Assembly (NCBI GenBank): GCA_023266635.1
Contig: JAHFPU010000004.1
Coordinates: 1 to 38,682, forward strand
From: Sphingobium sp.
Lineage (GTDB): Bacteria > Pseudomonadota > Alphaproteobacteria > Sphingomonadales > Sphingomonadaceae
DNA length: 38,682 nt
Reading direction: 5' to 3'
Below the pieces are notes generated by a model, which saw only the letters and a program-made list of their open reading frames with translations, did not search any database and was not told where the DNA came from. Position 1 is the stretch's first letter, and each line of letters starts with the position of its first letter. This document shows, one piece after another, positions 1-38,682 of the stretch. Position numbers and translations under genes: made by a program.

Positions 1-927
1 ATAGCCGGTCGGGACGACCAGCCCGACGATCGATTTGCGGCACCCCGCCCGTTCCATCTTCTCTATGAGGCTTGGCAAAGCCGCCTCTGAAGACGACGTC
101 CCGAGCACCAGCAGCAGTTCCGCCTTGAGATAGCGGATGAGCTTCAGGATATTGAATCCCGCGAACCATGCGACAGTGCCCAGTACGACAAGGATGAAGA
201 TCAGCGAGGTCAGATAGAAGGTCGCGACCAACCCGGCGAGGTTCGCCAGCGTGCCGACGCCATATTTTCCGATCGTGAAGGCCATCGCGCCGAATGCGCC
301 GATGGGGGCGGCCTTCATCAGGATCGACACCAACCGGAAAATCGCATGGCTGGCGGAGTTCAGCACATCCATCAGCGGCTTTCCGCGATCGCCGATCAAC
401 GTCATCGCAATGCCGAACAATATCGCGACGAACAGCGTCTGGAGGATATTATCCTCAGCTACCGCCGACACCAGCGTGTCCGGGATGATGTTCAGCAGGA
501 AGTCCGTCAGGGTGCGATCATGCGCCTTGTGCGCGAAATCGGCCACCTTGCTGCCGTCCAGCGTAGCGGGATCGATGTTCAGTCCCTCGCCTGGCCGGAT
601 CACGTTGGCGACCAACAGGCCTACGAACAGCGCCAGCGTAGAGAAGGTCAAGAAGTATGCGAAAGCCTTGCCCGCAACCCGGCCGATCGTGCCGACGCCC
701 TGCATCCCCGCGATGCCGGTCACGATCGTCAGGAAGATGACCGGAGCAATGATCATCTTCACCAGCTTGATGAAGGCGTCGCCCAGCGGCTTAAGCGCAG
801 CGCCCGTTTCCGGCCACAGATGCCCCACCGCCACGCCCAGCGCGATGGCGACCAGGACCTGCACATAGAGGTGCCGGTAGAATGGCGTCGGCTGTACCGG
901 CGTCTGGTCGTCCAAGGTTGGCTGCAT
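1..927 (-). CDS. dctA: C4-dicarboxylate/cation symporter, DctA/GltP family (truncated by window edge)
   Basis: Reverse-strand reading from ATG at 925-927 stays open to the left edge: [75 protein letters not shown]...; ends ...[35 protein letters not shown], typical of DctA. Absent from the ORF track because it has no stop in the window. Confidence 0.93.
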
Positions 928-1052
928 TGCGTAATTTCCCCTTTGACCAAACTACTTATGGAGGTTCGCGGCGCTGTCCAGCATCTTGCGCCAAATTATC
1001 GTGATTCCCGCTTGCGCGCCTTCGCCACCCCCGCTAATGGCTCCACTCCCGT

Positions 1053-1127
1053 GGGCGTGTAGCTCAGTGGTAGAGCACTGTGTTGACATCGCAGGGGTCG
1101 CAAGTTCAATCCTTGCCACGCCCACCA
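1053..1127 (+). tRNA. tRNA-Val (anticodon GAC), CCA encoded
   Basis: Cloverleaf read by eye: acceptor GGGCGTG/CACGCCC, D arm GCTC..GAGC, anticodon arm CTGTG-TTGACAT-CGCAG (anticodon GAC), T arm GCAAG-TTCAATC-CTTGC, 3' ACCA. Confidence 0.95.
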
Positions 1128-1128
1128 T

Positions 1129-1158
1129 GAAAAACCCCGCAGAGATGCGGGGTTTTTT
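1129..1158 (+). terminator. Rho-independent terminator after tRNA-Val
   Basis: AAAACCCCGC-agagat-GCGGGGTTTTTT: GC stem followed by a T run directly after the tRNA. Confidence 0.9.
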
Positions 1159-1220
1159 GTTGCCCGAGACGGTCGCAGACTTGCGATGGATTCCCGCTGC
1201 CCACCCATCTCGCGCTATCT

Positions 1221-1664
1221 TTAATCGTAGGCAAGCACCCACGTCCGCGCTGCCGAAATCGACAAGAATGTCTGCGTCTCTTCACGTCCGGCGATTCGCC
1301 GAATCTGCCCTTTTGCCAAGCTGGAATCCACGACCAGTGCAACCCGGTCGCCGCTTCGCAGGACATGATCATATGTATGAAAAAGCAATTCATGCACGCC
1401 CGCACCGAATATGGGCATGCTGCTTCGATCCACGATGGCGCGAAGAAACGGATTGGCCAATCTTAACTCGGCAATGATCCGTGTGATATCGCGAGCATAG
1501 GCTTCTGCAGTCTCAATGTCCCAAACACCTTGAGCATCGATCCGCAGAACCGGGCCGTCCATCCATACCCGATAGATATCGGCTTTTTCTCCCAGCCGCC
1601 TGAACGACGCGCCTATGTGCGGATTATCGGAAATGAGCGCCGCCTCCTGCATCCCATGTAGCAT
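1221..1664 (-). CDS. Small hypothetical protein, possibly STAS/SpoIIAA-like
   Basis: 147-aa ORF; pattern ...YRVWMDGPVLRIDAQGVWDIETAEAYARDITRIIAELRLANPFLRAIVDRSSMPIFGAG... resembles STAS-like folds. Start uncertain. Confidence 0.6.
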   Translation of the reverse strand: MLHGMQEAALISDNPHIGASFRRLGEKADIYRVWMDGPVLRIDAQGVWDIETAEAYARDITRIIAELRLANPFLRAIVDRSSMPIFGAGVHELLFHTYDHVLRSGDRVALVVDSSLAKGQIRRIAGREETQTFLSISAARTWVLAYD

Positions 1665-1755
1665 AGGCGCCGCCTTTGGAAAATCTTCAGGCCGTTCGAA
1701 GGCGAAACGCCAATCACGCTACGGGTTGTCGATCGTCGAGCGAAATACTATCGAA

Positions 1756-1782
1756 TTTTTAAGGCACTTGTGGGGAAAGTGG
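1756..1782. promoter_or_regulatory. Class B motif upstream of TetR1
   Basis: TTTTTAAGGCACTTGTGGGGAAAGTGG; contains CACTT...AAGTG inverted repeat. Confidence 0.5.
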
Positions 1783-1786
1783 AGCA

Positions 1787-2530
1787 ATGGCGACGGCGAT
1801 AAAGGACGAGGGCAAGAAGAGGCGATCGGTCGTCACTGCGGCGACACGGATAAAGATCATGGAAGCCGCCGAGCGCCTGTTCGCCGACCGTGGGATCGAT
1901 GGCGTGGCCCTACGGGAAATCGCAGCAGCAGCCGGGCAAGGCAACAACACTGCCGTCCAATATCATTTCGGCACCAAGGAGCGGCTGGTCTACGATATTT
2001 TCGACTATCGCACGAACCTGTTCGAGCCCTTGCGCCAGAAGATGCTGGATCAGGCCAAGGAGGCGGGACAACTGAGAAACGCCCGCGTGCTGCTGGAAGT
2101 CATGTGCCTCCCGCATCTGAGCATCGCCGACGAAAATGGCGCCCATCCCTATTCGGCGTTCCTGGCCCAATATCTGACGCGATCGCGGGCGGAGGGCATC
2201 AAGCATCCCTATGACGATCCGGAAGTCCCCGTCCCGGCGCTACGGCAGGTGCGGCGGCTGATCGTGGAGCGGGTCAGCTATGTGCCGCCGGACGTGCTGC
2301 GGCTGCGGGTCGGCCTGTGCAAGCTGATGTTCCTCAACATGCTGATGCGGCGGGACAGCGGGTTCCCGATGCCCGATCAGGATTTCTCTCTACCATCGCT
2401 GGTCGACGATACGCTTGAGCAGATGACGGCGGCGCTCACCGCGCCCTGCCGCCATGATGGGCTGAACCTGTTCGACGGCCTGTCGCTGCCGCAACTCAGC
2501 GTGCAGCCAGAAGCTGCCGATAGGATTTAA
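1787..2530 (+). CDS. TetR family transcriptional regulator (TetR1)
   Basis: N-terminal HTH: RIKIMEAAERLFADRGIDGVALREIAAAAGQGNNTAVQYHFGTKERLVYDIF. Confidence 0.92.
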   Translation: MATAIKDEGKKRRSVVTAATRIKIMEAAERLFADRGIDGVALREIAAAAGQGNNTAVQYHFGTKERLVYDIFDYRTNLFEPLRQKMLDQAKEAGQLRNARVLLEVMCLPHLSIADENGAHPYSAFLAQYLTRSRAEGIKHPYDDPEVPVPALRQVRRLIVERVSYVPPDVLRLRVGLCKLMFLNMLMRRDSGFPMPDQDFSLPSLVDDTLEQMTAALTAPCRHDGLNLFDGLSLPQLSVQPEAADRI

Positions 2531-3815
2531 GCGCGCGCCACAGGAAGAAGGCCGACAGCAGGGCCGCGCCCGCGCAGGTCACCGACAGCGACTCCCCTAC
2601 CCGTTTCTCGTCGCCGAAGACGTGATCGGTCAGCATCGCGACGATTGTCGGCGCAGCGCCCAAGCCGGTGACGCTCACGACGAAAACATAGACCGCCGAC
2701 GCGATGCCGCGCATCCGGTTCGGCGTCGCCAGTTGCAGCGCCGATGAGGCAAGCGCCTGCGGCATGCTGTAGATGAAGCTGGCGGCGGTCGCGACGGCCA
2801 GCGCAGACGCGTAGCTATTGGTGAAGCCCAGCGCGATCGACACGACGATGAGACCAAGCGCAGAGCAGAAGGGTAGCAGCATCAACGCCTCCACCTTGCC
2901 GCGCTTTTCAAGCATGCGCGCGAGCCACGGCCCAGCCAGCACGCCCATCGACCCAGTGACCAGCACAAGCGCGCCATATTGCACGCCGACCGTGGACGCT
3001 GCGGCATCGAAGCGCCGGATCAGGACCGTGGGCATCCATGCCGGGAAGGCGTAGAGGCACACGACAAGGGACGACATGCCCGCATAGAAGTTACCGTAAA
3101 AGCCGCGATGATCGACAAAGATGCGCCAGACGTCGGCCATCGCCATCTGGCCCTTGTCCTCGGCGATGCGACTGGCGTGTCGCGCCGGTTCCTTCACGAA
3201 GAACATCAATGCGACGATCAGCAGGCCCGGCAGACCGGCGGCAAAGAAGACGACCTGCCAGGGCTTCATCGCGCCGATCAGCGGGACTGCCGACAGATCC
3301 CAGTGCGACGCGCTGTCCAGCAACAGCCCGCCGAAGATCAGCGCCAGACCGCCGCCCAGATAGGGGCCCATCATGAAAATGCTGAACGCGCGCGGGATCA
3401 TCCGTTCCGGGAAGCTGTCGGCGATGATCGACCAGGCGGCCGGCGTCAGGCACGCCTCCGACCCGCCGACGCCAAAGCGCGCCATGAACAGCTGCCAGTA
3501 GGTGCGCGAAAGGCCGCACAGACTTGTCCCTATACTCCAAAGTGCGACGCCGAAGATCAGGATGCCGCGCCGGCTGCCCGTATCAGCGAGGCGGCCGAAG
3601 AGCGGACTGAAGAGGATATAGGCGACGGTGAACGCCACACCCTGCAGCAGGCTGAGCTTCGTGTCGTCGAGGCCGAATTCGGCCTTGAGCGGTCCTACAA
3701 GCAAGTTCAGCACCTGACGGTCGATGAAGCTGGCGGTGTAGGCCAGCGTCAGTACGCCGATCAGATACCAGGCGGCGAAACCGGGCTTCGGCTCGTCATG
3801 CGTGGCGGCGCTCAT
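2496..3815 (-). CDS. MFS transporter (spinster-like)
   Basis: 439 aa, multiple hydrophobic helices; YTASFIDRQVLNLLVGPLKAEFGLDDTKLSLLQGVAFTVAYILFSPLFGRLADTGSRRGIL. Confidence 0.92.
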   Translation of the reverse strand: MSAATHDEPKPGFAAWYLIGVLTLAYTASFIDRQVLNLLVGPLKAEFGLDDTKLSLLQGVAFTVAYILFSPLFGRLADTGSRRGILIFGVALWSIGTSLCGLSRTYWQLFMARFGVGGSEACLTPAAWSIIADSFPERMIPRAFSIFMMGPYLGGGLALIFGGLLLDSASHWDLSAVPLIGAMKPWQVVFFAAGLPGLLIVALMFFVKEPARHASRIAEDKGQMAMADVWRIFVDHRGFYGNFYAGMSSLVVCLYAFPAWMPTVLIRRFDAAASTVGVQYGALVLVTGSMGVLAGPWLARMLEKRGKVEALMLLPFCSALGLIVVSIALGFTNSYASALAVATAASFIYSMPQALASSALQLATPNRMRGIASAVYVFVVSVTGLGAAPTIVAMLTDHVFGDEKRVGESLSVTCAGAALLSAFFLWRALKSYRQLLAAR

Positions 3816-5494
3816 GCGCCTTTCCGCGTGTAGGACGCCACGTCGATCATGCCCACAGGTTCGAAGGCCTGACGCAGTTCGAATTTCTGCACCTTGGTGG
3901 CGCTCATCGGCCAGTCCTGAACGAAGCGGACATAGCGCGGAATCTTGTAGCTCGCGATCGCGCCGACACAGTGTCGCACCACATCATCCTGCGTCATCGT
4001 GGCTCCGGGATTGAGCTCGATATAGGCGGCGGCGACCTCCATCAGGCGGTCGTCGGGCACGCCCACGACCTGCGCCATGCGAATGTCGGGATGCGTCATA
4101 AGGAAGCTCTCCAGTTCCACGGCGGCGACATTCTCGCCACCGATCTTGAGCATGTCCTTCAACCTGCCGTCATAGATCAGCCGACCGCCCGGACCGATCC
4201 GGCCAAGATCGCCGGTGTGCAGCCAGCCATCGGGCGTCACGGCGGACGCTGTCGCCTGAGGATCGTCATAATAGCCGGCGAAGATGCCAAAGCCGCGCAG
4301 GCATATCTCGCCGGGCGTGCCGTCCGCGACCAGCTTCCCGTCCTCGTCCACGATCCGCGCCTCCATACCCTCAAACACGGCGCCGCTCGTTTCGTAAAGC
4401 AGCTCCTCAGGATCATCGAGCGCGCTGTAGCAGGGCACACCTGTCGCTTCCGTCAGGCCATAGCTGTTGACCGCGACGGCGCCCGGGAAAAGCCCCGCAT
4501 AGCGCCGCAAAAGATCGGGCGGGCCGACCACATGATTGATGCGCAGGCGCGACTGGTCGTAGCTGTCGAAGTCCGGATGCGTGACCAGCGCCGAAATGAT
4601 CGTCGGGAAGCCCGCATAATGCACCGTCGGCCGTTCCGCGATCAGCAGCGCCATGGCGCTATCGCCGTCGAAATGGCCCATGCCGATGAAACATGCCCCG
4701 GCGGCGCGGCATGCCGCCATCGGCAGCATGGTCGACATATGGAACAGCGGCAGAGGGTCCCACAACCGGTCCTGCGGCGTCAGCGCAAACCGCCCGGCGA
4801 CCGCCCCACCCATCTGACAGAGAGACAGGTGTGTGAGCATGCACGCCTTGGGCCGGGAGGTGGTGCCCGAGCTGAAGATCATCATGCCGATATCTTCGGG
4901 CGTGACGGCGCTGGCGGCGACGAGAACATCCTCACGCGACACGCCGACGGCGGCGCGATCGACAGCCGCATCATTCGGCCAAGCGCCTTCGCGAGGATCG
5001 CCCAATTCGACCAGTTGATGCAGCGCGGGCGAATCCTCCAGCGCCAGCGCGCCGCCGGACCAGTCCGCAAGCGCAGGAAATACCTCGGTCAGCATCGGCC
5101 GATAATCGCAATGCCGGTACGCATGGCCGCCGATGAACAGGTGGCGTATCTTCGCCTTGGGAATGACATAGGCGAGGTCATCGGGACGATAGCGGGCGTT
5201 GAGCAGAACGGCCCGCGCGCCGATCAGGTTGATCGCATAATAGAGGACCACATAGTCCCAGCAATTGGGCATCAACACGCCGACATGATCGTCCGGCCTG
5301 ACGCCAAGTCCGATCAGCCCGCGCGCGCGATCGATCGCATGCTCCAGAAGCTGCGCATAGGTCGCCCTGCGCCCGTCATAGACAAGGGCGTCGCAATCGG
5401 CGAACCGCTCCGCCGCGTCGAACAGCGTTCCGCCAACGGTGAGCGTATTGATCGGCGGTGCGACGACCGGGTCACTGGACATGGGAAGGGTCAA
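3812..5494 (-). CDS. AMP-dependent acyl-CoA synthetase/ligase
   Basis: 560 aa; MMIFSSGTTSRPKACMLTH (P-loop), YGLTEATGVP, GWLHTGDLGRIGPGGRLIYDGRLKDMLKIGGENVAAVELE. 4-nt ATGA overlap with the MFS gene. Start may be TTG 5494 or ATG 5482. Confidence 0.93.
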   Translation of the reverse strand: MTLPMSSDPVVAPPINTLTVGGTLFDAAERFADCDALVYDGRRATYAQLLEHAIDRARGLIGLGVRPDDHVGVLMPNCWDYVVLYYAINLIGARAVLLNARYRPDDLAYVIPKAKIRHLFIGGHAYRHCDYRPMLTEVFPALADWSGGALALEDSPALHQLVELGDPREGAWPNDAAVDRAAVGVSREDVLVAASAVTPEDIGMMIFSSGTTSRPKACMLTHLSLCQMGGAVAGRFALTPQDRLWDPLPLFHMSTMLPMAACRAAGACFIGMGHFDGDSAMALLIAERPTVHYAGFPTIISALVTHPDFDSYDQSRLRINHVVGPPDLLRRYAGLFPGAVAVNSYGLTEATGVPCYSALDDPEELLYETSGAVFEGMEARIVDEDGKLVADGTPGEICLRGFGIFAGYYDDPQATASAVTPDGWLHTGDLGRIGPGGRLIYDGRLKDMLKIGGENVAAVELESFLMTHPDIRMAQVVGVPDDRLMEVAAAYIELNPGATMTQDDVVRHCVGAIASYKIPRYVRFVQDWPMSATKVQKFELRQAFEPVGMIDVASYTRKGA

Positions 5495-5643
5495 CGGCTT
5501 CTCCGAAGGGAGGGGGCATGATCAAATTTGCAGGCGAGCAGTCCGATACGCGAAGGGCATTCCGCACATAAGATGCGGGCCGGGGGCCTGCGCCCCCGGC
5601 CAACTCTATTCGTACCTCAACACATCCGGCGCGGTGACGCATG

Positions 5644-8184
5644 TCAGGGCATGCGCCACGTCAGTTGCAGCGCGACCGTGCGCGGCATCGACACGAAGCC
5701 GACCTGATCCGCCGTGCGCCCGGCGGCCGTGCCGGTGCCTGCGCCCGATCCGCTGGCGTCGGTCACGCCGGTCACGACGAACTGGTTGGTCAGGTTCTTG
5801 CCGAGCAGGGCGATTTCCCAACGCTCATCCTCCGCCCGCAGCCGGATCGACGCGTCGAGATTCACATATTTATTCTGCCGGGAAAGCGGTGTGCCGAAGG
5901 ACGATGTCAGATAGCTGGAGCTGTACCGACTATCGATCGACAGGCCCAGGACCATCCCCTCGGTAACCGGCGTTTCATAGCGTGTGCCGAGCGACAGGGT
6001 CCACAGCGGCGCATCCGAAGTCGGCAGACCGTCAAGATCCTGCCCCGGCGTGCCTGCGCGCGCTGGCGTCGTCGGCGTTGCGGCCACTGGCGCAACCAGC
6101 AGCCCTGGGAAACAGCCGTTCGCCGGGGTCTGGCCGCCATAGCAGGGTGCGATCGACGAACCGTAACGCGCCTTGTTATAGTTCGCGCTGCCGTTCAGCT
6201 CGAAACCCTCAATCCCGCGGGGCGCATAGGTGAAGTCCATCTCCACGCCCTTGGTCCGAACACTACCCGCATTGACCGAATTGTAGGAGAGCGCCGCAGA
6301 GTCGAGATAGGTCACCTGCAGATCGGTGAACTTGTAGCTGTAAACGCCAACGTTCACGCGCAGTTGCCGGTCGAACAGCGTTGTCTTGACGCCGCCCTCA
6401 AAGCCCTTCGCGCGCTCCGGGTCGAAGGTGAAGAAGTCGGCCGGAGTGGTCGTCGTCAGGATCGAGCTGTTGGAGAAGCCGCCAGACTTGTAGGCCGTCT
6501 TGTAAGCGCCATAGACGGTGATGTCGCGGCTCGGTTTCCAGGTCAGCGATGCTTCGGGCGACCAGTTGTTGAACGTCTGGTCGGCGGTGATGGTCTGGCC
6601 CACCGCGTAGGTGATCCCCGCAAAGCGCGGGTTGGCGTAAGGCTGGACGAAATAGCTGTCCTTCGTCTCATGGATGTAGCGCACGCCGCCGGCCGCCTCG
6701 ACCGTGGGAATGACCTTCCAGATCACCTGGCCATAGACCGACATGGTCTCGCCATCAGTGCCCGAATCCTTCGCATAGGTGACATAGCGATAGCCGTCCG
6801 GCGCCGCGCTGTTTTCCGACGCGTTGTTCAGGACGACCTGTTCGAACCCGCGCTTCGTCTTCTGGTAATAGCCGCCCAGCAGGAAGTTGACCGGCGATTC
6901 GAACTTGCTGAGCAGGCGCAGCTCGGTCGAGTAAGCATGATATTTGCTGACTTCCGCGCCCCAGATATTGACCGTGGGCGACGACTGATAGTCGATGTCG
7001 TTCGACCAGTGGTTCTTGTTCCAGTTATAATTGCTGACCGACGAGATGGCGAGATTGTCGAGGTCATAGTCCAGCGACAGCGTGGTGCCCCAGGACTTGT
7101 AATTGTTGAAATTCAGGCCGTCCGGACGGGCAAAGCGCGTTTCCGCTGCGATGTCGGCGGGCAGGTTGTTCACGCGGCCCGCAAAGTCGCGCTCGCATGG
7201 CGTACCGGGCGACGTCGTGCTTGTGCCGCCCTGACAGGCGAAGACCGCATAGTTCCAGGTGCCCGGGCGCGTTTTGTTAAGGCCATAATTGGCCTTCAAT
7301 GTCGCCGAGAAATTGTCGGTCGGTTCCCAGTGCAGGGTGGCGCGGGTCAGGATTTCGCGCTCATTGGGGCCGTCATCCGGGCTTGCGCCTGCGGTATGCG
7401 GCGTGTTGGGCGCTACGGTCGCCGCCGTCGGCGTGTTGCGCGTATTATAGGTGATCGGGCCGGCCAGATTGTCGAACAGGCTGCCATAATCCTTCGACGC
7501 GCGAACAGCGACGCGGAAACCGAGCGTATCGCTGATCGGTCCAGAAACCACGCCCTCCATCGACACCTTTTGCGCGTTGAATTCATAACCACCGCGCAGG
7601 CTGGCCGTGAAATGATCGCTCGGGTTGGCGGTGGTGATGGAAATCACGCCGGCCGTGGCGTTCTTGCCGTAGAAGAGCGACTGCGGCCCTTTCAGGATTT
7701 CAATCCCGCCAAGGTCGAAAAAGCCCTCGTTGATGGTGCGGCCCTGTCCGTAATAGACGCCGTCGACGATGACCGCGATCGACTGTTCGGTGCCGATCGA
7801 CAGCGAATTGGAGCCGACGCCGCGCAGGGTAAGTTGCGCGCCGGAACCGGTCGCGTTGCGGCCGATGGCCAGCTGCGGCGTCGCTGCGGCGAGACGCTCC
7901 AGGGTGCTGAGGTCACGGTTCTGGATTTCCACCGCCGAAATGGCCGTGACCGAAACCGGCACGTCCTGAACGCTTTCCACGCGCTTGCGCGCGGTAACGA
8001 CGATATCCTGAAGGCCGCCTTCGGACGCCTGTGCTGCTGGCTCGGCGGGGTTCGCCTGTTCGGCCGGAGCGGTCTGCGCCTGGGCGGACGCCGCAGCGCC
8101 AACGAGCAGGATGGCGCTGCTGCCAAGCAGCATCCGGTGAAGAATGTTCAGACGGCTTGCGCTTGCATGGTGGAAGCTCTGCAT
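5644..8184 (-). CDS. TonB-dependent receptor
   Basis: Signal peptide, plug start LQDIVVTARKRVESVQDVPVSVTAISAVEIQNRDL, C-terminal aromatic-rich beta strands. ATG at 8182-8184 preceded by GAGGGGA; the track start at 8199 is a TTG. Confidence 0.95.
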   Translation of the reverse strand: MQSFHHASASRLNILHRMLLGSSAILLVGAAASAQAQTAPAEQANPAEPAAQASEGGLQDIVVTARKRVESVQDVPVSVTAISAVEIQNRDLSTLERLAAATPQLAIGRNATGSGAQLTLRGVGSNSLSIGTEQSIAVIVDGVYYGQGRTINEGFFDLGGIEILKGPQSLFYGKNATAGVISITTANPSDHFTASLRGGYEFNAQKVSMEGVVSGPISDTLGFRVAVRASKDYGSLFDNLAGPITYNTRNTPTAATVAPNTPHTAGASPDDGPNEREILTRATLHWEPTDNFSATLKANYGLNKTRPGTWNYAVFACQGGTSTTSPGTPCERDFAGRVNNLPADIAAETRFARPDGLNFNNYKSWGTTLSLDYDLDNLAISSVSNYNWNKNHWSNDIDYQSSPTVNIWGAEVSKYHAYSTELRLLSKFESPVNFLLGGYYQKTKRGFEQVVLNNASENSAAPDGYRYVTYAKDSGTDGETMSVYGQVIWKVIPTVEAAGGVRYIHETKDSYFVQPYANPRFAGITYAVGQTITADQTFNNWSPEASLTWKPSRDITVYGAYKTAYKSGGFSNSSILTTTTPADFFTFDPERAKGFEGGVKTTLFDRQLRVNVGVYSYKFTDLQVTYLDSAALSYNSVNAGSVRTKGVEMDFTYAPRGIEGFELNGSANYNKARYGSSIAPCYGGQTPANGCFPGLLVAPVAATPTTPARAGTPGQDLDGLPTSDAPLWTLSLGTRYETPVTEGMVLGLSIDSRYSSSYLTSSFGTPLSRQNKYVNLDASIRLRAEDERWEIALLGKNLTNQFVVTGVTDASGSGAGTGTAAGRTADQVGFVSMPRTVALQLTWRMP

Positions 8185-8301
8185 CAGTAATCCCCTCAAC
8201 TATGGTCTTTTTTTGTCCGGCCCAGCGGGCTGGCGTCATGGCAATCAGACAGGCGGCGGCCCGCCATGGCTGTCGATGAGGGCAATCTATCGTCGGCTTA
8301 T

Positions 8302-8340
8302 ATTTAAGGCAAGTGACTTTATAAATTTCTTGGACGCTGG
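8302..8340. promoter_or_regulatory. Class B motif upstream of TonB receptor
   Basis: ATTTAAGGCAAGTGACTTTATAAATTTCTTGGACGCTGG, aligns with the 13566-13606 site. Confidence 0.6.
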
Positions 8341-8351
8341 TGCAAATCATC

Positions 8352-8389
8352 AGATTTTCGCAGATTTCAGCCAAACAGGGTGAAAATCT
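8352..8389. promoter_or_regulatory. Inverted repeat AGATTTTC...GAAAATCT in TonB/P450 divergent region
   Basis: Perfect 8-nt arms, 22-nt spacer. Confidence 0.4.
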
Positions 8390-8409
8390 TCGGGATTATG
8401 TTGCATCGC

Positions 8410-8428
8410 AATAATCAATCCGATTATT
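8410..8428. promoter_or_regulatory. Inverted repeat AATAATC-AATCC-GATTATT upstream of P450
   Basis: Perfect 7-nt arms, 5-nt spacer, in the divergent promoter region. Confidence 0.45.
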
Positions 8429-8572
8429 TTTTATCGTGTTCCGGGTGCTCGAGGGTTGCGGATTGCTGCCGCAATACATTAAGTCATCTGCACCAACAAA
8501 TCGCCGTAGATGATGCGGCGCGCCCCCTGCCCAATCATGATGATGCGCAGGACATAAGGCCGGGAGAGACAT

Positions 8573-9826
8573 ATGGACGCCACGAACAAGCGGCTTGAGG
8601 ATTTCAGCCTTCTGGACCCGCAGACCCAGGATGATCCTTTCGCCATGTATGAGGCGATGCAGGAGTTTCCGGGGATCTATCAGATGCCGGAGACCGGCTT
8701 CTTCATCATCTCCCGCTATGCCGACCTGCGCGCAGTGCTGACCGACCCGGTGACCTTCTCCAACGATGTGGATCGCGCATCGCTGCAGGGGCCGGAACTG
8801 TCGGAGAAGCACCAGCATTATCTGAGCGAGCATGGCTGGCCGCATATCCAGACGCTGCAGCGCACGGACGCTCCGGCGCACAGCCGATACCGCAAGCTTG
8901 TCGACCGGGTGTTCACTGTGGGCCGCGTGCGCGAGATGACCCCGCATATAGAGGGCGTCGCGAACAGCCTGATCGACAGTTTCGCCGGACGCGGCGAATG
9001 CGAGTTCATCTCCGAATTCGCCATGCTGCTGCCGGGCATCGTGCTTGCCGAGCAGATGGGTCTGGCGCCCAGCGAGGTCGCCACGTTCAAACGCTGGGCC
9101 GACGCGATGCTTGCGCCCGCCTCTCGCCAGATGACTGAGGAGGAATTGCAGGCCGTCGCCGACATAGAGCTGGAGGCGCAGCATCATCTGGCGCGCATGT
9201 TCGAGGACCGGCGCGCCAATCCGCAGCCCGACCTGATTTCCGGACTGGTGCATGCGCATGCGGAAGGCGAAGACCCCCTGTCGATGGCGGAATTGCAGAG
9301 CGTGATGAGCCAGCTGATCGGCGGCGGATTCGAATCGACGATGACGGCGATCGGCCACGCCATGCTCCAGTTGATCCGCCATCCGGAACAGATGCAGGAA
9401 CTGCGCGACAATCCCGCGCTCATCAGGGGCTTCGTCGAGGAGGTCATCCGTATCGAGAGCCCGACGCAAGGCCTGCGCCGCCGGGCGACTCGCGATGTGG
9501 AGCTGAGCGGCACGCTGATCCCGGAGGGGTCGGTCGTCGTGGTCCGCTATGGCGCGGCCAACCGCGATCCGGCGAAGTTCGCCTGCCCCCATCAATTCGA
9601 CATGCAGCGCTCCAATGCCGGCACGCATCTGGCCTTTGGCGCGGGCGCGCATTTCTGCGTGGGGGCGGTGCTGGCGCGGCAGGAGATCGCCACCGGCGTC
9701 CTGACCGTCCTGTCGCGCCTGGACGACATCGCCCTGGCGCGGCCGCTGACCGAGCCGATCCACCGCCCGAATTTCCTGACCCTCCCGCTGCGCGAACTGC
9801 CCATACGCTTCACAGCCAAGGCATGA
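8573..9826 (+). CDS. Cytochrome P450
   Basis: Heme motif FGAGAHFCVGAVLARQEI, ExxR in EEVIRIESP, I-helix LIGGGFESTMTAIG. Confidence 0.95.
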   Translation: MDATNKRLEDFSLLDPQTQDDPFAMYEAMQEFPGIYQMPETGFFIISRYADLRAVLTDPVTFSNDVDRASLQGPELSEKHQHYLSEHGWPHIQTLQRTDAPAHSRYRKLVDRVFTVGRVREMTPHIEGVANSLIDSFAGRGECEFISEFAMLLPGIVLAEQMGLAPSEVATFKRWADAMLAPASRQMTEEELQAVADIELEAQHHLARMFEDRRANPQPDLISGLVHAHAEGEDPLSMAELQSVMSQLIGGGFESTMTAIGHAMLQLIRHPEQMQELRDNPALIRGFVEEVIRIESPTQGLRRRATRDVELSGTLIPEGSVVVVRYGAANRDPAKFACPHQFDMQRSNAGTHLAFGAGAHFCVGAVLARQEIATGVLTVLSRLDDIALARPLTEPIHRPNFLTLPLRELPIRFTAKA

Positions 9827-9838
9827 CGCGCAGCTCCT

Positions 9839-9882
9839 GAAGCGGATTTCCTCCCCCCCAGGAAATCCGCTTCGTTTTTTTT
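9839..9882. terminator. Rho-independent terminator between convergent P450 and OYE genes
   Basis: Perfect 14-bp stem GAAGCGGATTTCCT-ccccccc-AGGAAATCCGCTTC followed by G and T8. Confidence 0.92.
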
Positions 9883-9896
9883 CAGGTTACATACGA

Positions 9897-9915
9897 CCGT
9901 TCGTGTCGAGCGAAG
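9897..9915. repeat. Single REP-like half element (CCGTTCGTGTCGAGCGAAG)
   Basis: Resembles the GTTCGTGTCGAGCGAAGTCGAGA type of palindromic repeat seen in sphingomonads; second arm absent. Confidence 0.45.
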
Positions 9916-9924
9916 ACAGGCTGC

Positions 9925-11049
9925 TTAATCTAAACGAGCCAGCTGCTCCCGGCTGAATGCGCGCAATTCGGCTTCCCGTCCCTCACGCACAAGGTTCGCC
10001 CAGTCCGGATTGGCGATCATCGCGCGGCCCACGGCGATCATATCGAACTCGCCCTCGGCGATCAGGCGCGCCACGGTCCCGATATCCTTGGTGCGCGGCG
10101 CGCTTTCGGCGATGCCGCCGGTCTCTTCCGACAGGCTTTCCTTGAAATCGGCTTCCAGCGTCACCGATCCTACAGCGATCACCGGCACGCCGGTCAGCTT
10201 GCGCGCCCAGCCCGCCAGCGTGCGCGGATCGCTGGCAAAGCCCGGTTCCCAGAAACGCCGGGTGGAGCAATGGAAAGCATCGACGCCAGCGTCGGCCAAC
10301 GGCTGGAGGATCGCGCCCAGTTCGTCCGGCGTCTCGGCCAGCCGCGCGTCATAATCGAACGTCTTCCATTGCGAGAAGCGCAGGATGAAGGGGAAGTCGC
10401 TGCCGCCCGCCGCCTTGCACGCCTTGATCAGCTCGACGACGAAACGGGTGCGGTCGGCGGCAATGCCGTATCCGTCCGTCCGGCGGTTTGTGCGCGGCCA
10501 GAGGAACTGGTCGGGCAGATAGCCATGCGCGCCATGGATCTCCACGCCGTCGAACCCGGCGTCGCGCGCCGCGCGAGTCGCGCGGGCAAAGTCGGCGATG
10601 GTGTCAGCGATGCCATTGTCATCCAGCGTATCGCCGCCAAGGTCGCCCGTGCCCAGCAGACCCGACGGGCCGACACGGCGCGGCTTCTGCTTGACGGTCG
10701 TGGGGTTCACCTCGGTAGGCGAATCCTGCACGCCGACATGCCAGAGCTGCGGCACGATCTTCCCGCCGGCGTCATGCACGGCACTAGCGATCGCGGCCGA
10801 TGCGCGTACCGTCTCCTCCTGGAAGAAAAGCGGAATGGGGCCGTCATGCGCGCCCGCCGCGTTCACGGCCATGCCCTCGGTGATGATGAGTCCAGCGCCG
10901 CCTTCGGCCCGTCGCCTATAATAGTCGACGACATCGCCGCCCGGGATCCCGTCAGGCGAGAATTCGCGCGTCATCGGCGCCATGGCGATACGGTTGGCAA
11001 CTTCCATCGCGCCGATCTTCACCGGCTGGAACAGGATATCGGTGCTCAT
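9925..11049 (-). CDS. NADH:flavin oxidoreductase, Old Yellow Enzyme family
   Basis: MSTDILFQPVKIGAMEVANRIAMAPMTREF...DGVEIHGAHGYLPDQFLWPRTNRRTDGYG...MIAVGRAMIANPDW. Start ATG 11047-11049 overlaps the upstream stop (ATGA). Confidence 0.93.
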   Translation of the reverse strand: MSTDILFQPVKIGAMEVANRIAMAPMTREFSPDGIPGGDVVDYYRRRAEGGAGLIITEGMAVNAAGAHDGPIPLFFQEETVRASAAIASAVHDAGGKIVPQLWHVGVQDSPTEVNPTTVKQKPRRVGPSGLLGTGDLGGDTLDDNGIADTIADFARATRAARDAGFDGVEIHGAHGYLPDQFLWPRTNRRTDGYGIAADRTRFVVELIKACKAAGGSDFPFILRFSQWKTFDYDARLAETPDELGAILQPLADAGVDAFHCSTRRFWEPGFASDPRTLAGWARKLTGVPVIAVGSVTLEADFKESLSEETGGIAESAPRTKDIGTVARLIAEGEFDMIAVGRAMIANPDWANLVREGREAELRAFSREQLARLD

Positions 11050-11879
11050 ACTGCAGTCTCCGAAGCCTTGGCCTTCGCCCATTGCGCGCCCTCCGGCGAC
11101 GCCACCCAGCGCAGGGCGTTGCCGAGCAGAAGACGATAATTCTCATCGGCATAGGTGGCGGCGCTGTCACCGGGTTGCAGGTATACCAGCGGGCTATTGC
11201 GCGCCGCCTTGGCCCAGCCGAGCAAGGGGTTGAGCGTGGGACGCGCCCACGGTGCCTCCGCCTCGGTCAACCCACGCACGGCGTGAAGCGCGGAATGGAA
11301 ACGCCCGGCATCCACCGGCGTATCGAGATAGAGTAGCGGCTCGATCCCCGCCTGCTCGTGAATTTCGCCCAGATAGAGTTCGTCGGTCAGGTCGAACCGT
11401 TCGGGCACTCCGGCCAGCACCGGATGATCGCCCTCGGCCCTGCGCGCGGTATAGCTGACATCGCCCAGATAGCCCGATTCCGGGCGGCTGCGGCCCAATA
11501 TCTCGGTGGGCTTGTAGAGGAAGATGCCGCCCAGCACCTCGTTGTAGAAAGGCCAGGCGGGCCAGCCGGCGATTGCATGATGCATCATCACCATGCCCTT
11601 CCCCTGATCCAGCAGCGCCTGGAACCCAGCCTTGAACGCAGGCTCCGGCTCCACGAAGTGCGGGCGCTCCGCCGCAGGCGCGCGGAAGTCGAGGCCCGGC
11701 ATGTCGTAGAATAATATCGCGTCATAGCGCGCCATGGCATCGGGATTGAGAAGCGCAGCGGCGGCGGGCTGGTCGACGATTGTCGGCTCCATGCCCATGC
11801 CGACGACCATCGCTTCAAGCGCATTGCGATCGAAGGGATGCCCCTTCACCGCCACGAAGATTTCCAGACGTTTCGCCAT
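11046..11879 (-). CDS. ThuA-like domain protein (class I glutamine-amidotransferase-like fold)
   Basis: MAKRLEIFVAVKGHPFDRNALEAMVVGMGMEPTIVDQPAAAALLNPDAMARYDAILFYDMPGLDF...LLDQGKGMVMMHHAIAGWPAWPFYNEVLGG...HPVLAGVPERFDLTDELYLGEI. Confidence 0.82.
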   Translation of the reverse strand: MAKRLEIFVAVKGHPFDRNALEAMVVGMGMEPTIVDQPAAAALLNPDAMARYDAILFYDMPGLDFRAPAAERPHFVEPEPAFKAGFQALLDQGKGMVMMHHAIAGWPAWPFYNEVLGGIFLYKPTEILGRSRPESGYLGDVSYTARRAEGDHPVLAGVPERFDLTDELYLGEIHEQAGIEPLLYLDTPVDAGRFHSALHAVRGLTEAEAPWARPTLNPLLGWAKAARNSPLVYLQPGDSAATYADENYRLLLGNALRWVASPEGAQWAKAKASETAV

Positions 11880-11883
11880 GTTC

Positions 11884-12696
11884 CTATCCCTGCCTGTTTT
11901 GCGGCCCGGCTTCGTCGACATAGTCGGAAGCCTTGGCATAATAATCCGTATCGAGCCGGCATGCGGTCAGCCCGGCGTCGAGCGTCAGGACCTGCCCGGT
12001 GATGTTCCGCCCATCGGGACCGGCGAGATAGGCGAAAGCGCCCGCAACCTCGTCAGCCTCCATTACGCGGCGCAGCGGATTACGCGCGGCGCTGGCCCTG
12101 CGCATCTCCTCCTCGCCGCCATAGGCGAGCGCCGTCATCTTGCTCGGCGCATTGCCCGGCGCGACGGCGTTGACGCGAATTCCGAACCCGGCCAGTTCCG
12201 ATGCCACGGATCGCGTAAGGCCGACCACCCCATGCTTGGCGGCGGTATAAGCATGTGGTCCCAAGGCGACGATTCCGGCCACGCTCGTCGTGGAAATGAT
12301 GCAGCCGTCCTTCTGCGCCTTCATGACGCGCCCGGCATGCTTCATGCCGTAGAAGACGCTGCTCATCAGGATAGAGATCGTGCGATCCCAGGCATCGCCG
12401 GAAATCTCCGTAATACTGCCGATCGCGCCAAGCTGGCCGGCATTGTTGATCATGCAGTCGAGCCGGCCATGCTTCGCCACGGCCAGATCGATCAGCGCCG
12501 CGACATCGCTTTCCTTTGTCACGTCGCACCGCTGGAAATCACATCCCAGCTCTGCCGCGAGCGCCCCGCCCTGCGCCTCCTGAATATCGCCGAGGATCAG
12601 CTTCGCGCCCCCATCGGCGAACCGGTGCGCCGTCGCCTCGCCTATGCCGCTCGCTGCACCAGTGATGGCGACAACAAGGCCCTGCAATCCAGCCAT
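11884..12696 (-). CDS. SDR family oxidoreductase
   Basis: VVAITGAASGIGEATA, NNAG, catalytic S and YTAAK. Confidence 0.93.
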   Translation of the reverse strand: MAGLQGLVVAITGAASGIGEATAHRFADGGAKLILGDIQEAQGGALAAELGCDFQRCDVTKESDVAALIDLAVAKHGRLDCMINNAGQLGAIGSITEISGDAWDRTISILMSSVFYGMKHAGRVMKAQKDGCIISTTSVAGIVALGPHAYTAAKHGVVGLTRSVASELAGFGIRVNAVAPGNAPSKMTALAYGGEEEMRRASAARNPLRRVMEADEVAGAFAYLAGPDGRNITGQVLTLDAGLTACRLDTDYYAKASDYVDEAGPQNRQG

Positions 12697-13508
12697 CAGT
12701 GCGTGACCACGGGCGTTGGAAGGCGCGTGGAGCCGCCGTCGGCCAGCCAGCCGCCATCGGCGACCAGTTCAGCGCCGGTGACGAAGCTCGCGTCATCGCT
12801 CGCCAGAAAGGCGACGCAGGCGGCGATCTCTTGCGCCGTGCCCATGCGCCCCACCGGCTGAAGCAGGTCCATGGAGGCACGTGCGGCGTCCCTGTTCTCC
12901 GCTCCGGACAGGCGCGGTTCGTGGATCGGCGTATCGATCGCGCCGGGGTGAAGGGAATTGCAGCGGATGCCACGATATTCCGTGGCGCAGCGGACGGCGA
13001 CCGACTTGGTGAGCAGGCGCACCCCGCCCTTCGTCGCATTATATCCGGGGGCCTGCGCCATGCCGATCATGCCCGCCATGGACGACATGTTGATGATCGA
13101 ACCGGACGGACCGCCCGGATTGTCGCGCATCGCCAGCACGCCATGCTTGCAGCCAAGCATCGTGCCGGTCAGATTGATGCCGAGCATCCGGTTCCAGTCC
13201 TCAAGCGAAGCCTCCTCGATCGGCTGGCGAAAGGTGATGCCCGCATTGTTGACAAGCACGTCGAGCCGCCCATAGCGCTCCAGCGTCGTCGCGATGGCGG
13301 CGATCCAGTCGTCCTCGTCAGCGACGTCGTGCCGCAGGCAGAGTGCGGCGTCGGAGCGTTCTTCATCCTGCGGCGCGATGTCGGTCGATACGACGAAGGC
13401 GCCCTCATCCACCAGACGGGCCACACACGCCGCGCCGATGCCGGACGCTCCGCCCGTGACCAGCGCCACGCGCCCATTCAGCTTTCCGCTGCTCAACAAT
13501 CCGCTCAC
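12696..13508 (-). CDS. SDR family oxidoreductase
   Basis: VALVTGGASGIGAAC, VNNAGITF, SSMAGMIG, YNATK. Overlaps the downstream SDR by 1 nt. Confidence 0.93.
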   Translation of the reverse strand: MSGLLSSGKLNGRVALVTGGASGIGAACVARLVDEGAFVVSTDIAPQDEERSDAALCLRHDVADEDDWIAAIATTLERYGRLDVLVNNAGITFRQPIEEASLEDWNRMLGINLTGTMLGCKHGVLAMRDNPGGPSGSIINMSSMAGMIGMAQAPGYNATKGGVRLLTKSVAVRCATEYRGIRCNSLHPGAIDTPIHEPRLSGAENRDAARASMDLLQPVGRMGTAQEIAACVAFLASDDASFVTGAELVADGGWLADGGSTRLPTPVVTH

Positions 13509-13565
13509 GATCCGCTCCTGCCATCACCGACTCTCGCGGCCGGCGGGATGACCGTAACGGATCAT

Positions 13566-13606
13566 TTTTTTAAGGCAAGCGCCTGATAAAATTTCAGACG
13601 CTTGCC
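13566..13606. promoter_or_regulatory. Class B palindrome upstream of SDR-SDR-ThuA-OYE operon
   Basis: TTTTTTAAGGCAAGCGCCTGATAAAATTTCAGACGCTTGCC: GGCAAGCGcCTGA...TCAGaCGCTTGCC. Confidence 0.65.
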
Positions 13607-13615
13607 ATTGGCGGA

Positions 13616-15265
13616 TCACGCCGCGTCGTTGCGATCCAGTTCCTCAATCAATTCCTTCTGAAGACGGAATTTCTGGATCTTCGACGTCGACATAGGCCAT
13701 GCCGCGACAGACCGGACATGGCGGGGAATCTTGAAGCTCGCCAACTTGCCCCGGCAGTGCTGGATCAGTTCCTGCTCGCTCGCGCTCTGGCCCTCGGCAA
13801 ATTCCACGAACGCGGCTGGTACTTCGACATAGCGATTGTCGGGGATGCCGACGACCTGCGCCAGCTTCACCGCCGGATGGGTCTGCAGCATCGCCTCGAT
13901 CTCAGCAGCCGCGACATTCTCACCACCGACCTTTAGCATGTCCTTGGTGCGGCCATGGAACATCACCTGCCCGTCCGCATCGATGGAGCCGATGTCGCCG
14001 GTGTAGAACCAGCCGTCGCGAATGACCGCAGCCGTCTTTTCCGGCGCATTATAATAGCCGCGCAGCATGTTGGGGCCGCGAATGACGATCTCGCCCCGTT
14101 CGTCGACGCCGACATCCTCGCCCGTCTCAATATCGACGATCCGGACTTCCCACTCATCCAGCGGCACGCCGCACCGCCCGGTGCGCTGCTCGAAACTGTT
14201 GCTGAGGCGACTGGTCGATACCGTGCCAGCGCCCTCGGTCAGGCCATAGGTGCCGACCTGAGTCGTATGCGGCATCGCCGCCGTCACCGCGTCCTTGATC
14301 CAGGCCGGCTGCACAGCGAAGTTGGAGTTCATCACGCGCAGGCTGGACAGGTCCGTATCCTTGAAGGTGGGATGCGTAATCAGGTCCTGCATGATCGTGA
14401 CGAAGCTGGGATAGGCGATCGTCGCTTTTTCGCGGCCCAGCATCTCCAGCGCCACGCCCGCATCGAAATGCGGCACGGTCATGTATGCGCCGCCCAAATC
14501 GAGGATCATCGTCATCGGCAGGATGCCGGCAATGTGGAAGATGGGCAGCGGCGACCAGACCCGGTCGCTTGCGGTGACTTCGTAGCGGATGCCCAGGTTG
14601 CGGCTGTTGCCGACCTGGCCGCGATGGCTGATCAGTGCACCCTTCGGATTGGCGGTTGTCCCGGATGTGTAGAGGATCATCGCAATGTCCTCGTCATCCA
14701 CCGCGTCGATCCGCGCATCGACTGCGGCGTCCGCGACATCCTGGCCGAGCGCAAGAGCCTGCGCCGCGTCCATCAGATAGGACGGCGACGGCGGGTCGAG
14801 ACAGATGATCGACCGCAGCATCGGCGCTTCATCCAGAGCAAGCGCTGACGCATCCTTCTGGTCTTTCAGCGACGGCAACGCGGCCACAAGCCGCTCACCG
14901 AAATCGAGGCTGTCGGCGACACGGCCGGTGGTCACCAGCAGAACGAGATCGGCGTCGCGGACCAGAAAGTTGAGTTCGCTCGCCTGATACCGGGCATTGA
15001 CGGGCACAGCGATCCCGCCGGCCATTTCGATGCCATAGAATATCTCGATGAAATCCGGGCGCGTCGTCAGGAGGATGCCGACATTCTGGCCGGGCTGGAC
15101 GCCCATTGCGATAAACGTTTTCGCCCAGGCGCGGGCCGAATCATTTAGAGCCTTATAGGTCAGCTGGCGGTCGGGAAATATGAGCGCGGGCGATTCCGCA
15201 AACTGCGCAGCGGACCTCCGCAGCATCGCGCCCATCGTGTAAATCACTTCCTTCACCGCCATCAT
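13616..15265 (-). CDS. AMP-dependent acyl-CoA synthetase/ligase
   Basis: MILYTSGTTANPKGALISH, YGLTEGAGTV, GWFYTGDIGSIDADGQVMFHGRTKDMLKVGGENVAAAEIE. Likely ATG at 15265 or 15262 after GGGAGAGG; longest ORF to 15304. Confidence 0.93.
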   Translation of the reverse strand: MMAVKEVIYTMGAMLRRSAAQFAESPALIFPDRQLTYKALNDSARAWAKTFIAMGVQPGQNVGILLTTRPDFIEIFYGIEMAGGIAVPVNARYQASELNFLVRDADLVLLVTTGRVADSLDFGERLVAALPSLKDQKDASALALDEAPMLRSIICLDPPSPSYLMDAAQALALGQDVADAAVDARIDAVDDEDIAMILYTSGTTANPKGALISHRGQVGNSRNLGIRYEVTASDRVWSPLPIFHIAGILPMTMILDLGGAYMTVPHFDAGVALEMLGREKATIAYPSFVTIMQDLITHPTFKDTDLSSLRVMNSNFAVQPAWIKDAVTAAMPHTTQVGTYGLTEGAGTVSTSRLSNSFEQRTGRCGVPLDEWEVRIVDIETGEDVGVDERGEIVIRGPNMLRGYYNAPEKTAAVIRDGWFYTGDIGSIDADGQVMFHGRTKDMLKVGGENVAAAEIEAMLQTHPAVKLAQVVGIPDNRYVEVPAAFVEFAEGQSASEQELIQHCRGKLASFKIPRHVRSVAAWPMSTSKIQKFRLQKELIEELDRNDAA

Positions 15266-15370
15266 CCTCTCCCGGCAAGCCTGTCGTCCAAGCCGCGCCG
15301 ACACCGCTTTTCGCGTTGTGTCTTTCGGTTAAGGCGCTGCTTATCGGCGAAGCTTATCACCCGCCCAATA

Positions 15371-15392
15371 AAAAACAATCTTTCATGTCTTT
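15371..15392. promoter_or_regulatory. Class A palindrome, site A1
   Basis: AAAAACA-ATCTTTCA-TGTCTTT between divergent acyl-CoA synthetase and SDR. Confidence 0.7.
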
Positions 15393-15469
15393 TTTATCTC
15401 GCTTCCCTTCACGCCTGCGCTATCAGGATCGCGATAGCGCCGCCTTTAGGTCGCAGAAGGAGAGTAGGC

Positions 15470-16267
15470 ATGGATAAGCTGAACGGAAAAGTCGCCGTTG
15501 TCATCGGCGCAGCCGGCAAAGACAATATGGGCCAGGTCATCGCCCGCCGACTGGCGTCGGAGGGCGCGAAACTGGTCGTTGCTGGGCGCGATACGGGGTC
15601 GATCGCGGACTTCGCGCAGGAACTGGGCGGCATCGGCGTCGCGTGCGACATCACCAATGAGGCCGATCTCGCGGCCCTTGCCCAGGCGGCGGTCGACAAG
15701 TTCGGCGGCCTGGATATCGCGCTCAACGCCACCGGCTGGGGCCTGCTCAAGCCTTTCCTCGAAACGACCAAGGAAGAGATTGAGAAGATCACCGCCCTGC
15801 AGTTCACCGGCGCAATCCTCTTCTATCAGGCGATGCTGCGGGCCATGCGGGACGGCGGATCGCTGATCCAGATCTCCTCGGCGACCGCGTCCATCATGCT
15901 GGAGGATCATGCCGCCTATATGGGGACGAAGGCAGGGACTGATCATGTCATCCGCTGCGTCGCCAACGAGTTCGGTCATCGAGGCATCCGCGCCAACTCC
16001 ATCGCACCAGGCTTCACGGTCACGCCGATGACGGCCCGGGCCGCCAAGAACCAGGCGATCATCGATACCTTCTCGAAAGAATATCCACTCGGTCGCGTCG
16101 GCACGAGCGAGGACATTGCTGAGGCGGCCGTCTGGCTGGCCTGCGACGACTGCTTCATGTCAGGTCAGGTGTTGCAGGTGAATGGTGGGCTCACCCTGCG
16201 CCGCAACCCGACCAATGCGGAAATCGGCGCGGCGGTGAAAGCTGCGCGGGCTGCGCAGGCTGGGTAA
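15470..16267 (+). CDS. SDR family oxidoreductase
   Basis: VAVVIGAAGKDNMGQVIARRLASEGAKLVVAGR, SSATASIM, YMGTK. Confidence 0.92.
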   Translation: MDKLNGKVAVVIGAAGKDNMGQVIARRLASEGAKLVVAGRDTGSIADFAQELGGIGVACDITNEADLAALAQAAVDKFGGLDIALNATGWGLLKPFLETTKEEIEKITALQFTGAILFYQAMLRAMRDGGSLIQISSATASIMLEDHAAYMGTKAGTDHVIRCVANEFGHRGIRANSIAPGFTVTPMTARAAKNQAIIDTFSKEYPLGRVGTSEDIAEAAVWLACDDCFMSGQVLQVNGGLTLRRNPTNAEIGAAVKAARAAQAG

Positions 16268-16275
16268 ATTTTCCT

Positions 16276-16354
16276 CCGTTCGCCCTGAGCCTGTCGAATG
16301 GCTGTCTTTTTCTTGAAGGGAAAGGCAGGGCTTCGACAGGCTCAGCCCGAACGG
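16276..16354. repeat. REP/BIME-like inverted repeat
   Basis: CCGTTCGCCCTGAGCCTGTCGAA ... TTCGACAGGCTCAGCCCGAACGG; 23-nt arms complementary except for two positions. Confidence 0.85.
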
Positions 16355-16414
16355 ATTAAAAGTCAGCACTAATTGCTTTCAGCCGCCTGTCCTACATCCG
16401 CCCTTCAATGCTAG

Positions 16415-16440
16415 CCTGCTGTTCCCCCCAGAACAGCGGG
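16415..16440. other. Hairpin in noncoding region
   Basis: CCTGCTGTTC-ccccca-GAACAGCGGG, no T run. Confidence 0.5.
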
Positions 16441-16535
16441 AGCATCGGGTCATGACGTACAGAAAACGCTTGAGAACACCGGGCGACGCCACCCTTTTTG
16501 CCATCCGCATCCCACAACAAACCCCCTGCTCGCGG

Positions 16536-16580
16536 CGAAGTTGCGGATCACAATGGCAACCCGCAACTTCCGCAACTTCG
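16536..16580. repeat. Inverted plus tandem short repeat (CGAAGTTGCGG / CCGCAACTTC-CGCAACTTCG)
   Basis: Inverted copy at 16536-16546 and tandem copies at 16561-16580. Confidence 0.6.
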
Positions 16581-16610
16581 TAGGATTTGCGCCTTGTTCT
16601 CCGGGAGCTA

Positions 16611-17426
16611 CTACCCCGCCGCGGCGATATGCGGCGCCGTCACCGATCGCGTCGCTTCCATGGACCGGCGGGCGCGCTCTAAGGCGCTGCACCCGGCCTT
16701 CTTTGCCTGATATTGCGGAATTTCCGCCTCAATGATGATGTCGCCGGACAGCGGCGCAAGGATGGCGTCCAGCGGGAAGGCCCCCTGCCCCGGCAGCGCC
16801 CGTTCCTTGATCGCCTCGCGCCACATCTGGTCGGGATCGATCTCCAATGGGCCGTCGGACAGCTGCACCAGCGAGACAAGATCGGCATTCTCCGCAATCG
16901 CATCGACCTGCGCGCCGTTGCGCATCAGGTGCAGCACGTCGAGCACCAGCGTGCCGCATCCGGCATCCCTGACGATGGCCGCAGCGCTGCGCAGATCCTT
17001 GACGGCGGAGAAGGCATGGAACTCCAGTCCGGGCACGATGCCATATTCCGCCGCGAGTCCGCAAAAACGTTTAAAACGGTCAACCGCGATATCATGATCG
17101 TCAACAGCATGAAGATGCGTTGTCGCCCGCTTGGCTCCGATGATCTGCCCAACTTCGAGTCCTTCGATCAGGTGTGCATAATCACTGTCGTCCTCCAATC
17201 CAAAAACCTCCAGATTTCCAACGGTTACGCCTGTTCCGGCCATGGCTTCCAGGAACGCGTCGACATCCTTGCGCTCCAGCAGGGGGTAAAGGCCCTTCGC
17301 ATCCTCTGGGATATAGGTGAAAATCGTGACATGGCTGCACTCCAGGTCTCCCGCTATCTTCACCAGCTCGACCGGAGGCGTTTCGAGCGCGTTCAACGGA
17401 TGCAACGAAAAGCGCGGCTGGATCAT
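16611..17426 (-). CDS. Sugar phosphate isomerase/epimerase-like TIM-barrel protein (AP endonuclease 2 family)
   Basis: MIQPRFSLHPLNALETPPVELVKIAGDLECSHVTIF...GIVPGLEFHAFSAVKDL...GTLVLDVLHLMRNG...LVSLVQLSDG...DIIIEAEIPQ. Confidence 0.83.
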   Translation of the reverse strand: MIQPRFSLHPLNALETPPVELVKIAGDLECSHVTIFTYIPEDAKGLYPLLERKDVDAFLEAMAGTGVTVGNLEVFGLEDDSDYAHLIEGLEVGQIIGAKRATTHLHAVDDHDIAVDRFKRFCGLAAEYGIVPGLEFHAFSAVKDLRSAAAIVRDAGCGTLVLDVLHLMRNGAQVDAIAENADLVSLVQLSDGPLEIDPDQMWREAIKERALPGQGAFPLDAILAPLSGDIIIEAEIPQYQAKKAGCSALERARRSMEATRSVTAPHIAAAG

Positions 17427-17442
17427 GGGACCTCTCCTTAAT

Positions 17443-17466
17443 AAAAGACATTCATGATTGTTTTTA
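17443..17466. promoter_or_regulatory. Class A palindrome, site A2
   Basis: AAAAGACA-TTCATGAT-TGTTTTTA between divergent TIM-barrel and Rieske genes. Confidence 0.75.
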
Positions 17467-17506
17467 TCTTTGGCTATGCTAGTAGACGTCAATCAGGAGT
17501 GGCACA

Positions 17507-18727
17507 ATGGAATTGAACGCATTCTCGGTTGATCGGGTCAACGAGACCATGGAATATGAGCGCTCGCGCAAGGCGCCCCCCGAAAACTTCCCGTCGATGC
17601 CCGATATTCCGGGCGCGCGCTATGTCGACAAGGACTTCCTGGCGCTCGAGCGTGAGCGCATGTGGGGCCGCGCCTGGCTCTATGCCGGCCATGTCGATCA
17701 GTTGCCGAACAAGGGAAGCTGGTTCCTCTCCCGCAACACCGGCTCGCCCATTTTGGTGGTGCGGGACATGCAAGGCGACGTGCGCGCCTTCTACAACACC
17801 TGCCAACATCGCGGCGCGCCATTGGTCACCGAAAACGCCGGAGAGTCGCGCGGCTTCGTGTGCGGCTATCATGGCTGGAGCTACACGCTGGACGGCAAGC
17901 TGACCGCCGTCCGCGACAAGCGCGATTTCGTCGATCTCGATTTCTCCTGCCGCTCGCTGGTGTCGGTGCGCTGCGAATTGCTGGGCAGCCTCATCTTCCT
18001 GAACGAGGACCCGGACGCCCAGCCGCTGATGGAACATCTGGGGCCGATGGCGAAGGAGCTTGAGCAATATAAGCTCGAGGACCTGCGTCTCGTCGATTCA
18101 CGCCGCTACGATGTTGGCTGCAACGTGAAAATCCTGCTCGACGCGTTCCTTGAGGTCTATCACATCAAGTCGATCCACCAGCATACGGTGGATCGCTTCC
18201 TCGACCATCGGGGCATGATCGTCACGCTCTGGCCGCAGGGACACAGCCGCATGCTGACGCCCAACAGCCGGCCCGACTGGAAAGATCCGGGCACGTTGGG
18301 CATGCCGAAGATCCCGACGATCACGGAAGTGCCGGCCAATAACAATGTGAGCTATCACATCTATCCGAATTTCGTGATGCCCGCGTCCGACAGCGGCATT
18401 CCGCTGCTGCAGTTCTGGCCGACGTCGGACACGACCTGCCAGGTGGTGTCGAGCTGGATCGCGCCAGACTATGATCCTGACGTGCCAAGCGCGCTGTGGG
18501 ATACGCGCCTCTCCAACTGGGAGCGCATCCTGTACGAGGATCTCCAGTTCGCGCCGCAGATCCAGGAATCGCTTGAGAGCAAGGGCTTCCGGGGCATGCC
18601 GCTCAACTATCAGGAGCGCCGCATCTATCACTGGCATGAAGAACTAGATCGCCGGATCGGCCTCAACCAGGTGCCGCCCGAGGCACGGGTCGAACAGGTG
18701 CTGCACGATCAGGTCGTGCACGCCTGA
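17507..18727 (+). CDS. Rieske non-heme iron oxygenase, alpha subunit
   Basis: Rieske motif CQHRGAPLVTENAGESRGFVCGYH (CxH-x17-CxxH); mononuclear iron site DAFLEVYHIKSIH. Confidence 0.94.
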   Translation: MELNAFSVDRVNETMEYERSRKAPPENFPSMPDIPGARYVDKDFLALERERMWGRAWLYAGHVDQLPNKGSWFLSRNTGSPILVVRDMQGDVRAFYNTCQHRGAPLVTENAGESRGFVCGYHGWSYTLDGKLTAVRDKRDFVDLDFSCRSLVSVRCELLGSLIFLNEDPDAQPLMEHLGPMAKELEQYKLEDLRLVDSRRYDVGCNVKILLDAFLEVYHIKSIHQHTVDRFLDHRGMIVTLWPQGHSRMLTPNSRPDWKDPGTLGMPKIPTITEVPANNNVSYHIYPNFVMPASDSGIPLLQFWPTSDTTCQVVSSWIAPDYDPDVPSALWDTRLSNWERILYEDLQFAPQIQESLESKGFRGMPLNYQERRIYHWHEELDRRIGLNQVPPEARVEQVLHDQVVHA

Positions 18728-18768
18728 GTCGCGATGGATTTGCAGTTCAGGACCTGACACAGGACGTC

Positions 18769-19671
18769 ATGGCCGATATCGTCAGTTATGCAAACGATCC
18801 CGCCGTCGAGCGGGACATGCTGTTCGCGTTCGACGAGGTTGCGCCGGATCATTATCGCGCGCAGCCGATACCCAGCCATCTGCTGCGCCTTTACGGCGGG
18901 CAGGTGGTCGCTCAGGCCGTGGCGGCCATTCAGAAGACCGCGCTGCCCGACCGGACGATCAACAGCTGCCACGCCTATTTTGTGCGTCCGGGCAGGATAG
19001 ACCGCCCGATCGACTTCATCGTCAGCCGTGACCGCGATGGCCAGAGCTTCTCCGCCCGCCGGGTCGTCGTGGAACAGGACGGGCAGATCATCCTGACCAT
19101 GAGCGCGTCGCTCCACGTCCATGAGGACGGCCTGCGCCATCAATTGCCCATGCCGGAAGTTCCCGGCCCGGAAGGCCTGCGTCCGATGAGCGACTATGTC
19201 GCTGAGGTCGGCGATGCCCTTCCCGTCAGGCACTGGCCCTTCTGGCGCAGGGAACATCTGTTCGACTGGCGCCCAGTGCAGCCTCTTCGGATTTTCAGCG
19301 CCAACCCTGAATCGAGCGTTCGCCATGTCTGGTTCCGGTTCAACGGGACATTGGGGGACGATCTAGCGGAACATCAGCGTTTCTTCTCCTTTGCGTCGGA
19401 TCTCCACATCCTCCACGCCGGTCTTGTGCCACTTGGCGTCGGGTGGGCGGACAACTATCTCCAGACGGCGAGCCTGGATCATGCCATCTGGTTCCACGAC
19501 CAATTTCGCGTTGACGAATGGCTGCTCTATACTCTCGACAGCCCTGCAGCAGCGGGCGCGCGCACCTTGGGTCGCGGCGTGGTCCACACCGCCGACGGCC
19601 GCCTCATCGCCTCCGTTGCGCAGGAGGGGCTGATCCGCATACTGGATGTTCCCCGGAGCGATATCCTTTGA
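18769..19671 (+). CDS. Acyl-CoA thioesterase II (TesB-like)
   Basis: LLRLYGGQVVAQAVAAIQKT, HAYFVRPGRIDRPIDFIVSRDRDGQSFSARRVVVEQDG, WFHDQFRVDEWLLYTLDSP. Confidence 0.92.
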   Translation: MADIVSYANDPAVERDMLFAFDEVAPDHYRAQPIPSHLLRLYGGQVVAQAVAAIQKTALPDRTINSCHAYFVRPGRIDRPIDFIVSRDRDGQSFSARRVVVEQDGQIILTMSASLHVHEDGLRHQLPMPEVPGPEGLRPMSDYVAEVGDALPVRHWPFWRREHLFDWRPVQPLRIFSANPESSVRHVWFRFNGTLGDDLAEHQRFFSFASDLHILHAGLVPLGVGWADNYLQTASLDHAIWFHDQFRVDEWLLYTLDSPAAAGARTLGRGVVHTADGRLIASVAQEGLIRILDVPRSDIL

Positions 19672-19695
19672 GCCTTAGCAGGAAATGAGAAGCCG

Positions 19696-20208
19696 TTGAA
19701 CGACACCACACCCTTCGTCGCCATCAAGCCTTACCGGGCGTTCGAGGATTTGACAGTCGGCGAGTTCCGCACCTCGCGGGAGCGGTCGGTGACGCAGGAG
19801 CAGATACTGGCTTTTGCCCGCGACTATGATCCCCAATGGTTCCACAGCGATGCGGAACTGGCCAAGGAATCGGTGTTCGGCGAACTTGTCGCTAGCGGCA
19901 TCCATGTACTCGCCATGTGGCGGCAACTGGATCATGAGATCAATTCGGATATCGACTTTGTCTGCGGCATCGGCTGGGACGAATTGCGCCTGCGTCGCGC
20001 GATCCGCGCCGGAGACGTCATTCATGTGACCTCGGAGATCATCGAGCTTCGTCCGTCAGAAACCCGCACGGACCGGGGTACGGCGCTTACGCGCTATGCC
20101 GTGGTGACGCAAACCGGCGAGGAGGCGGTGACCTTCACCAGCATCAATCTCGTCTACACCCGCTCCGGACGGGAAAGAGCGGCGGCGAGCGCATCCGCCT
20201 CTTCATAG
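19696..20208 (+). CDS. MaoC-like hotdog dehydratase
   Basis: FEDLTVGEFRTSRERSVTQEQILAFARDYDPQWFHSD; TTG start at 19696. Confidence 0.85.
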   Translation: MNDTTPFVAIKPYRAFEDLTVGEFRTSRERSVTQEQILAFARDYDPQWFHSDAELAKESVFGELVASGIHVLAMWRQLDHEINSDIDFVCGIGWDELRLRRAIRAGDVIHVTSEIIELRPSETRTDRGTALTRYAVVTQTGEEAVTFTSINLVYTRSGRERAAASASASS

Positions 20209-20795
20209 CCGCGCCGCATCGCATTCTCGACATCGTCGGCCGTACCGTAAGTCGGCCGGATATCGACTGTGCGGATATCGGTCACGCCGATGAAGCCCAG
20301 CCAGCTCTTCATGAACGCCATTTGGTGATCCAGCGCCGCCATCGGCCCGTCCGTCCGGATATCGAGCGCGCCGGACCCGACAATGATCGCCGTGCGCCCG
20401 GCGGCAAGCCCCACGACCCCAGTCTCACCGACCGTAAAGGTCATGCCCGGATGCGTGATCAGGTCGACATAATGTTTCAGCGGGTAGGGAATGCCGAAAT
20501 TCCACATCGGCACACTGAACAGCCAGGCGTCGAACGACAGGAAATGGTCGATCCGCGCACGGATCGCTTCCCACTGGGCAACCACGTCTGGCGACACTGC
20601 CTCCCCCGCGATCAGCGCATAGCGCCCCTCCATGACGGGTCCGTCAAAGGGCGGTAGCCCTGCGTCGAACAGGTTCAGGGTCTCGACCGTTCCCGGCGCG
20701 ATCCTGTCGATCAAACGCCGGGCGACATCGGACGAGCGCGATCGCGGACCGCGCGGGCTCGCTTCGACATGCAGAAGCCGTGCGAACCCGCCCAT
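20154..20795 (-). CDS. FMN-dependent NADH-azoreductase (AzoR/AcpD family)
   Basis: LLHVEASPRGPRSRSSDVARRLID, FSVPMWNFGIPYPLKHYVDLITHPGMTF; likely ATG at 20795. Confidence 0.88.
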   Translation of the reverse strand: MGGFARLLHVEASPRGPRSRSSDVARRLIDRIAPGTVETLNLFDAGLPPFDGPVMEGRYALIAGEAVSPDVVAQWEAIRARIDHFLSFDAWLFSVPMWNFGIPYPLKHYVDLITHPGMTFTVGETGVVGLAAGRTAIIVGSGALDIRTDGPMAALDHQMAFMKSWLGFIGVTDIRTVDIRPTYGTADDVENAMRRGYEEADALAAALSRPERV

Positions 20796-20796
20796 C

Positions 20797-21957
20797 CTAG
20801 CGGCGCTGATCGAAGCGACGGCCAAGCATCGCACCGGCGATGTTGACCTTCTGGATATCGATGGCGCCGCCGGCGATGCCCCAGCCCCAGCTGTCGCGCA
20901 GACGGCGTTCCATCGGGAATTCCTTGGAATAGCCATAGGCGCCCATCAATTGCATCGCCTCACCCGTCACCTCGCGTGAAATGGTGTTGGCGAAGCATTT
21001 GCCGGTGGAGCTGTTCAGAACGGAGGGCAGGCCATCCTGCGCATTAACCGCTGCGCGCCAGATCAGCAGGCGCGCCGCCTCACACTTCATATGCATTTCG
21101 GCCAGCTTGATCTGAACTGCCTGGAACTCAGCGATCGGCTTGCCGAACTGTTTGCGCTCCAGCACATATTGCGAAACATCCTCCAGCGCGCCGGACGCCT
21201 GGCCCAGCGACATGGTGGCGTTGCCGCAGCGTTCCAGATCGAATGCCTCCATCAGCTGCTTGAAGCCGCCGGCCGGTACGATGATATTGTCAACCGGCAC
21301 TTCGCAATCGTCAAAGTTGAGGTCTGACGAAGGGACGCCGCGAAAGCCCATAAGCTGTTCGTTAGGGCCGAAGCTGAGACCCGGCCTGTCCTTCTCGACC
21401 AGCACCGCCCCGATCGCCTTCGCGCCGGGATCGTCCGACAGGCGGCAATAGACGACATAAGCGTCGGCATGACCACCACCCGAGCACCAGCGCTTGGTGC
21501 CATTGATGACGACCTTATCGCCCTTGACCACGCCCTTGGTCTTGAGGTCCGTGAGCGCGCTGCCGGCGTCGGGTTCGGACATGGAGACCGCAACGACCAT
21601 CTCGCCACGGCACACGGCGGGGACTATCCGCTTCTTCAGACTGTCGGACGCGAAATATTCAATCGCGCGCACCGGGCCGACAGAGGATTCGAAGATGGGG
21701 AAGGCAATGGCGGAGGAAATCTTGGCGAATTCCTCCAGCACGATCAGCGCTTCGATATTGCCAAGGCCAAGGCCGCCCAGATCGGACGACACATTGATGC
21801 CCAGGAAGCCCATCTCGGCATAGCGCTTCACCAGATCATGGCTTGGCGGCTTGTTGTCGCGTTCCAATTCGGCGGCGATTGCGGGCAGTTCCGCACGCGC
21901 AAAATCGCGGGCCGCGGCGCGCAGTTCTTCCTGATCCGGGGTCAACGAGAAATTCAC
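20797..21957 (-). CDS. Acyl-CoA dehydrogenase
   Basis: FLGINVSSDLGGLGLGNIEALIVLEEFAKIS, VAVSMSEPDAGSALTDLKT, VLERKQFGKPIAEFQAVQIKLAEMH, QLMGAYGYSKEFPMERRLRD. Confidence 0.94.
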   Translation of the reverse strand: MNFSLTPDQEELRAAARDFARAELPAIAAELERDNKPPSHDLVKRYAEMGFLGINVSSDLGGLGLGNIEALIVLEEFAKISSAIAFPIFESSVGPVRAIEYFASDSLKKRIVPAVCRGEMVVAVSMSEPDAGSALTDLKTKGVVKGDKVVINGTKRWCSGGGHADAYVVYCRLSDDPGAKAIGAVLVEKDRPGLSFGPNEQLMGFRGVPSSDLNFDDCEVPVDNIIVPAGGFKQLMEAFDLERCGNATMSLGQASGALEDVSQYVLERKQFGKPIAEFQAVQIKLAEMHMKCEAARLLIWRAAVNAQDGLPSVLNSSTGKCFANTISREVTGEAMQLMGAYGYSKEFPMERRLRDSWGWGIAGGAIDIQKVNIAGAMLGRRFDQRR

Positions 21958-21994
21958 TTCATCCTCCCTTTGCGCCTATTGCGCCACACTATGT

Positions 21995-23440
21995 CTAAAG
22001 CAGTTCCGGATGCTCGATCAGGTTCGCAAGCGCCGCCATGAAACGGCCGCCGTCGGCTCCGTCAATCGCGCGATGATCGCAGGACAGCGACAGATGGAAA
22101 ACCGGCACGATGCGGAACGCCCCGTCGTCGTCGATCGGCTCCGGCCGCGCCGTGCCCACCGCAAGGATGGCGCCCTGCGGCGGATTGATAATCGCATCGA
22201 ATTGCTCGACCCCGAACCCGCCAAGATTGGACAGCGAGAAGCTGCCGCCGGAAAACTCCTCGGGCTTTAGCTTGCCCGACTTCGCCCGTTGGGCGAGACC
22301 CGCCATCACGGTGGAAATGTCGGAAACGCTGCGATGGTCGGCGCCCGTCACGATCGGCGTAACGAGGCCCTTCTCGGTCGCCACGGCAACGGCAATGTCC
22401 GCATTGTCATATTCGTGGATATCATTGCCATGCACCTGGATATTCACCTGCGGTACTTCCATCAGCGCCAGGGCGCAGGCCTTGATCAGATAGTCGTTCA
22501 CGCTGGGCTTCTGTCCCTGCACCGCAGCGCGCAAGGCAAGCAGGCGATCCGCGCGAACCCGGCGACGCACATAGAAATGCGGGATGGTGCTTTTCGATTC
22601 CGTGAGGCGGCGCGCAATCGTGCGACGCATGGAGGACATCGGCTTGACGGTCACGCCCCCGCCCGGAATCACGACCGACGCTGGCGCGGCGGCGGCTGAT
22701 GGTGGTGGTGGGGCAGTTACAGGTGCCGGCGCGGGTTCAGGCGCAGGCGGCACGACGCGCGCCAGCACATCGGCCTTGCGGATGCGGCCGCGCGGCCCGG
22801 ACCCTTCTATTCCTGAAAGCGCAACATTATGGATGACCGACAACCGCTTCGCCATCGGCGACGCGAATGCGCCGCTCTCTGGTGTCAGCGGAAATTGTCC
22901 GGCCAGCACGGCAGCCGATGCGGGCCTGGCCGCCTGATCGATATCCTGCGCGGTGATGCGTCCACCACGACCCGATCCCTGGAGAGTGGCGACGTCTACG
23001 CCCGCCGCCATCGCACGATCGCGCGCAACCGGGCTGATCAGTGTGCCGTCGGGAATAGCGACCTGCGCGGGTGGCGGAGGGGAAGCAACCGCAGCCATAG
23101 GCGCGGGAGCAGGGGCATCCTCCTTGTCACTGAAACTCGTGTCGGCCTGCTTGAAGGTGCCGATGATCGCATCGATCTCGGCTGCACTCGCGTCTCCGCC
23201 ATCGCTCAATACGGCAAGCAACGCGCCAACGGCATAAGTGCCACCCGCCTCAGCCATGATGCGGACGAAGCGGCCGGGGGCTTCTGCCTCTACCTCATTG
23301 GAGATCTTGTCGGTCTCGATCAGGGCAAGTACCGCGCCTTTCTCGAACGGCGCATTTTCCGCAACCATCCATTCGGCGATCGTGCCTTCGCTCATCTCAA
23401 TGCCCCATTTGGGCATGGTGAACAGTTTGAGATTGGCCAT
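21995..23440 (-). CDS. Dihydrolipoyllysine acyltransferase, E2 of 2-oxoacid dehydrogenase complex
   Basis: Lipoyl domain (LALIETDKISNEVEA), two E3-binding-like segments, catalytic SCDHRAIDGADGGRFM. Start ATG at 23440. Confidence 0.93.
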   Translation of the reverse strand: MANLKLFTMPKWGIEMSEGTIAEWMVAENAPFEKGAVLALIETDKISNEVEAEAPGRFVRIMAEAGGTYAVGALLAVLSDGGDASAAEIDAIIGTFKQADTSFSDKEDAPAPAPMAAVASPPPPAQVAIPDGTLISPVARDRAMAAGVDVATLQGSGRGGRITAQDIDQAARPASAAVLAGQFPLTPESGAFASPMAKRLSVIHNVALSGIEGSGPRGRIRKADVLARVVPPAPEPAPAPVTAPPPPSAAAAPASVVIPGGGVTVKPMSSMRRTIARRLTESKSTIPHFYVRRRVRADRLLALRAAVQGQKPSVNDYLIKACALALMEVPQVNIQVHGNDIHEYDNADIAVAVATEKGLVTPIVTGADHRSVSDISTVMAGLAQRAKSGKLKPEEFSGGSFSLSNLGGFGVEQFDAIINPPQGAILAVGTARPEPIDDDGAFRIVPVFHLSLSCDHRAIDGADGGRFMAALANLIEHPELL

Positions 23441-23451
23441 TGCGGTTCTCC

Positions 23452-24462
23452 TCAGCGGAAGGCGAGAAGTTGGCGAACCGCGTCCTCGATCTTCTGAGGC
23501 GAAGGAATCCATGCCCGCTCCAGCTCACGGGCGAACGGGATCGGCGAATGCGGACCAGTGATCATCGCGGGCGGCGCCTTCAGGCTGGTGAACGCCTTGG
23601 ACGCGACGATCGCGGAAATATCTGCAGCCAAGCTGCAGCGGGGCGGACTCTCGTCCACCACCACAATACGCCCGGTAGACTCGACGGAATCCAGGATCGC
23701 CTCTTCGTCCAGTGGACTGGTGGTGCGCAGATCGATCAGGTCGACGCCAATGCCGTCAGCGGCCAGCTTGTCGGCCGCCTTCTCGCCAAAGCCGACCATG
23801 CGGCCACAGGTGACGATCGTGACGTCGCCGCCTTCGCGGACCATGCGCGCCTCGCCGAAACGCTGGCGATATTCGCCGTCCGGCACTTCGCCCTTCACGC
23901 CATAGAGCGCCTTGTGCTCAAAAAACATCACGGGATCGTCGCCGCGCAATGCCTCAGTCAGCAGGCCCTTGGCATCGGCAGGCGTCGCGGGAAGCACGAC
24001 CTTCAGGCCGGGCATCGCCGTGAGCATCGCATAAACCGACTGGCTGTGCTGCGCCGCTGCGTTCATGCCCGCGCCGTAGATCAGGCGGACAACGGCGGGG
24101 CATTTGGTCTTGCCGCCGAACATGTAGCGAAACTTCGCCATCTGGTTCCAGAGCTGGTCCAGGCTGACGCCCACAAAGTCGGCAAACATCAGTTCCGCCA
24201 CCGGGCGCTTGCCGGCAAGCGCCGCGCCCGCCGCCGCGCCGATGATGGCGCTTTCGGAAATCGGCGTGTCGATGACGCGATCCGCGCCGAACTTGGCGTA
24301 CAGCCCGGGCGTCGTGCCCCAGATGCCGCCAATGGCTTCCTGCCCGCCAGCGGTGCCAGCGCCGCCGACCACATCTTCGCCGAGCACGATAATATTGGAA
24401 TCGCGCTCCATCTCATCCATCAGCGTCTTGTTGATCGCCTCGCGGATATTCATGACTGCCAT
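23452..24462 (-). CDS. 2-oxoacid (acetoin/pyruvate-type) dehydrogenase E1 beta subunit
   Basis: MAVMNIREAINKTLMDEMERDSNIIVLGEDVVGGAGTAGGQEAIGGIWGTTPGLYAKFGADRVIDTPISESAIIGAAAGAALAGKRPVAELMFADF. Confidence 0.95.
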   Translation of the reverse strand: MAVMNIREAINKTLMDEMERDSNIIVLGEDVVGGAGTAGGQEAIGGIWGTTPGLYAKFGADRVIDTPISESAIIGAAAGAALAGKRPVAELMFADFVGVSLDQLWNQMAKFRYMFGGKTKCPAVVRLIYGAGMNAAAQHSQSVYAMLTAMPGLKVVLPATPADAKGLLTEALRGDDPVMFFEHKALYGVKGEVPDGEYRQRFGEARMVREGGDVTIVTCGRMVGFGEKAADKLAADGIGVDLIDLRTTSPLDEEAILDSVESTGRIVVVDESPPRCSLAADISAIVASKAFTSLKAPPAMITGPHSPIPFARELERAWIPSPQKIEDAVRQLLAFR

Positions 24463-24476
24463 GTGTCCGCTTCCTC

Positions 24477-25448
24477 TCAATAATCCACGTAAACATCTTC
24501 GGCGACATGCGCCGGGTCCGGCGGCGGCGCAGCACGCGCTTCGCTCACCGCTTCCTCGATAAGCTGCGCGACCTCGGCATCGACGTCGTCGAGCAGTTTC
24601 AAATCGAGCAGCTTCGCCTCGCCAACCTTCGCGCGGAATGCCTTAAGGCAATCGCGCTCTTCCCAGAGGCGATCGAGTTCGCCCTTGCCCCGATAGCGCT
24701 GCGGATCGCCTTCGAAATGGCCGTAGAAACGCTCGGTATCCAGTTCGATCGCAGCCGGTCCGTTGCCCGCGCGAACATACTCAAGCAGCTCGCGCATCGT
24801 CTCATAGGTGTCGAAATAATCGCAGCCATTGGCGCGCCACGCCTTCATGCCAAAGGCTTCGGCGCGGCTGGCGATGTCCTTGTTGGTGCCGACGGCATAA
24901 TCGACGCCGGTATGTTCGGAATAATGGTTGTTCTCGAACACGAAGATCGCAGGCGCCTTGACCACGACAGCGAGGTTCATCGCCTCGAACGTCGTGCCCT
25001 GGTTGCACGCGCCATCGCCCGAGAAAGCGATGGCCACATTGCCCTTGCCGTCCAGCTTGGCGGCGATTGCTGCGCCCACAGCCTGCGGCGCGCCCGCGCC
25101 CACAATGCCGTTCGCGCCGAGCATGCCGACGGACAGGTCCGCGATATGCATGGAGCCGCCCCGCCCTTTGCACAGGCCATCACGGCGTCCGTAAATCTCC
25201 TTCATCATGCCCTTCACATCGCATCCCTTGGCGATGCAATGGCCATGGCCGCGATGGGTGGAGACGATAAGGTCTTCCGCGCTCAGATGATCGCACACGC
25301 CCACGGCGGCCGCTTCCTGGCCGCAATAGAGATGCGTGAAGCCAGCGATCTCGCCGGTTTTGATCTCATCGTGCAGGCGCTCCTCGAACTTGCGGATGAT
25401 CGCCATCCGCCGGTACGCGCCCACAAGATCATCTCTGGAAAGCTGCAT
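24477..25448 (-). CDS. 2-oxoacid (acetoin/pyruvate-type) dehydrogenase E1 alpha subunit
   Basis: YRRMAIIRKFEERLHDEIKTGEIAGFTHLYCGQEAAAVGVC; TPP site FSGDGACNQGTTFEAMNLAVVVKAPAIFVFENNHYSEHT. Confidence 0.95.
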   Translation of the reverse strand: MQLSRDDLVGAYRRMAIIRKFEERLHDEIKTGEIAGFTHLYCGQEAAAVGVCDHLSAEDLIVSTHRGHGHCIAKGCDVKGMMKEIYGRRDGLCKGRGGSMHIADLSVGMLGANGIVGAGAPQAVGAAIAAKLDGKGNVAIAFSGDGACNQGTTFEAMNLAVVVKAPAIFVFENNHYSEHTGVDYAVGTNKDIASRAEAFGMKAWRANGCDYFDTYETMRELLEYVRAGNGPAAIELDTERFYGHFEGDPQRYRGKGELDRLWEERDCLKAFRAKVGEAKLLDLKLLDDVDAEVAQLIEEAVSEARAAPPPDPAHVAEDVYVDY

Positions 25449-25493
25449 GAAACTCGCCTCTCCTCCTAAAATTCTTTACGCGCCACCGGTCGG

Positions 25494-26825
25494 TCAGATG
25501 TCGCCGGGGGCCTTCTTCCCGGGGCCGTAGACAAAATCGTCGATCACCTTGTGGAAATGCCGGATGCGCAATTCCTGGTCACCGATCCAAAGCCCTTTGA
25601 AGGAATCTGAATGCATGCCCTTCTGCACGGTCGGCAGATTGAAGGCATCCTGATCAAGCACCTGGCCGATGCTGCGGTCGCCATGCTTGAAATGCCTGTG
25701 CTTCGGACGATCGGGCCATTCTTCGCCTTCGGGCACCAGCTCGAACATCCAGATGTCGTAGAACATCTTGTTGGGATTGGTCGGATGCGGCCGCTGACGG
25801 AACATCATGATGTCGTCGGCATGGACGTTCATCGAGACGTTCGGGAAGATCGAATAGTGATAATCGTCGGTCAGCTGATCGTCGTTGAGCGCCGAATAGT
25901 CCTTGCCCTGCGCCTTACCATGCTTGCGCTTGAATAGTTGCACATCACGGCGGATGTCGCTGACACGGCCTTCATATTCGGCCGGGTCCATGCCCGCCTT
26001 GACCATGATGTCGTAAATGGCCGGCGGAATGGCTGAGGGCAACGCCACACGCGCGCTGATCGTCGCGAAGGGCACCAAATAGCGGCTATGCCGCTCATAC
26101 ACATCGACCTGCGCATTGGTGTCGTCCAGATACCATTGCAGCTGCGGGTGGATGCCCTGCACATGATAGACTTCGCTAAAGGCATCGACACTCGCCTTCC
26201 AGTTGCAGTCCCATTCAACTGTAACGTCGCGCGTCCACGCCATCCGGTCCATATTATACGGACCCAGATGCTCCTGCATTGGCGAGAGAAAGTCAGCGAG
26301 CGAGCCTACGTCCGGATTGAGCGAGAACCAGACGAAGCTGCCCCATTCCTCGCACGGATAGCTGGCCAATGCCGCGCCCGGCGGGCAGCCCTGCGGGAAG
26401 GTGTCGAGGTCGGGAATGCGCGTGATCGCGCCCTGCAAGTCGTAGGTCCAGTGATGATACATGCACTGGAAATTCTCGGCATTTCCAAGACCTTCAGGAC
26501 GCAGCTTATTGCCGCGATGCAAGCAGACGTTCGGGAACGCGCGGACCGAGCCATCCAGTTGCCGAACGATCAGCACGGATTCCTTGCCGATTTCCGTGCA
26601 GATATAGTCGCCCGGTTCCTTGATGTCGTCGGACCGGCCGCCAAGGAGCCAGACCTTCGACCAGATCTTGTCCCATTCCAGCTTCATGAACGCTTCGCCA
26701 TAATAGCGTTCAGCCGGAATGATGTCATAGCCCAGGTCCGGGTCCTCCTCCTTCTGGACGGGAGTTCCATGTGGCCAGTCCTGTGGATTGACCCGGATGA
26801 TGTCGACCTTGCGTTTTACGTCCAT
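25494..26825 (-). CDS. Rieske non-heme iron oxygenase, alpha subunit
   Basis: CLHRGNKLRPEGLGNAENFQCMYHHW (CxH-x17-CxxH); CNWKASVDAFSEVYHVQGIHPQL. Confidence 0.94.
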   Translation of the reverse strand: MDVKRKVDIIRVNPQDWPHGTPVQKEEDPDLGYDIIPAERYYGEAFMKLEWDKIWSKVWLLGGRSDDIKEPGDYICTEIGKESVLIVRQLDGSVRAFPNVCLHRGNKLRPEGLGNAENFQCMYHHWTYDLQGAITRIPDLDTFPQGCPPGAALASYPCEEWGSFVWFSLNPDVGSLADFLSPMQEHLGPYNMDRMAWTRDVTVEWDCNWKASVDAFSEVYHVQGIHPQLQWYLDDTNAQVDVYERHSRYLVPFATISARVALPSAIPPAIYDIMVKAGMDPAEYEGRVSDIRRDVQLFKRKHGKAQGKDYSALNDDQLTDDYHYSIFPNVSMNVHADDIMMFRQRPHPTNPNKMFYDIWMFELVPEGEEWPDRPKHRHFKHGDRSIGQVLDQDAFNLPTVQKGMHSDSFKGLWIGDQELRIRHFHKVIDDFVYGPGKKAPGDI

Positions 26826-26870
26826 TGCCGTTCCGTCCCTTGCGGGGCCTGCCCTTAAGTGAGAATGCGC

Positions 26871-27632
26871 TTAGAAATGCGTGCGGTTGGTGAAGCCGCC
26901 ATCGACCACCAGATGCGATCCGTTGCACCAGCTTGCCGCAGGACTTGCGAGGAAGACGATGCAGCGCGCCACTTCTTCCGGTGTGCCAAGGCGGCCGGTC
27001 GGTTGCTGACGCAGTTGGGAATTATAGAATTTTTCCATCGTTCCTTTAATCATATCCCAGTTGCCGCCCTCGAACTCGATGGGGCCAGGCGACACGACAT
27101 TCACGCGGATACCGTTCTTGCCATGGAACAGCGCAAGCTGCTTGCCATAGGTCAGGAGCGATGCCTTCAATGCGTTATACGCCTGCGGCCCACCCATCGC
27201 TTCGCCCGTGGAGGTGGTGGCGATCAGAATGATCGAACCGGACTGCTTCTCGGTCATGGTCGGGATGACGGCCTCAACTGCGCGCACTGGGCCCATCACA
27301 TCGACTTCGAAGGCGTTGCTCCAATATTTCTCGCTGCCCATGCCGCCGCCTGCCGAGGTGATCGGGATCATGATGTCGCATCCGCCCAGATCCTCGACGG
27401 CCCATTCCAGCCACGCCTTGTAGTCATCCGCCTTCTTGACATTGACGGGTTTGCCTATGACGCGCGTGCCATATTTGGAAAGTTCGGCGATCGCATCCTT
27501 GACGCTGTCTTCCGACCGCGCGGTGATCGCCAGGTCGCAGCCCTCGCGCGCCAATATTTCCGCGACAGCCATGCCGATGCCGCGCGCTGCGCCGACGAGA
27601 ATGGCCTTTTTGCTCTGTAGTCCGAGATCCAC
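26871..27632 (-). CDS. SDR family oxidoreductase
   Basis: ILVGAARGIGMAVAEILAREG, YNALK; GTG start at 27632. Confidence 0.92.
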   Translation of the reverse strand: MDLGLQSKKAILVGAARGIGMAVAEILAREGCDLAITARSEDSVKDAIAELSKYGTRVIGKPVNVKKADDYKAWLEWAVEDLGGCDIMIPITSAGGGMGSEKYWSNAFEVDVMGPVRAVEAVIPTMTEKQSGSIILIATTSTGEAMGGPQAYNALKASLLTYGKQLALFHGKNGIRVNVVSPGPIEFEGGNWDMIKGTMEKFYNSQLRQQPTGRLGTPEEVARCIVFLASPAASWCNGSHLVVDGGFTNRTHF

Positions 27633-27650
27633 CTGTCCGCTCCTTAAGTT

Positions 27651-28394
27651 TCAAGCCTGAAGTTCGTCGGCGCGCGGCAGGCGCAGCAATTGCGCCCCGC
27701 CGCTCACCTGCATGATTTCGCCGGTCGTGAAACAATCCGGCGCTGCAAGATAGGACACCGCTGCCGCCACTTCGTGCGGTTCGGTCAGCTTGCCCATAGC
27801 CGTCTCCCGGCTGTAAAGCTCCTGGAAGCTCCCTTTGCCAAGAAACACCTCGGTCATGGGCGTCCGTGAGAAACCTGGCGCCACGGCATTGACACGGATA
27901 CCCATAGGTCCAAATTCGAGGGCTGCGATCCGCACCACATGATCAAGCGCAGCTTTCGCTGCAGCATAGGCGGTCAAACCGAACCCCGGCACTTTCGCCA
28001 CGACGGAAGAGAACAGCACAATGCTGCCGCCACGCGGCATGATCGCGCCGAAATGCTTTAACAGCAGGACATTGGCTGTAACATGCATCGCAAGTTGCGG
28101 CTCGATCTCCTCCCGCGTGATTTTGAGTATGCGCCGACTCTGTGTCGTTCCCGCAGCATTCACCAGCACATCTACGGGCCCAACCTCACGCACCAGACTG
28201 GCGATCGAAGCCTCGTCCAGCAGATCGCAGGTAAAGGCCTGCACACTCAGATCAGCCGCCAGCGCATCCAGCCTAACCCGATTACGGCCCGCCAGAAACA
28301 CAGTGCAGCCATCAGCAACGAGACGCCGCGCAGTTGCTTCGCCAAGACCTCCTTCACTCGAGGCGCCGATGATCAGAGCGGTTCTTTCCACCAT
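27651..28394 (-). CDS. SDR family oxidoreductase
   Basis: MVERTALIIGASSEGGLGEATARRLVADGCTVFLAGRN, VNAAGTTQSRR, SSVVAKVPGFGLTAYAAAK. Confidence 0.92.
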   Translation of the reverse strand: MVERTALIIGASSEGGLGEATARRLVADGCTVFLAGRNRVRLDALAADLSVQAFTCDLLDEASIASLVREVGPVDVLVNAAGTTQSRRILKITREEIEPQLAMHVTANVLLLKHFGAIMPRGGSIVLFSSVVAKVPGFGLTAYAAAKAALDHVVRIAALEFGPMGIRVNAVAPGFSRTPMTEVFLGKGSFQELYSRETAMGKLTEPHEVAAAVSYLAAPDCFTTGEIMQVSGGAQLLRLPRADELQA

Positions 28395-28431
28395 GCATAT
28401 TCTTTGAACGAGCTTTTCGCCGATCGCAAGC

Positions 28432-28456
28432 AAGAAACAAGCATGAATGTTTTTTT
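28432..28456. promoter_or_regulatory. Class A palindrome, site A4
   Basis: AAGAAACA-AGCATGAA-TGTTTTTTT upstream of the SDR at 28394. Confidence 0.72.
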
Positions 28457-28526
28457 GTGGCGCAGCGCTTAAATATCCTTCGCAAACGCGGTAAAAAATT
28501 GCTCTCCCGCGCTTGACTTCCTTCAC

Positions 28527-28550
28527 AAAAAACAGTCATGTTTGTTTTTT
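28527..28550. promoter_or_regulatory. Class A palindrome, site A3
   Basis: AAAAAACA-GTCATGTT-TGTTTTTT upstream of TetR2. Confidence 0.75.
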
Positions 28551-28573
28551 AGCTGGTTTCGTATGGAGATAAT

Positions 28574-29242
28574 ATGGCTCTTGCCTCGGGGCGTTCAGCC
28601 TCTGCCCCGCGCAGTGCGAAAGCAGCGTCGGCAAACGGGCCGACTCAGCAATCGCTCAAAAGCGCCCAGACAAGAGCCCGCCTAATCGATGCAACGATTC
28701 GTTGCATAGTAAAATTTGGCTATGCGAATACTACAACGCCGCAAGTTGCAGCAGAGGCGGGTCTATCACGCGGCGCTATGCTCCATCACTTCGAAAATGG
28801 ATCGGCGCTGATCAAGGCAACCGTTGTCGAGTTGCACGAAAAGCGCCTTCGGGCGTTCCGGCGCGCGGCAGAGATCACCGAGCACGAACCGGCCACCATG
28901 GTGAACACTTATTGGCGCCAGCTGCAAAAGCCCGCCTTCGTCGCCTTCCACGAACTGGCGCTTGCCGCGCGCACCAATGCGGACCTGGCGCGCATCCTTC
29001 AGCCGTTGCAGCTTGAGTTCCGACAGAAGTTCAATTCGCAAGCGGTCCTGCTCTTCCCGGAATGGCAGGACGATCCCGTCAGTTTCGAATTGGCCATGAC
29101 GCTGTCGCAGACGATGATCGAAGGCATGGCGATTAACCTGCTGACCAGCGCTATCGATGAAAGCATGGTGGCTCCCATGCTGCATTTGCTCGAACAGCAG
29201 ATCAGGCTGATGAAACCATCGGCTCGGGATCAGTCCCGGTGA
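28574..29242 (+). CDS. TetR family transcriptional regulator (TetR2)
   Basis: TRARLIDATIRCIVKFGYANTTTPQVAAEAGLSRGAMLHHFENGSALIKATV (HTH). Confidence 0.93.
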   Translation: MALASGRSASAPRSAKAASANGPTQQSLKSAQTRARLIDATIRCIVKFGYANTTTPQVAAEAGLSRGAMLHHFENGSALIKATVVELHEKRLRAFRRAAEITEHEPATMVNTYWRQLQKPAFVAFHELALAARTNADLARILQPLQLEFRQKFNSQAVLLFPEWQDDPVSFELAMTLSQTMIEGMAINLLTSAIDESMVAPMLHLLEQQIRLMKPSARDQSR

Positions 29243-29961
29243 GTTACGCCCCAGCGAATGCCGCGTCGCAACAGTTCGTAGAATATGGGGTAGTTCCACG
29301 CGCAGCGCTGCGGGTGCGGCCAGAAATCGGCGACGGGGCGCAAGTCATAATGTCCCCGGCAATGGCCAAGCGTCAAATAGAGAATGCTGCCCTTTCCGAC
29401 CTTGCGCTCGTACAATACGGGCATCTCCGGCGCGTCCCACTCCGCCTCGCGGAATTCGTCGCAGCGCCCGGTAAAGCTGGTGTGCATCAGCACGTCGATC
29501 TCACCGGTGCGATGGGTAAGGTACAGTTCGTCCTCGACACGAAAATCACGCAGGCCCGTTGTCATCTCATGATCGCTGCGGGTCACGAAAACCTTGTACG
29601 GCGCAATTGGTGGGTGGCCCGCAAAGCGCGTGCCGAGCAGGCCGGTGAATTCCGGAGCCGCGTCCGGCGTATCGACGATGCCGTCATCGCCAAACCGCAA
29701 AATCGCATTGGTGCCATGCAGGGCGAGCCAACGACCACCCTGTTCCAGCCAACCCTTTAGGACTTCGGTCTGCGGCGGGGTCGGGATGAGATCACAGGTG
29801 TAAGTTATCAACAAATCGGCCGCCGCGATGCTGCCGGTATCGGCATAGTCCGAGGAGACGGAGGTACGGATTTCAGGATGTTCACTCAGCAATTTGAGCA
29901 GTTCGAGCCGCGCGAAATCGATGTCGTGGAACTTGCCTGCCGCAACCAGATGCGTCTTCAT
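29230..29961 (-). CDS. ThuA-like domain protein (second copy)
   Basis: MKTHLVAAGKFHDIDFARLELLKLLSEHPEIRTSVSSDYAD...LKGWLEQGGRWLALHGTNAILRF...HPPIAPYKVFVTRSDHEMTTGLRDFRVEDELYL...GSILYLTLGHCRGHYD. Confidence 0.85.
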   Translation of the reverse strand: MKTHLVAAGKFHDIDFARLELLKLLSEHPEIRTSVSSDYADTGSIAAADLLITYTCDLIPTPPQTEVLKGWLEQGGRWLALHGTNAILRFGDDGIVDTPDAAPEFTGLLGTRFAGHPPIAPYKVFVTRSDHEMTTGLRDFRVEDELYLTHRTGEIDVLMHTSFTGRCDEFREAEWDAPEMPVLYERKVGKGSILYLTLGHCRGHYDLRPVADFWPHPQRCAWNYPIFYELLRRGIRWGVTHRD

Positions 29962-30035
29962 GATCATCCCTCTCTCGCATGTGTACGCGCGAGGGTAAGC
30001 GGGCGCTTTGCTTTGGCAAGTGGGGAGCATAGCGC

Positions 30036-31250
30036 ATGAGCGGTCGGGGACAAGGTCCGCTGGCGGGCGTGCGGGTGCTCGATCTGACGAGCGTTCTTAT
30101 GGGTCCTTATGCGACCCAGATCTTTGCCGATCTCGGCGCGGACGTCATCAAGGTGGAAAGCCCGGATGGCGACACGACACGCTATCTGCCGCCTGGCAAC
30201 GACCCGGCGCGGGGCGGCATGTTCATGAACGTCAACCGGGGCAAGCGCAGCATCGTCCTGGACCTCAAGCAGCCTGCAGCGCGCGAGGCCTTGCTGAAAC
30301 TGGCAGAAACCGCCGACGTGTTCATCCATTCGATGCGCGCGCAGGCCATCGGGCGGCTGGGGCTCGACTATCCGGCGCTGCAGGCGGCCAATCCGCGCAT
30401 TCTCTACGCCAATCTTTACGGTTTCGCGCGATCTGGCCCCTATCGCGACTATCCGGCCTATGACGATATTGTGCAGGCGGCATCGGGAATCGTCGATCTG
30501 CAGGCCCGCCTGTCAAAGGGCGAGCCGACCTATCTGGCCACGGTCGTCGCGGACAAGGTCGCGGGTCTTACCGGCGCCTATGCGGTGATGGCGGCGCTCT
30601 ACGCTCGCGAACGCACCGGCCTTGGTCAGGAGATCGAGGTTCCGATGTTCGAGACCCTCGTTTCCTTCGCCACGGTGGAGCATTTGTGCGGATCCCTGTT
30701 CGTGCCCCCGCTCGGGCCGCCGGAATATCCGCGCGCCACATCAGAGGCGCGGCGTCCCTACAAGACGGCGGACGGCTATATCGGCGTCATGATCTACAAC
30801 GACAAGCATTGGCGGTCCTTCTTCCACGCGATCGACGATCCGGAATGGTCGAAGGACCCGATGTTCGCCTCCATGCGCACACGCACTCAGAATATCGGGA
30901 CAGTGCTCGCCAAAGTGGCAGAGGTCATGGAACAACGGACCACCGATGAATGGATGGTCCTGCTGCGAGATGCGCAGATTCCCGCAATGGCGATCGCCAG
31001 TCTGACCGACCTGCTGCATGACCCGCATCTGGTGGAAACGGGATTCTGGCAGGAGCGCGAAACCGACGAAGGTACGCTGCGCTTCCCCGGCATTCCCACG
31101 AGCTTTTCGGCCACGCCCGGCGCGATCGGAGAGCCAGGGCCTGCGCTGGGCGCAGACAGCCGCGCTATCCTCGACGAAGCAGGTTTCGATAGCGATGCGA
31201 TCGACGCCCTTATCGGCAGCGGCGCGGTACGGCTGGCCGAACCGGCCTGA
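30036..31250 (+). CDS. CoA transferase, CaiB/BaiF (family III)
   Basis: LAGVRVLDLTSVLMGPYATQIFADLGADVIKVESPDGDTTR, NRGKRSIVLDLKQP, YDDIVQAASG. Confidence 0.95.
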   Translation: MSGRGQGPLAGVRVLDLTSVLMGPYATQIFADLGADVIKVESPDGDTTRYLPPGNDPARGGMFMNVNRGKRSIVLDLKQPAAREALLKLAETADVFIHSMRAQAIGRLGLDYPALQAANPRILYANLYGFARSGPYRDYPAYDDIVQAASGIVDLQARLSKGEPTYLATVVADKVAGLTGAYAVMAALYARERTGLGQEIEVPMFETLVSFATVEHLCGSLFVPPLGPPEYPRATSEARRPYKTADGYIGVMIYNDKHWRSFFHAIDDPEWSKDPMFASMRTRTQNIGTVLAKVAEVMEQRTTDEWMVLLRDAQIPAMAIASLTDLLHDPHLVETGFWQERETDEGTLRFPGIPTSFSATPGAIGEPGPALGADSRAILDEAGFDSDAIDALIGSGAVRLAEPA

Positions 31251-31261
31251 AGGAGAGCGCA

Positions 31262-31642
31262 ATGGATGGAGTGACGGGCGGGCCGGAAGCGCAATGGCGC
31301 GCGGCCCTAGCGGACGGCAAATTCCTGCTGCAGCGGGCGGTGTCCAGCGGGACGGTATTCTTTCCCCCGCGCGTTATGGAGCCGGGCACGGGCGACACGG
31401 ATCTGGAATGGATTGAGGCGACGGGCCTTGGCATCATCTACTCCCTGACATGGGTGTCACAGAAGCCCCCTGCCCCGCCCTATAATGTGGCGGTCGTCCG
31501 TCTCGACGAGGGCGCACAATTGATGAGCAGGGTCGAAGGCGTCACGCCGGAAACCCTCCGCATCGGTCAGCGCGTCCGCGCAAAGATCGCGACGCAGGAT
31601 GATGGTGCCGCCATACTTCTTTTCGAACCGGCGGGTCACTGA
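31262..31642 (+). CDS. DUF35 OB-fold domain protein
   Basis: 126 aa immediately upstream of a thiolase; FLLQRAVSSGTVFFPPRVMEPGTGDTDLEWIEATGLGIIYSLTWV...YNVAVVRLDEGAQLMSRVEG. Confidence 0.85.
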   Translation: MDGVTGGPEAQWRAALADGKFLLQRAVSSGTVFFPPRVMEPGTGDTDLEWIEATGLGIIYSLTWVSQKPPAPPYNVAVVRLDEGAQLMSRVEGVTPETLRIGQRVRAKIATQDDGAAILLFEPAGH

Positions 31643-31643
31643 C

Positions 31644-32795
31644 ATGGGCGGAAGCTTTCCCCGCGGTAAATGCGCTATCGCCGGCCTCGCGACCTTTGGC
31701 GTCGGCGAAGCGCCGGGCTTTACGTCGATGGAATTGACCGCGCGCGCCGCCTCGCTCGCCGTGGAGGAGGCCGGCCTGCGCATCGACGCCATCGACGCAC
31801 TGTTCATCTGCCAGCCCGACGATTTCTTCGCCGGCCTGAGCTTTGCCGAATATCTCGGCCTCAGCCCGCGTTTTACGGACAATAATCGCACTGGCGGATC
31901 GGCGTTCATGAGCCACATGATCACTGCGATCATGATGCTGGAGGCCGGCTATATCGATACCGCCCTGATCGCCTACGGATCGAACCAGCGCACCAATGGC
32001 GGGAAGCTGGCAACGTCGATCAAGACCAACGCCTGGGATGCGCCCTACAAGCCGTTATTCCCTTTGTCCTCCTATGCGCTGGCTGCCGCGCGCCACATGC
32101 ATGAGTTCGGTACGACGCGGGAACAACTGGCGGAGGTCGCCGTCGCTGCGCGCCAATGGGCCAACACGAATCCTGAAGCCTTCGCCAAGGGGCCACTCAG
32201 CATTGAGGACTGCCTTGCCTCGCGGATCATCAGTTCGCCTATCTCCGTGCGAGACTGCTGCCTTGTGACCGACGGGGCGGCCGCCATTGTCCTGACCCGG
32301 ACGGATCGCGCGCGCGACATGCCCAAGACCCCGGTTCCGGTTCTGGGCGCGGCGGCGGCGACATGGTGGAATTCGATCGCGCAGGCGACGGACATGACCA
32401 CCACGGCCGCGGCGGAATCCGGCCCTCGCGCCTACAATGCAGCGTGTGTGGGTCCGTCCGATATTCAGAGCGTCCAGCTTTATGACGCGTTCACGATCAA
32501 CACGATCCTCTTCCTTGAGGATCTGGGTTTCTGCCCGAAAGGCGAAGGCGGCCGGTTCGTCTCCGGCGGGACCATTGCGCCGGGTGGATCGCTGCCCGTC
32601 AATACCAATGGTGGCGGCCTGTCCTATTGCCACCCCGGCATGTACGGACTGTTCGCGATCATAGAGGCGGCGCGGCAAATCCGGGGCGAGGCGGCAAACC
32701 AGCAAGGTACGGTGGATGTCGCCCTTGCCCATGGCAATGGTGGCACCCTCTCCAGTCAGGCGACCGTTATCCTGGGGAGCACCGCTACTCTGTGA
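31644..32795 (+). CDS. SCP2-type thiolase-fold protein (Ltp2-like candidate)
   Basis: GKCAIAGLATFGVGEAPGFTSMELTARAASLAVEEAGLRIDAIDALF, VQLYDAFTINTILFLEDLGFCPKGEGG, LPVNTNGGGLSYCHPGMYG. ATG 31644 follows the DUF35 stop by 1 nt. Confidence 0.9.
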   Translation: MGGSFPRGKCAIAGLATFGVGEAPGFTSMELTARAASLAVEEAGLRIDAIDALFICQPDDFFAGLSFAEYLGLSPRFTDNNRTGGSAFMSHMITAIMMLEAGYIDTALIAYGSNQRTNGGKLATSIKTNAWDAPYKPLFPLSSYALAAARHMHEFGTTREQLAEVAVAARQWANTNPEAFAKGPLSIEDCLASRIISSPISVRDCCLVTDGAAAIVLTRTDRARDMPKTPVPVLGAAAATWWNSIAQATDMTTTAAAESGPRAYNAACVGPSDIQSVQLYDAFTINTILFLEDLGFCPKGEGGRFVSGGTIAPGGSLPVNTNGGGLSYCHPGMYGLFAIIEAARQIRGEAANQQGTVDVALAHGNGGTLSSQATVILGSTATL

Positions 32796-32798
32796 TCG

Positions 32799-33554
32799 TC
32801 AGGTCATGTAGAATCCCCCGTTGATATCCAACACCGTACCGGTCACGAACCCAGCGCCCTCCGACACAAGATATTCGACGCCGGTGGCGATGTCGGCGGC
32901 TTCGCCGAACCGCCCGACCGGTAACTGGTTCAAATAGGTGTCGGTGTCGCCGAAGCTGCGGCTTTGCTCCGTATCGATCCGTCCGGGCGCGATGCAGTTG
33001 GCCGTTATGCCATGTGCGCCCACCTGCCCGGCCAGCACACGCGTGAAGCCGATCAATCCCGCCTTGGTCGCGGCATAATGTGCGCCCGACAACAGCGATC
33101 GCATCCGTCCGCCCTGCGACGAGAAATTGACGATCCGACCCCACTTCCCTGCTTTCATCAGAGGGAGCGCATGACGGCACATGGAGAAGGTCCCGGTCAG
33201 GTTCACCGCCAACACCCTGTCCCATTCCTCTAGGGGCACATCCTCGACCAGTTGCGAATAGCCGCCATGGCTAGGGCTTATTCCGGCATTGTTGATTAGA
33301 ATATCCAGCCGGCCGAAGCGCTTTTCAACATCAGAAATCGCGTCCCGGGCGGATGCGTCCGAAGCCACATCGCATTCCAGAGACGATACCGAATAGCCTT
33401 TATCGCCGAATGCTTCCGCAGCCGCCGCGAGCGATGCAGCGTCCCGGTCCAGCAACACGACATGATGACCGAGCATTCCAAGGCGATCCGCCACGCCAAA
33501 ACCAATGCCTTGGGCAGCGCCCGTCACCAACGCTACGCGGCGATCCTTCATCAT
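32799..33554 (-). CDS. SDR family oxidoreductase
   Basis: VALVTGAAQGIGFGVADRLG, INNAGISPSHGG, YAATK; AGGAGAGAAT before ATG. Confidence 0.93.
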   Translation of the reverse strand: MMKDRRVALVTGAAQGIGFGVADRLGMLGHHVVLLDRDAASLAAAAEAFGDKGYSVSSLECDVASDASARDAISDVEKRFGRLDILINNAGISPSHGGYSQLVEDVPLEEWDRVLAVNLTGTFSMCRHALPLMKAGKWGRIVNFSSQGGRMRSLLSGAHYAATKAGLIGFTRVLAGQVGAHGITANCIAPGRIDTEQSRSFGDTDTYLNQLPVGRFGEAADIATGVEYLVSEGAGFVTGTVLDINGGFYMT

Positions 33555-33656
33555 ATTCTCTCCTGATCCGATGCCAGCTTGGCATCCTGACCCAAAAACT
33601 AGAGTCGATTATTTTTCAGTCAATCGCCTTATTTATGAACCATGGAACGTCACAAA

Positions 33657-33680
33657 TAAAGACATTCTTGTTTGTTTTTT
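33657..33680. promoter_or_regulatory. Class A palindrome, site A5
   Basis: TAAAGACA-TTCTTGTT-TGTTTTTT between divergent SDR genes. Confidence 0.75.
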
Positions 33681-33768
33681 TATTTGGCCTTGCTACTCCT
33701 GTTCCGACAGAGAAGAAGGTGCGGATTCGCGGGCAATCGCGATTATCGCCCATGAGAGGACGAGCGTT

Positions 33769-34674
33769 ATGACGGCACCCAAGATCTTCCGGCCGGACCT
33801 GAACGATCCGACCAGGCCCAAGCGCGGGCTGACGGAACAGGATCTTGCAACCAAGGACACGGTATATCGGCCGGACCTGCTTGCCGGGCAGACGATTCTG
33901 ATCACCGGCGGCGGTAGCGGGATGGGCAAGGCCGCAGCTTTCCTGGCAGCGCGCCTGGGTGCGAATGTCGCCATCTGCGGCCGCAACGTCGAGAAGTTGG
34001 AAAATACGCGCGACGTGATCGCGAAGGAAACCGGCGTCGAGATTTTTACCCAATCGATGACCATCCGCGAGCCGGAAGCCGTCGAGGAACTGATCGGCGC
34101 GGTGCATGACAAGTTCGGTGGTATCGATACTGTCGTCAACAATGCCGGCGGCCAATTCCCGCAGGACGCCATCGATTTTACCCGCAAGGGCTGGCTGGCC
34201 GTCATCGACACCAACCTCAACGGCACATGGTGGATGATGCAGGAAGCCGCCAAGCGCTGGCGCGCGGATGGCAAGCCGGGGAACATCATCAACATCGTCG
34301 CTAATGTGGAGCGCGGCATGCCCCATGCCGCGCATACCTGTGCGGCGCGAGCGGGTGTCATCTACCTGTCTAAGACGCTGGCGACCGAGTGGGCGCCGTT
34401 CAAGATCCGAGTCAATTGCATCGGCCCGGGCGTGATCGAGACGGAAGGCTTCGCCATGTATCCGGAGGAAGCACTTAAGCGCTTCCACCAGGCAAACCCG
34501 ATGAAAATACGCGGAGACGCATGGGACGTGGCGGAAGCCATCGCCTATCTGGCGTCGCCGGCGGCCCGCTTCATCAATGGCGACCTGATGATCCTGGACG
34601 GCGGACAGGCGCAATGGGGCGTCGTCTGGCCCGGTGGCATGCCCGACTATTTCAACGAAAACGGCGCGGCCTAG
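33769..34674 (+). CDS. SDR family oxidoreductase, 2,4-dienoyl-CoA reductase/PECR-like
   Basis: TILITGGGSGMGKAAAFLAARLGANVAICGRN, VNNAGGQFPQ, HTCAARAGVIYLSKTLATEWAPFKIRVNCIGPG. Start ATG 33769, not 33505. Confidence 0.9.
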   Translation: MTAPKIFRPDLNDPTRPKRGLTEQDLATKDTVYRPDLLAGQTILITGGGSGMGKAAAFLAARLGANVAICGRNVEKLENTRDVIAKETGVEIFTQSMTIREPEAVEELIGAVHDKFGGIDTVVNNAGGQFPQDAIDFTRKGWLAVIDTNLNGTWWMMQEAAKRWRADGKPGNIINIVANVERGMPHAAHTCAARAGVIYLSKTLATEWAPFKIRVNCIGPGVIETEGFAMYPEEALKRFHQANPMKIRGDAWDVAEAIAYLASPAARFINGDLMILDGGQAQWGVVWPGGMPDYFNENGAA

Positions 34675-34700
34675 CTGCTGCGCCAACTTCACCCTGCCGA

Positions 34701-35171
34701 TCAGGCGGGCTGACGGACGCCCATATAGGGAAAGGGGTGATCCGCCGCGATCACCTCAAGCAATTCGACGACATTGCCGTCGCAATCGCGGCCATAGGTC
34801 GCCAACATCGTCCCGCCGCCGCCCGGCTCGCAATGGAACTCCATGCCGAGCGCCGAAAGCCGCTCATATTCCGCCCAGACATCGTCGACATAGAGGCAGA
34901 TGTGGATCAGTCCGGGATCACACATCCTGCGCTCGAAACGCTCACCCTTCGGTTCAAGATACTGGAAAACCTCAATATAAAATCCCGATAGCCGGATCAT
35001 GGCGTAGCGCGCAGCGGAGCCGGGCAATTGCACCATCCGGCCGACGCGCGCATTGTCGCTTTCCCACCCACCGTCGGCAACGCGCTCAAATCCGTACCAT
35101 CGCGCATAGTGATCGACGAACCGGTCGAGGTCCGGCGTCGATATCGCCACATGGTGCATACCCAGGATCAT
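34701..35171 (-). CDS. VOC (glyoxalase/bleomycin resistance) superfamily protein
   Basis: MILGMHHVAISTPDLDRFVDHYARWYGFERV...LIHICLYVDDVWAEYERLSALGMEF. Confidence 0.88.
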   Translation of the reverse strand: MILGMHHVAISTPDLDRFVDHYARWYGFERVADGGWESDNARVGRMVQLPGSAARYAMIRLSGFYIEVFQYLEPKGERFERRMCDPGLIHICLYVDDVWAEYERLSALGMEFHCEPGGGGTMLATYGRDCDGNVVELLEVIAADHPFPYMGVRQPA

Positions 35172-35234
35172 TTTTCTCTCTCCACCGGCTCAGGCCTTTT
35201 CTGACGCCCTTTGTCCCGCATTTTCCATTCAATA

Positions 35235-35259
35235 ACAAAACAAACTTGACTGTTTTTTT
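35235..35259. promoter_or_regulatory. Class A palindrome, site A6
   Basis: ACAAAACA-AACTTGAC-TGTTTTTTT between VOC and flavoprotein genes. Confidence 0.7.
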
Positions 35260-35291
35260 CAACCCTCCTCTGGTGTGGATATTGGAGAGAG

Positions 35292-35369
35292 ATGACCGGC
35301 GATTCCGCAAAGGATGCGCGCCATCTCGTAATGCAGGATGAGGCGATGCAGAAAAGCACCACGGCATGA
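35292..35369 (+). CDS. 25-aa leader-type small ORF coupled to the flavoprotein gene
   Basis: GGAGAGAG then ATG...; MTGDSAKDARHLVMQDEAMQKSTTA*, TGA overlaps the next ATG (ATGA). Confidence 0.5.
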   Translation: MTGDSAKDARHLVMQDEAMQKSTTA

Positions 35370-36739
35370 GCGACTATGATGTCATCGTGATCGGCGCTGG
35401 CGGTGCCGGTCTCGCGGCTGCGTCAGCTGCTTCGGCGACCGGAGCGTCAGTGCTGCTCGTCGAGGCAGGCAAGGCCACCGGCGGGTCGACCGCGCTGTCG
35501 GGCGGCGTTTTCTATGCGGCCGGAACTTCGCTGCAGCGTGAAGCGGGCATCGAGGGCGATACGCCGGACGCCGTGTTCCAATATTATATGACGCTGAACC
35601 AGTATAAGCTGGAAGCCTCACTCGTACGTAAGCTGTGCGACGACTCTCCCGCCGCATTCGAATGGCTGCGCTCGATCGGCGTCGAGTTTCGCGTCGAAGA
35701 CCTTTACATGTCTGGTGTCGACAAGGTCCGGCGGGGGCATCGCGCCGCCGGCGGCGGATTGGCCATCGCGGAGGGGCTTGAAGGCTCCTTCGCCGGCCGT
35801 TCGGTCGACATTGCGCTGGATACGCGCGTCGAAAAGCTGCTGGTCGATCCTGATGGGGTCAAGGGCATAATGGTTGACGGGCAACCGATCACCGCTGGCG
35901 CGACCATTATCGCCACAGGCGGCTTTGGCGCCAATCCGGCGATGCTGGCGGATATCTATCCCGATGCTGCGCGGCACGGGGACCTGCACTGGTATATCGG
36001 CGCGAACACCTGCCAGGGCGACGGCATCGCTATGGCGCGCGCCGCAGGTGGCCAACTCAGCACCCCCAATCGTGGCCTGCTGCTGCTGACGCCCGGCTTT
36101 GCCAAGGATCTGGAAAGCTACCTTCCCGGCTGGCTGGTGATGGTAAACGGGCTTGGTCGGCGCTTCGTGGACGAGACGATAGAATATTCGGTGTTGGCGG
36201 CGATCCTCAACGAGCAAAAGGATCACACCGCGTTCGGGATATTTGACGAGACCGCCCGCCTATCATCGCGGACGACGTCCTACCGCCCCGCGCCGAACTG
36301 GACGGCGGACCGCCTGGAGGATTTCATATCCGCCGGCACCCTGGCCAAGGCGGACTCCATTCCGGAGCTGGCCAATCACCTGGGCATTCCGGCCGACACG
36401 CTGCAAACCAGCGTCGCGCGGAACAATGCCAATGCTGAAACCGGTATGGACCGGGACTTTTTTAAGCCGTCCAACTTTCTGCGCAAGATCTACACGCCGC
36501 CATTTTACGCGGCCCGCATCCGGGCGGCGATCATCTGCTGGACCGGCACTGGACTGCGCATCGATACGGATGCCCGCGTGCTCGATGCGGCCGACCGGCC
36601 CATTCCCGGCCTCTATGCAGCCGGGGAGACGACCGGCGGCATGTTCGGCGAATGCTATGCCTCCGGCGGCGCATCGATCGGCAACGCTGTCGTCTTCGGA
36701 CTTACGGCCGGAAGGCATGCGACCGGAGCGAATTCATAA
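35366..36739 (+). CDS. FAD-dependent oxidoreductase, KSTD/fumarate reductase flavoprotein-like
   Basis: YDVIVIGAGGAGLAAASAASATGASVLLVEAGKATGGSTALSGGVFYAAG ... PIPGLYAAGETTGGMFGECYASGGASIGNAVVFG. Confidence 0.92.
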   Translation: MSDYDVIVIGAGGAGLAAASAASATGASVLLVEAGKATGGSTALSGGVFYAAGTSLQREAGIEGDTPDAVFQYYMTLNQYKLEASLVRKLCDDSPAAFEWLRSIGVEFRVEDLYMSGVDKVRRGHRAAGGGLAIAEGLEGSFAGRSVDIALDTRVEKLLVDPDGVKGIMVDGQPITAGATIIATGGFGANPAMLADIYPDAARHGDLHWYIGANTCQGDGIAMARAAGGQLSTPNRGLLLLTPGFAKDLESYLPGWLVMVNGLGRRFVDETIEYSVLAAILNEQKDHTAFGIFDETARLSSRTTSYRPAPNWTADRLEDFISAGTLAKADSIPELANHLGIPADTLQTSVARNNANAETGMDRDFFKPSNFLRKIYTPPFYAARIRAAIICWTGTGLRIDTDARVLDAADRPIPGLYAAGETTGGMFGECYASGGASIGNAVVFGLTAGRHATGANS

Positions 36740-36763
36740 CAACCCATTACAGGAGCCAGGATC

Positions 36764-37318
36764 ATGAGCACATTGGAAGACCGTATCGCGCTGCTGGAAG
36801 CGGAATCCCAGATCCGGCAACTTGTTGCCCGCTATTGCTTCTATCTCGACGACCGGCTGATCGAGGAGGCGTACACGCTGTTCACCGATGATGCCGTTCT
36901 AAAATCGGCCGACGGCGTGATGAACGCCACTGGCGTCGAAGCGATCATCCAGCAATTCCACGGCCGTTTCGACGTCCTCGGACCAGGCCATCATTTCATG
37001 CACGACATCCAGATCGATTTCGTGGGCGACGGCAAGCAAGAAGCGCGGGGCCGCGTCATCGGTCATGCGGAATTGTGGCGCAAGGGCAAGATGATGGTGA
37101 CGGCCATCCGCTATGACGATGTCTATCGCAACACGGACAAGGGATGGCGCTTCGCGGAGCGGACAATCAACTTCCTCTATTATGTGCCGGTGTCCGAATA
37201 TCCGGATATTCTGCTCACCGCCAATCGCAACCACGCCTATGATGAGCCGAAGCCGGCCGACTTTCCCGAACGCCTGCCCAGTTGGATCGCCTATGAGAAG
37301 TCCCGAGGCCGCGCGTGA
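36764..37318 (+). CDS. SnoaL/NTF2-like domain protein
   Basis: LEAESQIRQLVARYCFYLDDRLIEEAYTLFTDDAVLKSADG...GHHFMHDIQIDF...RNTDKGWRFAERTINFLYYVP. Confidence 0.85.
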   Translation: MSTLEDRIALLEAESQIRQLVARYCFYLDDRLIEEAYTLFTDDAVLKSADGVMNATGVEAIIQQFHGRFDVLGPGHHFMHDIQIDFVGDGKQEARGRVIGHAELWRKGKMMVTAIRYDDVYRNTDKGWRFAERTINFLYYVPVSEYPDILLTANRNHAYDEPKPADFPERLPSWIAYEKSRGRA

Positions 37319-38091
37319 GCGGCCTCATCGTCGAGCGGCACGGTCCGGTCTTGCTGCTCGTCATCGATCGCGAGGCGCGCCGCAATGCCATCGATTCCGT
37401 TACGTCGGCGGCGATCGACAGCCATATCGGGCTGGCCGAAGAGAATGACAGCATAGGCGCGATCATCATCACCGGGGCGGGCGACCGCGCTTTCTGTTCG
37501 GGCATGGACATGAAGGAAGCCGCAGAAATCGGCGTAGGCCATGGCCTGATACCCGGCAGAGGCTTTGCCGGCATCACCGAGCGCAAACGGACGAAACCAC
37601 TGATTGCAGCCGTCAATGGCGTCGCCGTAGCCGGCGGGTTCGAGATTGCGCTGGCCTGCGACATTGTCATCGCCGCCGACCACGCCATGTTCGGTCTCAG
37701 CGAAGTGAAGCGGGGTCTGTTTGCCTTTGCGGGCGGCGTCCAGCGGCTCGCAAGGCAGGTGCCGCGATCAACCGCGCTGTCCCTCATCCTGACCGGAGAG
37801 CCTGTGTCCGCTGTCCGGATGTACGGGCTGGGCGTTGTCAGCGAAGTGGTGCCCGCCGCGCAACTGCGCCAGCGGGCGTTGGATGTCGCGAGCGTCATGC
37901 TGCAGAATAGCTGGGAGGCCATCCGCAACGGCAAGCTACTTTATGAAATGGCCGCCGACATGACCCTGGACCATAGCCTGCGTTTCGGCAGGGCCTATGG
38001 CGAGGCCACGCTGCAGTCAGCCGATAGCCGTGAGGGCGTCGCCGCCTTCAGCGAAGGGCGCGATGCGAGCTTCGGCCAATTGCAGAGCTAG
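37315..38091 (+). CDS. Enoyl-CoA hydratase/isomerase (crotonase) family protein
   Basis: GAIIITGAGDRAFCSGMDMKEA, PLIAAVNGVAVAGGFEIALACDIVIAADHAMFGLSEVKRGL; GTG start overlapping the upstream TGA. Confidence 0.93.
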   Translation: MSGLIVERHGPVLLLVIDREARRNAIDSVTSAAIDSHIGLAEENDSIGAIIITGAGDRAFCSGMDMKEAAEIGVGHGLIPGRGFAGITERKRTKPLIAAVNGVAVAGGFEIALACDIVIAADHAMFGLSEVKRGLFAFAGGVQRLARQVPRSTALSLILTGEPVSAVRMYGLGVVSEVVPAAQLRQRALDVASVMLQNSWEAIRNGKLLYEMAADMTLDHSLRFGRAYGEATLQSADSREGVAAFSEGRDASFGQLQS

Positions 38092-38100
38092 ATTTCGCCA

Positions 38101-38132
38101 TCCGCTCCCGCCGCATGACGGTCGGGAGCGGA
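38101..38132. terminator. Hairpin between convergent genes (possible terminator)
   Basis: TCCGCTCCCG-...-CGGGAGCGGA, 10-bp stem, no T run. Confidence 0.5.
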
Positions 38133-38144
38133 GGCAGCATATCT

Positions 38145-38682
38145 TCAGCGCTTGGCCATGGCTCGGCGCAAGGCGTCGTCGCTATTGTGCTTGAAGGCGA
38201 GCGAAACGCCCGCTTCCGCCGCCATATCAAATCCGTGGAACGCACCGGGATAAATATGCAGCTCGACCGGCACGCCTGCCCGCGTCAGCCGCCTTGCATA
38301 TTCCATATCTTCTTCCATGAAGAGATCGATCGCGCCGACCGCGATAAATGTTGCAGGCAAACCGCTCAGATCCTCGGTCCGCGCTGCCGCGCCATAGGCC
38401 TTGGTCGCGTCGCCGCCGGGAGCGTGACCCAGATATGCGCTCCAGCCGAAGCGGTTCTGATCCGCCGTCCAGATGAATTCCCCGCAATAAGGATGCGGCT
38501 GCGCTTTCGTGCAGGTGCGATCATCCAGCATCGGATAGATCAGGTGCTGGAAGGCAATCGGGAACTCACCCTTGTCGCGCACCATCACCGCCAATGCCGC
38601 AGCCAGTCCGCCGCCGGCGCTTTCACCGGTCACACCGACGCGGGTCGTATCGATCTTGAGCGCCTGCGCGTTGCCGTGAAGG
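38145..38682 (-). CDS. Alpha/beta hydrolase, HSL-like (5' end beyond window)
   Basis: GVTGESAGGGLAAALAVMVRDKG (GxSxG), GAIDLFMEED, YPGAFHGFD; frame open to the right edge. Confidence 0.9.
   Translation of the reverse strand, partial: LHGNAQALKIDTTRVGVTGESAGGGLAAALAVMVRDKGEFPIAFQHLIYPMLDDRTCTKAQPHPYCGEFIWTADQNRFGWSAYLGHAPGGDATKAYGAAARTEDLSGLPATFIAVGAIDLFMEEDMEYARRLTRAGVPVELHIYPGAFHGFDMAAEAGVSLAFKHNSDDALRRAMAKR

Follow-up and report, generated by a model that had tools for sequence, protein, structure and literature searches.

A DUF35/thiolase-fold protein pair from Sphingobium sp. predicted to act as an acyl-CoA retro-aldolase with a Tyr/His active site

The window analysed here, a 38,682-nucleotide stretch of Sphingobium sp. 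DNA (contig JAHFPU010000004.1), carries adjoining genes for a DUF35 protein and an SCP2-thiolase-fold protein (Table 1). The pair is a member of the superclade of DUF35-associated thiolase-fold aldolases and falls in a branch for which no characterised member was found; it combines a Tyr/His site with a zinc-free DUF35 protein. We consider it probable that the two proteins act as a DUF35-bound acyl-CoA C-C lyase (retro-aldolase) that uses a Tyr/His pair and is encoded in a catabolic operon, the activity itself being a prediction. An earlier note on this DNA had proposed a retro-aldolase rather than a thiolase, and this is supported by the loss of the nucleophilic cysteine across the branch, an invariant base tyrosine, the phylogenetic tree (100/100) and the models of both subunits. 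We see roughly even chances for a broader proposal, namely that the pair represents a third way in which thiolase-fold retro-aldolases achieve catalysis, by a Tyr/His site with a zinc-free DUF35, two key replacements away from a BbsB-like thiolase, widespread in proteobacterial catabolic clusters and listed in databases under the name thiolase.

Table 1. Features of the window discussed in the text. Residues of the thiolase-fold protein are counted from position 31599.
Feature	Coordinates	Strand	Evidence and remarks
Rieske oxygenase alpha subunit	25494..26825	-	PF00848/PF00355; conserved neighbour in sphingomonads, Paracoccus, Maritimibacter/Hoeflea
ThuA-domain protein	29230..30030		Repeated module neighbour in sphingomonads, Paracoccus versutus
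CoA-transferase family III (CaiB/BaiF)	30036..31250	+	PF02515, 376.7 bits; ~12 bases upstream of the DUF35 gene
DUF35 / ChsH2 C-terminal OB-fold protein	31262..31642	+	126 aa, stand-alone; PF01796
SCP2-thiolase-fold protein, candidate retro-aldolase	31644..32795	+	383 aa (398 aa from 31599); NF004811, PDB, AF2, tree
DNNRTGGSAF loop	31878..31907	+	Gly100 (of TGG) at the thiolase nucleophile Cys position, = CtSal Gly89; alignments, PMC12329534
LYDAFT motif	32478..32495	+	Tyr295 = TcLtp2 Tyr294 / CtSal Tyr302 (catalytic base); alignments, PMC12329534
LYDAFT motif, same span	32478..32495	+	Ala297 = TcLtp2 His296 / CtSal Cys304
LSYCHPG motif	32619..32639	+	His345 = thiolase GHP His = TcLtp2 Tyr344 = CtSal Gln352; Tyr343 variable
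HGNGG motif	32730..32744	+	His378, mostly kept in the NF004811 branch
Enoyl-CoA hydratase family protein	37315..38091	+	PF00378, 169 bits; possible source of 3-hydroxyacyl-CoA

Gene pair and genomic neighbourhood

The DUF35/SCP2-thiolase pairing named in the earlier note was borne out by two forward-strand open reading frames (31262-31642 and 31599-32795) and their profile matches. The DUF35 protein scored 61.6 bits against PF01796 (curated cut-off 27.1), placing it in the OB-fold domain family. The thiolase-fold protein scored 209 bits against PF22691 and 620 bits against NF004811/PRK06158 (cut-off 421), with residues 19-398 covering positions 4-384 of the 384-position model, and is thus a member of a family whose proteins carry the database names thiolase and acetyl-CoA acetyltransferase. 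As most relatives align from residue 16, the ATG at 31644, one base beyond the DUF35 stop codon, is a likelier start than 31599. The thiolase-fold gene is accessory in its genus: matches at E <= 1e-60 were found in 16 of 61 genomes, the window's own included, and only one other genome among the 16 exceeded 65% identity.

The CoA-transferase gene does adjoin the pair, as the earlier note had stated, and the three genes are likely to belong to the same operon; we infer that the transferase makes the CoA ester substrate. All 23 sphingomonad loci longer than 10 kb contain the CoA-transferase gene, and 19 of them contain the Rieske gene. The surrounding block encodes 2-oxoacid dehydrogenase E1/E2, Rieske alpha, SDR, TetR, ThuA, CoA-transferase, DUF35, thiolase-fold, SDR, VOC, SnoaL and enoyl-CoA hydratase (ECH) proteins. 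Its synteny extends to Sphingobium sp. RAC03 and, in part, to Croceicoccus marinus, and the block recurs in other sphingomonad loci. RAC03 holds a 78% relative, and Sphingobium phenoxybenzoativorans SC_3 one at 89%. In Paracoccus versutus the Rieske-SDR / CoA-transferase-DUF35-thiolase layout is the same, with a MaoC hydratase adjoining the Rieske gene. Elsewhere in the window, positions 2496-25448 hold a catabolic block with two AMP-binding CoA ligases, an FMN enoate-reductase-like protein, an acyl-CoA thioesterase, a 2-oxoacid dehydrogenase E1/E2 set and a TonB receptor, and a second single Rieske alpha gene lies at 17507-18727.

Loci of other branches place the thiolase-fold gene near hydratases of the MaoC and ECH types, acyl-CoA dehydrogenases and CoA-transferases; MaoC, for instance, was found in all 18 Roseobacter loci and in 15 of 24 other alpha- and betaproteobacterial loci. 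These neighbourhoods fit an enzyme acting on 3-hydroxyacyl-CoA. In the window itself no MaoC gene stands beside the pair, the nearest hydratase being the enoyl-CoA hydratase some 4.5 kb away.

Active site of the thiolase-fold protein

Conservation was assessed in 29 relatives, the other members drawn when 299 genomes from across the phylum were searched with an HMM. A larger set of 80 named relatives was rejected as proof of an invariant YDAF motif, since many of its members had been found with the search pattern YDAFTINT and the set was thereby selected for YDAF.

SCP2-type thiolases carry a nucleophilic cysteine at the start of helix alpha-3, a second acid/base cysteine in the HDCF motif and a histidine in GHP. 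The window protein has Gly100 in place of the first, YDAF with Ala297 in place of the second, and retains only the histidine (His345, in CHPG). The earlier note had read DNNRTGGSAF as lacking the cysteine; the alignment that could have contradicted it gave glycine at this position, as in all 29 relatives. The tyrosine of QLYDAFT, which the same note had pointed out as retained, aligns as Tyr295 with the base tyrosine of TcLtp2 (YDHF) and CtSal and is likewise tyrosine in 29 of 29.

The note's further suggestion of reliance on tyrosines, as in Ltp2, holds for Tyr295 only. The tyrosine of GGGLSYCHPG is present as Tyr343, but alignments to TcLtp2 and CtSal place it two residues before the catalytic-acid position, where TcLtp2 Tyr344 aligns with His345, so the second catalytic position is a histidine. 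Position 343 is also variable (Cys 9, Tyr 7, Asn 6, Phe 4, Trp 1, Ser 1, Glu 1), whereas position 345 is His in 26 relatives, Gln in two and Tyr in one; the three that depart from His comprise two Sal-type proteins and one of Ltp2 type, so that every other member has His. Position 297 is Ala in 19, Ser in seven, Cys in two and His in one. That Ala occupies the site of TcLtp2 His296 and of the essential CtSal Cys304 had been overlooked in the earlier note, as had the lack of all four zinc-ribbon cysteines in the DUF35 protein. His378 is kept in 20 of the 29 and in 10 of 12 family members. From these counts, Tyr295 and His345 emerge as the conserved catalytic candidates, with His378 as a possible third.

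Catalysis in TcLtp2 is attributed to Tyr294 as base, His296, and Tyr344 as acid, and in CtSal to Tyr302 as base and Cys304 as acid, with Gly89 at the nucleophile position and Gln352 replacing Tyr344; changing Cys304 to Ala abolishes CtSal activity (PMC12329534). The window protein therefore shares the base tyrosine with both enzymes, and has neither the His296/Tyr344 combination of Ltp2 nor the complete Tyr/Cys dyad of Sal.

Phylogenetic placement and structure models

In a maximum-likelihood tree of 52 rows, the 47 that lack the cysteine and bear the tyrosine (the window protein, Sal, Ltp2, IpfD, 4u4e and their kin) formed a single clade (100/100, stem length 1.6) that excludes the Cys-bearing thiolases. 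The window protein thus belongs with the Sal/Ltp2 superclade, within which it sits in the NF004811/PRK06158 branch together with PDB entry 4u4e (98/94), apart from both Sal and Ltp2. Among the Cys-bearing thiolases, BbsB lies nearest (98/96).

This topology weighs against a true thiolase that employs some other cysteine, a reading that would agree with the database names of the relatives and could draw on the conserved DCC and GFC motifs elsewhere in the protein. Those motifs occur in the aldolase TcLtp2 too, and with the invariant glycine at the nucleophile position and Ala at the SCP2-thiolase HDC cysteine, we judge thiolase activity to be extremely unlikely.

The likeness to Ltp2 and IpfD drawn in the earlier note stands as far as the shared Cys-less clade; the window protein is no Ltp2, and its orthology to IpfD is not clear-cut. 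Direct Ltp2 orthology was ruled out by motif (Ala297, His345) and by the separate branch with 4u4e. With IpfD the protein shares YDAF but has His345 for the IpfD tyrosine, and although IpfD groups weakly with Ltp2 in the best tree (92/89), its placement inside the window protein's branch is not rejected by the data (AU test, p = 0.435). This result, the loss of all zinc-ribbon cysteines in the partners of both proteins, the common YDAF and the conserved neighbouring Rieske alpha gene would all suit a close functional equivalent of IpfDE, one that would strip acyl-CoA from an aryl-acyl-CoA whose ring the neighbouring oxygenase has dihydroxylated. Such an equivalence seems distinctly doubtful, given the tyrosine of IpfD at the His345 position, an identity of only ~36%, the grouping with Ltp2, and a Rieske gene that has no adjacent beta subunit and whose best NCBIfam model, scoring below its cut-off, is a single-type glycine betaine monooxygenase.

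Our literature and database search found no characterised member of the NF004811/PRK06158 and 4u4e branch, nor any assay or solved complex for it. No functional study of NF004811/PRK06158 or of 4u4e was found, and no mention of PRK06158 was found in the literature searched; on DUF35, retro-aldol and thiolase enzymes the literature retrieved dealt mainly with Sal, Ltp2, Shy, Phl and archaeal Trf. An idea based on abietane ditF led nowhere.

Structure prediction against Ltp2-ChsH2 had been proposed as a check; with the chains modelled singly, both resemble the subunits of the Ltp2-DUF35 and Sal-DUF35 complexes above those of any thiolase complex. The AlphaFold2 model of the thiolase-fold protein (pLDDT 94.1, pTM 0.94) matched, in Foldseek order, 4u4e, 6ok1 (TcLtp2-ChsH2) and 9myr (Sal-Shy) ahead of every thiolase, and the PDB matches by sequence came in the order 4u4e (E 1e-95), 6ok1 TcLtp2 and 9myr CtSal. 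For the DUF35 model (pLDDT 94), the best Foldseek matches were the DUF35 chains of 6ok1 (ChsH2) and 9myr (Shy), and the best PDB sequence match was 6ok1_B, the Ltp2 partner. By analogy with these partners, the two window proteins would be expected to form a complex.

Proposed reaction

In the mechanism that we propose, a CoA ester, probably supplied by the adjacent family III CoA-transferase, would receive a beta-hydroxyl from a hydratase or the Rieske oxygenase. Tyr295 would take the proton of this hydroxyl, and cleavage between Calpha and Cbeta would release an aldehyde or ketone and leave an acyl-CoA enolate, which may be stabilised by His345 (the GHP histidine of thiolases), the Gly382 backbone and perhaps His378, then protonated by His345 (or His378). 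No acyl-enzyme would form, because the nucleophile position is occupied by Gly100, and the DUF35 protein would complete the substrate pocket without a zinc ion. The reaction and the roles of His345, His378 and Gly382 are deduced from the residues and from the relatives.

Because the Cys304Ala variant of CtSal is inactive and the window protein has Ala naturally at this position, its proton donor must differ from that of CtSal; His345 was chosen since it is ionisable, conserved and aligned with the acid of Ltp2. An Ala at position 297 is compatible with function, since IpfD, whose insertion mutant is unable to use ibuprofen, carries YDAF and lacks the nucleophile cysteine as well. On the best reading, the proposed Tyr/His site is distinct from both the Tyr/Tyr site of Ltp2 and the Tyr/Cys site of Sal.

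The thiolase oxyanion-hole histidine, retained here unlike in Ltp2 and Sal, could also serve a hydrolytic or other non-thiolytic retro-Claisen enzyme, in which water (or an aryl leaving group), activated by Tyr295 and His345, acts on a 3-ketoacyl-CoA to give an acid and an acyl-CoA; the several SDRs flanking the pair, possible 3-hydroxyacyl dehydrogenases, would also suit it. We think this unlikely, as every characterised Cys-less relative in the clade is a retro-aldolase (PMC12329534; tree), the biochemically proven cases being CtSal and TcLtp2, and TbSLP, alone among the relatives in being decarboxylase-like, is very slow (PMC12329534). A biosynthetic role in C-C bond formation (aldol or Claisen-type condensation), like that of the PhlBC acylase, appears very unlikely: PhlABC has the same fold and DUF35 arrangement and PhlC likewise uses a tyrosine and a histidine (Tyr298 and His347; PMC6392133), but PhlC needs Cys88, which the window protein lacks, and the surrounding genes are catabolic (acyl-CoA dehydrogenases, CoA-transferase, Rieske oxygenases, 2-oxoacid dehydrogenase, TonB receptor). 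Retro-aldol cleavage remains our preferred reading.

Zinc-free DUF35 partner

At the four positions of the ChsH2 zinc-ligand cysteines the window DUF35 has A, S, E and T, so that the CxxC...CxxC ligands of a zinc ribbon are missing; the ribbon segment is still modelled with confidence. Homologous DUF35 proteins have been described as four-Cys, with the C3H1 zinc finger of Shy as the exception (PMC12329534). In the DUF35 genes beside relatives the cysteine state is all-or-none: 55 of 98 lack every one of these cysteines, 39 carry the full set and four are intermediate. IpfE also lacks all four. The stand-alone protein of the window does not share the Sal-type architecture either, in which DUF35 is fused to a MaoC hydratase and has the C3H1 finger (Shy).

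The arrangement of the partner gene varies. In eight loci of Pseudomonas, Caulobacteraceae, Verrucomicrobia and Nevskia (L031-L035, L037, L041 and L055; 64-69% identical), no recognisable DUF35 gene was found beside the thiolase-fold gene; in L031, ECH-like and MaoC-like reading frames adjoin it. The missing neighbour in the Pseudomonas-type relatives weighs against the proposed DUF35-bound enzyme. In four Erythrobacteraceae/Sphingomonadaceae loci (L022, L026, L028 and L030) the DUF35 gene is on the strand opposite to the thiolase-fold gene, and in L022 and L028 it lies between a forward-strand CoA-transferase and a forward-strand thiolase-fold gene, as though it had been turned round inside the operon. 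The only other DUF35 pair of the window's genome (G000), on contig C87 (L002), is a different, odd thiolase-like type with a cysteine (GCATGG), QDTES in place of YDAF/HDAF and CGEP in place of GHP.

Significance

NF004811/PRK06158 proteins occur commonly in sphingomonads, roseobacters, pseudomonads and burkholderias. Relatives carry the labels thiolase or acetyl-CoA acetyltransferase, yet neither of the two thiolase cysteines is left. If these relatives are acyl-CoA lyases, pathway predictions for many plasmid-borne catabolic clusters would be corrected. A Tyr/His site, if true, would show a route from thiolase to aldolase with only two key active-site changes relative to BbsB, and the zinc-free DUF35 partners offer a way to test the purpose of the zinc ribbon.

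Comparison with known systems

The closest structure, the Sphaerobacter thermophilus 'putative thiolase' 4u4e, is 44% identical in structural alignment and has the same Tyr/His and no cysteine, differing in YDSF for the YDAF of the window protein. The NF004811 name, acetyl-CoA acetyltransferase, implies a thiolase activity for which the residues give no support.

The steroid side-chain aldolase Ltp2-ChsH2(DUF35) (6ok1) shares the fold, the DUF35 partner, the base tyrosine and the absence of the nucleophile cysteine, but in the window protein His296 is replaced by Ala297 and the acid Tyr344 by His345, and the two lie on separate branches; the window DUF35, moreover, has no zinc ligands and is not fused to a MaoC-type domain. 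The bile-acid aldolase Sal-Shy (9myr) is alike in fold, DUF35 partner, base tyrosine (Tyr302) and Gly89 at the cysteine position, and the oxyanion-hole backbone Gly391 of Sal corresponds to Gly382. Here the differences are Ala297 for the essential Cys304, His345 for Gln352, and a free DUF35 without zinc ligands where Shy is C3H1.

IpfD/IpfE of ibuprofen catabolism (pIBU218) resemble the window pair in YDAF, the missing nucleophile cysteine and the zinc-less DUF35, and their operon likewise combines CoA activation with a Rieske oxygenase. IpfD is nevertheless only ~36% identical, with Tyr for His345, and the ipf operon has a CoA ligase and a two-subunit dioxygenase where the window has a CoA-transferase and a single alpha subunit. 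Plasmid pIBU218 also holds a second DUF35/thiolase-fold pair (L091:938-4556) of true Ltp2 type (YDHF, GEAY), which adjoins an ECH and a CaiB CoA-transferase gene about 9-12 kb from ipfDE.

The benzoylsuccinyl-CoA thiolase BbsA/BbsB (7pxp) is also a DUF35 pair and shares DAF, the GHP histidine and the histidine at 378. In BbsB the nucleophile cysteine (QSACSAG) and the histidine of HDAF are present, where the window protein has glycine and tyrosine; among the key active-site residues only these two differ, and the order of the changes is inferred.
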